Shown here: positions 1 to 55,646 of the stretch, one piece after another
Layout of the letters: each line of letters begins with the position of its first letter
Numbering within the stretch: the first letter of the stretch is position 1
Assembly (NCBI GenBank): GCA_024695235.1
Contig: JAILIP010000009.1
Span: forward strand, 1-55,646
Length of the DNA: 55,646 bases
DNA from: Bacilli bacterium
GTDB lineage: Bacteria; Bacillota_I; Bacilli_A; RFN20; CAG-826
Direction of reading: 5' to 3'
Notes under the pieces: model-generated
The model's input: only the letters and a program-made list of their open reading frames with translations
What the model was told of the DNA's origin: nothing
Databases searched by the model: none
Made by a program: the position numbers and the translations under genes

Positions 1-1
1 A

Positions 2-2608
2 GATGCTTATGGCTTAGGCAAAGAGCTCCTTGGAGGAAAGGGTGCTGGTCTTGCTGAAATGACTCACATTGGAGTCCCAATTCCAGAAGGTTTCACCATC
101 ACCACTGAAGCATGCAACCTTTACTATGATTTAGGTAAGAAGCTTCCAGAAGAATTAAAGAACGAAATCTATGCCGGTATCGCCAGAGTTGAAAAAGAAA
201 CAGGCAAAAACTTCGGCGGTTCTAGTAAACCTCTCCTTGTTTCAGTTAGATCAGGCGCTCGTGTCTCAATGCCAGGTATGATGGATACAATCCTTAACCT
301 TGGTCTTAATGACACAACAGTCGCTGCTTTAATTAAAGAAACAAATAACGAAAGATTTGCTTATGATAGCTATCGTCGTTTCATTCTCATGTTCACAAAC
401 ATCGCTAAAGGACATCCACGTACTGAGATGGACAAGATGCTTGATGAATTAAAAGAATCAAGAGGTTACAAACTTGATACTGAAGTTACTGCAGATGAAC
501 TTAAAGTATTAGTTGGTAAATATAAAGACTACTATAAGAAGACATTTGGTGAAGAATTCCCATCTGATCCAAAAGTTCAATTAATCGAAGCTGTTACAGC
601 TGTCTTCCGTTCATGGGATAACCCACGTGCTAACGTCTATCGTATGCAATACTCAATCCCATATTCCTGGGGTACAGCCGTTAACGTTCAATCAATGGCA
701 TTTGGTAACAAGGGTGAAACATCTGGTACAGGTGTTGCCTTCTCAAGAAACGCTGCTACTGGTGAAAAAGCAATCTCTGCTGAATACTTACCAAACGCAC
801 AAGGTGAAGACGTTGTTGCAGGTATTCGTACACCACTTCACATTGACGAACTCAAGAAACGTATGCCTGATGTTTACCGTCAATTCGAAGAAACAATTAA
901 GAAAATGGAACTCCATTATCGCGATATGCAAGATATGGAATTCACAGTTGAAGAAGGAAAACTTTACTTCTTACAAACACGTTCCGGTAAAAGAACACCA
1001 GCCGCTGCCTTAAAGATGGCTTGCGACATGGTCGATGAAGGTTTAATTACCGAAGAAGAAGCTGTCTTAAGAATTGATCCTGTTTCATTCGACAAACTCC
1101 TTCTCCCTAACTTTGATAAAGATGATTTAGCAAAAGCAAAATCACGTGAAATTGCTAAAGGTAACCCAGCTGGCCCAGGTGCTGGTACTGGTAAACTCGC
1201 CTTTACAGCTGAAGAAGCTGAAGCAAGACACAATGCTGGCGAAAAAGTCATCCTTGTCCGTGCTGAAACTTCTCCAGAAGACTTAATCGGTATGATCGCT
1301 TCCGAAGGTATTCTCACCAACCGTGGTGGTATGACCTCTCACGCAGCTGTCGTTGCTCGTGGTATGGGTAAATGCTGTATCACAGGTTGTGCAGCTGCCT
1401 TAATTAACGAAGAAGCTAAGACACTTACCATTAATGGTAAAGTCTACGGACCAAACGATGTTATCTCTCTTGATGGTTCAACCGGATGCGTCTATGAAGG
1501 CGACATTAAGAAAGTTGCACCAGATCTATCCAGTGGTAACTTCGGTAGACTTATGGGTTGGGTTGATAAAGCTAGAACCCTCAAAGTCAGAGCAAACGCT
1601 GATACTCCAAGAGATGCTCACCAAGCAAAACTCTTCGGTGCTCAAGGTATCGGATTATGCCGTACAGAACACATGTTCTTTGATAAAGATAAAATCTTCT
1701 CATTCCGTAAGATGATTCTTGCTGAAACAAAAGAAGAGAGAGTTGCTGCGTTAGCAGAAATCGAACCACTTCAACAAAAAGACTTCGAAGGTCTTTATGA
1801 AGAAATGGGCGAACTCAATGTTAATGTCCGCTTACTCGATCCACCTCTACACGAATTCCTCCCACAAGAAGAAGATAAGATCGAAGAACTTGCCAAAGCA
1901 ACAGGACACTCTGTTGAATTCATTCACAAACGTATTGATGATCTCCACGAATTCAACCCAATGATGGGTCACCGTGGTTGCCGTCTTGCTGTTTCATATC
2001 CAGAAATCTGTGTTATGCAAACAAACGCTATCATCAAAGCTGCATTAGCAGTTAGCAAGAGAAAAGGCATCAAGATCGAACCAGAAATCATGGTACCACT
2101 CGTACTCGAAGTCAAAGAACTTCAATTCGTTAAACGCATTATCTGTGAAACAGCCGATAAGCTCATTAAAGAAGCTGGCGTTAACATGAAGTATCACGTT
2201 GGTACAATGATTGAAATCCCGAGAGCAGCCTTACTCTCCGACGAAATCGCTAAAGAAGCTGAATTCTTCTCATTTGGTACAAATGACTTAACACAAATGA
2301 CATTTGGTTTCAGCCGTGATGATGCTTCTAAGTTCTTACCAGATTATTACGCTAATAAGATTCTTGAAGAAGATCCATTCAAGACACTTGATCAACATGG
2401 TGTTGGTAAACTCGTCGAAATGTCCGTCAGAGAAGGACGTAAGACAAGAAAAGACCTCCACATCGGTGTCTGTGGTGAAACTGGTGGCGAACCAAACTCA
2501 ATCGACTTCTACCACAAGGTCGGACTCGATTATGTCTCATGTTCACCATTCCGTGTTCCAGTTGCTCGCTTAGCTGCTGCTCAAGCTGCAATTAGAAACA
2601 GAAAATAA
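2..2608 (+). CDS. ppdK: pyruvate, phosphate dikinase (5' end cut by window edge)
   Basis: Interconverts pyruvate + ATP + Pi and PEP + AMP + PPi in the cytosol, usually in the glycolytic direction in fermenters. The frame is open from base 2, before the first ATG at 59: the residues KELLGGKGAGLAEM lie upstream of and across that ATG and match the conserved PPDK N-terminus, so about 10-20 residues are missing and the ATG at 59 is internal. About 868 residues are visible, against a usual 870-890. Domains in order are the ATP-grasp nucleotide-binding region, the phosphohistidine swivel (GGMTSHAAVVARG, catalytic His near nt 1345) and the PEP/pyruvate TIM barrel with the C-terminal active-site motif CGETGGEPNSIDF. 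A strong terminator follows at once, and the next genes are on the opposite strand. Identity is secure. Confidence 0.97.
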   Translation, partial: DAYGLGKELLGGKGAGLAEMTHIGVPIPEGFTITTEACNLYYDLGKKLPEELKNEIYAGIARVEKETGKNFGGSSKPLLVSVRSGARVSMPGMMDTILNLGLNDTTVAALIKETNNERFAYDSYRRFILMFTNIAKGHPRTEMDKMLDELKESRGYKLDTEVTADELKVLVGKYKDYYKKTFGEEFPSDPKVQLIEAVTAVFRSWDNPRANVYRMQYSIPYSWGTAVNVQSMAFGNKGETSGTGVAFSRNAATGEKAISAEYLPNAQGEDVVAGIRTPLHIDELKKRMPDVYRQFEETIKKMELHYRDMQDMEFTVEEGKLYFLQTRSGKRTPAAALKMACDMVDEGLITEEEAVLRIDPVSFDKLLLPNFDKDDLAKAKSREIAKGNPAGPGAGTGKLAFTAEEAEARHNAGEKVILVRAETSPEDLIGMIASEGILTNRGGMTSHAAVVARGMGKCCITGCAAALINEEAKTLTINGKVYGPNDVISLDGSTGCVYEGDIKKVAPDLSSGNFGRLMGWVDKARTLKVRANADTPRDAHQAKLFGAQGIGLCRTEHMFFDKDKIFSFRKMILAETKEERVAALAEIEPLQQKDFEGLYEEMGELNVNVRLLDPPLHEFLPQEEDKIEELAKATGHSVEFIHKRIDDLHEFNPMMGHRGCRLAVSYPEICVMQTNAIIKAALAVSKRKGIKIEPEIMVPLVLEVKELQFVKRIICETADKLIKEAGVNMKYHVGTMIEIPRAALLSDEIAKEAEFFSFGTNDLTQMTFGFSRDDASKFLPDYYANKILEEDPFKTLDQHGVGKLVEMSVREGRKTRKDLHIGVCGETGGEPNSIDFYHKVGLDYVSCSPFRVPVARLAAAQAAIRNRK

Positions 2609-2625
2609 TCTTTGATTATATTAAA

Positions 2626-2655
2626 AGGTCTCGTGGTTATCCACGGGACTTTTTT
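2626..2655. terminator. bidirectional intrinsic terminator, ppdK / hepT
   Basis: Stem GTCTCGTGG / CCACGGGAC (one wobble pair) with loop TTAT, followed by six T on the plus strand and flanked by A-rich sequence on the other side. It separates ppdK from the convergent hepT gene, whose stop codon lies in the T-tract. Confidence 0.85.
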
Positions 2656-2998
2656 ATGCAACGATATTCTTCTTTATTGATAAGAATTGCTCTTTTAATA
2701 TAGGTAAATCCTTAGTTGCTGTTTCATATACTTCTTTTGCATCGACTCTATGGTATACATGAACAATCAGATTTCTCATTTTTCGCGCAGCACCCCAAGG
2801 CAAATCAGGATATTTTGCTTTTAATTCAGTTTCCAATTTATTCATTTGCTCACCGATTTGTGAAATAGAAAAACATGTCGCTCTAACAAGGAGATCCGAT
2901 TTAGCAAATTCGTCAAAAGTAAGATTGTTCAAATCGTTTTCGATTACTGATATTTGTTTTAAAAGTGAATCAATTCTAAATTCTATGAATTTATCCAT
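2654..2998 (-). CDS. HepT-like (DUF86) toxin / RNase-fold protein
   Basis: A 114-residue all-helical protein of the HepT/DUF86 family. The family signature RX4HXY is intact as R75, H80 and Y82 (RNLIVHVY). In characterised HepT-MntA pairs HepT is a HEPN-fold RNase toxin, and MntA silences it by AMPylating the Tyr of this motif. The gene lies downstream of, and overlaps by 8 bp, an MntA-type nucleotidyltransferase gene on the same strand, the usual toxin-antitoxin layout with translational coupling. Family assignment rests on motif, length and partner. Toxicity is inferred from the family. The gene probably relies on the promoter in front of the partner gene. Confidence 0.85.
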   Translation of the reverse strand: MDKFIEFRIDSLLKQISVIENDLNNLTFDEFAKSDLLVRATCFSISQIGEQMNKLETELKAKYPDLPWGAARKMRNLIVHVYHRVDAKEVYETATKDLPILKEQFLSIKKNIVA

Positions 2999-3461
2999 AA
3001 ATTTTGATTCCCTCTGTTAATAAGTTTTCTAAGAAATCTTCACTTTCAACAACTTGTCTATGTGTTTGCAAATCCACCGGCTTTTTTAAAACATCTTCTA
3101 ACTCGGCGGCTAGTTGATAGAATCTCATTCCGGTTGGTGGGCAAACTACTAATATATCTATATCACTATCTTTTGTGGCTTGATTGCGTGCATAGCTCCC
3201 AAAAAGATAAGCGCACTTAACTTCGGGATATTTAGAAAAGACCTCTTCACATTTTTGTTTTATATATCTTTTTCCATAAACTACATTTGTGCCGTCAAAA
3301 ATACCCATCTCTTTTAAAGTGTTGTAAAGATGCTCATATGTATCGTTTTTAACACTAGTTTCTTCGTAGGTTTGATATGTTCTACGCGAAACACCACACA
3401 AATTTGCAGCTTGTGTTTGAGTGATGCCTAGTTCTTTTCTTAACTTTTGTATATCTCTCAT
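2991..3461 (-). CDS. HTH-MntA fusion: Xre-type HTH plus minimal nucleotidyltransferase (antitoxin)
   Basis: A 156-residue protein with two parts. Residues 1-55 form an Xre/Cro-like helix-turn-helix (LRKELGITQTQAANLCGVSR). Residues 65-156 form a minimal nucleotidyltransferase with the GSX10DXD signature intact (G88-S89, D100, D102; GSYARNQATKDSDID). The MntA family AMPylates HepT toxins. Most MntA proteins have no DNA-binding head, so this one may combine toxin modification with repression of its own operon. A 20-bp inverted repeat lies between the -35 and -10 elements of its promoter and is a good operator candidate. The -10 ends 6 bp before the ATG, so the mRNA is probably leaderless. Overlaps hepT by 8 bp. 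Confidence 0.85.
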   Translation of the reverse strand: MRDIQKLRKELGITQTQAANLCGVSRRTYQTYEETSVKNDTYEHLYNTLKEMGIFDGTNVVYGKRYIKQKCEEVFSKYPEVKCAYLFGSYARNQATKDSDIDILVVCPPTGMRFYQLAAELEDVLKKPVDLQTHRQVVESEDFLENLLTEGIKIYG

Positions 3462-3467
3462 GTCTAT

Positions 3468-3496
3468 ATTATACCTGCGCTTTTAGAAATGCGCAA
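3468..3496 (-). promoter_or_regulatory. promoter of the HTH-MntA/hepT operon with embedded 20-bp operator
   Basis: Reading the minus strand: -35 TTGCGC (3496-3491), 17-bp spacer, perfect -10 TATAAT (3473-3468), then 6 nt and the ATG at 3461, so transcription should start at the start codon. The spacer region holds an inverted repeat at 3476-3495, TGCGC...GCGCA with a near-symmetric TTT/AAA core. It overlaps the -35 and sits where a bound repressor would block RNA polymerase. The HTH of the first gene product is the likely ligand (inference). Confidence 0.75.
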
Positions 3497-3508
3497 TATG
3501 TATTTATA

Positions 3509-3537
3509 TTGTTATTATGGTGTTTATACCATATACT
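3509..3537 (+). promoter_or_regulatory. promoter of the DUF2442-HTH gene (leaderless)
   Basis: -35 TTGTTA (3509-3514), 17-bp spacer, -10 TATACT (3532-3537). The predicted start of transcription, 7 nt downstream, is the A of the ATG at 3544. No Shine-Dalgarno sequence precedes that ATG. This also shows that the longer frame beginning at 3517 runs through the promoter and is not the real start. Confidence 0.75.
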
Positions 3538-3543
3538 ATAAAT

Positions 3544-4002
3544 ATGAATGTTAAAGCTAATTCAGTTAAATTCTTAGATGGTGTAAAACTTGAGGTCACA
3601 TACATTGATGGCAAAGTTATCCTTTTCGATATGTCTTCAATGTACAAAAAATATCCTCAATTAAAAGCACTAGAAAATAGAGAACTTTTTGAATCTGGCC
3701 ATTTAGATGTCGGCGGTTATGGAATTGTGTGGAACAACGAATTAGATTTTGATGCACAAAGCATCTATGAATCAGGAAAACTCGTTAATGTTGTTCCGAC
3801 CAATATCAACGAACAATTAGGATATCAAATTGCAAAAGCTAGAGAAGTAAGAAATATGACACAAAGTGAATTAGCAAAACTTTCAGGTGTTGATCAAGCA
3901 GATATTTCCAAGCTCGAAAGAGGGCAAGGAAATCCATCCGCTCAAAAAATTGAAAAAATTCTTCACGGATTAAACGCATCAATCAAGATCACGATAACAT
4001 AA
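3544..4002 (+). CDS. DUF2442-HTH protein, antitoxin/regulator-like
   Basis: About 152 residues. The N-terminal 80 or so resemble DUF2442 (a VTYIDGKVILFDMSSM-like start and a YGIVWNNELDFDAQSIYE-like end). The C-terminal 65 form an Xre-type HTH (MTQSELAKLSGVDQADISKL). DUF2442 proteins are often the antitoxin-side partner of DUF4160 proteins, but no DUF4160 gene is present here, so this copy is orphaned or acts only as a DNA-binding regulator. I place the start at 3544 because the promoter's -10 lies within the longer frame from 3517. Divergent from the HTH-MntA/hepT pair with an 82-bp gap, so cross-regulation is plausible. A terminator follows. Confidence 0.75.
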   Translation: MNVKANSVKFLDGVKLEVTYIDGKVILFDMSSMYKKYPQLKALENRELFESGHLDVGGYGIVWNNELDFDAQSIYESGKLVNVVPTNINEQLGYQIAKAREVRNMTQSELAKLSGVDQADISKLERGQGNPSAQKIEKILHGLNASIKITIT

Positions 4003-4031
4003 AAATGGATTTGATGGGTTATGGGTATTAT

Positions 4032-4056
4032 AAAAGCCCTTGTTCGAGGGCTTTTT
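4032..4056. terminator. bidirectional intrinsic terminator
   Basis: Perfect stem AAAAGCCCT / AGGGCTTTT with loop TGTTCG, A-rich on the left and T-rich on the right. It ends the DUF2442-HTH gene on the plus strand and the 4059-5179 unit on the minus strand. Confidence 0.9.
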
Positions 4057-4058
4057 AT

Positions 4059-4334
4059 TTACTCATTTTCGTTATTTTGATTATTAAGCAATGCAACCGA
4101 ATCAAAGTGCAAATCATTTGACGGAGATACGTAACCTCCAACATTATCATCAATAATAATATCGTAGTTATCTTCTATATATCCTACATATTGACCTTGA
4201 ATATATATTTCTCCATCACTAGAAAGAGAGCCAAACTTATGACCATTAGCATACATATCTCCACTAGGAGCAATATATCCTACTAATTCGTCGTCTATAT
4301 ATACGTTTTTACCATAGCATTCTATGAATATCAT
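4059..4334 (-). CDS. small beta-repeat protein, function unknown
   Basis: 91 residues; not recognised. The sequence is built of roughly three repeats of about 22 residues with the pattern D-(D/G)-x-(L/Y)-V-G-Y-I-x4-(G/Y)-D-(M/I)-Y/I (for example ELVGYIAPSGDMYANG, then QYVGYIEDNYDIIIDD, then VGGYVSPSNDLHFDS). This suggests short beta-hairpin units. It has no signal peptide, membrane segment or cysteine pair, and it is acidic. Its ATG overlaps the TGA of the upstream acetyltransferase-domain gene (ATGA at 4334-4331), so the two are translationally coupled and probably act together. It is a real gene by its coupling, its composition and the terminator directly downstream. Confidence 0.7.
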   Translation of the reverse strand: MIFIECYGKNVYIDDELVGYIAPSGDMYANGHKFGSLSSDGEIYIQGQYVGYIEDNYDIIIDDNVGGYVSPSNDLHFDSVALLNNQNNENE

Positions 4335-5179
4335 TTTTGTGATGCTTCTTTCTTTGCGCGTGCACGATTTTTAATTATATGAGAATATCCCGCGCGATTT
4401 TCTTGTTTTGCGCGTGCGATAGCAAGTTCATCTTTCTTAACATCTTTAGTGATAACTCCGCCTGCTGCGACAAACGCTTCATCTTCAACAGTGATAGGTG
4501 CAATTAGAATGCTACCAGAACCGATGAATACATCTTTCCCGATTGTGGTTCTAGATTTATTATATCCATCATAATTAGCAGTGATGGTTCCACAGCCAAT
4601 ATTGGTACGTTCTCCAATTTCGCAATCACCTAGATATGTTAAGTGAGCAGATTTAGCACCTTCATGTAAATGTGCACCTTTCATTTCAACAAAGTTACCT
4701 ACTCTAGAATTGTTTTCAACGTAGCTATGTCCTCTCATTCTTGCAAAAGGACCAACTTGGTTTTTATTTCCAATCTTTGAATCTACAAGATGTGACATAA
4801 TAACCGAGTTATCATCTCCGATATCCATATTTTCAAGATATGAATTAGGACCAATTATATTTCTTTTACCAATGTGACACTTTCCTTCAATAACTGTGTT
4901 TGGTTTTATAACTGTTCCAGCTTCTATTTCAACATCTTTTCCAATGTATGTATTATTAGGGTCTTCAATAATTACTCCGTTAAGGATGTGTTTACGATTT
5001 ATTTTTTGTCTAAGATCTTTTGATTCATTAATTTCTTCGTTTTCTTCTAAACCAGAAAGTAAAGAAGCAATGATTTTAGATTTAGAAACCTTTTCTTTTT
5101 TAGACAATGCTTCTAAATACTCAAATTGAGCTTTTGAAAGGGTAATTTTAATATCTTTGTTGTTTTCGTTAATTGCCAT
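4331..5179 (-). CDS. GlmU acetyltransferase domain with N-terminal ribbon-helix-helix-like head
   Basis: 282 residues. From about residue 57 the protein matches the C-terminal half of GlmU (LNGVIIEDPNNTYIG, GPFARMRGH, GNFVEMKGAHL, HLTYLGDCEIG, NIGCGTITANYDG, IAPITV). This is the left-handed beta-helix that acetylates glucosamine-1-phosphate with acetyl-CoA. The catalytic His of HLTYLG, the Lys of VEMK and the NYDG loop are conserved. The 230-residue uridylyltransferase half is missing. In its place residues 9-45 (IKITLSKAQFEYLEALSKKE, then VSKSKIIASLL) look like a CopG/Arc ribbon-helix-helix. The gene follows ispE, close to glmU's ancestral position in Bacillota, so it is probably the native glmU reshaped. 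Shine-Dalgarno GTAGGAG. The product may make GlcNAc-1-P, with UDP transfer supplied by another enzyme (inference). Confidence 0.85.
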   Translation of the reverse strand: MAINENNKDIKITLSKAQFEYLEALSKKEKVSKSKIIASLLSGLEENEEINESKDLRQKINRKHILNGVIIEDPNNTYIGKDVEIEAGTVIKPNTVIEGKCHIGKRNIIGPNSYLENMDIGDDNSVIMSHLVDSKIGNKNQVGPFARMRGHSYVENNSRVGNFVEMKGAHLHEGAKSAHLTYLGDCEIGERTNIGCGTITANYDGYNKSRTTIGKDVFIGSGSILIAPITVEDEAFVAAGGVITKDVKKDELAIARAKQENRAGYSHIIKNRARAKKEASQK

Positions 5180-5249
5180 AAGGTATCACTCCTACAAATT
5201 AAGTTTCACACTTAGTGGGACATTTTACAAGTATTTAGTTATTTTAGGT

Positions 5250-5272
5250 AAAAGAAAAAGACCTTGCGGTCT
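5250..5272 (-). terminator. intrinsic terminator after ispE
   Basis: On the minus strand, stem AGACC / GGTCT closed by a GCAA (GNRA) tetraloop, followed by TTTTCTTTT. The stem overlaps the ispE stop codon. It separates the mnmE-ispE operon from the GlmU-domain unit. Confidence 0.8.
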
Positions 5273-6125
5273 ATTTTTCTATTAAGGTTTTTGTGAGGTA
5301 AACTTCTAAGCCTTTTTTCTCGTATTTACGATATAAGGCTTTCATCATATTGTGATCAGTAGATAAGGCATATACTGCCGAGCCACTTCCTGACATCATC
5401 ACCATCTTGAGTCCGTCTTTTCTAAGCATGTCTTTAACATCTTGAATTTCCGGAACCATTTGAAGTGATGCTTTTTCAAGAGAATTGAACATTGATTCTG
5501 CAAGTTTATCATCATCACCTTTTTCTAAGGCAGAGACAACAGCATCTACATCACCATGGTCAAGTTCAAGGGTGTCTGCTTTTTCAAATACACGTTTGGT
5601 TGATAATCCTCTTTCAGGTTTAATAATCAAAACATAGTATTGGTGTTTAAGTTTAATAGGTGTGAGTTCTTCTCCAATGCCTTTAACTAAGGCTGGTTTG
5701 TTATACAAACAGAATGGAACATCTGCACCTATTGTTTTACCAATCTCATTTAACTCGTCTTTACCAATTTTAAGTTTGAGCATTTGATTGAACGCTCTAA
5801 GAGTTGCAGCAGCATTAGATGAACCACCACCAAGTCCAGCAGAGATGGGAATTTCTTTATGAACTTTGATGTTATAGTTTTGTTTGAAGTGATATAACTC
5901 TCTAAGCTTGCTAATTGTTGTATTGATTAAGTTATACTTTGTTTCTTGTAGTTCGACATGATCACATGTGACGTATGAATCACGTAAGCCAAAAACACTT
6001 TCAATTTCGATGGTGTCATGAAGCTCTAGTGGCAGCATTACCATTACGAGTTCATGATATCCGTCATCTCTTTTTGAAATTACGTCTAGATATACATTTA
6101 TTTTTGCATATGCTTTGACTATCAT
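5271..6125 (-). CDS. ispE: 4-diphosphocytidyl-2-C-methyl-D-erythritol kinase
   Basis: GHMP kinase of the MEP (non-mevalonate) isoprenoid pathway. It phosphorylates CDP-methylerythritol at the 2-hydroxyl with ATP. At 284 residues it is the normal length. Visible are the substrate-binding K8 (AKIN), the DDGYHEL motif at 20-26, the GHMP ATP loop PISAGLGGGSSNAA at 93-106 and the catalytic Asp in GADVPF (D135). It follows rsmA with a 9-bp gap and has GAGGT as Shine-Dalgarno. The order rsmA-ispE-glmU echoes Bacillus, with the spore-related genes that normally lie between absent. It shows that the organism makes isoprenoids by the MEP route. Confidence 0.96.
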   Translation of the reverse strand: MIVKAYAKINVYLDVISKRDDGYHELVMVMLPLELHDTIEIESVFGLRDSYVTCDHVELQETKYNLINTTISKLRELYHFKQNYNIKVHKEIPISAGLGGGSSNAAATLRAFNQMLKLKIGKDELNEIGKTIGADVPFCLYNKPALVKGIGEELTPIKLKHQYYVLIIKPERGLSTKRVFEKADTLELDHGDVDAVVSALEKGDDDKLAESMFNSLEKASLQMVPEIQDVKDMLRKDGLKMVMMSGSGSAVYALSTDHNMMKALYRKYEKKGLEVYLTKTLIEK

Positions 6126-6134
6126 ATTTGACCT

Positions 6135-6956
6135 CTACAATATTTTAGTGATGAAGTCATTAGACTTCAATATATTTAATACATCAATGTAAAAATTAAT
6201 ATCTAACTGCTCAGGTCTTTTGAGTTCTGAGACATTTAATTTTTGAAGGATATCTAAAGATATCTCTTTGCTATTAGTGACATTACTTAAGCAATTGAGA
6301 ATTGTTTTTCTTTTGTGAAGGAATATCTTACACATGAGCTTGTATAATGCTTTGTTATCTTCGTTTTTGATATTCTCATTCGGAATCAATGTGAAATATG
6401 TTGAATCAACATGTGGGATTGGAGCAAAAGAATTTCTTCCAACTGTTTTTGATGATGTAATTTTTGTGACGTAGTGCAAAAGAAGAGATAAAGGTGATAC
6501 TTCTTTTTTATCAATAAGCTTTTGATACACTTCTTTTTGAGTCATCAAAGTTATCACGGTTGCATTTTTGGCATTGAGCAACAAATATTCAATGATTCCA
6601 CTTGTAATGTAGTACGGAAGATTACCAATTATTTTTGTGTATCCACTTAAATCGGCTTTTAAAATATTTTGTCTAGCGATTTCAATATTTGGGCATTTAC
6701 CAAATTCTTCATTTAGGATGTTGATCATTCTTTCATCAACGTCAATGAGTGTGCATTTTGCATCACTTTTACTTAAATAATATGAAAGTGAACCAATACC
6801 AGCGCCTATTTCAAGCACTTTATCTTCTTTTGTTAAAGAAAGAGTTGAAACAATTGCATTTGCAACATCTTCATCAATCAAAAAATTCTGACCAAGTGAT
6901 TTATTGGCGATGAATTTATATGATTTAACATGTTCGAAGAATTCGTTATCTTTCAT
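6135..6956 (-). CDS. rsmA: 16S rRNA (A1518/A1519) dimethyladenosine transferase
   Basis: KsgA/RsmA dimethylates two adjacent adenosines in the helix 45 loop of 16S rRNA late in 30S assembly, using S-adenosylmethionine. At 273 residues it has the family's usual length. It has the N-terminal KSLGQNFLID signature (about 19-28), the SAM motif VLEIGAGIG (about 47-55) and the catalytic NLPYYIT motif (112-118). It overlaps rnmV by 11 bp and leads into ispE, so it lies inside the mnmE-tatD-rnmV-rsmA-ispE transcription unit. Shine-Dalgarno GAAGGAAT. Confidence 0.96.
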   Translation of the reverse strand: MKDNEFFEHVKSYKFIANKSLGQNFLIDEDVANAIVSTLSLTKEDKVLEIGAGIGSLSYYLSKSDAKCTLIDVDERMINILNEEFGKCPNIEIARQNILKADLSGYTKIIGNLPYYITSGIIEYLLLNAKNATVITLMTQKEVYQKLIDKKEVSPLSLLLHYVTKITSSKTVGRNSFAPIPHVDSTYFTLIPNENIKNEDNKALYKLMCKIFLHKRKTILNCLSNVTNSKEISLDILQKLNVSELKRPEQLDINFYIDVLNILKSNDFITKIL

Positions 6957-7488
6957 TTATAATTCCTTCAAGTTTTTCTTTATCAATTTCAAGTGAGTTA
7001 AGTCTTTTTAATAGTGTCTTTGCATTCACATAACCTAGATTTAATTTTTTAGATACTTTTTCTCTAAGTTCTTTTGAGTTTTTATCTCCACATAGTCCTA
7101 GTTGATATAACTCAGGCATAGTGATTGAGACTTTTTCGCTTCTTTTATTCACAAAGTAGCATTTTAATGAGCGTTTTATTTCATCAATGTCGCATTCAGC
7201 CACTCCGACTTTATTATTTTTAACAGCATATTTCTTTTCAATGAAGCAATGTTTGAGATTCGGGATATTTTCATCAAGAATGTCTCTAATTCTTTTGCCT
7301 GGAGAATCAGGATCAGTTAGAACAATGATATCTTTTCTATTTCTTTGTGCTTCTTTTAGATATTCAATTGTTTCGTTTGGAACATCTGATCCGTTTGTGG
7401 TGACAAATTCACAATCGAAATACGCACTTAGATAAGAGACATCACTTTTGCCTTCTACAACAAGGATTGAATCTAATTTTTCTTTCAT
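6946..7488 (-). CDS. rnmV: ribonuclease M5
   Basis: Toprim-domain nuclease that trims the 5S rRNA precursor on pre-50S particles. 180 residues. The Toprim Glu is in VVEGKSDVSYL (about 11-20) and the acidic DxD motif in LTDPDSPGKRIR (about 57-68). The C-terminal part carries the family's NAKTLLKRLN-like helix. It overlaps tatD upstream by 4 bp and rsmA downstream by 11 bp. The tatD-rnmV-rsmA order is conserved across Bacillota, which supports the call. Confidence 0.95.
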   Translation of the reverse strand: MKEKLDSILVVEGKSDVSYLSAYFDCEFVTTNGSDVPNETIEYLKEAQRNRKDIIVLTDPDSPGKRIRDILDENIPNLKHCFIEKKYAVKNNKVGVAECDIDEIKRSLKCYFVNKRSEKVSITMPELYQLGLCGDKNSKELREKVSKKLNLGYVNAKTLLKRLNSLEIDKEKLEGIINER

Positions 7489-8252
7489 AGATTGAATAGT
7501 TTTTTGAAGTTATTTGTGGTGTCTTCTTCAACTTTAGATGGATCAACATCTTTTAGGTTCGCAATTTCGTCTCTAATAAATTGGAGATATTTTGAGTGAT
7601 TGATTTCACCTCTATGAGGTGTTGGGGTTAAATATGGAGCGTCTGTTTCAAGAACATACATATTATCCGGAACATGTTTTGCAACTTCTTTTGGAGTAAT
7701 TGCGTTTTTAAATGTAACTGTTCCACCTAACCCAAGAAGATATCCAAGTTTATTGAATTCTTTTGCCATCTCAGGAGATGATGAATAGCAATGAATAATA
7801 CCTTTTTTATCTATCTTGTGAGCTTTCAGAATATCTAGTAAGTCTTGATATGCATCTCTACAGTGAATCGAAACAGGTAGATGATATTTATTCGCAAGTT
7901 TTATTTGATGAATGAACACTTTCTTTTGTTCGTTTTTGAGGTGTTCATCTTTATCCCAGTAGTAATCGAGTCCAATTTCTCCAACAGCGATTACTTTTTC
8001 GTGTTTTAGCATCTTCTCGATTTGTTCTAAATCACCTTTGTGCATATTTTTAACTTCAGCCGGGATAATTCCTACCGCGGCATAGACATCATCAAATTGT
8101 TCAGCAATTTTAATCGCATCCAAAGAGCTTTTAACGTCATATCCTACAACAAGCATGATTGAAACATTGCTCGCTCTAGCTTCTTTTACGTACGAGTCAG
8201 CTTTTTTTAGATATAAAGGATCGTTTATATGACAATGTGAATCAATTAACAT
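7485..8252 (-). CDS. tatD: TatD family metal-dependent hydrolase (DNase/RNase)
   Basis: 255-residue TIM-barrel metalloenzyme of the amidohydrolase superfamily. Family members act as 3'-5' exonucleases on DNA and RNA. Metal ligands visible are the N-terminal DSHCH (H6, H8), the Glu in AVGEIGLDYYWD, HCRDAYQ, the His in IIHCYS, and the C-terminal ETDAPYLTP Asp. Its start overlaps nothing upstream (1 bp after mnmE) and its end overlaps rnmV by 4 bp. In Bacillus this gene follows metG; here metG has moved about 30 kb away. Confidence 0.93.
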   Translation of the reverse strand: MLIDSHCHINDPLYLKKADSYVKEARASNVSIMLVVGYDVKSSLDAIKIAEQFDDVYAAVGIIPAEVKNMHKGDLEQIEKMLKHEKVIAVGEIGLDYYWDKDEHLKNEQKKVFIHQIKLANKYHLPVSIHCRDAYQDLLDILKAHKIDKKGIIHCYSSSPEMAKEFNKLGYLLGLGGTVTFKNAITPKEVAKHVPDNMYVLETDAPYLTPTPHRGEINHSKYLQFIRDEIANLKDVDPSKVEEDTTNNFKKLFNL

Positions 8253-8253
8253 G

Positions 8254-9567
8254 TTATTTTCCTACACAGAAACGCGAAAAGATTTCTTCAGTTAAATCGT
8301 TTTTGGTGTTTTCACCTAAAAGATCTAAGGCTGAGTTATATGCAATTAAGATGCTTGTTGAAATTAGATCAATTGGTTGATCATCCTTTGCATCTTTGAT
8401 AGCAATGTTGAGGTTATTCACCATGTTTTTAAGTAAGGCAAGTTGTCTTGCATTATTAAATGATGGATGTGGTCTAACATCTCCGATATCTAAGACTTCT
8501 TTCATTTTATTAAGAAGTGGTTTGATATCTTTGTTAGATGCAGAAATATAAATTTCGTTTTGTTTTTTGTCTTTAATTAAATCAGCTTTGTTATGGACGA
8601 TGATGTGCTTTTTATCTTTGATAAAAGAATATAATTCATCATCCATTTTTCTTTCATCAACTAAGAAGATAACTAAATCGCTCTTCTCGATTGCCTCTTT
8701 TGCTTTATCAATACCAATTTTTTCTACTAAATCATTTGAATTATGTAGACCAGCAGTATCTAAAAGATGTAGAGGTACTCCATTAAGCGAATATTCACCT
8801 TCAACAATGTCTCTAGTTGTACCTGCAATAGGTGTAACAATAGCTTTATCTTCATTAAGCAAAGCATTTAACAATGATGATTTACCAACGTTAGGTTCTC
8901 CAACGATTGCAACATTAATACCTTCTTTATAGATAAGGTCTTTTTCGCCTTGAGAAATTAAGTCTTTTAAATCATCAACAATTTTAGAACAGACATTGAT
9001 AACTTTTTCTTTGGAAACTTCTTCGATATCTTCATATTCTGGATAATCAATGTTCACTTCAATTGATGAAAGAATTTCAGATATTTGTTCCTTAATAGGT
9101 TTAAAGAGTTTTGAGTTCTCACCTTTTAAGGCAAGCATTGATAAATCTTTAGCTTCCTCAGTTAAAGAATTGATCATATCGTTAATAGCTTCAGCTTGAA
9201 CTAAGTCAATCTTGCCGTTTAGATATGCGCGTGATGAGAATTCACCGTTCGTGGCCATTCTTGCTCCGCTATCTAGCAAGAGTTGAATGATTTGCTTTTC
9301 AATTAAAACGGAACCGTGGCAAATAATTTCAACAGAGTTTTCGCCTGTGAAACTATGTGGTGCAACATAGGCAAGTAATACAACTTGATCTATTTCTTTG
9401 TTTCCATCAAGGATATATCCATAATGGATACCTTTTTCTTTAACACCTTCAATGTTTTTAGAAAAGATTTTGGAGACAATTTTAAAACAATCATCGCCTG
9501 AGATGCGAATGATTCCTAAGGCTGATTTCACCATAGGTGTTGCTAATGCGACAATTGTTTCAAACAT
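8254..9567 (-). CDS. mnmE: tRNA uridine-5-carboxymethylaminomethyl modification GTPase
   Basis: With MnmG, MnmE installs the cmnm5 group at wobble U34 of several tRNAs. 437 residues. It has an N-terminal tetrahydrofolate-binding domain (1-115), a helical domain, and a central GTPase with G1 GEPNVGKS at 223-230, G2/G3 around TPIAGTTRDI and LLDTAGL, and G4 as HNKADL. The C-terminal FCVGK carries the essential cysteine. No mnmG lies next to it, although in Bacillus mnmG follows directly. Only 13 bp separate its ATG from the terminator-like hairpin after jag, so its expression probably depends on read-through or on a promoter within jag (inference). Confidence 0.97.
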   Translation of the reverse strand: MFETIVALATPMVKSALGIIRISGDDCFKIVSKIFSKNIEGVKEKGIHYGYILDGNKEIDQVVLLAYVAPHSFTGENSVEIICHGSVLIEKQIIQLLLDSGARMATNGEFSSRAYLNGKIDLVQAEAINDMINSLTEEAKDLSMLALKGENSKLFKPIKEQISEILSSIEVNIDYPEYEDIEEVSKEKVINVCSKIVDDLKDLISQGEKDLIYKEGINVAIVGEPNVGKSSLLNALLNEDKAIVTPIAGTTRDIVEGEYSLNGVPLHLLDTAGLHNSNDLVEKIGIDKAKEAIEKSDLVIFLVDERKMDDELYSFIKDKKHIIVHNKADLIKDKKQNEIYISASNKDIKPLLNKMKEVLDIGDVRPHPSFNNARQLALLKNMVNNLNIAIKDAKDDQPIDLISTSILIAYNSALDLLGENTKNDLTEEIFSRFCVGK

Positions 9568-9580
9568 AATGTATCCCTAA

Positions 9581-9606
9581 GAAAAATAGAGTTTTAAAAC
9601 TCTATT
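9581..9606 (-). terminator. terminator-like hairpin between jag and mnmE
   Basis: Perfect 20-bp palindrome ATAGAGTTTTAAAACTCTAT (9586-9605), effectively an 8-bp stem with a TTAA loop, followed on the minus strand by TTTTTC. It overlaps the jag stop codon. Because mnmE begins 13 bp later with no room for a promoter, it may only attenuate transcription. Confidence 0.7.
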
Positions 9607-10207
9607 ATTCAACGTATTTAATTGTGACAGCTCTCTTGCGACCCTCGCCGGAAGATTCTGTTTTAATGTGTGAGAAATTAGAAAGGGCATTATGCACGAT
9701 TCTTCTTTCATCAGATGGCATTGGATCTAAAGTTGCGTCTTGTTTTGAATGTTGAACTTCTTTTGCAACTCTTCTTGCAATAGAAGCAACACGAGAATAT
9801 TTACCGTCTTTATAATCACCAATATCTAAAAGGATGCGGTAACGACGACGGAATTTTCCACTAACAGCTAAACGAGCAATTTCGTTTAAAGCTTGAAGTG
9901 TAACACCATTCTTACCAATTAGAATTGGATTATGATCAGAATCGATTTCGATGCGGATAATATCATCTTCTAAGGATGCGTTTGTTTTAACTCCGCCGAT
10001 ACCGAGTGATTCAATAACGTTTTTAACGTATTCTTGAGCATATTCGACAACATCACTGAATTCATAAACTTCAATAGTGGCTTTTTTACCGAATAATGCT
10101 TTCTTTTCTTCAACAACTTTGAAGACGAGTTCATCAGCTTCAACACCGAGTTCTTCGGATGCTAATTTAACTGCTTCATCTATTGTTTTTGCACTAAATT
10201 GTTTCAT
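9605..10207 (-). CDS. jag: Jag/KhpB RNA-binding protein
   Basis: 200 residues with the three Jag parts in order: N-terminal Jag_N (1-50, ...ALFGKKATIEVYEF), a KH-II domain (about 70-135, with the GxxG loop in LIGKNGVTLQAL) and a C-terminal R3H domain (about 140-200, with R and H in the DERRIVHNAL motif). KhpB partners KhpA, binds many transcripts and affects cell elongation in Gram-positive bacteria. The gene follows yidC by 2 bp, the standard arrangement. The Shine-Dalgarno is CAGGAGAT. Confidence 0.95.
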   Translation of the reverse strand: MKQFSAKTIDEAVKLASEELGVEADELVFKVVEEKKALFGKKATIEVYEFSDVVEYAQEYVKNVIESLGIGGVKTNASLEDDIIRIEIDSDHNPILIGKNGVTLQALNEIARLAVSGKFRRRYRILLDIGDYKDGKYSRVASIARRVAKEVQHSKQDATLDPMPSDERRIVHNALSNFSHIKTESSGEGRKRAVTIKYVE

Positions 10208-10209
10208 TT

Positions 10210-11775
10210 TTATCTCCTGTTTTTGTCCTTACGACCAACGATGAGTAATTGGGTAATCAGAGATTGTGCTAATGAGAAGATAGCACCGACGAACCAATAC
10301 ACACCCATAGCGGCTGGTAATGTGAAGCCCATGATAATAATCATGATGAGCATTGCGTAAGAGACAATATTCATTGTTCTATTTTGTTGTTTTTGAGCTG
10401 GGTTAACTCCTAAGCGAGCAACCTTCTTTGCTTTTGCTTTAGAAATCCATTGTGGAACTTTCATAGCCAAGAATTGACCAATAGCCATTAAGAGGAACAA
10501 TACTAAAGCAGTCCACCATCCACCGACATTGCTTGGAAGTGTTTTAACATTCTTTAAAGCTGTCCAAATGGATGTTGAAAGATTGAGATGTAAGAATGTA
10601 CCTGTAGAAAGTACAGCAGATCCAGTCATAGCACCCCACACACCAATAAAGATTGGGAATTGGATAACGATAACAAGAAGTTGTGATAAAGGATTAACTT
10701 TATGCTTCTTGTAGAGCTTCATTTGCTCTTCTGCTAAACGTTGTTTTTCACTTTGTGAAGTGTTGGAATTTGGATATTTTTGTTGCAACTTAGCAAGTTC
10801 TGGTTGAAGGGCTTGCATCTTTTGTTGTGATAACACAGATTTAAATGTTGCAGCAAAGACTACAAGTCTAACGATAACTGTGACGATGACAAGTGCTAAA
10901 AGTTGTGGCCAACCCTGAAGCATCTTACCAGAATCAATTCCACCAGCAAATGATGTTGCAATTACATCAAGTAATGCAGCAACTGGCCAGACAATTAAGC
11001 CAGAGATTGGTCCTTTGGACCAAGCATAGCCCCATGTCTTCTTATCGATTGTGACTTGAGCACCTTCTTGACCATAGTTACCATATTCACCATCAATAAC
11101 AGCAATACATGATCTAGTTGAACTGACTGTGCTGTTAAGTGTTGATTGATATGAATTTACAAAGTCGTTTGTTGGGGCATATTCAACACCGAGTTCATAA
11201 GCGATCTCGTTATTGATTTCGTCATAGTAACCCCAAAGAGGTGTTTTGCTTTTCTTCTTTTCAGCGATTTGAGAGTCATCGCTATAGAATTTGAGATAGC
11301 CGTATGTCTTTAAAGATGCTTCAGCGGTTTCAACTGTTAAAGCAGATGTTTCGACACCGGCAGCATTTGCTGCTCTTGAAAGAAGTTTGGTATCAAAAGC
11401 GGCTAAATAAGTTACACCCGGAGCTTGAAAGCTTGATTTCTTCGCACTAGCTACGATAGATGTAAATTGTACAGATTTGGTGTATTCGTTATAGTTGTTA
11501 CCACCATCAACGTATTGGATACTTCTCCAAAGGTTTGGATTGTCATCATAGACTTTCTCAACAACATATGAATACTTTTCTTCGTGCTCATGTTCTTTTG
11601 CGTGAGCATTAGCTTCTTCTTCAGAAGCGTAGTAGACAGATACACCTGGTTCAATAGCAAAAAGCATTCTGCTCTTTTCTTTTGATGTACAGAAATTGCT
11701 TGTACAACCAGTAGCGACTAAAGCAGAAAGTGTTAAAGCGCCAAGTGATAGTATAAGTTTTGATGATTTTTTCAC
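10210..11775 (-). CDS. yidC: YidC/Oxa1-type membrane protein insertase, lipoprotein form with large extracellular domain
   Basis: Inserts and folds membrane proteins with or after SecYEG. 521 residues, about twice the usual 250-290 of Gram-positive YidC. A signal peptide ends in the lipobox VATGC (C24), so the mature protein is lipid-anchored. About 230 residues of extracellular sequence follow before the first core membrane helix (about 255). The conserved core then follows: the helix with the essential Arg (VIVRLVVFAATFK), the cytoplasmic coiled hairpin rich in Gln/Lys, and the remaining helices. The start codon is GTG, sharing a base with the rnpA stop (TAGTG). The nature of the extracellular insert is unknown to me. 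Confidence 0.95.
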   Translation of the reverse strand: MKKSSKLILSLGALTLSALVATGCTSNFCTSKEKSRMLFAIEPGVSVYYASEEEANAHAKEHEHEEKYSYVVEKVYDDNPNLWRSIQYVDGGNNYNEYTKSVQFTSIVASAKKSSFQAPGVTYLAAFDTKLLSRAANAAGVETSALTVETAEASLKTYGYLKFYSDDSQIAEKKKSKTPLWGYYDEINNEIAYELGVEYAPTNDFVNSYQSTLNSTVSSTRSCIAVIDGEYGNYGQEGAQVTIDKKTWGYAWSKGPISGLIVWPVAALLDVIATSFAGGIDSGKMLQGWPQLLALVIVTVIVRLVVFAATFKSVLSQQKMQALQPELAKLQQKYPNSNTSQSEKQRLAEEQMKLYKKHKVNPLSQLLVIVIQFPIFIGVWGAMTGSAVLSTGTFLHLNLSTSIWTALKNVKTLPSNVGGWWTALVLFLLMAIGQFLAMKVPQWISKAKAKKVARLGVNPAQKQQNRTMNIVSYAMLIMIIIMGFTLPAAMGVYWFVGAIFSLAQSLITQLLIVGRKDKNRR

Positions 11776-12104
11776 TATTTATTACCTACTTTTTCTAATA
11801 ACGTAACGATATCGGAAGCACTTTGATTAAAATTGGTGATATCGTAGCTTCTACGAGCTATGAAGATATAATCGAAGCCTTTATTCATATCTAGTTCTTT
11901 AACAAGAACTGCTCGGATTTGTCTTTTGATCTTGTTACGAACAACAGCATTTCCGGCTTTTGTTGGAACAGATATTCCAACGCGAGCATATCCAAGATCG
12001 TTTTTTAAATAGTAAAGATTCAGTGTGGATGACTTTTCAAACTTACCTTCATTTATTGGTTTTTGAAATTCATCATGTTTTTTGACACGATTCTTTACTT
12101 TCAT
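11775..12104 (-). CDS. rnpA: ribonuclease P protein component
   Basis: 109 residues, basic. It is the protein subunit that helps RNase P RNA bind pre-tRNA leaders. The family's RNR-type motif region is seen as VVRNKIKRQIRAVLV (about 63-77), preceded by the characteristic KxGNAVVRNK segment. It sits 2 bp after rpmH and overlaps yidC by one base, the canonical rpmH-rnpA-yidC arrangement. Expression comes from the rpmH promoter. Confidence 0.96.
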   Translation of the reverse strand: MKVKNRVKKHDEFQKPINEGKFEKSSTLNLYYLKNDLGYARVGISVPTKAGNAVVRNKIKRQIRAVLVKELDMNKGFDYIFIARRSYDITNFNQSASDIVTLLEKVGNK

Positions 12105-12106
12105 AA

Positions 12107-12241
12107 TTAAGCTGTAAGGACTGCTCTTCCTTTTTGACGACGAGCTGCTAAAACTTTGCGACCATTTTTGGTAGCCATTCTAGCACGGAAACCATGGACA
12201 TTACGTCTGTGAGTTTTACTAGGTTGATATGTTCTTTTCAT
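12107..12241 (-). CDS. rpmH: 50S ribosomal protein L34
   Basis: 44 residues, [18 protein letters not shown] at the start and GRAVLTA at the end, the unmistakable L34 sequence. The gene has a strong Shine-Dalgarno (AAGGAGAT) and a consensus promoter 30-60 bp upstream. It opens the rpmH-rnpA-yidC-jag operon that leaves the origin on the left replichore. The rpmH-dnaA gap is the classical oriC marker. Confidence 0.98.
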
Positions 12242-12279
12242 AGTTAGGATCTCCTTGTGTTTTGTAACACGCGAAATGA

Positions 12280-12308
12280 ATTATATATGCATACACGCAA
12301 ATAGTCAA
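12280..12308 (-). promoter_or_regulatory. rpmH operon promoter
   Basis: On the minus strand, -35 TTGACT (12308-12303), 17-bp spacer, -10 TATAAT (12285-12280). Predicted start near 12273, giving a leader of about 32 nt with a small GTGTT/AACAC hairpin just before the Shine-Dalgarno. Confidence 0.85.
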
Positions 12309-12309
12309 A

Positions 12310-12749
12310 GACTTTTGTGCGCACATACATACCCACAACTAATTTTTAATATAGATTTTTTCATAAGCAAACATTTATCCACAGTTTTGTCTCACATTTT
12401 AAGTTAGTCAATGCTAATATTGTGTATTATTTTAGGACAATTCACATTGTGTGGAAATTTAATTGTGTGAAATTGTGAATTTTTGCAAATTGTTTCGATT
12501 AATTCGACATTTTATCTTTGATACGCGATGTTAGTTAAATTGTGAAATTACAAGTTTTTGACAAAAAGTTATCCACATCTCTAAGAGAATTGGTGAATTA
12601 AAATTCTAAAAATTGTGGAAAACTTTTAAAATATAGATTTCATCGAGTGTTTTTGGCATTTAAATTGTGGAAAACTTTTTACCGCTGAAAATTCTTATTT
12701 TTTTTCATATTTTATAGGAGTATACTTTGTTAACAAAGGGGGCCAAGTT
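12310..12749. other. oriC: replication origin (oriC), rpmH-dnaA intergenic part
   Basis: The 508-bp gap between rpmH and dnaA is the only long gene-free stretch in the window. Perfect DnaA boxes TTATCCACA lie at 12375-12383 and 12569-12577 on the plus strand. One-mismatch boxes (TTTTCCACA) lie at 12614-12622 and 12666-12674 on the minus strand. Weaker two-mismatch candidates are at 12329-12337 (plus) and 12450-12458 (minus). The stretch 12440-12550 is very AT-rich with repeated AATTGTG units. A further perfect box lies between dnaA and dnaN. The TTGACA at 12558-12563 runs into the second perfect box, which would allow DnaA to control a promoter there, but I see no convincing -10. dnaA has a good Shine-Dalgarno (AAGGGGG). 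Confidence 0.9.
12611..12679. repeat. pair of 17-bp direct repeats carrying DnaA boxes
   Basis: AATTGTGGAAAACTTTT occurs at 12611-12627 and again, identical, at 12663-12679. The 52-bp offset is about five helical turns, so both copies face the same side of the DNA. Each contains a minus-strand one-mismatch DnaA box (TGTGGAAAA). Confidence 0.85.
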
Positions 12750-14105
12750 ATGCCAGAAACAATTTCTGAATTAAATCGCATTTGGTCAAGAGTCCTCGAA
12801 GAATTGCAAGTTAAGATTGATGATTCCCACTATTTCAGTGCGTTTCTAGACAAATCTCACATCCATTCTTTCGATGATAATGCGATGGTCGTTGCTGTTA
12901 ACTCAATGCTAGCAGTCAATTTTCTTTCCAAAAACTATCAAACATTCATTCAAAACGCAGTCAAGGAGATCACAGGTAGAAACGTCAAAGTCACTTTTGA
13001 TGTTGCAGATAACCTAAAAAGTGCTCCAAAAACCGTTTTTGAAGAGAATAAATATTTCAAATACTCAATCGTTAATGAGTCTTTAAGCTTTGAAAACTTC
13101 ATTGCTGGACCATGTAACATTGAGGCTAAACAAGCTGCTTTGCTTATAGCAAAAAATCCAGGATATAGAGATTACAACCCTTTGTTTATCTACTCTGATT
13201 CTGGTTTAGGCAAAACACACTTGTTGTCCGCTATTGCAAATTACACCAGAGAATCAGCTTCTGGAAAACGTGCTTTATACTGCACAGGTACTGATTTCCT
13301 TGAAGAATATATGCTCGTCGCTGGTGGTGAAAAAGAATTCAACCAACTAAAAGAATATATCGTCTCTTATGACATCCTCATCATAGATGATGTTCAAATG
13401 ATTGGTGGAAAAGAGAAGACAACAGACTTCTTATTCCAAGTATTCCAAAAAATGTATACGCTCGGAAAACAAGTCGTTATCTCAAGTGATAAGCACCCAA
13501 GTGAATTAAAAGGTTTTGATGAAAGACTTAAATCTAGATTCGCCGGAGGTCTATCCATCTCAATTGCCTCTCCAGACGTAGAGACATGCGTATCTATTAT
13601 TAAATCAAAGATTAACGCTGGACCACTTGATATCAACGCATTTGATCAAGATGTTCTCGAATTCATCGGTTCTAAGTTCTCAAAGAACATCAGAAACATT
13701 GATGAGGCCTTAAATAAGCTCGTGTTCTACACCACTGCATTCAAGCCAACAAAACACATCGATATGGCTATTGCAATGGAAGCTCTTCAACCTTTGGTTG
13801 ATGTGCGTGTAGAAAAGCAAAAATTGAATGAGCAAAGAATCATCGCAATTGTTGCAGATTACTACAGTCTCACACCTGCTCAAATTGTAGGTAACTCTAG
13901 AGAAAGCAATATCGCTCTTGCAAGACATGTTTCTATGTATTTAATTAGAGCATTACTCGATGTTCCGTTCACCAAAATCGGTATGACATTCGGAGGCAAG
14001 GATCATTCCACTGTTATGAACGGTGTGCAGAAGGTGGAAAAAGAGTTGAAAATAAACACCAATCTTCAAGAGGCAATCAACGAACTCAAGAAGCGTTTGA
14101 AATAA
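12750..14105 (+). CDS. dnaA: chromosomal replication initiator DnaA
   Basis: Binds DnaA boxes and opens oriC, then loads the helicase. 451 residues. Domain I (1-85) is followed by a short linker, the AAA+ domain with Walker A GLGKTH (about 152-157), Walker B ILIIDDVQMIGG (about 210), and sensor/box VII regions. C-terminal domain IV carries the box-binding signature GGKDHSTVMNGVQKV. Start chosen at the ATG 12750 preceded by AAGGGGG. It is followed by a second DnaA-box region and dnaN. Autoregulation through the boxes upstream is expected. Confidence 0.98.
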   Translation: MPETISELNRIWSRVLEELQVKIDDSHYFSAFLDKSHIHSFDDNAMVVAVNSMLAVNFLSKNYQTFIQNAVKEITGRNVKVTFDVADNLKSAPKTVFEENKYFKYSIVNESLSFENFIAGPCNIEAKQAALLIAKNPGYRDYNPLFIYSDSGLGKTHLLSAIANYTRESASGKRALYCTGTDFLEEYMLVAGGEKEFNQLKEYIVSYDILIIDDVQMIGGKEKTTDFLFQVFQKMYTLGKQVVISSDKHPSELKGFDERLKSRFAGGLSISIASPDVETCVSIIKSKINAGPLDINAFDQDVLEFIGSKFSKNIRNIDEALNKLVFYTTAFKPTKHIDMAIAMEALQPLVDVRVEKQKLNEQRIIAIVADYYSLTPAQIVGNSRESNIALARHVSMYLIRALLDVPFTKIGMTFGGKDHSTVMNGVQKVEKELKINTNLQEAINELKKRLK

Positions 14106-14150
14106 AAAGTTTAATAAAATTAAAAATATCTAACAAATTGATATGTGGTG

Positions 14151-14159
14151 TGATAGAAT
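14151..14159 (+). promoter_or_regulatory. candidate dnaN promoter, extended -10
   Basis: TGATAGAAT: extended TGA plus -10 TAGAAT. Predicted start near 14166, so the leader would contain the DnaA box at 14179-14187. There is no good -35. The same TGA-TAnnAT form recurs at other genes in this window. Confidence 0.5.
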
Positions 14160-14178
14160 AACAATGGCATACAATAAG

Positions 14179-14230
14179 TTATCCACACAATCCACAACAA
14201 TTATTATTAATATGTATAATTAGGAGAAAT
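14179..14230. other. oriC, dnaA-dnaN part: DnaA box and AT-rich element
   Basis: A perfect DnaA box TTATCCACA (14179-14187) is followed by a two-mismatch box (14188-14196) and an AT-rich run ATTATTATTAATATG. A box next to an AT-rich trinucleotide run is the layout of a bipartite origin's unwinding site. Assignment as the unwinding element is inference. Confidence 0.6.
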
Positions 14231-14237
14231 AAATAAT

Positions 14238-15344
14238 ATGAGATTTAATGTTAATCGTGAATATTTGCTAAAAGCACTTATGATGGTAGCTAAAGCTGTT
14301 CCTCAAAAAGCAGATTTACCTATCCTTCAAAACGTTAAGATGTCTTTAAATGAAAAAGGACTTGAGTTAATGGGTAGTGATAACAACATTACTATCTGCA
14401 CAAGAGTTCCTTATATGGCTGGAGATGTCGAACTTATTAAAAATGCCAAACAAGGATCCACACTTGTCCAATGCAAACTTCTTTTAGAAATCGTTAGACA
14501 TAGTGAATCTGAATTTATTGATTTTGAACTCATTGATAACTCTATCTTAAAAATCTCATATGGCGATGTGGTCAATAGACCTAACACATTGCGTGCAGAA
14601 GAATATCCTGAAATTGATTTAAATGTTAAAGGTGCAACTTTTGAAGTTAAGAGTGCTGAATTCACTAAACAAATTGAACAAACAGCGTTTGCAGCTTCTA
14701 CAAAAGAAACTAGACCAATTCTCACTGCTGTCAATTTGTCAGCACATGGTGGATTGCTTACTGCTACTGCAACCGATACCGCTCGTCTTGCTAGAAAGAC
14801 AATGGAAATCGAAACAGAAGAAAATTTCTCCATCAATATTCCTGCTAAAAAGTTACTCGATATCGTTCACTCATTTGAAGGTGAGGATGTTGTAAGTATC
14901 GCTGTTAGCGATAAGAAGGCTGCTTTCTCATTTGGTAACACAGTTATTTCTACTCGTTTAATCAATGGTGATTATCCAAACACCAAAAACATCGTTCCAA
15001 AGACATTCAACTACTATCTTGAAGTCAATAGTCGTGAATTCTTAAACGCCATGGATCGTGTATCCCTCTTTGGCGGGGTCATCAAATTAATCATGACAGA
15101 AGACGAAGTTGAAATGATTTCTAGATCCACAATCACTGGTTCTGCAAATGTCAAATTATCAACTTTCCAATTCTCTGGTGAAAGACTTGAAATCTCATTT
15201 AACTCTGCGTTTGTCACAGATGCTATCCGTGCAGTTGCAAGTGAAGATGTGACCATTGCATTCATCGGCGAAATGAAGCCATTTGTTGTCAAGAATGTCA
15301 AAGATGATAGCATCGATATGTTAATCACGCCATTACGCTCATAA
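14238..15344 (+). CDS. dnaN: DNA polymerase III beta subunit (sliding clamp)
   Basis: The ring-shaped processivity clamp that tethers Pol III and many repair factors to DNA. 368 residues, the usual length, with three repeated clamp domains. It starts MRFNVNREYLLKAL and ends with the MLITPLR motif. The AGGAGA Shine-Dalgarno is well placed. It lies after dnaA, separated by 132 bp holding a DnaA box. A terminator-like hairpin follows, before yaaA. Confidence 0.98.
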   Translation: MRFNVNREYLLKALMMVAKAVPQKADLPILQNVKMSLNEKGLELMGSDNNITICTRVPYMAGDVELIKNAKQGSTLVQCKLLLEIVRHSESEFIDFELIDNSILKISYGDVVNRPNTLRAEEYPEIDLNVKGATFEVKSAEFTKQIEQTAFAASTKETRPILTAVNLSAHGGLLTATATDTARLARKTMEIETEENFSINIPAKKLLDIVHSFEGEDVVSIAVSDKKAAFSFGNTVISTRLINGDYPNTKNIVPKTFNYYLEVNSREFLNAMDRVSLFGGVIKLIMTEDEVEMISRSTITGSANVKLSTFQFSGERLEISFNSAFVTDAIRAVASEDVTIAFIGEMKPFVVKNVKDDSIDMLITPLRS

Positions 15345-15381
15345 GTGGCCTAAAATTGACATTTAAAACTATATGCGAAAT

Positions 15382-15410
15382 AAGGGAATTATTATATTCC
15401 CTTTTATTTT
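15382..15410 (+). terminator. intrinsic terminator after dnaN
   Basis: Perfect 8-bp stem AAGGGAAT / ATTCCCTT with loop TATTAT, followed by TTATTTTT. It ends the dnaN transcript and separates it from yaaA-recF-gyrB-gyrA. Confidence 0.8.
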
Positions 15411-15416
15411 TATATG

Positions 15417-15425
15417 TGATAAAAT
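15417..15425 (+). promoter_or_regulatory. candidate yaaA-recF-gyrBA promoter, extended -10
   Basis: TGATAAAAT: TGA extension plus -10 TAAAAT, directly after the dnaN terminator. Predicted start near 15432, about 22 nt before the yaaA ATG. The -35 region is not recognisable. Confidence 0.5.
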
Positions 15426-15453
15426 GTTATTCGGGTGGAAAAACTGTCTTTTT

Positions 15454-15672
15454 ATGAATAAAAAACTTAACAAAATTGAAATCAGTTCTGAGTATATCAC
15501 ATTAGGTCAATTTTTAAAGTTTGCAGACATCATCTATTCTGGAGGAGAAGCTAAATCATTCTTAGCTACTCACCAAGTCAAAATCAATGGCGAACTCGAT
15601 AATCGCCGTGGAAGAAAACTTAGAACAGGTGACGTGATTGAAGTAGAAAGTCAAATCTACGAGATTGAATAA
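15454..15672 (+). CDS. yaaA: S4-domain RNA-binding protein YaaA
   Basis: 72 residues from the ATG at 15454. It is close to the Bacillus YaaA length and pattern: YITLGQFLKFADIIYSGGEA, then the S4 core with NRRGRKLRTGDVIEVE. S4 domains bind structured RNA. YaaA homologues are linked to ribosome assembly, but no exact role is established. The longer frame from 15373 would start inside the preceding terminator, so I reject it. It lies 2 bp before recF, the conserved dnaN-yaaA-recF order. Confidence 0.9.
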   Translation: MNKKLNKIEISSEYITLGQFLKFADIIYSGGEAKSFLATHQVKINGELDNRRGRKLRTGDVIEVESQIYEIE

Positions 15673-15674
15673 AA

Positions 15675-16748
15675 ATGATAGTTAGCAAACTCACCTTAAG
15701 AAATTTCCGGAATCACACTTATCTGGAACTCGACTTCTCAAAAGGCCTTAACATCATCGTTGGTGATAACGCTGAGGGAAAAACAAATATTGTCGAGGCA
15801 ATTCACTTCTTGTCACTGGCGAGGTCGTTCAGAACTAACGAAAGCGTTGATTTGATATCTAAATCGCGCCAATTCGCGACGATTGAGGCCAGGGTGGAGC
15901 AAGACACCACCAAGAAGGAAATCCGCGCCGTATTGACGCCTTCTAGCAAAAAGATAACGAGTAACGGCAAGCCTGTCAGAAGGATTTCGGAACTATCTTC
16001 TCTTATCAACGTAATCGTCTTTGAACCAAAAGATGCTCTAATGTTCAATGATTCACCCTTGGTAAGAAGAAACTTCATCGATGTCTCGCTTTCTAAGAAA
16101 TCCCCGTTATATCTAGAGGCGTTGATGAGCTATGAGAAACTCCTCAAAGAAAGAAATTCACTTCTAAAAGAGGATAAAGTTGATCTTCTTCAACTAGAAG
16201 TGGTTACTAAGCAAATCGTGGACGTTTCTGAAACAATCGTTAAGTATCGTGTCGCCTACGTTAACGAGATTAATAACGTACTATCAAAGATAGTGAGTAC
16301 AATTAAAGGCGAAAAAGAAGAGGCCCACCTCGTATATAATCCTTTTGTAAAATGTGATTCTAAATTCAAGGAGGCGGCGCTACGTGCATACGCGCGATCA
16401 CAAGAGAGTGACATCAAACGAAAAGTCACTCAAGTTGGCATTCATCGTGAAGATATCTCAATGATGCTAAACGGTGAAGATGTCGCAACGCACGGAAGTC
16501 AAGGTGAAAACCGTCTTGTGGTAATTGCTTTGAAACTCTCACCTTACTTCTTAATTGAAGACAAGGAGGAGAGACCGGTTGTGGTTCTTGATGATGTAAT
16601 GTCAGAACTTGATAAGGCTCATCAAGAAAGACTCACAACATTTCTAAGAAAGTTTGAACAAGTGTTCATCACTTCCACAAAAACAAACGTTAAAAACGCT
16701 TCGATCTACGAAGTAAAAGAGCATAAAGTTATTAGGAGGAATGCTTAA
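15675..16748 (+). CDS. recF: DNA replication and repair protein RecF
   Basis: SMC-like ATPase that, with RecO and RecR, loads RecA at gaps. 357 residues. Walker A is GDNAEGKTN (about 33-41), the signature motif is in the HGSQGENRL segment, and Walker B is [12 protein letters not shown]. The gene has local base use slightly richer in G than its neighbours (for example around 15830-15980) but no sign of transfer. Its stop shares a base with the gyrB start. recR lies at the other end of the window. Confidence 0.96.
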
Positions 16749-18754
16749 TGGAAGAAAAAGAGAAATTGGCAGAAGTCGATAGCAGCATTGAAGTTGATGT
16801 TCCTATTGACGCCAAAGAAGATCGCGCTGATGAAGAATACACCGCGACCAACATTCAAGTTCTCGAAGGCCTAGAAGCTGTTAGAAAGCGTCCAGGCATG
16901 TACATTGGTACAACAGCTGCTCCAGGCTTACACCACCTCGTGTGGGAAATCGTCGATAACGCTATCGATGAAGCCTTAGCAGGATACTGTGACAAAATCG
17001 AAGTCACAATCAACAAAGGAGATACAGTTACTGTTAGCGATAACGGACGTGGTATCCCAGTAGACATCGTTGCTAAATCCGGTTTATCTGGTGTAGAAAC
17101 CGTTTATACGATTCTTCACGCCGGTGGTAAATTCGGTGAAGGTGGCGGATATAAGGTCTCAGGTGGTCTTCACGGTGTTGGCGCTTCAGTTGTTAACGCC
17201 CTCTCTGAATGGTTAGAAGTTACCGTTCATAAAGATGGCGGAATTTATTTCATCAAATTCGGTAGAGGTGGTAAACCACTCGATCATCTAAAAAGAATTG
17301 GTGATTGTAATGATAGAGGTACAACTGTTACCTTCAAACCAGATGACACAATCTTTACCGAAACAACCGTCTTTGATTTCGATATCATCTGCGACCACTT
17401 AAAACAAATGGCCTACCTTAACAAAGGTGTCAAGATCGTTGTCAATGATGATAGAGATGTGACAAGAAAGACTGAAACCTATTGCTACGAAGGCGGTATC
17501 AACCAATACGTTAAAGATATTAACGCAAATAAGGGTCCTATCATGGAAGAAGTCATCTACTGTGAAGGACGTGGAGTGTATGAAGGTAATGCTCACATCA
17601 CATGTGAAGTTGCAATGCAATATAACGAATCATATAACCCAACCATCTTTAGCTTCTGTAATAACATTCACACTCACGAAGGTGGTACACACGAAGAAGG
17701 CTTTAGAATGGCCATCCGTCGTGTTTTGAATGATTATGCTAGATCACACAAATTTATTAAAGATGACCAAGATGATTTTGAAACAAGTGACTTACTTGAA
17801 GGTTTAACTTGCATCATCTCAGTCAAACACCCAAATCCACAATACGAAGGACAAACCAAAACAAAACTTGGTAATAGTGAAGTGAGAAAGATCGTTTCAC
17901 AAGTCGTTGGCGAACACTTAAAGAAATTCCTCCTTGAAAATCCTAAAGTCGCCGATGTCATTATCAACAAACTTCTCACAGCTGCTAAGGCTCGTATTGC
18001 CGCAAGAAACGCTCGTGAATCTGTGCGTCGTAACACAGGCTTAGAACTTACCACACTTCCAGGTAAGTTGGCCGATTGTTCAAGCAAAGATCCAAGCATC
18101 TGCGAATTATACATCGTCGAAGGTAACTCCGCTGGTGGTTCTGCTAAAAATGGTCGTGATAGAAACACACAAGCCATCTTACCACTGCGTGGAAAAATCC
18201 TTAACGTTGAAAAAGCTACTATTGATAAAGTCTTCGCAAACGCTGAAATTGGTAACATGATCACCGCTATCGGTGCTGGTGTTGATCCAGAATTCAACGC
18301 TGAAAAGATTCGCTATCACAAGATTGTCATCATGACCGATGCTGATGTTGATGGTAGCCACATTAGAATCTTGCTTTTGACATTCTTCTATAGATATATG
18401 AAAGAACTTATCGAGAGCGGATATGTCTATATTGCCCAACCTCCACTATACAAGGTTGAATATCATGGCAAGAAATACTACGCCTATAACGATGAGCAAC
18501 TTGAAGTTATTAAATCTAAGTTAGCTCTTAAACCTGGATATCCATTCCAACGTTATAAAGGTCTTGGTGAAATGGATGCTGACCAACTATGGGAAACAAC
18601 CATGGATCCAAAAACAAGAAAAATGCTTCGTGTCACACTTAGTGATGCCATCGAAGCTGATAGAGTCTTCACCGATTTAATGGGTGATGAAGTATTACCT
18701 CGTAAAGACTTTATCCACAAAAACGCGAAGTTCGTTAAGAACCTTGATATCTAA
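16748..18754 (+). CDS. gyrB: DNA gyrase subunit B
   Basis: ATPase and Toprim subunit of gyrase, which introduces negative supercoils. 668 residues, with an extra acidic N-terminal stretch of about 30 residues before the usual start ([19 protein letters not shown]). The GHKL ATPase has [10 protein letters not shown] and [10 protein letters not shown]. The Toprim has [15 protein letters not shown] and the [12 protein letters not shown] metal site, and the C-terminal [10 protein letters not shown] is present. Strong Shine-Dalgarno (TAGGAGGAA) inside the end of recF. It is followed by gyrA after 14 bp. Confidence 0.98.
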
Positions 18755-18768
18755 GAAAGGAGACAATT

Positions 18769-21345
18769 ATGGCAGACGAAGAAAAGAAAGTCGAAGAAGT
18801 CGTTAATGAAAACGACGAAGCCCCTGTTGATGATGCTGAACTTGAGCAAATCGAAGAAGGTATCGTTCCAGGACTTAAAGACACAGATTTAAGTAAAGAA
18901 GTTAGAAATAGCTTCCTTGATTATGCAATGTCGGTTATTGTCTCTCGTGCAATTCCTGATATCCGCGATGGCTGTAAGCCAATTCACCGTAGAATCATCT
19001 ATGGTATGTATGTCACAAACACATTACCAGGATCCCCACACAAGAAATGTGCTCGTATCGTTGGTGATGTTATGGGTAAATATCACCCACACGGCGATGC
19101 TGCTATTTATAGTGCATTAGTTCGTATGGGACAGCCATGGGCTATGAGACATACATTAGTTGATGGCCATGGTAACTTCGGTAGTGTTGATGGTGATGAA
19201 CCAGCTGCTATGCGTTATACCGAAGCTAGAATGACCAAACTTGCCCTTGAAATGGTTAGAGATATCAAATCAGATACAGTTGATTTTGTTGATAACTATG
19301 ATGGTACTGAACAAGAACCTTCTGTTCTCCCGTCAAGATTCCCTAACCTCCTTGTCAATGGTTCAAACGGTATTGCTGTTGGTATGGCAACATACATTCC
19401 AACACATAACTTAGGTGAAACTATTGACGCTGTTGTTGCTCTTGCTCATAATCCAGCACTTACACCAATCGAACTCATGTCCGAATATTTACCAGGACCT
19501 GATTTCTCAACTGGTGCAGTTATTCTTGGAAGAAGCGGCATTAAAGAAGCATATGAAACAGGATCTGGATCAATCATCATCCGTTCACGTGCAGAAATTA
19601 AAGAAAACGAGCACACAGGTAAAAAACAAATTATTGTTACTGAGATTCCATATCAAGTTAACAAAGCTACACTTGTTGAATCAATTGCTCATTTAGTTAG
19701 AGATAAGGTTGTTGAAGGTATCACTGATATTCGTGATGAATCTTCAAAAGGAAAAGTTCGTGTAGTTATCGATGTCCGTCGTGACTGCATTCCAGAAGTT
19801 ATCCTCAACCAACTTTATAAGTTGACTCAACTTCAAACAAGCATGGGTGTTATCATGCTTAGCTTAGTTGATGGCGCACCAAAGATTCTTCCAGTCAATG
19901 AAATTTTACTCCACTACCTCGACTTCCAAGTTGATGTTGTTGAAAGAAGAACAAAATTCTTACTCAAACAAGACGAAGCAAGATTACATATCGTTGTTGG
20001 TTTGTTAAAAGCTACTGAAAACATCGACGAAATCGTCAAAGATATCAGAGCCGCTGATACACCAGACAGTGCACAAGAAACATTAATGAAGAAGTATGGC
20101 TTCAGCGATCTTCAAGCTCAAGCAATTCTTGCAATGACCTTACGTAGACTTACTGGTCTAGAAGAAGGAAAACTTGAAGAAGAAAAACGTGAACTTGATG
20201 CCGCTATTGCTGAATACAATCGCATCCTCTCTTCACGTGATAACGTTAAAGAAGTCGTCGTCAAAGAACTTCTTGAAATCAAAGAAAAATTCGCTGAAGA
20301 AAGAATTACTGAAATCAGCGATGAAGCTGCAACAATCGAAGACGAAGATCTCATCCCACAAAAGGATGTCGTCATCGTTCTTACAACAAATAACTATGTT
20401 AAGAGAATGACAACCGAAACATTCCGTACACAACATCGTGGTGGTCGTGGTGTTAGAGGTATGTCAATCAATGGAGAAGATAGCGTTAACTTGATGGTTC
20501 ACACAAGAACACACACAGACATCCTCTTCTTCTCATCTCTTGGTAAAGTTTATCGTCTACGTGGATACATGGTTCCAGAAGAAAGCAGAACTTCCAAAGG
20601 TCTACCAATTCAAAACCTTCTCAACCTTGAAAAAGGTGAAAAGATTGTCACCATTCTTCCACTTGATGATTATAACCCAGACCACTTCCTCTTCTTTGCC
20701 ACAAAACAAGGTATTGTCAAACGTACAAGATTAGGTGAATTCGAATCCATTAGAAGAAACGGAAAGATCGCAATTATCTTACGTGAAGATGATGCACTTC
20801 TTGATGTTAAACGCACTGATGGAAACGCCTTAATTGGCCTTGCTTCAAGCAAAGGCAAGATGGTTAAATTCCACGAAGGTGATGTCCGTCCAATCGGTAG
20901 AACTGCAACCGGTGTTAAAGGTATGGATCTTGAATTTGGTTCAAGCGTCATTGGCCTCACATCATCTCTTGAAGGTGAAAACGTCCTTGTCATTACCTTA
21001 TATGGTTATGGAAAGATGTCTCCACTTGCCGATTATCGTGAATCTCATAGAGGCACCAAAGGTGTTATCACACTTAACGTCACCTCTAAAAACGGCCGTA
21101 TCGTTGCTATGAGAGCTGTTAAAGGCGATGAAGACTTAATGATGATCACCAGTGGCGGTACAGTTATCCGTATGCCGCTCAGCCAAGTCAACATCGTTGG
21201 CAGAAACACTCAAGGTGTACGTGTTATTCGTCTTGATGATGAAAAACAAAAAGTTACATCTATCACAATTATTCCTCACGATGATATTTCTGGTGAGGAT
21301 GAAGAACCATCTGCTGAACCAGCAGCAGAGGAAAAAGCTGAATAG
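18769..21345 (+). CDS. gyrA: DNA gyrase subunit A
   Basis: Breakage-reunion subunit. 858 residues. The active-site Tyr is in AAMRYTEARM. The quinolone-region sequence HGDAAIYSALVRMGQPWA is intact, with Ala where many species have Ser at the position after DA (HPHGDAAIY), a site known to influence quinolone susceptibility. The C-terminal beta-pinwheel has the GyrA box as RGGRGVRG, typical of gyrase rather than topoisomerase IV. Both ends have acidic extensions. It forms an operon with gyrB and leads into serS after 12 bp. Confidence 0.97.
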   Translation: MADEEKKVEEVVNENDEAPVDDAELEQIEEGIVPGLKDTDLSKEVRNSFLDYAMSVIVSRAIPDIRDGCKPIHRRIIYGMYVTNTLPGSPHKKCARIVGDVMGKYHPHGDAAIYSALVRMGQPWAMRHTLVDGHGNFGSVDGDEPAAMRYTEARMTKLALEMVRDIKSDTVDFVDNYDGTEQEPSVLPSRFPNLLVNGSNGIAVGMATYIPTHNLGETIDAVVALAHNPALTPIELMSEYLPGPDFSTGAVILGRSGIKEAYETGSGSIIIRSRAEIKENEHTGKKQIIVTEIPYQVNKATLVESIAHLVRDKVVEGITDIRDESSKGKVRVVIDVRRDCIPEVILNQLYKLTQLQTSMGVIMLSLVDGAPKILPVNEILLHYLDFQVDVVERRTKFLLKQDEARLHIVVGLLKATENIDEIVKDIRAADTPDSAQETLMKKYGFSDLQAQAILAMTLRRLTGLEEGKLEEEKRELDAAIAEYNRILSSRDNVKEVVVKELLEIKEKFAEERITEISDEAATIEDEDLIPQKDVVIVLTTNNYVKRMTTETFRTQHRGGRGVRGMSINGEDSVNLMVHTRTHTDILFFSSLGKVYRLRGYMVPEESRTSKGLPIQNLLNLEKGEKIVTILPLDDYNPDHFLFFATKQGIVKRTRLGEFESIRRNGKIAIILREDDALLDVKRTDGNALIGLASSKGKMVKFHEGDVRPIGRTATGVKGMDLEFGSSVIGLTSSLEGENVLVITLYGYGKMSPLADYRESHRGTKGVITLNVTSKNGRIVAMRAVKGDEDLMMITSGGTVIRMPLSQVNIVGRNTQGVRVIRLDDEKQKVTSITIIPHDDISGEDEEPSAEPAAEEKAE

Positions 21346-21357
21346 AGGTGAAAAACC

Positions 21358-22638
21358 ATGCTTGATCAAAAATTAATTATTGAAAATCCAGAGTTAATTG
21401 CCTCTAAACTCGCTAAAAAAGGTTGTGTTGTTGACTTCAAACCATTCCTTGCTTTAGTTGATAAAAGACGTGCACTTCTTGTTAAAGTTGAAGACGCTAA
21501 AAAGATGAGAAATGAGCTCTCTGCTAGCGTCCCACAAGTCAAGAAAGCTGGTGGAGATGTAAATGCTATCTTTGCCAAAGTTAAAGAAATCATGGCGGGT
21601 GTTGCCCGTGATGAAGAAGAACTCGCAAAAGTTGAAGAAGATATCAAAAACTTCCTTCTTCCACTTCCAAACCTTCCAGATGACGATCTTCTCCCTGGCG
21701 GAAAAGAAAACAACAAAGTCATCCATCAATTTGGAGAACCTCAAAAGTTTGATTTCAAAGCTAAAGATCACGTTGAACTTTGTGAATCTCTTGGACTTAT
21801 TGACTATGGCCGCGCTGCAAAGATGTCTGGCCATGGTACATGGGTCTACACTGGTTTAGGTGCACAACTTGAATGGGCACTTCTAAACTATTTCATCGCA
21901 ACACATCTAAAAGATGGATATACATTCATCCTTCCTCCACACATCCTTAACTACGAATCAGGATTCGTGGCAGGACAATTCCCTAAATTCATTGATGATG
22001 TCTTCTCACTTGAAGGTGTCTCACCACGTAAATTTATTCTTCCAACCGCTGAAACAGCTCTTGTGAACTTCTATCGTGATGAAATCCTTAGTGAAGATGA
22101 TCTTCCAAAGAAATTCTTTGCTTATACACCATGCTATCGTAAAGAAGCTGGCGCATATCGTACCGAAGAAAGAGGAATGATTAGAGGATATCAATTCAAC
22201 AAGATCGAAATGTTCCAATACACCACCGAAGAAGGCGATCAACCAGCATTCGAAGAACTCGTTAACAAAGCTATTGAACTTGTTAAAGGCCTTGGCTTAA
22301 CATTCAGAGTTTCTAAATTGGCTGCTGAAGATATCTCTGCTTCTATGGCAAGAACATATGATATTGAAGTTTATATCCCAAGTGTTGGTATCTACAAAGA
22401 AGTTTCATCCGTATCAACTGCTCATGATTATCAAGCAAGACGCGGAATGATTCGTTACCGTGATAAAGCCACTGGCAAAGTTAAATTTGCTAGAACACTC
22501 AATGGTTCAGGACTGGCAACATCTCGTATCTTCCCTGCATTAGTTGAACAAATGCAACAACCAGACGGAAGTATTAAGATTCCAGAAGTCTTAAGACCAT
22601 ATATGGGTGGACTTGAATACATCAAGCCTCAAAAATAA
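21358..22638 (+). CDS. serS: serine--tRNA ligase
   Basis: Class II synthetase charging tRNA-Ser. 426 residues. The N-terminal long coiled-coil arm (about 30-105) contacts the tRNA variable arm. Motif 2 is in the FAYTPCYRKEAGAYRTEERG region, and the serine-binding TAETALV and motif 3 (NGSGLATSRIFPALVEQ) follow. It comes 12 bp after gyrA, as in other Bacillota where serS lies downstream of the gyrase genes. A clear terminator follows. Confidence 0.98.
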   Translation: MLDQKLIIENPELIASKLAKKGCVVDFKPFLALVDKRRALLVKVEDAKKMRNELSASVPQVKKAGGDVNAIFAKVKEIMAGVARDEEELAKVEEDIKNFLLPLPNLPDDDLLPGGKENNKVIHQFGEPQKFDFKAKDHVELCESLGLIDYGRAAKMSGHGTWVYTGLGAQLEWALLNYFIATHLKDGYTFILPPHILNYESGFVAGQFPKFIDDVFSLEGVSPRKFILPTAETALVNFYRDEILSEDDLPKKFFAYTPCYRKEAGAYRTEERGMIRGYQFNKIEMFQYTTEEGDQPAFEELVNKAIELVKGLGLTFRVSKLAAEDISASMARTYDIEVYIPSVGIYKEVSSVSTAHDYQARRGMIRYRDKATGKVKFARTLNGSGLATSRIFPALVEQMQQPDGSIKIPEVLRPYMGGLEYIKPQK

Positions 22639-22649
22639 TCACTTAAATT

Positions 22650-22672
22650 GACCAGAGAAATCTGGTCTTTTT
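22650..22672 (+). terminator. intrinsic terminator after serS
   Basis: Perfect stem GACCAGA / TCTGGTC with a GAAA tetraloop followed by five T. It isolates serS from the ffs promoter. Confidence 0.92.
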
Positions 22673-22687
22673 AATATGTTTTAATTT

Positions 22688-22696
22688 TGATATGAT
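22688..22696 (+). promoter_or_regulatory. ffs promoter, extended -10
   Basis: TGATATGAT: TGA extension plus -10 TATGAT (22691-22696). Seven bases on is 22703, exactly the first base of the SRP RNA closing stem. The -35 is weak. Confidence 0.7.
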
Positions 22697-22702
22697 AGAT
22701 AT

Positions 22703-22781
22703 GCCATCGCGATACGTCTACTACGAACCAGGTCAGGACAGGAATGTAGCAGCCTTAAGTAACTAAACTATGTGCGATGGT
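22703..22781 (+). ncRNA. ffs: signal recognition particle RNA (4.5S type)
   Basis: About 79 nt. It contains the SRP domain IV core: GGTCAGG, then ACA-GGAA-TGT hairpin with the GGAA tetraloop, then AGCAGCC. The ends GCCATCGC (22703-22710) and GCGATGGT (22774-22781) pair to close the molecule. There is no Alu domain, so it is the short form, unlike the long scRNA of Bacillus. Binds Ffh to target ribosomes to the membrane. Its closing stem is followed by TTTATTTAT, which might serve as a weak terminator. Confidence 0.93.
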
Positions 22782-22789
22782 TTATTTAT

Positions 22790-23254
22790 ATGAAAAACAT
22801 CGATGAGAAATACATGAGAATCGCCTTAAAAGAAGCAAACAATGCTTTGCTTTTAGATGAAGTTCCTGTTGGAGCAATCATCGTTGATGGCGAGGGAAAG
22901 ATCCTTGCAAAAGGATTCAATAAAAGAGAATCATCTTTTGATCCAACAAGTCATGCTGAGATTAATGCTATTCGCAAAGCCTGCAAGAAAAGAAAAACAT
23001 GGAGGCTCACCGATTGCACGATATATGTCACGATTGAACCTTGTGCAATGTGCGCTGGAACAATTCTTTGGGCCAGAATGAAAAGAGTTGTTTTTGGCGC
23101 GCCTGATTTAAAAGGCGGAGCATTAGGCACAACCTTTAATCTATATTCAGTTGATAATTTAAATCATTATCCAGAAGTTACTCCTTTTGTGTTAAAAGAA
23201 GAATGTGGAAATATTATTTCCAACTACTTTAAAGCTAAAAGAGATAGCAAATAA
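22790..23254 (+). CDS. tadA: tRNA-specific adenosine deaminase
   Basis: Converts wobble A34 to inosine in tRNA-Arg(ACG). 154 residues from ATG 22790. The zinc-deaminase motifs are HAEINAI (His and catalytic Glu) and PCAMCAG (two Cys). The alternative GTG at 22772 would lie inside the SRP RNA and adds six residues with no family counterpart, so I reject it. No Shine-Dalgarno is present. The ATG begins 8 nt after the SRP RNA ends, so it is probably made from the ffs promoter by read-through. tadA next to ffs is usual in Bacillota, though commonly in the reverse order. Confidence 0.95.
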   Translation: MKNIDEKYMRIALKEANNALLLDEVPVGAIIVDGEGKILAKGFNKRESSFDPTSHAEINAIRKACKKRKTWRLTDCTIYVTIEPCAMCAGTILWARMKRVVFGAPDLKGGALGTTFNLYSVDNLNHYPEVTPFVLKEECGNIISNYFKAKRDSK

Positions 23255-23270
23255 TTTATTATTTCGTTTC

Positions 23271-23298
23271 TTTACATTGTATGAATTTTTACTATACT
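23271..23298 (+). promoter_or_regulatory. promoter of the P-type ATPase-psuG-TetR operon
   Basis: -35 TTTACA (23271-23276), 16-bp spacer, -10 TATACT (23293-23298). Predicted start near 23305, leaving a short leader of about 20 nt with an AAAAGT/ACTTTT inverted repeat and no clear Shine-Dalgarno. Confidence 0.6.
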
Positions 23299-23325
23299 TA
23301 AAATCGAAAAGTAAAACTTTTGACT

Positions 23326-25818
23326 ATGGTAAGTAAATCACGCAAGCATGATCATCTAGACCCAATTGATATTGATCTTAATGTCGGTCTAACCGATAAA
23401 GAAGTAAAGATTCGTCAAGATAAAGGTTTAGTTAATAAAATATCTAAAAACGTTACCAAATCTTATGGACGCATTATCTTTGATAATGTTTTCAATTTTT
23501 TTAACATTATTTTATTTGCGATTGCCATATTCATGATTATTGTTGGAGCAGAACCACGTAAGTTCTTCTTCGCTTATATTTTGATTGCAAATATTGGTAT
23601 TGGAATCTACCAAGACGTTAAAGCTAGAAGACAAGTTGATAAGCTTCGTGTTGTTTCATATCCAACTGTTAATGTTTTAAGAAATGGCGCGACTATTGAA
23701 ATTCCTGCAAACGAAATTGTTTTGCACGATATCGTTATTCTTAAAACTGGAAACCAAATCATTGCTGATGGAACAGTATTATCTGGAAATATTGAAGTAA
23801 ATGAATCCCTCCTTACAGGAGAATCTAACAACATTCTTAAACAAGTTGGTGATCAAGTTTATTCTGGATCATATCTTACTAGTGGCATGGCAAAAGTCCG
23901 TGTTGATAAAGTTGGTAAAGCTAACTACGCTGAAACACTTCAAAGCAAAGCTAAACAATTCAAACGTCCTAAATCAGAAATTCTTAAAACAATTAATACT
24001 ATTTTCAAAATATTAGGTGTTGCAGTTGTTGTCATTGGCATCGCCACCGCTGTTACATATTGGCTTGAAGGAAAATTCGAATGGCCGGGTATGCAAAACA
24101 TGGTCGATTCTGACTTTAGAGATAGTGCATTAAAACTTTCTGCATCAATTACATCAATGATGCCAGTTGGCATGTATCTATTTGTATCTATGACACTTGC
24201 TGTTGGAGTTATTCGCTTAGCAAAGCATCGTGTTTTAGTTCAAGAATTATATTGCTTAGAAATGCTTGCTCGTGTTGATGTCCTTTGTCTAGATAAAACA
24301 GGCACAATTACAGATGGAACAATGAATGTTAAACGCATTGACTTCCTTGGTGAAAAGCCTCAATACGATATTGAAAATGTTTTACTTACCTTAGTAAGTG
24401 CAACTGGTGATCAGAACGCTACTGCTGTTGCAATTCAAAACACATTTAAAGATCACGAAGTGCTTCCTTTCCATATGTCGCTTCCGTTTAATAGCGAACG
24501 TAAGATGTCCGCAGTTATGCTTAATGATGGTAGATGCTTCGTTTTAGGCGCGAAAGAGTTCTTACCAGTTAAGCATAAAGACAAACTATATGAAGTATGT
24601 GAATCATATGAAAGACAAGGTTTAAGAGTACTTGTTTTAGCATATTCAAAGAAAGCATTCACATTTAAAGAAGAAATGCCTGAAGTTAAACCAGTATGTG
24701 TTGTTGTTTTAGAAGATCACATCAAAGATGATGCAATTAAGAACATCACTTGGTTTAAGAAAAATGGTGTTGCTATAAAAGTTATCTCTGGTGATAACCC
24801 AATTTCTGTTAGTGAGATCGCTAAGCGTGTCGGAGTAGATGACGCTGATAAATGGATTTCACTTGAAGGAATGTCTTTAGAAGAAGTTAAAGATATCGCT
24901 CATGAATTCACAGTGTTTGGTAGAGTCTCTCCTGAACAAAAAGAAGTTATTGTTGAATCACTTCAAGGTCATGGACATGTTGTTGCAATGACTGGTGATG
25001 GAGTTAACGATATTCTTGCATTGAAAGCAGCCGATTGTTCTATTGCTATGGCAAGTGGAAGTGATGCTGCTAAATCAGTTGCTCACTTGGTGACAATGGA
25101 TTCTAACTTCTCATCATTACCAGAAGTTGTTGCAGAAGGAAGACGCGTTATCAATAACCTACAAAGAACATGTGCTGTGTTCTTGATAAAGTCTTTCTAC
25201 ATCATGTTTGTTGCTGCAGTATTCTTGATTGCAAGCTGGGCAACTCATGGAAATGTTAAGTATCCATATGATGTTAATATGACAAATATTTGGGAACTCA
25301 TTACCGTAGGTATTGCATGTTTCTTCTTGTCACTGCAACCAAACAGCGAGAAGACGGAATCTACATTTATGAAGAACATTTTAACCATGGTGTTCCCAGG
25401 ATTATTAACTCAAATGTTAGCAATGGTTATTATCTTCTCAATCACATGGATTAATCCTGTGTTCTTGCCAAGAGAAACCGCAACTACAATGGCTGTTATT
25501 TCATTCACTGCTATTAGCTTTATGACTATTGTATTTATTTCAATGCCATTTGATGTATATCGATCAGTTCTATGTGGAGCGGTAGGATTCTTGGTCGTAG
25601 CTTTCTTCTTAATAGATTGCTTCTTATATGCTCCACACAATATTAGTGATAAAAACCCAACAGGAAGTTTCTTCTCCCTTTCATATCACTCCATTAATAA
25701 TTCAAACTGGTATGTTTTAGTGCTCACAATAGCGCTTGTCTTGCCGCTTTATTATGGAGCGATGGTGTTAGGAAGATTCTTAAATAAACACGCTGAAGAA
25801 AAGAGGATGAAAAAATAA
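23326..25818 (+). CDS. cation-transporting P-type ATPase (CtpE-like)
   Basis: About 830 residues. P-type ATPase with the actuator motif LTGESN, phosphorylation site CLDKTGTIT (D323) and hinge TGDGVNDILALKAAD, with about eight to ten membrane helices. It has no N-terminal heavy-metal domain. Overall it resembles the CtpE-type subfamily, for which calcium transport has been reported in mycobacteria; ion identity here is inference. In helix M4 the sequence reads MMPVGMYLF where CtpE/Ca-type pumps have PEGL, so a cation-liganding Glu is replaced by Val. Start set at ATG 23326 rather than TTG 23320. It overlaps psuG as TAATG. Confidence 0.88.
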   Translation: MVSKSRKHDHLDPIDIDLNVGLTDKEVKIRQDKGLVNKISKNVTKSYGRIIFDNVFNFFNIILFAIAIFMIIVGAEPRKFFFAYILIANIGIGIYQDVKARRQVDKLRVVSYPTVNVLRNGATIEIPANEIVLHDIVILKTGNQIIADGTVLSGNIEVNESLLTGESNNILKQVGDQVYSGSYLTSGMAKVRVDKVGKANYAETLQSKAKQFKRPKSEILKTINTIFKILGVAVVVIGIATAVTYWLEGKFEWPGMQNMVDSDFRDSALKLSASITSMMPVGMYLFVSMTLAVGVIRLAKHRVLVQELYCLEMLARVDVLCLDKTGTITDGTMNVKRIDFLGEKPQYDIENVLLTLVSATGDQNATAVAIQNTFKDHEVLPFHMSLPFNSERKMSAVMLNDGRCFVLGAKEFLPVKHKDKLYEVCESYERQGLRVLVLAYSKKAFTFKEEMPEVKPVCVVVLEDHIKDDAIKNITWFKKNGVAIKVISGDNPISVSEIAKRVGVDDADKWISLEGMSLEEVKDIAHEFTVFGRVSPEQKEVIVESLQGHGHVVAMTGDGVNDILALKAADCSIAMASGSDAAKSVAHLVTMDSNFSSLPEVVAEGRRVINNLQRTCAVFLIKSFYIMFVAAVFLIASWATHGNVKYPYDVNMTNIWELITVGIACFFLSLQPNSEKTESTFMKNILTMVFPGLLTQMLAMVIIFSITWINPVFLPRETATTMAVISFTAISFMTIVFISMPFDVYRSVLCGAVGFLVVAFFLIDCFLYAPHNISDKNPTGSFFSLSYHSINNSNWYVLVLTIALVLPLYYGAMVLGRFLNKHAEEKRMKK

Positions 25819-26717
25819 TGAAAGTAAATAAAGAAGTTTTAGAAGCTTTAAAAAACAACAAACCAGTTGTTGCCCTTGAATCTACAATCATTTCTCACGG
25901 AATGCCATATCCAAAGAACGTTCAAACTGCGTTGCTTGTTGAAAAGACAATTCGTGAAAATGGTGCAATTCCTGCTACAATCGGAATCATCGACGGAGAA
26001 CCAATTATTGGTATGTCTCCAGAAGAGATTGAAGAGTTTGGAAAACGTAAAGGAATTCGCAAAGTATCTCGTAGAGATCTTCCAATTGTATATGCTAATA
26101 AACTCTGGGGAGCAACCACTGTTGCAGCCACAATGATTTTAGCAGCTCAAGCTGGTATCGAAATATTCGTTACAGGTGGAGTTGGAGGTGCTCATAGAGG
26201 CGCTCAAGAGACATTTGATATCTCTGCTGACTTAGAAGAACTTGGTAAGACTAATGTTACAGTTGTTTCAGCAGGCGTTAAGGCTATTTTAGATTTAAAT
26301 CTCACTTTAGAAATACTTGAAACAAAAGGTGTTCCAGTACTTTCTTATCAAAGTGATGAATTTGCTGATTTCTATACCAGACACTCTGGAATCAAAATGG
26401 AAAATGTTGTTAATTCTCCAAAAGAAATCGCTCAAATTATTAAAGCTAAAAGAGAAAATCATCTTGATGGCGGTATGCTAGTAGCAAATCCAATTCCAGA
26501 AGAAGATGCAATGGATGTCGATGTCATTAATGGAGCGATTGAAAAAGCTCTTAAGATGGCAGATGAAGCCGGAGTTAAAGGAAAAGACGTTACACCATTC
26601 CTTCTTAAGACAATTGTTGAACTTACAGGCGGAGATTCTCTTGAATCAAATATTAAACTTGTTTTAAATAACGCAAAACTTGGAGCAAAGATTGCTAAAG
26701 AATTAACTCAATTATGA
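25818..26717 (+). CDS. psuG: pseudouridine-5'-phosphate glycosidase
   Basis: Splits pseudouridine 5'-phosphate to uracil and ribose 5-phosphate, breaking a C-C bond. 299 residues, the family length. Family signatures seen are ALESTIISHGMPYP near the N-terminus, the conserved Lys in ANKLWGATTVAAT, FVTGGVGGAHRGAQ and the metal/phosphate region VANPIPEEDAMD. It starts on the stop of the P-type ATPase gene and overlaps the TetR gene by 4 bp. No psuK kinase or pseudouridine transporter gene is beside it, so its substrate must come from elsewhere. A RluA-type pseudouridine synthase lies 18 kb away, but it makes pseudouridine and does not salvage it. Confidence 0.95.
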   Translation: MKVNKEVLEALKNNKPVVALESTIISHGMPYPKNVQTALLVEKTIRENGAIPATIGIIDGEPIIGMSPEEIEEFGKRKGIRKVSRRDLPIVYANKLWGATTVAATMILAAQAGIEIFVTGGVGGAHRGAQETFDISADLEELGKTNVTVVSAGVKAILDLNLTLEILETKGVPVLSYQSDEFADFYTRHSGIKMENVVNSPKEIAQIIKAKRENHLDGGMLVANPIPEEDAMDVDVINGAIEKALKMADEAGVKGKDVTPFLLKTIVELTGGDSLESNIKLVLNNAKLGAKIAKELTQL

Positions 26718-27259
26718 AAATAGAAGCAAAGTATCGTGAAGGATTAAGACAACTACTTAAAACCACACCACTTGATGAGATAAATGTGGTGATGCTTTCA
26801 AGTTATGTTAAATCGAATAGACAAACCTTCTATTATCACTACCGTGATATTAGTGATGTTGTTGAATCGATTCTTCTTAAAGAAAGAGTTGGTTATGGAG
26901 TATATCCAACTGATTTTGAAAGTATCATTAAACCACTTATTGCGTATATCAACTCAAATCATCAATTTATTACTGCTGTCGCCAATTCCTTTGCAAGCGA
27001 TAAACTTGAAGAATTCTATTATTCGTATTTTTCACAAAGAACAAGCCAATATTTGAAACTATCTCACAAAGCAGAAGCAAACAACGTTGTGATCAATAAT
27101 CAAATTGTTAGATATGTCGCATCATTATTTGCAAAAGAGATGAATTATTGGACTTTAAACAAAAGAAAAGAAAAACCACTATCGCTTCAAAAGCGACTTG
27201 CATTAATGTGGTTTTACTTCATTGATCAATACCCAACAGAAATAAAAGGATTTAAATAA
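26714..27259 (+). CDS. TetR/AcrR-like transcriptional regulator
   Basis: 181 residues. The N-terminal 50 form a TetR-type HTH (INVVMLSSYVKSNRQTFYYH then YRDISDVV), with the YYHY segment matching the family's TFYxHF signature. The C-terminal helical ligand/dimer domain has no recognisable subtype. It overlaps psuG as ATGA and is the last gene of the P-type ATPase-psuG unit, so it is a candidate regulator of that operon (inference). No terminator is evident after it. The next gene has its own leader and promoter. Confidence 0.85.
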   Translation: MKIEAKYREGLRQLLKTTPLDEINVVMLSSYVKSNRQTFYYHYRDISDVVESILLKERVGYGVYPTDFESIIKPLIAYINSNHQFITAVANSFASDKLEEFYYSYFSQRTSQYLKLSHKAEANNVVINNQIVRYVASLFAKEMNYWTLNKRKEKPLSLQKRLALMWFYFIDQYPTEIKGFK

Positions 27260-27270
27260 AAAGAACTATT

Positions 27271-27279
27271 TGATAGAAT
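27271..27279 (+). promoter_or_regulatory. candidate promoter of the structured leader, extended -10
   Basis: TGATAGAAT: TGA extension plus -10 TAGAAT, identical to the dnaN element. Predicted start near 27286, so the RNA would begin with about 15 nt and then the three-way junction. The -35 (TTTAAA) is weak. Confidence 0.5.
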
Positions 27280-27280
27280 G

Positions 27281-27384
27281 GATACAACTAAATAGCTTGT
27301 ATCCCTTAATGACGAGAGCACACGTTGGATTGGCATGCTCGTCAATCTAAAGAGGAATATTTCCTCGTATAAGGGAGATTTTTT
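27281..27384 (+). promoter_or_regulatory. structured 5' leader (riboswitch-like three-way junction) before the M50-like gene
   Basis: Three helices can form at once. P1 pairs TCCCTTA (27302-27308) with TAAGGGA (27370-27376). P2 pairs TGACGAG (27310-27316) with CTCGTCA (27338-27344). P3 is GAGGAA / TTCCTC (27352-27366) with a TAT loop. The 3' strand of P1 is the Shine-Dalgarno AAGGGAG, 7 nt before the ATG, so P1 would hide the ribosome site. A competing perfect helix GATACAA / TTGTATC (27281-27303) uses the first bases of P1. This is what a translational switch looks like. I do not recognise a known riboswitch class. Confidence 0.6.
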
Positions 27385-28503
27385 ATGAAATCAGAAGACG
27401 TAACCAGTTTCATTGTTTACATTCTCATGCTAGGCCTAGCGTTAGCGCTTGGTCTAACCATTGTGAAAGATGCTGTTTCTACCTTACAGATAGGAGGAAT
27501 TAGTTTTCTTGTTATTAGTGTAACCATTATTGTCACGATTATTCTAAATTCTGCAGGACTTGAATTATTCCATGCTTTAGGTGGCAAAGTTGGTGGCTAT
27601 ATGATTGCCTCTTTAAATATACTTGGTTTTTGCTGGTATAAAGATTCAGGAAAAACTAAATTTAAATTCTCTTTTGACTTCGATGGTTTAACTGGTGAAA
27701 CCATTTTAGCTCCAAAGAAAGAAAACGCTAAACCAACTGCTTATGTATGGTTTCCTTTCTTAGCATTCCTTATTGAACTTGTTACAAGCATCGTCCTTTA
27801 TTCAATGGGTTCACTTAAAGGTGCATCTGAAACCATGCAATGGGTCGCGGCCTTAGCAATTGTTGTTGTAACCATCTCATCTATGATGGCGATTTATAAC
27901 TTCATTCCATTGAAGCTTGACTCCACCACTGATGGATATCGTTTAACTTTAATTACAAAACCTGCAAACGTCGCTGCATATAACGAACTTATGAGAATTC
28001 AAGAACTTCAAAGAGAAGGAAAAGAAATCACAAACGTTAAATATTTCGACGAAGTTACTAACTTCACCGCTCAAATCAATTTAATTTCTGTTTACGATCA
28101 TCTATCTAAAAACGAATTCGATAAGGCTCTTAAATTAATTGATAAGATGGTGGATGTTCCAGACAAAATCTCTAAATCAACCTTATATCGCTTAATTGCT
28201 CAAAAACTTTACATCAAGATTCTCACACTTCCATTAAGCGAAGCTGAAAAATACTACGATGCTGAAGTTGGTGATGATATCCGTAGATTTATTTCAAATG
28301 ACTTATCTATGGAATCATTACGTGCATATATTCTCATTGCAGGAATGCTCGATAGATCTCAAGGTGAAGTTCAATTCGCAATGTCTAGAAAAGTTAAAGC
28401 CATGAAACGCACCACAGAAACGCGCGCGAAAATAGAAGAAAAATTATATGATAGCGCGCTCGCGCTTGTGAAACAGGCCCACAAAGATTGGGAATTACAA
28501 TAA
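27385..28503 (+). CDS. degenerate M50-peptidase-like membrane protein with helical tail
   Basis: 372 residues. Membrane segments at about 7-25, 37-57, 118-141 and 152-172. The topology resembles site-2-protease-like M50 proteins, but the zinc motif HExxH reads L59-E-L-F-H63, so the first His is missing. The second M50 motif is retained in form as NFIP...TTDG (N172 to G184). Residues 190-372 are a soluble, helix-rich tail, perhaps TPR-like. I infer an inactive protease-like membrane scaffold; the family call is tentative. It follows the structured leader and has a strong Shine-Dalgarno that the leader can mask. A bidirectional terminator follows. Confidence 0.6.
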   Translation: MKSEDVTSFIVYILMLGLALALGLTIVKDAVSTLQIGGISFLVISVTIIVTIILNSAGLELFHALGGKVGGYMIASLNILGFCWYKDSGKTKFKFSFDFDGLTGETILAPKKENAKPTAYVWFPFLAFLIELVTSIVLYSMGSLKGASETMQWVAALAIVVVTISSMMAIYNFIPLKLDSTTDGYRLTLITKPANVAAYNELMRIQELQREGKEITNVKYFDEVTNFTAQINLISVYDHLSKNEFDKALKLIDKMVDVPDKISKSTLYRLIAQKLYIKILTLPLSEAEKYYDAEVGDDIRRFISNDLSMESLRAYILIAGMLDRSQGEVQFAMSRKVKAMKRTTETRAKIEEKLYDSALALVKQAHKDWELQ

Positions 28504-28504
28504 A

Positions 28505-28531
28505 AAAAGAAGCGGCATAACCGCTTCTTTT
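28505..28531. terminator. bidirectional intrinsic terminator
   Basis: Perfect 11-bp stem AAAAGAAGCGG / CCGCTTCTTTT with loop CATAA. It ends the M50-like gene and the convergent mscL-HTH unit. Confidence 0.95.
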
Positions 28532-28544
28532 AATATGTAATGCT

Positions 28545-28874
28545 TTAGTCTTTTTCCTCGTAACGAGAGTTATCTTCTTGAGGGAAGTCTTCGTGCATAG
28601 CACAAGATTTTTTCTTTCCTTCGAATTTACCAAGAACTTTGTGTTCGTTGGCAAATTTAGCGTTCATATCAAGTGTAGAATCATCATCTAAGAAATCAGT
28701 GACAGACAAACCAAACTTATCACAGAGGTAACGTACGTTCTCTGCTTTTGGAGTAGCTTCGCCCGATCTCCATTTCTTAATGATGTTTTTTCTAATTCGA
28801 TATTTCTTAGAAAACTCTTTTTCGTTGAGATCAAGTTTCTTAATTAAATAATCAACTTTTTCGACTACAGTCAT
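28545..28874 (-). CDS. small HTH (Xre-like) DNA-binding protein
   Basis: 109 residues. The N-terminal 62 form a Cro/Xre-like HTH (VDYLIKKLDLNEKEFSKKYR then IRKNIIKKWRSGEATPK). The C-terminal 45 are hydrophilic, with one Cys, and not recognised. It lies 10 bp after mscL on the same strand, so it is probably cotranscribed with the channel gene. A role in regulating mscL or in the osmotic response is only guesswork from context. Confidence 0.75.
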   Translation of the reverse strand: MTVVEKVDYLIKKLDLNEKEFSKKYRIRKNIIKKWRSGEATPKAENVRYLCDKFGLSVTDFLDDDSTLDMNAKFANEHKVLGKFEGKKKSCAMHEDFPQEDNSRYEEKD

Positions 28875-28884
28875 AACAATTTAA

Positions 28885-29568
28885 TTATTTCTTTTCTTTT
28901 AGCAAATCACGGATTTGAGCAAGAAGTTCAACTTCGGTAGGTTCTGGAAGTCCAGGTTCAACTGGTGCAGGTCTATCTTCAGGATGCTTCTTGTAGTGAG
29001 CTTCACGTGCTTTAGCTTCTAATTCTGCTTTCTTAGCATTGAGAGTTGCAACAACTTTGACGATGATGAATAAAACAACAGCAATGATTAAGAAACTAAT
29101 AAATGCTGTTAATAATGTACCCCAGTCAATGATTGCTGAGCCATTGAAGTAGAATGCTCCACCGTGGACAGTATAGTTAGCGTTTAACTTATCAGCACCA
29201 TAAAGAAGGGCTTGACCTTCATCACTGATGCCTGCGTTTTGACCAACTAATAATGCGACCTTATCAAAATCACCTTTTGCGAATGATTGACCGACGCCCT
29301 CAAAACCTTTTTGAGCATCGCTTAGGGCTGGAAGAACTGTAACTAATCCTTTCAAGCCTCCAGGTACTGGCCATGTAGCAACGCTAAGTAAGATGTTAAC
29401 AAATGCTGTAACGATTGCGCTGAAAGCACCACCGATAACAACACCAACAGCTAACATGAAGGCGTTACCTTTAGAAACGAAAGCTTTGAATTCTGCGAAA
29501 AGACCAGGTTTATTTTTCTTTGCAGCTTTTTTCTCTGCTCTTTTTGCAGCTCTTTCTTCTTTTGTCAT
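28885..29568 (-). CDS. mscL: large-conductance mechanosensitive channel with enlarged extracellular loop
   Basis: Emergency osmotic release valve in the cell membrane. 227 residues, against about 130-150 usually. TM1 with the MscL signature FKAFVSKGNAFMLAVGVVIG (about 27-46) and TM2 (about 148-172) are clear, as is the C-terminal helix VELLAQIRDLLKEKK. The loop between them spans about 85 residues rather than about 30. There is also a basic, Lys/Ala-rich N-terminal head of about 20 residues and a Pro-rich linker before the terminal helix. Shine-Dalgarno AGGAGGA. Minus-strand first gene of a two-gene unit with the small HTH gene. Confidence 0.92.
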   Translation of the reverse strand: MTKEERAAKRAEKKAAKKNKPGLFAEFKAFVSKGNAFMLAVGVVIGGAFSAIVTAFVNILLSVATWPVPGGLKGLVTVLPALSDAQKGFEGVGQSFAKGDFDKVALLVGQNAGISDEGQALLYGADKLNANYTVHGGAFYFNGSAIIDWGTLLTAFISFLIIAVVLFIIVKVVATLNAKKAELEAKAREAHYKKHPEDRPAPVEPGLPEPTEVELLAQIRDLLKEKK

Positions 29569-29676
29569 TTAAATATCCTCCTGTAAAAATAATTCTATCA
29601 TTTTTAAATGTAATGAAAACACAAAATTATCTTTTTTTAATTTTATTAAGATATAATTACTACGCGAGGTAAATAT

Positions 29677-30531
29677 ATGAACAAAGTTAAAATTGTTGTT
29701 GATTCTACTGTCGATTTAAATAAAGACATGTATGAAAAACTTGATATTAGAGTTGTTCCTCTACAAGTTAGATTTGAAAATGAAACATTCCTTGATGGAG
29801 TAGATATCGATCAAGAAACCCTATATGCAAGAGTTGAAAAAGAAGGAAAATTACCATCGACTGCTGCTATTTCTCCAGAAGAACTTGGCAAAGTTATTAA
29901 AGAATATATTGATCAAGATATGGACATTGTCTTTTTAGGCATTGGTTCAACCCTTTCATCTACATTCCAAAACTTCCATATTGCTGCTCAAGAATTCCCA
30001 GAAGATAGAGTATATGCAATCGATACACTTAACCTATCATCAGGAAGTGGCCTTCTTGTTTTAAAAGCATGTAAACTGCGTGATGAAGGAAAAACTGCTA
30101 AAGAAATCTCTGAATTAGTTACCCCACTTGTTCCAAAGGTAAGTGCAAAGTTCTGCTTAGATAGATTTGATTTCATGCACAAAGGTGGACGTTGTTCTGC
30201 AATGGTGAAAATGTTTGGACATCTTTTCCATATTCATCCAGTGCTAAAAGTAGTTGATGGCAAATTAATTGTCGAAAGCAAACCACGCGGGCCAATTAAA
30301 GTTGCATATAAAGAAATGCTTGAAGAGCTAAAAAAAGATTTAGAGATTGGTGTTGATATGGATAACATCATGATTACCCATGCTGGTATGAATAAAGAAG
30401 ATGAAAAATATCTTTATGATGAGGTATCTAAATTAGTTGATCCAAGTCTAATCAGAATTACTCATGCAGGATGTATTATTTCTTCCCACTGTGGTTATGG
30501 AACAGTTGGTATCTTATACATCAAAAAGTAA
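29677..30531 (+). CDS. DegV family fatty-acid-binding protein
   Basis: 284 residues. DegV/FakB fold: VVDSTVDLNKDMYEKLDIRV at the N-terminus, the SPEEL motif and the GSTLSSTFQN segment that binds the fatty-acid carboxylate. FakB proteins deliver fatty acids to the kinase FakA, which needs a DAK1/2-type gene not present here. Preceded by -10 TATAAT (29652-29657) and Shine-Dalgarno GAGGT. Single-gene unit closed by a terminator. Ligand chain length cannot be read from the sequence. Confidence 0.93.
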   Translation: MNKVKIVVDSTVDLNKDMYEKLDIRVVPLQVRFENETFLDGVDIDQETLYARVEKEGKLPSTAAISPEELGKVIKEYIDQDMDIVFLGIGSTLSSTFQNFHIAAQEFPEDRVYAIDTLNLSSGSGLLVLKACKLRDEGKTAKEISELVTPLVPKVSAKFCLDRFDFMHKGGRCSAMVKMFGHLFHIHPVLKVVDGKLIVESKPRGPIKVAYKEMLEELKKDLEIGVDMDNIMITHAGMNKEDEKYLYDEVSKLVDPSLIRITHAGCIISSHCGYGTVGILYIKK

Positions 30532-30551
30532 TCAAGTTATTATACTATAAT

Positions 30552-30578
30552 AAAAGACACTCATTTGAGTGCCTTTTT
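30552..30578. terminator. bidirectional intrinsic terminator
   Basis: Stem CACTC / GAGTG, extended by an AG/CT pair across one A/C mismatch, loop ATTT, then TTTTT. It ends degV and the convergent endonuclease operon. Confidence 0.85.
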
Positions 30579-30587
30579 ATTAATTAA

Positions 30588-31493
30588 TTACATCCCACAA
30601 AGTGATTTAGTTGTAGAGTTTGTATTGCCCCAAATTCTACAAGCATATTCTGGGTGATCAACGAACGGATTTCTGTTTCTTTGATTAGAATTTTGGACGT
30701 AATTGTTTCTATTTAATTCTTGTTGACTTGGAGTATCTTGAAGATGCCATTCAAGCATAGTTGCGATACTTTCAAAAACGTTTGTTAATGCAGGAAATTT
30801 TCCACTGTATTCTGAATGATCGTGCCATGCAACCCAAACATACATACAAATTCTAGCAGCATCGCCTTTAACTTGATCAGTTGGTTCGAAATATGTACCG
30901 ATTTTGCCGTATTGATAACCATTGTATGTTTGATATGAACCAGAAACCTTTCCGTATTTTAAGTTTCCTCTAGCAAGATTGGTGTCTTCGTATGTTGGCC
31001 TAATGTGAAGCATATCTGCGCCAGCATTAGTTTGACCCCAACAGCCACTTGAATTAGCTTGTGGCCAAACGTGTTCTCTGTTCCAATAGGCTGCACCATT
31101 ACTCTTACCTTTTGTTTTGGATTCTTGAGTATAGAAGAAAATCATGTTGCTTGAATTGTTTGGATCTTCATCAGCATTTTGGAGTTCGTTTGTTAAACGA
31201 TAACCACCACCATCACCACTATATGTTGGGACTTGGTAAGGTTTGATTATTGATGTTAATCTTTTTCTAAGATCACCATCTGGTCCACCGGATAAACTAT
31301 CAGTTATGCTTTTGTAGTATTCAGAAACAGGAACAACCGGAGGCATGCTCCCGCTGCCTGTTGTGTTGGATGTTTGCGATGTGGTTTCACTACCGCTTGT
31401 CTTTTTGCTATCTTTATCGCTATCTGCGTTATTACATCCTGTTAAAAGAAATGCAGTTGATAAAATGATTAATAACTTCTTATATGCTTTCAT
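30588..31493 (-). CDS. endonuclease I-type secreted lipoprotein nuclease
   Basis: 301 residues. Signal peptide with lipobox LLTGC (C20) and a Ser/Thr/Gly-rich linker to about residue 50. The rest is an endonuclease I (EndA/NucM) domain: the active-site motif NREHVWPQ, the metal-site region DMLHIRPTYEDTNLARGN and a conserved tail NRNPFVDHPEYACRIWG. Family members are Mg-dependent, non-specific DNA/RNA endonucleases. Anchored outside the cell, it probably digests external nucleic acid for nucleotide uptake. It is the second gene of a tandem pair, 2 bp after its paralogue, and is closest in sequence to the copy at 36472. Confidence 0.9.
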   Translation of the reverse strand: MKAYKKLLIILSTAFLLTGCNNADSDKDSKKTSGSETTSQTSNTTGSGSMPPVVPVSEYYKSITDSLSGGPDGDLRKRLTSIIKPYQVPTYSGDGGGYRLTNELQNADEDPNNSSNMIFFYTQESKTKGKSNGAAYWNREHVWPQANSSGCWGQTNAGADMLHIRPTYEDTNLARGNLKYGKVSGSYQTYNGYQYGKIGTYFEPTDQVKGDAARICMYVWVAWHDHSEYSGKFPALTNVFESIATMLEWHLQDTPSQQELNRNNYVQNSNQRNRNPFVDHPEYACRIWGNTNSTTKSLCGM

Positions 31494-31495
31494 AA

Positions 31496-32437
31496 TTAAT
31501 ACCCACAGATTTGTCTAGTTTTGTCATTTGTGTTGCCCCAAATTTTACATGCATAATCTGGGTGGTCAATAAATGGATTTCTATTACCTTGGCCATTTGC
31601 GTCATTTTCAATGACATTATTTCTATTTAGCTCAACACGCTTCGCTTTATTATCGGCTTCTTTTTCGTAATTTGTGGTTGGGAGATATTGTAGATTCCAC
31701 TCAAGCATATCACTTAAAGTGCCCATCATATTTTTATAAGCAGAATCAGTGTTTTTATTGAAGTCTCTATTAAATACAATTTCTTCAATTGATAAATTCT
31801 TGTTCGCAATTGCACAATAGAAAATAATTCTTGATGCCATGCCACGATAATAACTAACTGAATATCCTGGATCAAAAGAATCTTTTCCGAAGCCTTTACT
31901 ACCACGTTTCGAATTCTCTTTTGTTGAACAAGGTCTTGTCATGTGAGCATCTTTTTCAACAAGGTTTCCACCTCTAGAATCTGGCCAGACGTGTTCTCTG
32001 TTCCAAACAGAAGAACTATATGAGGTACCTAAATCAGCATTGTCATAGAATCCGACAATTCGACCAGGATTATTTGGATCAATGTCACATTTAGAAGCGA
32101 ACGTTTTTATTCCGTCGTATGTGACATAGTGACTAATTTTTGAAGAATTGAGCGAATTCAATGCATTTAATAAATCAGTTCCTCTTAATGAATCGCTGAT
32201 GCCGTCATAATATGTGCCTTCGTATGTGGATGGCACATCAATGCCAGGACCTAAATCATCCCAATCGGATGTTGTATTACTTCCACTTGGTGTAGTGCCA
32301 CTTGGAGTGCTTGAAACTTCACTAGTTTGTTCAGATGTATTATCTTTATCGTTTTCGTTTGCACTTTCTTTTGATTTACAGCCACACAAAAGAAGTGATG
32401 TAGAGAAGATGATTAATAATTTCTTAAAGGTTTTCAT
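31496..32437 (-). CDS. endonuclease I-type secreted lipoprotein nuclease (divergent copy)
   Basis: 313 residues, with lipobox LLCGC (C19) and a Ser/Thr-rich linker. The catalytic NREHVWPDSRGG is kept, while the second motif reads KDAHMTRPCSTKENSKRGS instead of the LHIRPTYxxTNxxRGN seen in the other two copies. The C-terminal NRNPFIDHPDYACKIWG is shared. It is the promoter-proximal gene of the pair: a -10 TATAAT on the minus strand (32460-32455) and Shine-Dalgarno AAGGAT precede it. It is the more divergent of three paralogues in 7 kb, so the duplication of the other two is probably later (inference). Confidence 0.9.
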   Translation of the reverse strand: MKTFKKLLIIFSTSLLLCGCKSKESANENDKDNTSEQTSEVSSTPSGTTPSGSNTTSDWDDLGPGIDVPSTYEGTYYDGISDSLRGTDLLNALNSLNSSKISHYVTYDGIKTFASKCDIDPNNPGRIVGFYDNADLGTSYSSSVWNREHVWPDSRGGNLVEKDAHMTRPCSTKENSKRGSKGFGKDSFDPGYSVSYYRGMASRIIFYCAIANKNLSIEEIVFNRDFNKNTDSAYKNMMGTLSDMLEWNLQYLPTTNYEKEADNKAKRVELNRNNVIENDANGQGNRNPFIDHPDYACKIWGNTNDKTRQICGY

Positions 32438-32486
32438 AACTAATCCTTACATACATTATAAGCGCATAGCGGCAATAATTTCATTA

Positions 32487-32513
32487 ATAAAAGAAAACCT
32501 CCTAAAGGGAGGT
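32487..32513 (-). terminator. intrinsic terminator after tldE
   Basis: On the minus strand, stem ACCTCC / GGAGGT with loop CTTTA followed by TTTCTTTT. It separates tldD-tldE from the endonuclease pair. Confidence 0.85.
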
Positions 32514-32518
32514 GTATC

Positions 32519-33844
32519 TTATTTACCTGATATTGCAAGCTTCTTAATGTAGATGCTAGGTGATTCAAGGCCGTTAAGTTGGAACTCAGAATCACTTCCA
32601 ATTTCCTTAATGGACGAGAATACTTCTACAAGATTACCTGCAACAGTAATTAGAGATAATGGTTCAGCAAGTTTTCCGTTGCGAATCATAAATCCTTGAG
32701 CTTGAAGTGAGAAGTTACCACTTCTTGTATTCATACCAGCATGAAGGCCTTCAAGATTTGTGATATAAACACCTTCTTGAATTGGTGCAAGTAGTTCATC
32801 AAGTGACTTCTTGCCTGGCTTCACATATGAATAATGAAGTGTTGAGCCTGTTCTTGCTCCACGAGCGCCATTACCAGTAGGTTCGACACCTGCTTTTTTA
32901 GCGGTTTCAAGTGTGTACAAATATGTTTCAAGGATTCCTTTCTTAATAAGGAATTTTTTGTATGTAGCAACACCTTCTTCGTCGTGATATTCAAAGAAGA
33001 TATTTTTCTTTAATGGATCTTCGATCACTGTTAGTTTTTTACTAGCAATTTGTTGATGGAGTTTTCCAACAAACAATGATGATTTCTTTTCAACTTCTTC
33101 AGCATCTAAATTGGATAGATATGCTTTTAAAAGTTGAGAAGAAGTTCTTGGCGATAAAACTGTAGGATATTTCTTGCTTTCGCATTGAACTGAACCAAGT
33201 TTTCTGAGTGCATCTTCTGCAACATCTTTAACGAATTTTTCTAAATCAAATTCTTTTGGATCAATTGATGCAAAAACTTTGAATCCTGTTTGAATTTCTT
33301 CACCTTGTTTTGCTGTGACTTCTGCATAGTAACTAACTGTAGCGGTTTTATCTTTAAGTTTTAAACCATACGAGTTGGATAATGTTGATTCTGATAAGGT
33401 TTCATCGTATCCAACAACAGCAACCTCATCGATGCGTTTGTCATATGCACGGAGTTTTTCTTCAATTAAACGAAGAACTTCAATTTGTTTTGTTAAATCA
33501 CCAGATAATACTTCTTTATTGAAGACATTTTTCTTGTGATATTTTTCACTTCCTTTGAAGATGATGCTTGGATCATTTGTTTCAATGAGTCCAGCAGTTT
33601 CTTTGATTCCTTTGATGAGGAATTCAGGAGTGTCTTTGTCAATTTTTTCAGTGCTAACTAAACCAAATTTGCCATTCACAATTCCGCGTCCAACAACAGA
33701 ATAGCTATCACTTTCTGTTAGGCTATCAACTTCTTTATGAAAGACAGAACATGAAAGAGAGTATGAGTGTTCAAATATGAGATCAGCGGCTTCAAAACCG
33801 TTTTCCTTTGCTAAAACAAAGAATATATTTTCATTCATTTTCAT
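32519..33844 (-). CDS. tldE: TldE/PmbA-type metalloprotease subunit
   Basis: 441 residues. The non-catalytic partner of TldD. In enterobacteria the TldD-TldE heterodimer is a zinc protease that threads unfolded peptides, maturing microcin B17 and degrading the antitoxin CcdA. This copy lacks the HExxxH motif, as expected for TldE. It has family features such as the NGARGARTGSTLHYS region and the GNFSLQAQGFMIRNGKLAEP segment. It overlaps tldD by 4 bp. The peptide substrate is unknown, and I see no small precursor-peptide gene beside it. Confidence 0.92.
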   Translation of the reverse strand: MKMNENIFFVLAKENGFEAADLIFEHSYSLSCSVFHKEVDSLTESDSYSVVGRGIVNGKFGLVSTEKIDKDTPEFLIKGIKETAGLIETNDPSIIFKGSEKYHKKNVFNKEVLSGDLTKQIEVLRLIEEKLRAYDKRIDEVAVVGYDETLSESTLSNSYGLKLKDKTATVSYYAEVTAKQGEEIQTGFKVFASIDPKEFDLEKFVKDVAEDALRKLGSVQCESKKYPTVLSPRTSSQLLKAYLSNLDAEEVEKKSSLFVGKLHQQIASKKLTVIEDPLKKNIFFEYHDEEGVATYKKFLIKKGILETYLYTLETAKKAGVEPTGNGARGARTGSTLHYSYVKPGKKSLDELLAPIQEGVYITNLEGLHAGMNTRSGNFSLQAQGFMIRNGKLAEPLSLITVAGNLVEVFSSIKEIGSDSEFQLNGLESPSIYIKKLAISGK

Positions 33845-35238
33845 TTAAGTTCTCCTCCGTTTCCTCCAACAAGGATATTTTGGACACGAATTGTTGGTTG
33901 ACCAACATCTGTAGGAATACTTCCTGATGCTGCTCCACACATACCTTGTGCTCTTTCAAGATCATTTCCGATCATATCGATATTCATGAGAACTTCAGCA
34001 CCGCTTCCAATTAAGCTTGCGCCTCTAACTGGTTCGCAAATTTTACCATCACGAATGATGTATGCTTCACTACAACCGAAGTTGAATTCGCCAGTTGCAG
34101 GATTGACTGAACCACCTTTAAGTGATTTAGCGTATAAACCAAGTTTTGTAGCTTTAATAATTTCTTCTGGAGTGGATTTTCCATTTCCGATAAAGGTGTT
34201 AGACATTCTTGATGTAGGTTCGAATTTATATGATTCTCTACGACAAGCGCCATTACCTTCCATGCCCATTCTACGACCATTGAAATTATCAATTAGGTAT
34301 GATTTAAGGATACCTTTTTCAATTAAGACAGTTCTATGAGTTGGGTTTCCTTCATCATCGATGTTATTTGAGCCCCAACCATTAACGATTGTGCCGTCAT
34401 CATAGGCTGTGACAATTGGTGAAGCAATTTGTTTACCAAGTTTACCAGCGAAAACAGAAAGATTTTTGCTAACAGCTGATGCTTCAAGAGCGTGACCGCA
34501 AGCTTCATGGAAAATAACTCCACCGAAACCATTTCCGATAACGACTGTCATCTTTCCACTTGGACATTCTTTAGCATTTAACATGAGAAGTGCAGAATCA
34601 GCAGCTTCTTTAGCGACTTTTTCAACGTCAACGTTCTTTTCAAAGTATTCAAAACCTGCAGATGCACCTGGACCAGCACCACCGACTTCGATTTTATCTC
34701 CTTCAGCAGCAACGCAGCTTAGATATGCTCTTGCACGTTCTTTACTATCTTTAAAAATGAATCCTTTTGATGTGATGAGAGTGATATTGTTCACATAGTG
34801 AGAGAAACTGCAGTTTCTACGAACAATCTTATCACTTGCTTCTTTCATCACTTTATCGCCTCTTTTTAACCAAGCGATTTTTTCTTCATCACTAACGGTA
34901 TCATTTGGGCGAATGTGAGGATGTCTATTTTTAACGTTTTTGAGTTTTAATGATTTAACAAACACTTCTTGCTTTCCTTCAAACGAATGAGATAAGGCGC
35001 TAGCAAGAGATAATAATCCTTTTTTAGAAACATCATTTGTGTATCCGTATACACTTTGAAGTTTGTTAAGTAATCTAATACCAGCACCATAGGTGTTAGA
35101 TACTGTAGCAGTTTTAACTTCACCGTTTTCTACACCATAACCATGGTTGGTACGATCTTCGATAAAAATCTCTGCATAATCAGCACCTGTAGACAAACCA
35201 GCATTAAGTACTTCAATAGCTTGTTTTTTACTTAGCAT
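33841..35238 (-). CDS. tldD: TldD-type zinc metalloprotease subunit
   Basis: 465 residues. The catalytic zinc motif HExxxH is present as HEACGH in VIFHEACGHALEASAVS (about residue 245), with the downstream metal-ligand Cys region GEFNFGCSEAYIIRDGK. It pairs with TldE, which follows with a 4-bp overlap, to form the active heterodimer in the cytosol. A strong Shine-Dalgarno (AAAGGAGGAGA) and a -10 TATAAT (minus strand 35275-35270) precede it. The pair lies between three secreted nucleases and a secreted lipoprotein. Whether it processes any of them is unknown, since it is cytosolic and they are exported. Confidence 0.95.
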   Translation of the reverse strand: MLSKKQAIEVLNAGLSTGADYAEIFIEDRTNHGYGVENGEVKTATVSNTYGAGIRLLNKLQSVYGYTNDVSKKGLLSLASALSHSFEGKQEVFVKSLKLKNVKNRHPHIRPNDTVSDEEKIAWLKRGDKVMKEASDKIVRRNCSFSHYVNNITLITSKGFIFKDSKERARAYLSCVAAEGDKIEVGGAGPGASAGFEYFEKNVDVEKVAKEAADSALLMLNAKECPSGKMTVVIGNGFGGVIFHEACGHALEASAVSKNLSVFAGKLGKQIASPIVTAYDDGTIVNGWGSNNIDDEGNPTHRTVLIEKGILKSYLIDNFNGRRMGMEGNGACRRESYKFEPTSRMSNTFIGNGKSTPEEIIKATKLGLYAKSLKGGSVNPATGEFNFGCSEAYIIRDGKICEPVRGASLIGSGAEVLMNIDMIGNDLERAQGMCGAASGSIPTDVGQPTIRVQNILVGGNGGELK

Positions 35239-35306
35239 GTTTCTCCTCCTTTAAAAATATATCTTTAATATTATACACGCGCACAAAAATTATTTAAGTC
35301 ATTTAC

Positions 35307-35334
35307 TTGTTTAAATATGTATTTGTTATACAAT
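35307..35334 (+). promoter_or_regulatory. promoter of the 35400 lipoprotein gene
   Basis: -35 TTGTTT (35307-35312), 16-bp spacer, -10 TACAAT (35329-35334). Predicted start near 35341, directly before a 5' hairpin. Confidence 0.6.
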
Positions 35335-35347
35335 GTTATTAAACATA

Positions 35348-35372
35348 GATTATTTTCAGTTACAAAATAATC
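35348..35372 (+). promoter_or_regulatory. 5'-terminal hairpin of the lipoprotein mRNA
   Basis: Perfect 9-bp stem GATTATTTT / AAAATAATC with loop CAGTTAC, about 7 nt from the predicted mRNA start and about 12 nt before the Shine-Dalgarno GAGGAGG. It does not cover the Shine-Dalgarno, so an mRNA-stabilising role is more likely than a switch (inference). Confidence 0.65.
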
Positions 35373-35399
35373 ACGTAATAGAAGAGGAGGAAAATAATA

Positions 35400-36035
35400 A
35401 TGAACAAAAGATTATTAGTTCTATTACCAATCGCTTTGTTAACACTTACCGGTTGTAACAAAGATGGAAGCAAAGATAAAAGTGGCGATGATGGTGGTGA
35501 TGTCGCTTCTGAAATAGTTATCGATAAATCCGTTATCTCACCATTCATTCCAGAAGGAAAAACCTACAATAGCGATCCATACAACTTTGATGTTGGTGGT
35601 ATTAGTTTCAACGCAACCGCTGGTGTTGGCCTTAAGTCTGCCGAAGGCACAGGAAAAACCAATGGCTTAAACGAACTTGGTGCAATGCAATTTAAAAAAG
35701 CAGCCGGTGTTATTAAAAATACTACTGAATATCCAGCCACAAAGATCGTTGTTGAATGGTTAGCCACATACGATAGTGAAGAATCAAAATATTGGCCAAA
35801 GGCAAATGCTGGAGAATCAACAACATTATCTGCAGTTACAGCATCCGAATCTAGCCCATTAGCAGGCACCGATACAGGTAAACAACAACACGTCGAGCCA
35901 CAAGGCAAAGATCCGTTTGAAGCAAAAGTCTATTCATATGTTTCAACCTTCAATTTACCAGCCGGAACAAAATACTTCTCAGTTGGAGATTCTGGTGGTG
36001 CAACATACATTACCAAAATTACAATCACAAAGTAA
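35400..36035 (+). CDS. secreted lipoprotein, beta-rich, function unknown
   Basis: 211 residues. Signal peptide with lipobox TLTGC (C19), then an Asp/Lys/Gly-rich linker. The remaining 170 residues are beta-rich, with aromatic-terminated strands (TKIVVEWLATYD and KVYSYVSTFNLPAGTKYFSV), like an extracellular adhesion or carbohydrate-binding beta-sandwich. I cannot name a family. There is one Cys only, the lipid anchor. It has a very strong Shine-Dalgarno and a stable 5' hairpin, suggesting high expression. It lies divergent from tldD and in the same cluster as the nuclease lipoproteins, whose linker it resembles in composition. Confidence 0.75.
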   Translation: MNKRLLVLLPIALLTLTGCNKDGSKDKSGDDGGDVASEIVIDKSVISPFIPEGKTYNSDPYNFDVGGISFNATAGVGLKSAEGTGKTNGLNELGAMQFKKAAGVIKNTTEYPATKIVVEWLATYDSEESKYWPKANAGESTTLSAVTASESSPLAGTDTGKQQHVEPQGKDPFEAKVYSYVSTFNLPAGTKYFSVGDSGGATYITKITITK

Positions 36036-36052
36036 TTGAAATTTAATTAAAA

Positions 36053-36080
36053 GAGATGTCTCAATCGAGGCATCTTTTTT
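36053..36080 (+). terminator. intrinsic terminator after the lipoprotein gene
   Basis: Stem AGATGTCTC / GAGGCATCT (one wobble pair), loop AATC, followed by five T. Confidence 0.9.
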
Positions 36081-36090
36081 CATTGTTTTC

Positions 36091-36119
36091 TTGCGAAACA
36101 TTTATATAAATGATACAAT
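36091..36119 (+). promoter_or_regulatory. rpmE promoter
   Basis: -35 TTGCGA (36091-36096), 17-bp spacer, -10 TACAAT (36114-36119) with TGA extension (36111-36113). Predicted start near 36126, so the mRNA begins just before the leader hairpin. This shows that the frame opening at 36091 is promoter, not coding. Confidence 0.75.
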
Positions 36120-36133
36120 CACCTCGCAACTTT

Positions 36134-36157
36134 CTTTAGGACCACTCTGGCCTAAGG
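36134..36157 (+). promoter_or_regulatory. rpmE leader hairpin (L31-leader-like)
   Basis: Stem CTTTAGG / CCTAAGG with a bulged A, then an upper CCA / TGG stem closed by a CTC loop. It stands at the start of the rpmE mRNA just before the Shine-Dalgarno GGAAGGAG. Leaders of this kind let ribosomal protein L31 repress its own synthesis in several phyla. Membership of a known L31-leader family is an inference from place and shape. Confidence 0.55.
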
Positions 36158-36177
36158 CGGAAGGAGTTAAGTATTAT

Positions 36178-36384
36178 ATGAAAAAAGGTATTCATCCAGA
36201 AACACACAAGGTCACAGTTACATGTGTCTCATGTGGAGCAACATTTGAAACAACAACCACCGCAAAATCATTGCACGTTGATACATGTTCAAATTGCCAT
36301 CCATTCTATACTGGAAAACAAAGATTCGTCGCAGCTGATGGACGTGTCGACCGCTTCAATAAGAAATACGGTTTAAAGAAATAA
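36178..36384 (+). CDS. rpmE: 50S ribosomal protein L31 (zinc-binding form)
   Basis: 68 residues, starting [20 protein letters not shown]. Both Cys pairs of the zinc-containing L31 are present (CVSC and CSNC), so this is the C+ form rather than the zinc-free paralogue. The ending [19 protein letters not shown] is characteristic. Start set by the Shine-Dalgarno GGAAGGAG; a longer frame from 36091 would cover the promoter and leader. Single-gene unit with its own promoter, leader and terminator. Confidence 0.97.
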
Positions 36385-36393
36385 GTTGATTAG

Positions 36394-36418
36394 ACCTGCT
36401 TAATATGGCAGGTTTTTT
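36394..36418 (+). terminator. intrinsic terminator after rpmE
   Basis: Stem ACCTGC / GCAGGT with loop TTAATATG, followed by a T run. Confidence 0.88.
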
Positions 36419-36426
36419 CAATTAAA

Positions 36427-36455
36427 TTGAAATAAAAGTAATATTAGACTATTCT
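36427..36455 (+). promoter_or_regulatory. promoter of the third endonuclease gene
   Basis: -35 TTGAAA (36427-36432), 17-bp spacer, -10 TATTCT (36450-36455). Shine-Dalgarno AGAGGT follows before the ATG at 36472. Confidence 0.65.
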
Positions 36456-36471
36456 ATTAAAGAGGTTAAAT

Positions 36472-37320
36472 ATGAAACGTATTTTAAAGTCACTATTTGT
36501 ATTATCAAGCGTTGCTGTCTTACTCACCGGATGTAATAACAAATCCAAAGATGATGCTGATGGAGAAGGCGATGTTACACAAGCCAACATCACAGACATC
36601 ACTGATGGCACAGGTTATTATGAATCTATCAAAGCATCTATGTCAGAAGGTGAAGATGGAGAATTTAGACAAGCATTAACAACATTAGTTAAACCAAGTG
36701 GTACTGTCGAGTATTCTTCTGGGTTATCCACTCATCTTCAACAAGCTGATGCTGATCCAGACAATTCTAGCAACATGATTTTCTTCTACACTCAAAAGTC
36801 TTTGAAGAAACAAAGTGCTGGTACATGGAATAGAGAACACTGCTGGCCACAAAGTGACTCCAATGGCTGCTGGGGTAAAACAAATGCTGGATGTGATATG
36901 CTTCATATTCGCCCAACATATTCAAAAACAAATTCTGATCGCGGCAATTTAAAATATGGCGAAGTTTCTGGCTCATATCTTGTTTATGAAGGATGCGAAT
37001 ACGGAAAGAAAGGCACATATTTTGAACCTCTTGATAAAGTAAAAGGCGATTGTGCTCGCATCACAATGTATGTTTGGACAGCATGGCATGATTACTATGG
37101 AAACAAACTTCCTGCAATCACCAATAACTTCCAAAGCATTGATTTAATGATGAAGTGGCATTTTGCAGATTTACCAAGTCAACAAGAAATCAATCGAAAT
37201 GACTACGTCCAAACCACAGTTCAAAAGAACAGAAACCCATTTGTTGATCACCCTGAATATGCTTGCAAGATTTGGGGCAATCACAGCGATACAACTAAAT
37301 CCCTCTGTGGATTAAAATAA
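36472..37320 (+). CDS. endonuclease I-type secreted lipoprotein nuclease (third copy)
   Basis: 282 residues. Lipobox LLTGC (C20), short acidic linker, then the endonuclease I domain with NREHCWPQ, the DMLHIRPTYSKTNSDRGN metal region and the NRNPFVDHPEYACKIWG tail. It is clearly closer to the 30588 copy than to the 31496 copy (shared GCWGxTNAG, GNLKYGxVSGSY and GTYFEP segments). The His-Val of the NREHVWP motif is His-Cys here. It lies on the opposite strand from the pair, with tldE-tldD between. No terminator separates it from metG, 30 bp on, so metG may be partly cotranscribed. Confidence 0.9.
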   Translation: MKRILKSLFVLSSVAVLLTGCNNKSKDDADGEGDVTQANITDITDGTGYYESIKASMSEGEDGEFRQALTTLVKPSGTVEYSSGLSTHLQQADADPDNSSNMIFFYTQKSLKKQSAGTWNREHCWPQSDSNGCWGKTNAGCDMLHIRPTYSKTNSDRGNLKYGEVSGSYLVYEGCEYGKKGTYFEPLDKVKGDCARITMYVWTAWHDYYGNKLPAITNNFQSIDLMMKWHFADLPSQQEINRNDYVQTTVQKNRNPFVDHPEYACKIWGNHSDTTKSLCGLK

Positions 37321-37350
37321 ATCAAACAATTAGAACAAGGAGTACCTCAT

Positions 37351-38928
37351 ATGAAAAACAAGTTCTATATCACCACACCAATTTATTATCCAAGCGCTGA
37401 TGCTCATATCGGCCATGCTTATTGCACAGTTATGTGTGATATTTTAGCAAGATACAAACGCCTAAGAGGAGTAGAAACATACTTTTTAACAGGCACCGAT
37501 GAACACGGCGAAAAAATTCAAAAGAAAGCATTGGAAAAAGGTGTTACACCTCAACAATACGTTGATGAAATTGCTGCTAAATTCCAAGCACTTTGGAAAG
37601 CTATGAGAATTAGCAATGATGACTTCATTAGAACCACACAAGAAAGACATATTAAAGTCGTTCAAGATGTCTTCTCAAAACTATACAAAAATGATGATAT
37701 TTATTTAGGCCAATATGAAGGCTGGTATTGCACACCATGTGAATCATTTTGGACTGATACACAAGTAGGTGAAGAACATCTATGTCCAGATTGTCATAGA
37801 CCAGTTCATCGCGCCAGCGAAGAATCATATTTCTTTAAGACACAAAAATATCTTCCTGCTCTATTAAAGATCATGGATGAGAATCCGAAATTCATTCTTC
37901 CAATCAATAGAAAGAACGAAATGATGAATACATTCATCAAACCAGGACTTGAAGATCTTTGTGTTTCAAGAACATCCTTTGACTGGGGCATCCAAATTAG
38001 AGAAAATCCAAGACATATTATTTATGTTTGGATGGATGCTTTAACTAACTATATTTCTGCTCTTGGATATGATTCAGATGATGAATCTAAATTCAAAAAG
38101 TTCTGGCAAGATCCAGATTGTGAAATTGTTCATGTCGTTGGAGCAGATATTTCTCGTTTCCATGTCATTTATTGGCCAATGTTTTTAATGGGTTTAGGAC
38201 TTAGAACTCCTGATAGAGTATTTGTTCATGGATTGCTTGATTTAAATGGTGAAAAAATGTCCAAATCGCGTGGTAATGTTGTTTCACCTTTGCCGCTAAT
38301 TGAGCGTTATGGAGTGGATGCTGTTAGATGGTTCCTAGCTCGTGAATTTGCTTTCGGAAGTGACGGTAGATTCTCTCCAGAATTATTTGCAGAACGCACA
38401 AATGTTGATCTTGCAAATAACTATGGAAACTTAATCAATAGAACAACATCCATGATCAGCAAATATTTTGAAGGAAAGATTCCTGCTTTATCTAAGTTAA
38501 GTGAAAAAGATGAAGCTATGAAGGAACTCACTGAAAAAACAATTAAATCATACGAATTATTAATGGATGATTTAAAAGTTTCTGAAGGATTAACTGCTGT
38601 TACTGATTTACTCAATGCTGCAAATAAATACATTGAAGAAACTCAACCATGGGTTTTATCAAAAGAAGGTAAGGTTGAAGAACTCGGCAATGTCATGGCA
38701 ATACTTGCAAACACAATTATTGTTGCGACAAAACTATTATCACCAGTTCTAGTTGAATCTGCTGAAAAAGTATATGCCTTATTCGGAGTTAAGAAAGAAC
38801 TTCAAGGTTACGATTCGATTCATGAATTCTGCCCATTCAGTGGAAACGAAGTCTCAAAAGGACAACCGTTATTCCCAAGACTTGATGTCGCTGTCGAAAC
38901 AGAATTCATCAATTCAATTTCTAAATAA
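37351..38928 (+). CDS. metG: methionine--tRNA ligase (short form)
   Basis: Class I synthetase charging both initiator and elongator tRNA-Met. 525 residues. The HIGH motif is in ADAHIGHAY (about 16-24), the zinc knuckle in CTPCESFW and CPDC (two Cys pairs), and KMSKS in NGEKMSKSRGN. The C-terminal tRNA-binding (EMAP-like) domain found in longer bacterial forms is absent. Strong Shine-Dalgarno AAGGAGT. In Bacillus metG leads the tatD-rnmV-rsmA block; here that block is on the other side of the origin. Confidence 0.97.
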   Translation: MKNKFYITTPIYYPSADAHIGHAYCTVMCDILARYKRLRGVETYFLTGTDEHGEKIQKKALEKGVTPQQYVDEIAAKFQALWKAMRISNDDFIRTTQERHIKVVQDVFSKLYKNDDIYLGQYEGWYCTPCESFWTDTQVGEEHLCPDCHRPVHRASEESYFFKTQKYLPALLKIMDENPKFILPINRKNEMMNTFIKPGLEDLCVSRTSFDWGIQIRENPRHIIYVWMDALTNYISALGYDSDDESKFKKFWQDPDCEIVHVVGADISRFHVIYWPMFLMGLGLRTPDRVFVHGLLDLNGEKMSKSRGNVVSPLPLIERYGVDAVRWFLAREFAFGSDGRFSPELFAERTNVDLANNYGNLINRTTSMISKYFEGKIPALSKLSEKDEAMKELTEKTIKSYELLMDDLKVSEGLTAVTDLLNAANKYIEETQPWVLSKEGKVEELGNVMAILANTIIVATKLLSPVLVESAEKVYALFGVKKELQGYDSIHEFCPFSGNEVSKGQPLFPRLDVAVETEFINSISK

Positions 38929-38932
38929 AAGA

Positions 38933-38957
38933 AAGCCTCTCAATCGAGAGGTTTTTT
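38933..38957. terminator. bidirectional intrinsic terminator, metG / DUF3810 gene
   Basis: Stem CCTCTC / GAGAGG with loop AATC, extended by a G-T and two A-T pairs, and six T on the plus strand. It overlaps the stop of the convergent gene. Confidence 0.9.
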
Positions 38958-40089
38958 ATTTGTCTAAGTATATCCACATATACAACGCTTGATAACGTGA
39001 ATATGAAGACACTTTATATTCTGTATCATCTTTGATGATATCAATGTTATCTGTGTAGGAAACTGTGCCTTTATCTCCTTGGAGTTTTAAATATAAATCA
39101 TTCATCCAATCAGATATTTTTCCTAACATATCATGCTTGTTCCAATATTCATGCATGTATTTAGAATCTTGAGCAATTTCTTTTGTATATCCATGAGTGA
39201 AATCATAGTAATCTTGTTCTACATTTGTGCATTTAACTAGATATCCAAGCGAACCAATTGTGCACATGTAGCCACTATAACGAAGATATGGATCAGAAGA
39301 TGTTAAACAAATGTACGCAGCAACTAGATTTGCATCTTCTTCTCTGATGATTCCTTTTGTATGAGCAATTTCGTGAGCTGTTGTGAATGCATATTCAGCA
39401 CTTGTAGCAAGTTGATTAACATTTGCTTCACTAGTTGGCCCGAATGCAACACCTGTAATTTGTAGTTCACGATATAACCAACCAAATATATTCATCTTTT
39501 TAGCGTGTGTGGTTACTTTTGTGTAGTAATCGCTGTCGAGTTTTTTGAACTCAACTTCCATGATTTGGTCAAGCTCTTTGTTTGTATATGGATTAATCAA
39601 TGAACCATCTTCTCTAAAAGAGAGTTTTGTGGAACATTCATTAAAATCATCTTGGAATGCCTTGGCGATTATCTTGTAATCTTGAGGATCTTCAATCAAT
39701 TCTGTGTGTTGAGGAATATCAACTGGTTTTCTGTTATATTCCATACCTGCTGTACCCATGTACACAGTAAAAATTAAGGAAATAACTATTCCAAAATTGA
39801 GCCAATATCTAGATGATCCTCTAAATGAGAATCTAATGAGGTGTCTAACAGTCACAACTATCCAGCCGATGATATAAAGAGCTAATAAAATGATGAATAA
39901 TTCAAAACAAGAGAATGGCAAATAACCAAATATTCTGTTGTTAATAATTTGCTCACCACGAGAGATAGTTCTTGACCACCACTCAGATACGGCTGGTATT
40001 AATCTAAGCAGTAATAAAATGATATATGTCAAAAGAATTGAACCAAGTGTGATTAGATTCGCATAAAATCTTTTCTTATATCGAGACAT
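38956..40089 (-). CDS. DUF3810-like membrane metallopeptidase-like protein
   Basis: 377 residues. Three membrane segments lie near the N-terminus (about 12-30, 62-84 and 98-115), followed by a large outer domain. It contains HEIAH (HExxH) in FTTAHEIAHTKG with a following REEDANLVA segment that places a third acidic ligand, as in gluzincin-like peptidases. This layout matches the DUF3810 family, whose substrates are unknown. Minus-strand single gene. Its start is 41 bp from the divergent esterase gene, so the two share a promoter region. Confidence 0.82.
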   Translation of the reverse strand: MSRYKKRFYANLITLGSILLTYIILLLLRLIPAVSEWWSRTISRGEQIINNRIFGYLPFSCFELFIILLALYIIGWIVVTVRHLIRFSFRGSSRYWLNFGIVISLIFTVYMGTAGMEYNRKPVDIPQHTELIEDPQDYKIIAKAFQDDFNECSTKLSFREDGSLINPYTNKELDQIMEVEFKKLDSDYYTKVTTHAKKMNIFGWLYRELQITGVAFGPTSEANVNQLATSAEYAFTTAHEIAHTKGIIREEDANLVAAYICLTSSDPYLRYSGYMCTIGSLGYLVKCTNVEQDYYDFTHGYTKEIAQDSKYMHEYWNKHDMLGKISDWMNDLYLKLQGDKGTVSYTDNIDIIKDDTEYKVSSYSRYQALYMWIYLDK

Positions 40090-40115
40090 ATTGTCATTAT
40101 ATTACAAAATATTTG

Positions 40116-40124
40116 TGATATATT
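40116..40124 (+). promoter_or_regulatory. esterase gene promoter, extended -10, leaderless
   Basis: TGATATATT: TGA extension plus -10 TATATT (40119-40124). Six bases then ATG at 40131, so transcription should start at the start codon. No -35 at the right distance and no Shine-Dalgarno. Confidence 0.6.
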
Positions 40125-40130
40125 GAATAT

Positions 40131-41057
40131 ATGCTTTTCAAATTTCCTTTATCTTGGGTTAAAAAATATGTCGAAAAACTGGACAAGAAATTTTTGAAGT
40201 CACATAAGACATTTGGTAACTTCTCAGTCAAAAAAGATTTAGCTTATATTGAAGACGGGAATAAACTTCATCAACTTGATATTCTTTCACCTGTTCTAGG
40301 AAGTGAAAACGGAATAGTTCTTTTCTACATTCATGGTGGAGCATACATTATTGGTGAAAAAGATAATTCACGTATCTTTTGTTCATATTTCACTAACCAA
40401 GGTTTTACTGTTATCGCTATCAACTATCGATTCATCGATAACTCAGAAAATATTGATTTCACATCTCAAATGAAAGATATATTTGCTGCATTATCATATA
40501 TCTATAAAAACAAAGTATTTTTAGGATTGAAGTTAGATAAGTTTTGTTTGATGGGTGATTCGGCTGGTGGCCATATGGCGTTAATGACAGACATCATTTA
40601 TCATTCAAAAGAAGCACAAGAATACTATGGAATTAAGGAACTTCCTGACATCAATATTAGATGTCTTGGTCTTAATTCAACGATGTATGATTATGAAGGT
40701 TTATATGAGAATAGTCACGAATTTCTTTCAAAGAAAGACTCTTTAAAAATATTCTCTAAAAATGCATTAAACAAGGATTATTTAAAATTGAATTCTCCTC
40801 GTTATTACATTGAAGAAAAAAGTATCAAACTTAAACCTATTTTTAACTCAACTTCTTTGCATGATCAATTCAAAAACGAATCACTCAAATTCAAGTTATC
40901 TTTAGCTAAATACGGCCTAAATCTAGAACACTATTTTGAGACAAGCGTTGATAAAAAGATTGGACATGTCTTCAATCACTTCGAATTTGAAAAAGAAGGC
41001 AAGGCGTGTAATGACGCGATGATAAAATTCTTTAAGGCTCATTGCAATGTTGAATAA
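40131..41057 (+). CDS. alpha/beta-hydrolase, HSL-type esterase
   Basis: 308 residues. Hormone-sensitive-lipase-like fold. The oxyanion-hole motif HGGAY follows a FYI strand, the nucleophile elbow is GDSAGGH, and the catalytic His is probably in GHVFNHF near the C-terminus. Substrate unknown; such enzymes usually cleave short acyl esters. No signal peptide, so it is cytosolic. It appears leaderless. It precedes the arginine-to-putrescine operon by 28 bp but has its own promoter, and that operon has one too, so a functional link is unproven. Confidence 0.85.
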   Translation: MLFKFPLSWVKKYVEKLDKKFLKSHKTFGNFSVKKDLAYIEDGNKLHQLDILSPVLGSENGIVLFYIHGGAYIIGEKDNSRIFCSYFTNQGFTVIAINYRFIDNSENIDFTSQMKDIFAALSYIYKNKVFLGLKLDKFCLMGDSAGGHMALMTDIIYHSKEAQEYYGIKELPDINIRCLGLNSTMYDYEGLYENSHEFLSKKDSLKIFSKNALNKDYLKLNSPRYYIEEKSIKLKPIFNSTSLHDQFKNESLKFKLSLAKYGLNLEHYFETSVDKKIGHVFNHFEFEKEGKACNDAMIKFFKAHCNVE

Positions 41058-41078
41058 CATTACAAAGTAAAGTAAAAT
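41050..41078 (+). promoter_or_regulatory. arginine-to-putrescine operon promoter, leaderless
   Basis: -35 TTGAAT (41050-41055), 17-bp spacer, -10 TAAAAT (41073-41078). The ATG follows after 7 nt, so the mRNA should begin at or one base before the start codon. The -35 overlaps the stop codon of the esterase gene. No Shine-Dalgarno is present. Confidence 0.7.
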
Positions 41079-41085
41079 AGTCGCT

Positions 41086-43713
41086 ATGAGTAAGTTAGAT
41101 CAAAACAAAACCCCATATTTAGATGCCCTTAAAAAATATCTTTCTGAAGATGTTTTGCCTTTAGATGTTCCAGGACATCATATGGGAAACGTTCCAAACA
41201 AACTAAAAACCTTTTTAGGTGAACAAGTTTATCGTGCAGACATCAATGCCCCTATTGGCATGGATAATCTAGCTAATCCACACGCTGTTTTGCTTGAAGC
41301 AGAACGTTTAATGGCAGATTTTTGTAATGCTGATAAATCATTCTTCTTAATCAATGGAACATCAAGCGGAATCTTAGCAATGATTATGACCGTTTGTAAG
41401 GCTAATGATAAAATCATTCTCCCTAGAAATGTTCATAAATCAATTGTTAGTGCTTTGATTCTTTCTGGTGCATCTCCAGTTTATGTTGCACCTAAGTTAG
41501 ACTCTGAACTTGAGATTGCCAACCAACCAAGTGTCGATGACTATGTAAAAGCTATGCAAAGATATCCTTCTGCAAAAGCTGTATTTGTTATCAACCCAAC
41601 ATACTTTGGTGCAGTTAGTGATTTACGTCGTATTGTTGAAGAAGCGCATTCACGTGGAATGGTTGTTTTAGTTGATGAAGCTCATGGTGCTCATTATTAC
41701 TTTGATAAAACAGGACCAGTTTCAGCGATGGATGCTGGAGCAGACATGGCATCTGTTTCATTCCATAAAACTGGTGGTTCACTTACTCAATCATCTGTTT
41801 TACTTTTGAAATCCAAGACAATCAAACGCAGTGAAGTTCAAAAAACACTCAATATTTTAAACACCACTTCTCCATCCACAATTTTGATGGCATCTTTAGA
41901 CTCTGCAAGATATTATCTTGCCACTAAAGGTCAAGAAAACATGGATAGAGTCCATAAGTTAAGTGAATATGCTCGTAAAGAAATCGCAAAGATCAAAGGA
42001 TTTGTTCCTTGTAACAAAGATCACTTCTTAAATAGAGAATGTTTTGACTATGATGAAACAAAGCTTGTTGTGAAGCTTGATCACTTAGACTTAAACGGTT
42101 TTGACGTCTATCAACTTTTAAAGAAGAAATATGGTATTCAAATCGAATTAGCTGAGACATACGTTATCATGGGTGTTCTTGCTATCGGAAATAGCCATTC
42201 ACAAATGGTTAGATTCATCAAAGCACTTAAGGATATTTCAAAAAATCACTACAAAAAATCAATTGAAGTTCCTCAACACGCCTTTGGTATTGATTTCCCA
42301 TTCCAAATCATTCGTCCAAGAGCGGCATATCATGCTCCTGGTAAGAAAGTTCCACTCAGTGAAGCAATTAATTGTATTTCTAAAGAATCAATCATGATTT
42401 ATCCACCAGGTATTCCTTTAATTGTTCCTGGTGAAGTGTTCACAAAAGAACTTGTTGAACGCATTGAAGAATATAAGCAATCTAACGTCACCATTCTCAG
42501 TGATTATGGTGCTAACTTTGTTAACGCTATTGATACAGATAAATGGGCTAGATATCACGTTTACAAAAATAAACTTGATGATTATCTCCAAAAGAGATTG
42601 TCTAATCCACGTGCTGATGGATATGAAATGCCATTTGAAGGTGATAAGCATAGTGGCACAATCATTCTTCTTCCATTTAGAAAAGACACTTGGAGAAAGA
42701 ATGCTATTCCTGCTCAAATGAATTTCAAAGAAGTTATCACCTCAATTGCTAAATATGAGCCTGTCTATGTTGGCATATCACCAAAGATTTATGATGACGT
42801 CATTGAAGAATATGAAAATCTTCCAAATGTTTATCCAATCAAGATTTCATATAACGATTCATGGGCAAGAGATACTGGTCCAATATTCGTGAAGAATGAA
42901 AACAAACTAAGAATTGTTGATTTTAGATTCAATGCTTGGGGTGGAGATGTTGATGGTCTATACAAAAACTACAAAGAAGACGATCTTCTCTGTGGTAAAC
43001 TTGCCAAACTATTTAATGTTGAACGTTACTATCTAGATGATTTCATCCTTGAAGGTGGAAGTATCCACGTTGATGGAGAAAAAACATGTATGGTTACCAA
43101 AGCATGTCTTCTTTCCAAAGGAAGAAACCCAAGATTATCTCAACTAGAAATTGAAGAACACTTAAAAACATATTTAGGTGTTAATAAAGTTATCTGGTTA
43201 GAAAATGGTATCTACGAAGATGAAACAAATGAGCATGTTGATAACATTGCATGCTTCATTAAACCAGGTGTTGTTGCTCTTGCATGGACAGATGATAAAA
43301 ATGATCCTCAATATGCTTTTTCAAGTAAGGCATATAAGACACTTAAATCATCAACCGATGCAATGGGTAGAAAAATAGAGGTAGTTAAAATCAAACTTCC
43401 TAAGCCACTTTATATGTCTGATGAAGAAGCTAAGAGTATTAAAGTAGGAAGATATGACGCAAAAGCTCGTTTAGGCGGTTCTAGACTCGCTGCATCATAC
43501 ATCAACTTCTATCAAGGCGATAAATTTGTGATTCTTCCTGGCTTTGGAGTACCTGAAGATAAGCTTGCAAAAGCCCAACTTCAAAAACTCTATCCAGAAA
43601 AAGAAATCATCCAAATTAATACTAGAGAAATATTGCTAGGTGGAGGAAATATCCACTGCATCACAATGCAAATTCCATATCAAGAGGAGTTTATAAAGAA
43701 AAATGAAAATTAA
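41086..43713 (+). CDS. fused arginine decarboxylase - agmatine deiminase
   Basis: 875 residues in one uninterrupted frame. Residues 1-500 are a fold-type I Orn/Lys/Arg decarboxylase: PLP-binding VDEAHGAHY, the lysine in SFHKTGGSLTQ (K228), and the C-terminal YPPGIPLIVPGE. Residues 510-870 are a complete agmatine deiminase: NDSWARDTGP (about 590-599), FNAWGG, LEGGSIHVDG, NEHVDN (H717), and the catalytic Cys in GGGNIHC (C858). Arginine would be decarboxylated to agmatine, then hydrolysed to N-carbamoylputrescine and ammonia by one protein. The third enzyme is encoded next, overlapping by 11 bp. Arginine is the inferred substrate because the fusion partner uses agmatine; the decarboxylase domain alone could also suggest lysine or ornithine. 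Confidence 0.92.
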   Translation: MSKLDQNKTPYLDALKKYLSEDVLPLDVPGHHMGNVPNKLKTFLGEQVYRADINAPIGMDNLANPHAVLLEAERLMADFCNADKSFFLINGTSSGILAMIMTVCKANDKIILPRNVHKSIVSALILSGASPVYVAPKLDSELEIANQPSVDDYVKAMQRYPSAKAVFVINPTYFGAVSDLRRIVEEAHSRGMVVLVDEAHGAHYYFDKTGPVSAMDAGADMASVSFHKTGGSLTQSSVLLLKSKTIKRSEVQKTLNILNTTSPSTILMASLDSARYYLATKGQENMDRVHKLSEYARKEIAKIKGFVPCNKDHFLNRECFDYDETKLVVKLDHLDLNGFDVYQLLKKKYGIQIELAETYVIMGVLAIGNSHSQMVRFIKALKDISKNHYKKSIEVPQHAFGIDFPFQIIRPRAAYHAPGKKVPLSEAINCISKESIMIYPPGIPLIVPGEVFTKELVERIEEYKQSNVTILSDYGANFVNAIDTDKWARYHVYKNKLDDYLQKRLSNPRADGYEMPFEGDKHSGTIILLPFRKDTWRKNAIPAQMNFKEVITSIAKYEPVYVGISPKIYDDVIEEYENLPNVYPIKISYNDSWARDTGPIFVKNENKLRIVDFRFNAWGGDVDGLYKNYKEDDLLCGKLAKLFNVERYYLDDFILEGGSIHVDGEKTCMVTKACLLSKGRNPRLSQLEIEEHLKTYLGVNKVIWLENGIYEDETNEHVDNIACFIKPGVVALAWTDDKNDPQYAFSSKAYKTLKSSTDAMGRKIEVVKIKLPKPLYMSDEEAKSIKVGRYDAKARLGGSRLAASYINFYQGDKFVILPGFGVPEDKLAKAQLQKLYPEKEIIQINTREILLGGGNIHCITMQIPYQEEFIKKNEN

Positions 43714-44569
43714 AGTTGCTATCACTCAAATGAGTTGCTCTTCTAACTATGAAGAGAACATTAAAAAAGCTACCGAGATGGTAGAGAAATGCGCCAAAGA
43801 AGGTGCGAAAATTATTCTCATTCAAGAACTTTTCTCAAACCTATATTTTTGCCAAGTTGAAGACTATGACAAATTTGGTTTAGCAGAGGAAAGAAAGAAT
43901 TCTCCTCTTATCAAACACTTCCAAGAAGTCGCTAAAAAATACGGTGTTGTTTTGCCTATTTCATTCTTTGAAAAAAGTGGCGCAAATTACTTCAATTCAC
44001 TTGTCGTAATTGATGCCGATGGAAAAGATTTAGGACTATATAGAAAAACACATATCCCAACAGGACAATGCTATGAAGAGAAGTTTTACTTCTCTCCTGG
44101 AGATACAGGCTTTAAAGTATTCAAGACAAAATATGGAAAAGTCGGTATTGGAATTTGCTGGGATCAATGGTTCCCAGAAACCGCTAGAATTCTCACTTTA
44201 AAAGGTGCAGAAATTCTTCTTTTCCCTACTGCAATTGGAAGCGAACCAGTTTTAGTTCGTGATTCAATGCCACACTGGAGAAACACAATGTGTGGTCATG
44301 CTGCCGCAAACATTATTCCAGTGCTTGCGTCTAATCGTGTTGGAGAAGAAAAGGCACCTGGATCATCAATGGTGTTCCAAGGATTCTCGTTTATTGCCGA
44401 TCAACATGGTGAAGTCGTCGAAGAAATGGATAGAGTTGAAGAAGGATACCGTATCCATGAATTTGATTTAAAGGAAATCGATAAAGAAAGAGTAGACTGG
44501 GGTGTCTTCCGTGATCGTAGACCAGAATGCTACTCACCATTAGTTCATTACTCAGAAGAAGATGAATAA
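43703..44569 (+). CDS. aguB: N-carbamoylputrescine amidase
   Basis: 288-residue nitrilase-superfamily enzyme. The Glu-Lys-Cys triad is visible in LIQELFSNLYF (Glu), YRKTHIPTG (Lys) and GIGICWDQWFPE (Cys). The PTGQCYEEKFYFSPG segment is characteristic of AguB. It hydrolyses N-carbamoylputrescine to putrescine, CO2 and ammonia, completing the path begun by the fused enzyme it overlaps by 11 bp. It overlaps the next gene (a pseudouridine synthase) by 8 bp. Confidence 0.95.
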   Translation: MKIKVAITQMSCSSNYEENIKKATEMVEKCAKEGAKIILIQELFSNLYFCQVEDYDKFGLAEERKNSPLIKHFQEVAKKYGVVLPISFFEKSGANYFNSLVVIDADGKDLGLYRKTHIPTGQCYEEKFYFSPGDTGFKVFKTKYGKVGIGICWDQWFPETARILTLKGAEILLFPTAIGSEPVLVRDSMPHWRNTMCGHAAANIIPVLASNRVGEEKAPGSSMVFQGFSFIADQHGEVVEEMDRVEEGYRIHEFDLKEIDKERVDWGVFRDRRPECYSPLVHYSEEDE

Positions 44570-45527
44570 AAACGATAACAAAAAAGATGTTAGAAAAGGA
44601 AAAGTTGATCCTAATTCCATAAAAGAATTCAAGGTCAAAGAGGAGTGCGAACTCCTACCTTTTTTGATTTCAAAATATCCACATCTTTCTCGTAATGCGG
44701 TTAAATCACTACTTTCAAATCATCAAGTTGCTGTTGATGGAGCGCCTGTTTCTCAATTCAATTTGAAACTTGCTAAAGAAGATGTTGTTATCGTTTCTAA
44801 AAATAGAATCTCAAAGAAAAATAGAAAAGATTTACCAATCATTTTTGAAAATAACGAATTCATAGTCATTGACAAGCCAAGCGGATTACTTTCTGTGGCA
44901 AGCGATACTGAAAAAGGTAGAACTGCATACCGCATGGTGAACGATTATGTTCAACAAAAAGATAAACACAACCGCATCTTTGTCGTGCATCGTCTTGATG
45001 AAGACACATCTGGTGTTTTAATGTTCGCAAAAAACGCGAAAATTCGTGATGAACTTCAAAAGAATTGGCAAGAAATTGTTAAGTCTAGAAGATACTATGC
45101 AGTTGTAGAAGGCATCATGGAGAAAAAAGAAGACACTTTAGTGAATTATCTAAAAGAAAACTCTTTAAATCTCATGTATGTCACTAAAAACTCTAAAGAT
45201 AAAGATGCTAAAAAATGCATCACCCATTACAAAGTTATCAAAGAGAATAAAAACTACTCACTTTTAGATATCAATATTGATTCTGGAAGAAAAAATCAAA
45301 TCCGTGTTCAACTTGGAAATATTAATCACTTTGTACTTGGTGATGATAAATATGGTGAACCTGCAAATCCTATTAAAAGACTCGCACTTCACTCATATGA
45401 ATTAAGCTTTGTTCATCCGGTTACAGGTAAGTTATTTAAATTCACTGCTAAGATGCCTGAAATATTTAACGGTCTTGTTTCAAATAATTTGAAAACAACT
45501 AATGCAAATATAAAGAAAAAACACTAA
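44562..45527 (+). CDS. RluA family pseudouridine synthase
   Basis: 321 residues. N-terminal S4-like RNA-binding domain (about 30-85, SRNAVKSLLSNHQVAVDG), then the RluA catalytic core with HRLDEDTSGVLMFAKN (catalytic Asp) and the conserved GRKNQIRVQL and RLALHSYEL segments. It converts uridine to pseudouridine in rRNA or tRNA; the site cannot be read. It is the last gene of the putrescine operon, a link that may be only positional. No terminator follows. Confidence 0.92.
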   Translation: MNKNDNKKDVRKGKVDPNSIKEFKVKEECELLPFLISKYPHLSRNAVKSLLSNHQVAVDGAPVSQFNLKLAKEDVVIVSKNRISKKNRKDLPIIFENNEFIVIDKPSGLLSVASDTEKGRTAYRMVNDYVQQKDKHNRIFVVHRLDEDTSGVLMFAKNAKIRDELQKNWQEIVKSRRYYAVVEGIMEKKEDTLVNYLKENSLNLMYVTKNSKDKDAKKCITHYKVIKENKNYSLLDINIDSGRKNQIRVQLGNINHFVLGDDKYGEPANPIKRLALHSYELSFVHPVTGKLFKFTAKMPEIFNGLVSNNLKTTNANIKKKH

Positions 45528-45530
45528 AAT
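45525..45530 (+). promoter_or_regulatory. candidate leaderless promoter of the DUF1538 operon (-10 only)
   Basis: -10 TAAAAT (45525-45530), then 6 nt and the ATG at 45537. It has the same spacing as the other leaderless starts, but no TG extension and no correctly placed -35. Confidence 0.4.
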
Positions 45531-45536
45531 ACCAAT

Positions 45537-47108
45537 ATGCTTAAAAATAGACACGTATCTGCATTTATCTCATCAGCGTTATCTATTGTTCCAATGATAG
45601 CGATTATTTTGATAATGCATTTCACTGGTTTAGCTAGCATTACTACAGGTGGAAGCAATTCAAATATTTGGTTAATTCTTATTGGTATGGTCGCTCTTAT
45701 TGTTGGTCTTGCCTTATTCCAAATTGGTGCATCTTCTTCACTTAGTAAAGTCGGCGAATACATGGGCTCATCGCTTTCGAAGCAAAAGAATATGTTCATC
45801 GTTGTTTTGTTTGCAGTCGCCTTAGGTTTACTTATTACATGTGCTGAGCCAAGTATTCTAATTGTCTCTAAGCAAGTGACAATTGTTCCAGGACCATTTA
45901 ACGCAATCCTTTTGATAGGAGGAATTGCCTTAGGTGTTGGAGTATTTGTTGTTATTGGAATCTTTAGAATTATTCACCACAAATCACTCAAGCTTTGGTA
46001 TATATTCTTCTACTGTTTAACATTCATGTTAATTGGACTCGTTGCTATCGATCCAGAAAGAAGAAAATTATTGCCATTCATTTTTGATGCTGGTGGTGTT
46101 ACAACCGGCTCTGCAACCGTTCCATTTATCTTAGCTTTAGGTGCTGGCGTTGCAACAGTTCGTGGTGGTAAAAATGCGACAAACGATTCATTTGGTCTTG
46201 TTGGTATGGCCTCAATCGGTCCAATCATTTCAACAGCATTGCTCATCATGATTAATGCAAATGTTCCACCATATGAAGTGGCTCAAGTTGCTGATATGCC
46301 AATTTACATGCGTTTCTTAGACGCGCTTATCCCATCTTCAACAGGATACGGAAGTTCAATTGAAGTTTTGATTGCAATTGCTCCAATTTTAGCAATCTTT
46401 TTTATCTACAACTTCATTTACATCAAACTTCCAAAGAATAAAATCTTTAAACTTTTAATTGGTTTTGCATACGCATATGTCGGATTAGCAATATTTTTAT
46501 CTGCAACATCTGCATCAATGACACCTATTGGCACAATTGTTGGTCAAAACCTTGCCTCTAGAAACGATTGGGTTGTCATCGCCGTTGCATTTGTTATTGG
46601 ACTAGTCACAATTCTTTGTGAGCCAGCTGTCCATGTTTTAACAAAACAAATTGAAGCTATTTCTGATGGACGTATTACTAAGTTAACTGTTTTATTAACG
46701 TTATCATTAGGCGTTGGAATCGCTATTGGTTTAGCTGCAATGAGAGCAGTATTCCAATTCTCTGTTTTATATATTGTCATTCCTGGATATGCAATTGCTC
46801 TAGCATTATCGTTTGCATGTCCTGATATTTATACTGCTATTGCATTTGACTCTGGCGGAACCGCTTCAGGTCCAATGTCTGCATCATTTGTTTTACCAAT
46901 GGTTATTGGAATTGTTGTTAGTAGAGCAGGCGGCAGCGGAGAAAATGTATATGAATATGGTTTTGGCGTTGTTGCTATGATTGCGATGACTCCAATTATT
47001 GCCATTCAAATTTTAGGCATTATACAAAAGGTCAAATCCGATCAAGCATACGCTGTTATGCGCAAGCACGTCTACTCAATTGAAGATGCTCAAATTATTA
47101 ATTTTTAG
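45537..47108 (+). CDS. DUF1538 membrane protein (transporter-like)
   Basis: 523 residues, about 12 membrane helices, two DUF1538 repeats. The repeats are visible as LLITCAEPSILIVSKQV (about 98-114) and ILCEPAVHVLTKQIE (about 359-373), and as DAGGVTTGSATVPF (about 184) and DSGGTASGPMSASF (about 440). Such inverted or tandem repeats with Gly-rich re-entrant stretches are typical of transporters. Substrate unknown. Two PII-like genes follow directly (9 and 1 bp), so transport is probably gated by a PII-bound metabolite signal (inference). DUF1538 beside PII genes is a recurring arrangement in Bacillota to my knowledge. Confidence 0.85.
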   Translation: MLKNRHVSAFISSALSIVPMIAIILIMHFTGLASITTGGSNSNIWLILIGMVALIVGLALFQIGASSSLSKVGEYMGSSLSKQKNMFIVVLFAVALGLLITCAEPSILIVSKQVTIVPGPFNAILLIGGIALGVGVFVVIGIFRIIHHKSLKLWYIFFYCLTFMLIGLVAIDPERRKLLPFIFDAGGVTTGSATVPFILALGAGVATVRGGKNATNDSFGLVGMASIGPIISTALLIMINANVPPYEVAQVADMPIYMRFLDALIPSSTGYGSSIEVLIAIAPILAIFFIYNFIYIKLPKNKIFKLLIGFAYAYVGLAIFLSATSASMTPIGTIVGQNLASRNDWVVIAVAFVIGLVTILCEPAVHVLTKQIEAISDGRITKLTVLLTLSLGVGIAIGLAAMRAVFQFSVLYIVIPGYAIALALSFACPDIYTAIAFDSGGTASGPMSASFVLPMVIGIVVSRAGGSGENVYEYGFGVVAMIAMTPIIAIQILGIIQKVKSDQAYAVMRKHVYSIEDAQIINF

Positions 47109-47117
47109 GTGATAGAT

Positions 47118-47522
47118 ATGGGAATATTTTCAAAGAAAACTAAGCACGATACTGGTGAACTTCCATCATTAGACAACGTAGTTCAAAAGAAGTTATTACT
47201 TTTCATCACTATTGTTGGAAAAGGACAAGCTCAACCAGTTACACGTATATTTGAAAGAGGCGGATCAAGCGCTCAATTCATCCAACGTGGCGAAGGAACT
47301 GCCACTAAAGAAATATATGATATTTTAGGTGTTGAAGATAATGATAAAGATATTATCTTTTCATTCATTTCCGAAGACAAAATTCCTGATGTCAAAAAAG
47401 AACTAGAAGCATTTTTTGCTGCTAATAAGAGAAACCGTGGTATCGGATTTTCAATTGCATTATCAAGTATCATTGGCGTAAGAGTGTATCAATTCTTAGC
47501 CAATACTGTGGAGGATAAATAA
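47118..47522 (+). CDS. PII-like nitrogen-regulator family protein (first)
   Basis: 134 residues from ATG 47118. A GTG at 47109 gives three extra residues, but AGGTGA, overlapping the DUF1538 stop, is a well-placed Shine-Dalgarno for 47118. The PII fold core reads LLFITIVGKGQAQPVTRIFE, with the GRG-like region RGEGTATKEI and ending IALSSIIGVRVYQF. It has a hydrophilic N-terminal tail of about 25 residues. It lacks the classic GlnB T-loop sequence, so it is not a standard GlnB/GlnK. Located between the DUF1538 transporter gene and a second PII-like gene. Confidence 0.8.
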   Translation: MGIFSKKTKHDTGELPSLDNVVQKKLLLFITIVGKGQAQPVTRIFERGGSSAQFIQRGEGTATKEIYDILGVEDNDKDIIFSFISEDKIPDVKKELEAFFAANKRNRGIGFSIALSSIIGVRVYQFLANTVEDK

Positions 47523-47523
47523 T

Positions 47524-47856
47524 ATGAACAAATTTGAATTAATTGTCGTTGTTATTAATGCAGGCTATTCTGAAATAGCAATGAACGCCGCTCGTGACGA
47601 AGGTGCTCGTGGAGGAACTATTGTTCATGCCCGTGGTACTGGCACAAAAGCTATGGAAGAAAAATATGGAATTATTATTACTCCAGAAAAAGAAATGATT
47701 ATGATTTTAGTTGATGAAAAGAGTCGCGATAAAATCCTTGCTGCAGTATATAAAGCATGTGGTCTAGCAACCGATGGTCAAGGTATTGCCTTCTCACTTC
47801 CAGTCACTGATGTTGTTGGATTGAAACTTTATTCCGATAACGAAGAAGCGAAGTAA
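47524..47856 (+). CDS. PII-like nitrogen-regulator family protein (second)
   Basis: 110 residues, the standard PII length. FELIVVVINAGYSEIAMNAA, then EGARGGTIVHARGTGTK and a ferredoxin-like end (ATDGQGIAFSLPVTDVVGL) match the PII family. The T-loop tyrosine signature of GlnB is absent. It starts 1 bp after the first PII-like gene and ends the operon at a terminator. Two paired PII-like proteins suggest a heteromer or two signals acting on one transporter (inference). Confidence 0.85.
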   Translation: MNKFELIVVVINAGYSEIAMNAARDEGARGGTIVHARGTGTKAMEEKYGIIITPEKEMIMILVDEKSRDKILAAVYKACGLATDGQGIAFSLPVTDVVGLKLYSDNEEAK

Positions 47857-47872
47857 AATAACCAAAGTTAAA

Positions 47873-47899
47873 GACGCCTACACTCGTGGGCGTTTTTTT
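47873..47899 (+). terminator. intrinsic terminator after the DUF1538-PII operon
   Basis: Stem ACGCCTAC / GTGGGCGT (one T-G pair) with loop ACTC, followed by seven T. Confidence 0.88.
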
Positions 47900-47929
47900 A
47901 AATTATGAGACAAAAACATTTTTATGTTG

Positions 47930-47938
47930 TGATAAGAT
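47930..47938 (+). promoter_or_regulatory. yfhO-like gene promoter, extended -10, leaderless
   Basis: TGATAAGAT: TGA extension plus -10 TAAGAT (47933-47938). Six nt then the ATG at 47945. No Shine-Dalgarno and no good -35. Confidence 0.6.
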
Positions 47939-47944
47939 AATCGT

Positions 47945-50900
47945 ATGGAAAATGTCACTGAGACTAATTCACTAAAAAGTAAGATTAAAGAGAAACTATC
48001 TTATTTTAAGAAACTAGATAATTTCTTTTATTATGTCTTGGCTTTAATAGGCACAGGACTATTATTTTTTGGTTGGGCTTTAGTGACTGAGAAATTCACT
48101 ACTCCATATGGAGGAGACTTCTCCCAACAAACTTATCAGGCGTATTTCAATATATATGATGATTGGTGGACTTTCTTTAAAACAGGTAAGTTTCCATTCT
48201 ATGATACGAACACTTATTTAGGTGTTGATAATATTGCATCTAACACATATTACGGACTATTTACTCCGTTTACTTTTATCATTCTTTTCTTCCCGAGAAC
48301 ACTTATTCCTCAAGCAATGGCTTTAGTGAGTGTTACCAGATTAGTTGTTGGTGGTCTATTCTTTAGAATGTATCTCAAATACATGGGTGCAAGTGAAAGA
48401 ACCGCAAGGCTCTTCTCATTCTCATATGCCTTTATTGGTTGGATGGCGTATAACCTTTGGTTTAACCAATTTTATGAAGTGTTAACTTTCTTCCCACTTG
48501 TATTAATGGGAATTGAGAAAGTTTTAAAAGAACAAAAGTTATGGCTGCTATCACTAGGATATTTCTTACTTGGTATATCTAACTACTTCTTCCTTTTATC
48601 TTTAGGAATTTATGGAGTTGTTTATGCTGGCTTTAGATATTTCCAAACATTGAAAACACGTTCATTGAAAGACAACTTGTTTGTCCTACTTTATGGATTC
48701 CTGGGCTTCTTATTTGGCATGGGTGCATCAATGTTTTGCGTGTTCCCATCACTTTATGCCGGCTTTGCAATTAATAGATCTAACAACGCGAAGTATTTTG
48801 ATATGCTTCGTTCATATTGGAATTATCATGACTACAAGAATTTCTTCAAAGTCATCTTTAAATGTTGGAACGCATCAATTGTTAACTATGGTGACACATA
48901 TGGTAAGTATTATTTCTCTTACTATATGCCATATATTTCATATTTCATTCCTCCAGTAAGTGGAAGATATGTCACCACAATTAAATATCACTACTTTGAA
49001 AATACAGCATGCTCAATGTTTATATACACTCCAAATATCATTTTGATGGGTGGAGCTATTTATCGTTCAATTAAGAACAAAAAGATATCTCACTTTATAG
49101 CATTCGCTGGATTATTTATTGCGTTATTTATTCCATTCTTCTATTTCTTATCAGGCGCATTTGTTACAGCCTATGGAAGATGGGAACTTATTGTAGCAGT
49201 TGCTGCTTTAACATACGTTGCCCTTAATTATGACTATAAAGACGAAGTACCGTGGTTTATCATTTTGATTTCTGGTGTACTTGCTCTTATCAATATGATT
49301 GTTGTCTACTTTGTCTCACTTAAAGTAGATGAAATGTATGATCTAGTTTCAGCAATGGAAGATCGTGTTGGAATCGTTATTTATGAGATTGCCTTATGTG
49401 CAGTTGAAACCGGATTGTTTGCAGGGCTTTGGAAGAAAAAATATCTCACCACTATTATCAATTTCTTAGTAGCGGGTGAAGTTGCAGTTGTTGGAACATT
49501 TATCGCTTTCTATCACGGTTTATCTAATATTGATAATCGTGTTGGAGGAGGATTCACAAACGTTAAATTTGAAACACAACTTATTTCAAATATTTCTAAA
49601 GACGATCCATCTTACTATCGTATTCAATTCACACGTGCGTATGATGGGAACAATAACTTAGGAATGCTCGAAAACTATAACGGCACATCAACATTCCATA
49701 GTTTCTATAACAACAATTTAGATGATTTTATTCATTACTCTCAAATGATGAATAGTGATTCTTCGTGGACCGGAAATAATTTCTCTAAGAGGGCAAATCT
49801 AGATGAATTCTTGGGTGTGAAATATTATGTTACATCTGATGAAGAAACCACATTTAAACGTTTTAATGAAGACGGCAATTACATCAATTCAGTTTTCTAT
49901 GAACCAAACGTTCCACTTAACTATGAAAGAATAGATGATGACGATGATGGATATCGTGTTTATAAGAACAAATACCACATTGATTTCGCTACATCATATT
50001 CAGACATCTATTACAAAAAAGATTGTGATGATATCTATGATAATTTCTATCCAACTTATTCTTCAACTAGCTATGTCCTTAGAAATGAAGAAGCATACTT
50101 TAAAGGTGCAATACTTGATGATGTAGATGTCGAAGAAATTAAAAGAAACTACGAAGAAGAATTTACTTATTTAGATATGCCTCCTTCAAGAGATGCGAAA
50201 TTCTTCTCAACGTATTTAAAAGGCGTTTATAAAAATCCAGATAATCAATACTTCGATCCTGTTAATCCATATCGTGATATTAAAAACGAAAACCTCGTAG
50301 AAGGTATTCAAGAAAACGGAAAAGGATTACAGATTGTATTTGCTCCAACATATGGTGATTTCCCATATTCTGACGAAGGAATATATTTTGCATTCAACTA
50401 TCCAATCAAAGGATTTGATGATTATAACTATGATTCAACTCTTTTCCTTGTGAATACAGATGATGAAGTAATCACATATGACTACTATCAACATCCTGCT
50501 AGAAACTCACATCATTCTATTAGAGGAATATACACAAAAGAACACGTTAAATATTTCATCTTCGTTCCTAATGGTAAAGATTATGAAACTTATATGACTT
50601 TATATTACGAGCCGTTTGAAGATTGTATTGCTCGATATCAAAACGCAATTGATAATGGCGTGCAAGATGTCACATATGATGTAAATAAATTCACATTCAA
50701 AACAAATTATGAAACATCTAGATTTGTTGTGACTCAACTTACATATACAGGTGGTTGGAAAGTAACAGCGATTGATGAAAGTGGCAATAAAACAAATCTA
50801 AAAGTTTATAACGCTCAAGGCGGATTCTCTGGCTTTGTCGCACCAAAAGGAAACGTCTCTTATGTTATGACTTATGAAGCACCTAACTTTAAGTGGGGTG

Positions 50901-50986
50901 TACTTATGAGTGTATTCTCAGTGACAGGTGTTGCACTTGGAACTGCTATTCCGTTAATTGTTAAAAGAAAGAAAAAAGAAGACTGA
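47945..50986 (+). CDS. YfhO family large membrane protein
   Basis: 1013 residues. The first 550 hold about 11-13 membrane helices with the YfhO signature GGDFSQQTYQAYFNIYDDWW in the first outer loop, an acidic, aromatic stretch as in GT-C glycosyltransferases. A large extracellular domain follows (about 560-980), and a final membrane helix ends in KRKKKED. Bacillus YfhO and relatives are thought to glycosylate teichoic-type polymers, but no biochemical role is settled here. Leaderless, with its stop codon forming the loop of the following terminator. Adjacent genes do not help. Confidence 0.88.
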   Translation: MENVTETNSLKSKIKEKLSYFKKLDNFFYYVLALIGTGLLFFGWALVTEKFTTPYGGDFSQQTYQAYFNIYDDWWTFFKTGKFPFYDTNTYLGVDNIASNTYYGLFTPFTFIILFFPRTLIPQAMALVSVTRLVVGGLFFRMYLKYMGASERTARLFSFSYAFIGWMAYNLWFNQFYEVLTFFPLVLMGIEKVLKEQKLWLLSLGYFLLGISNYFFLLSLGIYGVVYAGFRYFQTLKTRSLKDNLFVLLYGFLGFLFGMGASMFCVFPSLYAGFAINRSNNAKYFDMLRSYWNYHDYKNFFKVIFKCWNASIVNYGDTYGKYYFSYYMPYISYFIPPVSGRYVTTIKYHYFENTACSMFIYTPNIILMGGAIYRSIKNKKISHFIAFAGLFIALFIPFFYFLSGAFVTAYGRWELIVAVAALTYVALNYDYKDEVPWFIILISGVLALINMIVVYFVSLKVDEMYDLVSAMEDRVGIVIYEIALCAVETGLFAGLWKKKYLTTIINFLVAGEVAVVGTFIAFYHGLSNIDNRVGGGFTNVKFETQLISNISKDDPSYYRIQFTRAYDGNNNLGMLENYNGTSTFHSFYNNNLDDFIHYSQMMNSDSSWTGNNFSKRANLDEFLGVKYYVTSDEETTFKRFNEDGNYINSVFYEPNVPLNYERIDDDDDGYRVYKNKYHIDFATSYSDIYYKKDCDDIYDNFYPTYSSTSYVLRNEEAYFKGAILDDVDVEEIKRNYEEEFTYLDMPPSRDAKFFSTYLKGVYKNPDNQYFDPVNPYRDIKNENLVEGIQENGKGLQIVFAPTYGDFPYSDEGIYFAFNYPIKGFDDYNYDSTLFLVNTDDEVITYDYYQHPARNSHHSIRGIYTKEHVKYFIFVPNGKDYETYMTLYYEPFEDCIARYQNAIDNGVQDVTYDVNKFTFKTNYETSRFVVTQLTYTGGWKVTAIDESGNKTNLKVYNAQGGFSGFVAPKGNVSYVMTYEAPNFKWGVLMSVFSVTGVALGTAIPLIVKRKKKED

Positions 50987-50996
50987 GTCTTCTTTT
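50974..50996. terminator. bidirectional terminator, yfhO-like / rsmI
   Basis: Perfect 10-bp stem AAAAGAAGAC / GTCTTCTTTT whose 3-nt loop TGA is itself the stop codon of the yfhO-like gene. The rsmI stop overlaps its right end. Confidence 0.85.
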
Positions 50997-51840
50997 AATT
51001 TAAATAGATTTTGTAAACAAGATTTTTGTTTAACTTATATTTTTCACTTATTAGTTTAATCGCGTCTTTTGAAGATAGACCTTTTTTCACCAATTCATCA
51101 ACCTCATTTTTAATTTGAGATTCGTCGATTTTAACATCATCGTTTTTCTTTCCCTCTACGACGAGCACCATTTCTCCAATCAATGTATTTTCATCTAATT
51201 CAGAAATTGATTTGATATCGCTTCTAATATATTCTTCATGTTTCTTAGTGAGTTCTCTAGCAAGAGTCATCTTGCGATTACCTAGAACACATAACATATC
51301 TTCAAGAGTCTTTTTAATTCTGTGTGGAGATTCATAAAAGATGATGGTTGTTTTTAAGTTAGATAGCTCTTCAAGTTCAGCTTTTCTTTCACTTTGCTTA
51401 GCAGAAAGGAAACCATGGAAATAGAAATGATCTGAATTGAGTCCAGAGGCCACTAAAGCATTAATAAATGCACTTGGTCCAGATATTGTTGAGACATTAA
51501 TATCGTTTTCTAAAGCAATTTGAACAAGCTTTGCTCCTGGATCAGAAATGCATGGATATCCTGCATCACTGACATAGGCAACTTTGCTTCCTTTTAATAT
51601 CTTTTCAACGACGTTTTTGGCTTCACTTACTTCGTTATGTTCTCTTAAAGAAACAAGAGGTTTTGAGATATTAAAAAATGAAAGAAGCTTAGCAGTCATT
51701 CTTGTGTCTTCACAAGCGATAAGATCAACTTCTTTTAAAACACTTAAAGCTCTTGGTGACATTTCCTCTAGATTTCCTATAGGAGTTGCTACCAAGTATA
51801 AAAGCGGCTTCTTGTTATCAAAGTTTAACGATCTTTCCAT
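50995..51840 (-). CDS. rsmI: 16S rRNA (C1402 2'-O) methyltransferase
   Basis: Class III SAM methyltransferase modifying C1402 in the decoding centre. 281 residues. N-terminal LYLVATPIGNLEEMSPRAL and LIACEDTRMTAKLL, the SAM-binding ISGPSAFINALVASG, and FYESPHRIKKTL are all clear. It overlaps ricT by 16 bp and is the last gene of the dnaX-ybaB-recR-tmk-holB-ricT-rsmI unit on the minus strand. Confidence 0.96.
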   Translation of the reverse strand: MERSLNFDNKKPLLYLVATPIGNLEEMSPRALSVLKEVDLIACEDTRMTAKLLSFFNISKPLVSLREHNEVSEAKNVVEKILKGSKVAYVSDAGYPCISDPGAKLVQIALENDINVSTISGPSAFINALVASGLNSDHFYFHGFLSAKQSERKAELEELSNLKTTIIFYESPHRIKKTLEDMLCVLGNRKMTLARELTKKHEEYIRSDIKSISELDENTLIGEMVLVVEGKKNDDVKIDESQIKNEVDELVKKGLSSKDAIKLISEKYKLNKNLVYKIYLN

Positions 51841-52658
51841 TGTTTTTGTTGATGTTTATATTGTTTCAAGTCTTCTAGGTTAACGAATTCAAATCCGTCT
51901 TCGTATTCAAGTTTGACCATACGAGAAAGGATGTTGATACCTCCAACTTTATATTGGATATCATTCTTAGAATAAATTTCTCCGATGTGAGGGAAATCTT
52001 TCTTAAGTTCTGTATAGGCATCATCTTCATATAAAAGACAGCAGATGAGTTTGCCACAGTGACCACTTAACTTAGGAATGTTGAGGGATAACATTTGGTT
52101 TTTCGCTCTATTGATAGAGATACCTTCCATAGAAGTTAAAAATGTTGCACAGCAAAGTGGTAAACCGCACACTCCAATACCGCCAACCATTTTGGCTTTG
52201 TCTCTTGAACCAACTTGTCTAAGTTCAATACGGCAATGGAAACGTGCTGCTAATACTTTGAGTAGTTCTCTAAAGTCGACACGGTCATCTGCAACATATG
52301 CGATAGTGATTTTGCTTCCATCTAATGCATATTCAGCATCGATTGGTCTCATCTCTAAACCAAGTTTGTTGATTTCTTTCATGGCAATCTCCATTGCTTC
52401 AACGCTTCTTTTTTGGTTTTCGCGATAGATGAGTAAATCATCTTCGGTTGCTTTTCTAATGATTGGTTTTAGTTCGAGTTCGGATTTATATTTATCGATA
52501 CTTACTGGTTCGATAGCGATTTCTCCAACTTGAAGACCTCTAATAGATTCGGCAACAATCTTGTCACCTATTTTTAAATCGGACATATTTGTTCCGAAGT
52601 AATATGCTTTTCCTGAGTTAGAAAATTTCACGCCTGCATAATGAGTTATTTCAGCCAT
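51825..52658 (-). CDS. ricT: RicT/YaaT (PSP1 domain) protein
   Basis: 277 residues. PSP1-domain protein with the Cys-rich signature GGIGVCGLPLCCATFL and GHCGKLICCLLYED. In Bacillus, RicT forms an FeS-bearing complex with RicA and RicF that helps RNase Y mature transcripts. The cysteines that bind the cluster are present here. RicA and RicF genes are not in the window. Between holB (0 bp) and rsmI (16-bp overlap), as in Bacillus. Confidence 0.93.
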   Translation of the reverse strand: MAEITHYAGVKFSNSGKAYYFGTNMSDLKIGDKIVAESIRGLQVGEIAIEPVSIDKYKSELELKPIIRKATEDDLLIYRENQKRSVEAMEIAMKEINKLGLEMRPIDAEYALDGSKITIAYVADDRVDFRELLKVLAARFHCRIELRQVGSRDKAKMVGGIGVCGLPLCCATFLTSMEGISINRAKNQMLSLNIPKLSGHCGKLICCLLYEDDAYTELKKDFPHIGEIYSKNDIQYKVGGINILSRMVKLEYEDGFEFVNLEDLKQYKHQQKQWKDR

Positions 52659-53642
52659 TTATTTTCCCTCCTTCGTAATTTCGTATATTACATGATCAAG
52701 TAACAAGGCAATATTGACATTTAAATCGAGCCTTGAGATTGAAGTCATGATTGTGAGTAAACTTTTATCTATATGTTTAAGCTTGCCTAGCAATGCTTGC
52801 AATATATTATCATAACTTTTTAAAGTAATGTCTCCATTTATTGAAAGATTAAGTAAATCTTGGAAGACATTTGACATCATCTTTAGATATAATCTAGCGA
52901 CATCATATGATTTGATTGCATTATCAACGACACTTTGGCAAACGTATAAGGCATCTTCTCCACCTTTAATGAGTCCATCAAGCTGCTCATCTAAACATTC
53001 TTTGGCAGTTTTATATTCATCAGATTCACTGACCTCAAGAATTGATTGTCCGTCGTTATAAAAACTGCATAACATCTCAGCGTCTTCTTGAGACACTCCA
53101 TTTTCAATCGCGTCTTGAATGATTTCGTCTTTAGGTGTGAATCTAAAACGTAAAATTTGTGTTCTAGATAAAATCGTTGGAAGAATCTTTGATTCATTTT
53201 CAGTTGTCAAAAAGGCATAAATATTTTTGCCAGGTTCTTCCAAGAATTTTAAAAGCGAGTTAACGGCTATCGGCGTCATTGTCTCAACCAAATTGAGAAC
53301 ATAAATCATGATTCCTTTATCTTCTAAGGCTGTCTTATCAAAAGAATCCATGATTTTTTCAATGTCACCTTTTTTGATTTTGGATTCTGCTCCATCGATG
53401 ATGATTACATCTGGATAATTACCTTCATCAATGCGCATGCACGTGATACATGAGTTACATGCAAGATCATCGTTATTGTCACAAAGAATTGATTTAGCTA
53501 AAAATAACGCCGCGTCTTTTAAAGGCATTCCACTGCTACCAGAAAGTAGATAAGCATGTGAAAGCTTCTCTTCTTTAAGAGCGTTTTTGAATGTTTGATA
53601 TATGATTGGCTGGTATTTTTCTAAATATTGTTTTATTTGCAT
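52659..53642 (-). CDS. holB: DNA polymerase III delta' subunit
   Basis: 327 residues. AAA+ clamp-loader subunit. The Walker-A-like loop is degenerate ([11 protein letters not shown]), as usual in delta', and a four-Cys zinc module is present ([15 protein letters not shown]). The SRC motif is seen as [11 protein letters not shown]. It loads the sliding clamp with DnaX and delta. It overlaps tmk by 10 bp and abuts ricT. Confidence 0.92.
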
Positions 53643-54256
53643 TGCAATCTTTCTTTAACAACTTTGTAAGTGTCTTCAATGACTTTCTCATATGGTTGAG
53701 AAGCATCGATGATTACAAAGCGATCACTAAATCTCTTAGCGAGATCTAAAAATGTTTGTCTAACTTGTTGGTGGAATTCGATTTTTTCTAAATCTAATCT
53801 ATTAACTTCCCTATTTGCATTAGCAGCAATACGAGCTAATCCAATTTCAGGAGCAACATCGAAAAGAAGTGTTAAATCTGGGAAGTATCCATCGGTTGCG
53901 AACATATTAAGGGAGAGAATCTTATCAATTCCAAGACCTCTTGCTCCACCTTGATATGCAAGTGAAGAATCTAAGAATCTATCTGAGATGACAATCTTGC
54001 CTTCTTTAGAAAGTGGCCACACTTTTTCAACTAGGTGTTGTCTTCTTGAAGCAGCATAAAGAAGTGCTTCAGTCATGCCATCCATATTTGTGTTTGCCTT
54101 ATCTAAAATAACGTTACGAATTTGTTCAGCGATAGGTGTTCCACCTGGTTCACGAGTCATGACGACTTCAAAACCTTCTTTTTCTAAACGTTCTGCTACT
54201 TTTTTAGCAACGCTGCTCTTACCAGAGCCTTCTGGTCCTTCAATTGTAATGAACAT
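53633..54256 (-). CDS. tmk: thymidylate kinase
   Basis: 207 residues, usual length. Converts dTMP to dTDP. P-loop [10 protein letters not shown] (about 6-15), the DR[FY] motif as [13 protein letters not shown] with the following GARGLG lid region, and the REPGGT signature are clear. Overlaps holB by 10 bp and follows recR by 2 bp, within the conserved replication operon. Confidence 0.96.
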
Positions 54257-54258
54257 AA

Positions 54259-54855
54259 TTAGATCTTCTTTCTGCCTTCAAGGGCTTTTGATAATGTAAG
54301 TGAGTCAGCATATTCAAGATGTCCTCCCATAGGGAGACCATATGCTAGACGTGATACTTCAACATCTGTTGATTCTAATAATTTTGCGATATATAAAGCG
54401 GTTGTTTCGCCGTCGATTGTTGGGTTAGTTGCAAGGATAACTTCTTTGACGTTATCTCTTTTGATTCTTTCTAGAAGTGAAACAATTGCTAAATCATCCA
54501 CCCCTACTCCATTAACAGCGGATAAAGTTCCACCAAGAACATGGTAGACCCCGTCATATGTTGCGAGTTTTTCAAACCCTAACACATCCTTTGGATATGA
54601 AACGACGATAATTCTATCTTTGTGACGTCCTTTATCAGAACATATCTCACAAATATCATTTTCAGTGAGAATTCCACATTCGGGACATTTATGAACTTTT
54701 CTTTTGGCATCTTTCAAAGCACTGGAAAATAACTCAACATCTTCATCAGACATATCTAAAACAGAATATGCCATTTTCTCAGCAGATTTATGGCCTACTC
54801 CCGGGAGTTTAGAAAAGGCATCGGTTAATTTTTCAACGCTTTTGAGTTTTTCCAT
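54259..54855 (-). CDS. recR: recombination mediator RecR
   Basis: 198 residues. Helix-hairpin-helix [14 protein letters not shown], four-Cys zinc finger ([16 protein letters not shown]), Toprim domain ([14 protein letters not shown]) and Walker-B-like region are all present. With RecO it helps RecA replace SSB on gapped DNA. Its partner gene recF lies near the origin at 15.7 kb. It follows ybaB by 3 bp and precedes tmk by 2 bp. Confidence 0.96.
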
Positions 54856-54858
54856 CTC

Positions 54859-55158
54859 TTAGAAAAGTCCTCCGCTTCTTCCGGTAATTCTTTCATTGAT
54901 TTCTTCGCTCTCTTTTTCAATTTGAGCGACAGCTTCATTGACTGCTAAAGCAATCATTTCTTCAACCATCTCTTTGTTTTCAGGATCAAAGGCATCTTTA
55001 TCGATGTCAATTGATTTGATTTCCTTACTTCCAAGGACTACAACAGTAACTGCTCCACCTTTTGAGACAGTAAATTCTTTTTCTTTAAGTGCATCTTGAG
55101 CTTTTTGAAGTTCTCTTTGCATCTTTTGAGCTTGCATTAGCATTTGTTGCATATTCAT
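54859..55158 (-). CDS. ybaB: YbaB/EbfC family nucleoid-associated protein
   Basis: 99 residues. N-terminal Met/Gln-rich helix (MNMQQMLMQAQKMQRELQKA), a central beta-hairpin and a C-terminal helix with an acidic, Ile/Glu-rich end. YbaB dimers bind DNA with little sequence preference. Overlaps dnaX by 4 bp and lies before recR, the conserved dnaX-ybaB-recR order. Confidence 0.95.
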   Translation of the reverse strand: MNMQQMLMQAQKMQRELQKAQDALKEKEFTVSKGGAVTVVVLGSKEIKSIDIDKDAFDPENKEMVEEMIALAVNEAVAQIEKESEEINERITGRSGGLF

Positions 55159-55646
55159 AAGCTTTTTATCTCCTTGATATCAATTGAAATATCGCTTGTT
55201 TTTGGTAATTGTGAAACTTGACGTAAGTTATTGAATGCGCGCACAAGTCTAACAGACTCATCGCGTGATATTGCGTACACGAAGACGTCTTCTTTGCCAA
55301 GCATTCCTTTAAGGATCTCACAAATATTGGCTTGATTTTCCTTGATGTTTACCCTTGATGAAAGCTTTGAGAAATCATATTCAAGGACCACTACATCTTT
55401 AGCGACAATAAATGGTTTTCCATCTTTAAGTAGCATAGCTACATCACCTAAACTTGGGTGACCAATTAATGAATTAAGTTCACCCCATTTTGCCATCAAA
55501 TCTTTACGTGCTTGTTTATCTCCGACGACCATTAATTTAATGATTAATTCATCATCGAGTTCATACTTTTCGCCATCTTCAGCAAGAGACATCTTTGGTC
55601 CTTCTTTAATCCAAGATGGTTTTTCTTCTACGACTGGTTGAGGTTC
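55155..55646 (-). CDS. dnaX: DNA polymerase III subunit gamma/tau, C-terminal part (cut by window edge)
   Basis: 163 residues of the 3' end; the gene runs off the right edge. The frame is open beyond the ATG at 55592 (upstream residues PVVEEKPSWIKEGPKMSLAE), so that ATG is internal. What is visible is the weakly conserved C-terminal tau region that follows the clamp-loader ATPase, with no Walker motifs in view. The call rests mainly on the conserved position directly before ybaB-recR and on the acidic Pro-rich linker. It overlaps ybaB by 4 bp. Confidence 0.8.
   Translation of the reverse strand, partial: EPQPVVEEKPSWIKEGPKMSLAEDGEKYELDDELIIKLMVVGDKQARKDLMAKWGELNSLIGHPSLGDVAMLLKDGKPFIVAKDVVVLEYDFSKLSSRVNIKENQANICEILKGMLGKEDVFVYAISRDESVRLVRAFNNLRQVSQLPKTSDISIDIKEIKSL

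Follow-up and report, generated by a model that had tools for sequence, protein, structure and literature searches.

A candidate cis-regulatory RNA of a membrane-protein gene in uncultured Bacilli, mostly embedded in the coding end of an alcohol dehydrogenase gene

Helices and folding of the leader

The window analysed here is contig JAILIP010000009.1 of assembly GCA_024695235.1 (55,646 nt, forward strand; all features described in it are on the plus strand), and the question it raises is whether the stretch at 27281-27384 acts as a regulatory RNA. The stretch follows directly on a gene for a TetR-type regulator (PF14278; 26714-27259) and runs up to a gene for a 372-aa membrane protein (27385-28503), which is conserved in the family and would be the regulated gene in the model proposed below. 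The original prediction had described it as a three-way junction of helices P1, P2 and P3 that could hide the ribosome site, opposed by a competing helix. All of these helices and the competing repeat were found in the sequence. P1, called P0 here (P1' being used for the stem that encloses the core in relatives), is an anti-Shine-Dalgarno helix of TCCCTTA (27302-27308) and TAAGGGA (27370-27376); the latter strand is, as claimed, the Shine-Dalgarno sequence of the gene starting at 27385, which the helix would sequester. P2 pairs TGACGAG (27310-27316) with CTCGTCA (27338-27344), is extended by two inner pairs read from the sequence and the fold (GC 27318-27319 with GC 27333-27334) and closes on a 13-nt loop, ACACGTTGGATTG (27320-27332), while the P3 hairpin (GAGGAA 27352-27357, TTCCTC 27361-27366) lies between this core and the ribosome site. 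The competing helix GATACAA/TTGTATC proved to be 8 bp long rather than 7 bp, as part of the inverted repeat GGATACAA-N9-TTGTATCC (27280-27287 and 27297-27304).

Although its helices all exist, the three-way junction was not the minimum-energy fold: it came to -21.8 kcal/mol (-23.5 with the two inner pairs) against -31.0 for the optimum. In the latter the Shine-Dalgarno helix is kept and P2 is replaced by a rival helix, S2, which pairs TTGGATTG (27325-27332) with CAATCTAA (27343-27350). The mean pair probability in the window was 0.68 for S2 against 0.23 for P2, that of P0 was 0.63, or 0.96 if the transcript begins at 27286, and that of the competing repeat was 0.80 if it is transcribed. The fold of 27281-27384 had a z-score of -2.93 and that of 27260-27400 one of -2.74, with 2/200 dinucleotide shuffles as good in each case. 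The window by itself could not prove more-than-chance structure; it is the comparison of its sequence with those of relatives, given below, that does. There was no terminator-like site on the plus strand of the leader, which therefore does not have the form of an intrinsic terminator platform.

The prediction that the leader belongs to no known RNA class was borne out, in that neither the window element nor ten related loci reached a gathering score in Rfam 15. Relaxed searches with single elements gave far sub-threshold matches to unrelated families only, and the literature held nothing closer than general riboswitch work. The sole Rfam match of the window was to the small SRP RNA, Bacterial (RF00169), at 22696-22793 (+), with 58.9 bits and an E-value of 1.9e-10.

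The competing repeat can be read in two ways, as an RNA helix that would free the Shine-Dalgarno sequence or, equally well, as a DNA operator. It begins at 27280, the base right after the -10-like box (TAGAAT, 27274-27279) of a promoter-like site, TTTAAA-17-TAGAAT (27251-27279), which could leave its 5' arm out of the transcript. At the usual spacing this arm would fall at about -6 to +2, the TetR-type gene adjoins, and in the leaders of another genus GGAGGTCGACC comes immediately after a -10-like TATAAT, CGACCTCC being found at some distance downstream. That the palindrome at 27280-27304 is an operator of the adjacent regulator, with transcriptional control of this part, is thus a serious possibility, if short of an even chance. 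It leans, however, on a promoter known by consensus match, in a region where the number of such sites is not above chance, although the box recurs as GATAGAAT in a sister leader, L003. It also covers the competing repeat alone and not the covarying core, and so can be held together with the explanation of the core that we favour.

Further inverted repeats were seen near other leaders. Those of one other genus (L144-L149, L152 and L153) contain a perfect 7-bp hairpin, GAGAAAC/GTTTCTC, and, directly after the TATAAT box, an 8-bp repeat, GGAGGTCG...CGACCTCC, both of which overlap possible anti-Shine-Dalgarno stretches; GGTCGACC in the same leaders is itself palindromic and might be an operator. 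L003 has a perfect 11-bp inverted repeat, GATGTCTTAAC/GTTAAGACATC, some 30-110 bases upstream of its motif at 1440, which encloses the GATAGAAT box and ends in possible anti-Shine-Dalgarno bases.

The element within alcohol dehydrogenase genes

The downstream 372-aa protein was found in 22/24 genomes of the genus, and its gene occurs there in loci of three kinds. The leader lies between a TetR-type gene and the membrane-protein gene in the window, L003, L005, L006 and L011; a gene for an iron alcohol dehydrogenase (ADH) stands directly upstream in L004, L007-L010, L012 and L014; and in the third kind a TetR-type gene is directly upstream and the leader is absent. The leaders of the genus share the motif G-N-ACACGTNNGRTTG, in which ACACGTNNGRTTG is the consensus of the 13-nt loop, and the same bases form the last codons of the ADH genes, where GGC ACA CGT TTG ATT GGC encodes Gly-Thr-Arg-Leu-Ile-Gly. 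In the window the relic of such a coding end can still be read from the sequence at 27296-27388, in the frame LVSLNDESTRWIGMLVNLKRNISSYKGDFL* (compare RLTNNGTRLIGQTSIKTLSREDILKMF in L004). Thus the original prediction was right in placing a structured cis element before the membrane-protein gene, but its origin is the 3' end of an ADH gene rather than a 5' leader. An ADH orthologue was not found in the window's genome. Used as a DNA query, the leader matched the window only, and close relatives of the protein were not found in GTDB contigs, viral contigs or plasmids. By eye, a short ORF with a common start or frame across the leaders of the genus was absent. A genome-wide repeat or regulon was considered and rejected, since the other exact matches to the motif within the genus fall in unrelated genes and appear fortuitous.

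With a first covariance model based on 18 ADH-embedded copies, 66/224 genomes of the family gave a hit, one copy each, free leaders in two further genera among them. The second model (R2), built from 66 copies, found the element in 78/279 genomes of the order, again once per genome and always within one family; an even sampling of the class, 395 genomes, added no copy from beyond that family. Scanned with a sequence pattern, GTDB contigs gave matches in uncultured gut and rumen Bacilli, including 'Candidatus Alloenteromonas'. The membrane-protein gene stood directly downstream, in the same orientation, in 71/71 copies examined. The element lay within the 3' coding end of the ADH frame in 56 of these, and the remaining 15, including the window, were free leaders from which the ADH gene had gone. 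In the embedded copies it is found 84-98 nt before the second gene.

Where the element overlaps the ADH gene, the codons appear frozen. When 394 windows of the genus's seven ADH genes were ranked by excess synonymous conservation, the one of seven codons around the motif came first. For the family, in a set of 51 ADH genes whose relatedness means that the counts are not independent events, the Thr of the motif was encoded by ACA in 50/50 cases (0.27 expected from the same genes), the Arg by CGT in 44/48 (background 0.22) and the Ile by ATT in 30/30 (background 0.46). Other genera with the same operon of ADH and membrane protein keep Thr-Arg and encode it differently (ACT AGA, ACG AGA etc.), so the choice of codons is not dictated by the protein sequence alone. 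Loci that have kept the operon and lost the RNA motif (L093, L094, L096, L099, L105-L108, L110, L112 and L113), mostly with Thr-Arg retained and the codons changed, form a natural contrast set for the role of the element. Compared with solved iron ADHs, those of the genus (e.g. L004:1-1191) have small C-terminal insertions exactly at the motif (NGTRLIGQTSIKTL versus NGT--FGQ--FKSL), as though space for the RNA had been created in the protein.

The well-supported branches of a membrane-protein tree cannot be reconciled with fewer than six changes of ADH state. Because presence of the ADH is the commoner state and remnants of it can be recognised in the leaders, we interpret the changes as independent ADH losses in which the element was retained. 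That the element was kept on at least six separate occasions when the ADH gene was lost suggests that it probably controls the membrane-protein gene. It is nevertheless dispensable, as two clades of the genus have kept that gene and lost both the ADH and the element.

The conserved core and its rival helices

As defined by the relatives, the core consists of P2 closed by a conserved 13-nt loop, ACACGUNNGRUUG, the enclosing stem P1' and the rival helix S2, in which the 3' half of the loop pairs with bases just downstream of P2. Covariation among homologues, which the original prediction had proposed as its own test, was strongly positive, for this revised structure: P2 was confirmed, but the loop, the enclosing stem and S2, which had not been listed, belong to the conserved core as well. 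For P1' and P2, the 66 aligned copies had 126 doubly changed cells where shuffles gave 53.3, and the covariation score of 0.349 compares with 0.214 for shuffles (0/500) and no more than 0.123 for slid helices, in an alignment that leans towards P2, the helix used to fit it. S2 was absent from the model used for aligning; its two strands paired in 84.8% of cases among the 66 copies, with 35 doubly changed cells against 15.7 (0/500 shuffles). Single S2 pairs illustrate this, with A-U 26 times and G-C 19 times at one, and U-A 44, C-G 9 and A-U 2 times at another. The position used for P1' is a few bases inward of an earlier placement, which covaried less well and was abandoned.

The free leaders themselves add to this picture. 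In eight of them, from another genus, P1' reaches 10 bp and has single-sided changes only. A hairpin of different sequence occupies the place of P3 in other leaders, and in this group of eight it carries compensatory changes (G-C to A-U, U-A to C-G); since these leaders are non-coding, the structure is kept outside coding sequence too. Paired sites held G-U 139 times against A-C 99 times, an excess that mildly favours the plus strand as the functional one.

P2 and S2 were both nearly complete in 37/66 copies, and the linker between P2 and the S2 strand was 2 nt in 36 of these and 0 nt in one. As so short a linker would not allow the two helices to coexist by ordinary stem geometry, we infer that they are mutually exclusive, and a two-state RNA is the natural reading. 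A plain H-type pseudoknot with full P2 and S2 was set aside as sterically unlikely for the same reason; in structural terms, a partly opened P2 might still stand together with S2. A covarying structure, a constant place upstream of one gene in the same orientation, and helices that appear to exclude each other are all features looked for in riboswitches.

The connection between this core and the ribosome site is less direct. The proposed hiding of the site holds for the window to the extent that P0 forms there, and in other leaders anti-Shine-Dalgarno stretches can be drawn (CCTCC/GGAGG, CTCCA/TGGAG and GCCCTC/GAGGGC). Against shuffled upstream sequence, however, such pairing was significant in no single leader, and leaders were no better than embedded copies, in a test that omitted the 14 nt immediately 5' of the loop, the region of the window's own P0 strand. 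We therefore word the link from core to ribosome site as an inferred one.

Function and origin of the element

The explanation that we favour, and hold to be reasonably probable, is that the element is a new candidate cis-regulatory RNA of the membrane-protein gene, two-state and acting on translation. We are close to certain that it is a structured cis element, lean only slightly towards a two-state switch that acts on translation, and regard a small-molecule riboswitch as possible, with the balance tipped against it. In the model, the RNA would alternate between the P2 form and the S2 form, and a ligand or a protein would recognise the form that presents the P2 loop. The change of state would alter access to the downstream Shine-Dalgarno sequence, in the window by way of P0, and this access would in turn set translation of the membrane protein.

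The element could instead be a binding site for a protein, either the cytosolic domain of the membrane protein in an autoregulatory loop or another RNA-binding protein, so that protein binding rather than a metabolite would set the two-state fold. Autoregulation would fit the single gene target per genome, and recognition by a protein would fit a short hairpin with a conserved single-stranded loop; the ADH itself cannot be the required partner, given that copies of the element survive in its absence. Yet the membrane protein has no recognised RNA-binding domain, a search of the PDB with its predicted structure gave nothing at E <= 0.001, and the covarying rival helix S2 would not be needed for protein binding alone, so that we consider this reading rather unlikely. 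The protein belongs to no Pfam or NCBIfam family. An alignment of it with its homologues (A3) contains an invariant E-x-x-H in a membrane helix and, later, an N/D-x-x-P...D-G-Y motif, and it is possibly an inactive relative of site-2-type (M50) peptidases that lacks the first His. Assignment as an M50 peptidase was not adopted: the resemblance (E-x-x-H, N-x-x-P...LDS..DGY) was seen by eye, and Pfam and the fold search, while giving it no support, do not exclude such a relationship.

We think it improbable that the element is a processing or stability site at which cleavage or protection of the transcript of the ADH and the membrane protein would uncouple the expression of the two genes: a position 84-98 nt before the second gene, inside the upstream coding end, would suit an operon-internal site, but the element was kept in six lineages that had no upstream ADH left to separate, and S2 has no evident role in cleavage.

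The last alternative concerns the window alone, where the stretch might be a decaying ADH relic that forms a three-way junction by chance, the element being active only in relatives. The window copy scored 12 bits against R2 (E = 3), too divergent to be significant, whereas the sister leaders L003 and L011 reached 36 bits, both having been in the building set; the reading frame of the relic is still recognisable; and both the ADH and the element have been lost in two clades of the genus. Against this, the core loop of the window differs at one position from that of L003, despite flanks diverged beyond alignment and proteins that are 65% identical, P2, the inner pairs and S2 can all still form, and the fold of the window beats 198/200 shuffles. 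We hold decay, too, to be improbable. From its synteny before the orthologous gene, its ADH origin, the core motif and the formable P2 and S2, we take the window stretch to be a divergent copy of the element.

As a candidate cis-regulatory RNA, the element resembles orphan riboswitch candidates such as the yjdF motif (PMC4793209; reviewed in PMC7266159) in being a covarying RNA with a conserved loop and mutually exclusive helices upstream of one gene. It differs from them in being mostly embedded in the coding end of the upstream gene, becoming a leader only after the loss of that gene, and in being confined to one family. Like translational riboswitches, the window leader can hide its Shine-Dalgarno sequence, in a 7-bp helix that encloses the core, but unlike theirs this sequestering helix is not conserved beyond chance by the test used and has no evident counterpart where ADH translation extends to the ribosome site. 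The element shares codon freezing and intragenic covarying helices with other structured RNAs that overlap coding sequence, but it outlives the overlapped gene, in at least six lineages. A bolder and rather unlikely form of the explanation would make it a new riboswitch class that was born inside the ADH coding end and serves the next gene of the operon, sensing either a membrane signal or an ADH-reaction metabolite, and that repeated loss of its host gene has set free as a leader.

On the favoured explanation, the element would be a clean case of how a regulatory leader can originate, in which an RNA element that evolved among one gene's codons acts on the following gene and, at least six times, stays behind as a 5' leader after deletion of its host. 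A search confined to intergenic regions would miss elements of this kind. For the uncultured gut and rumen Bacilli that carry it, the element may also provide a handle on the membrane protein and on the operon, of TetR-type regulator, ADH and membrane protein, to which it belongs.
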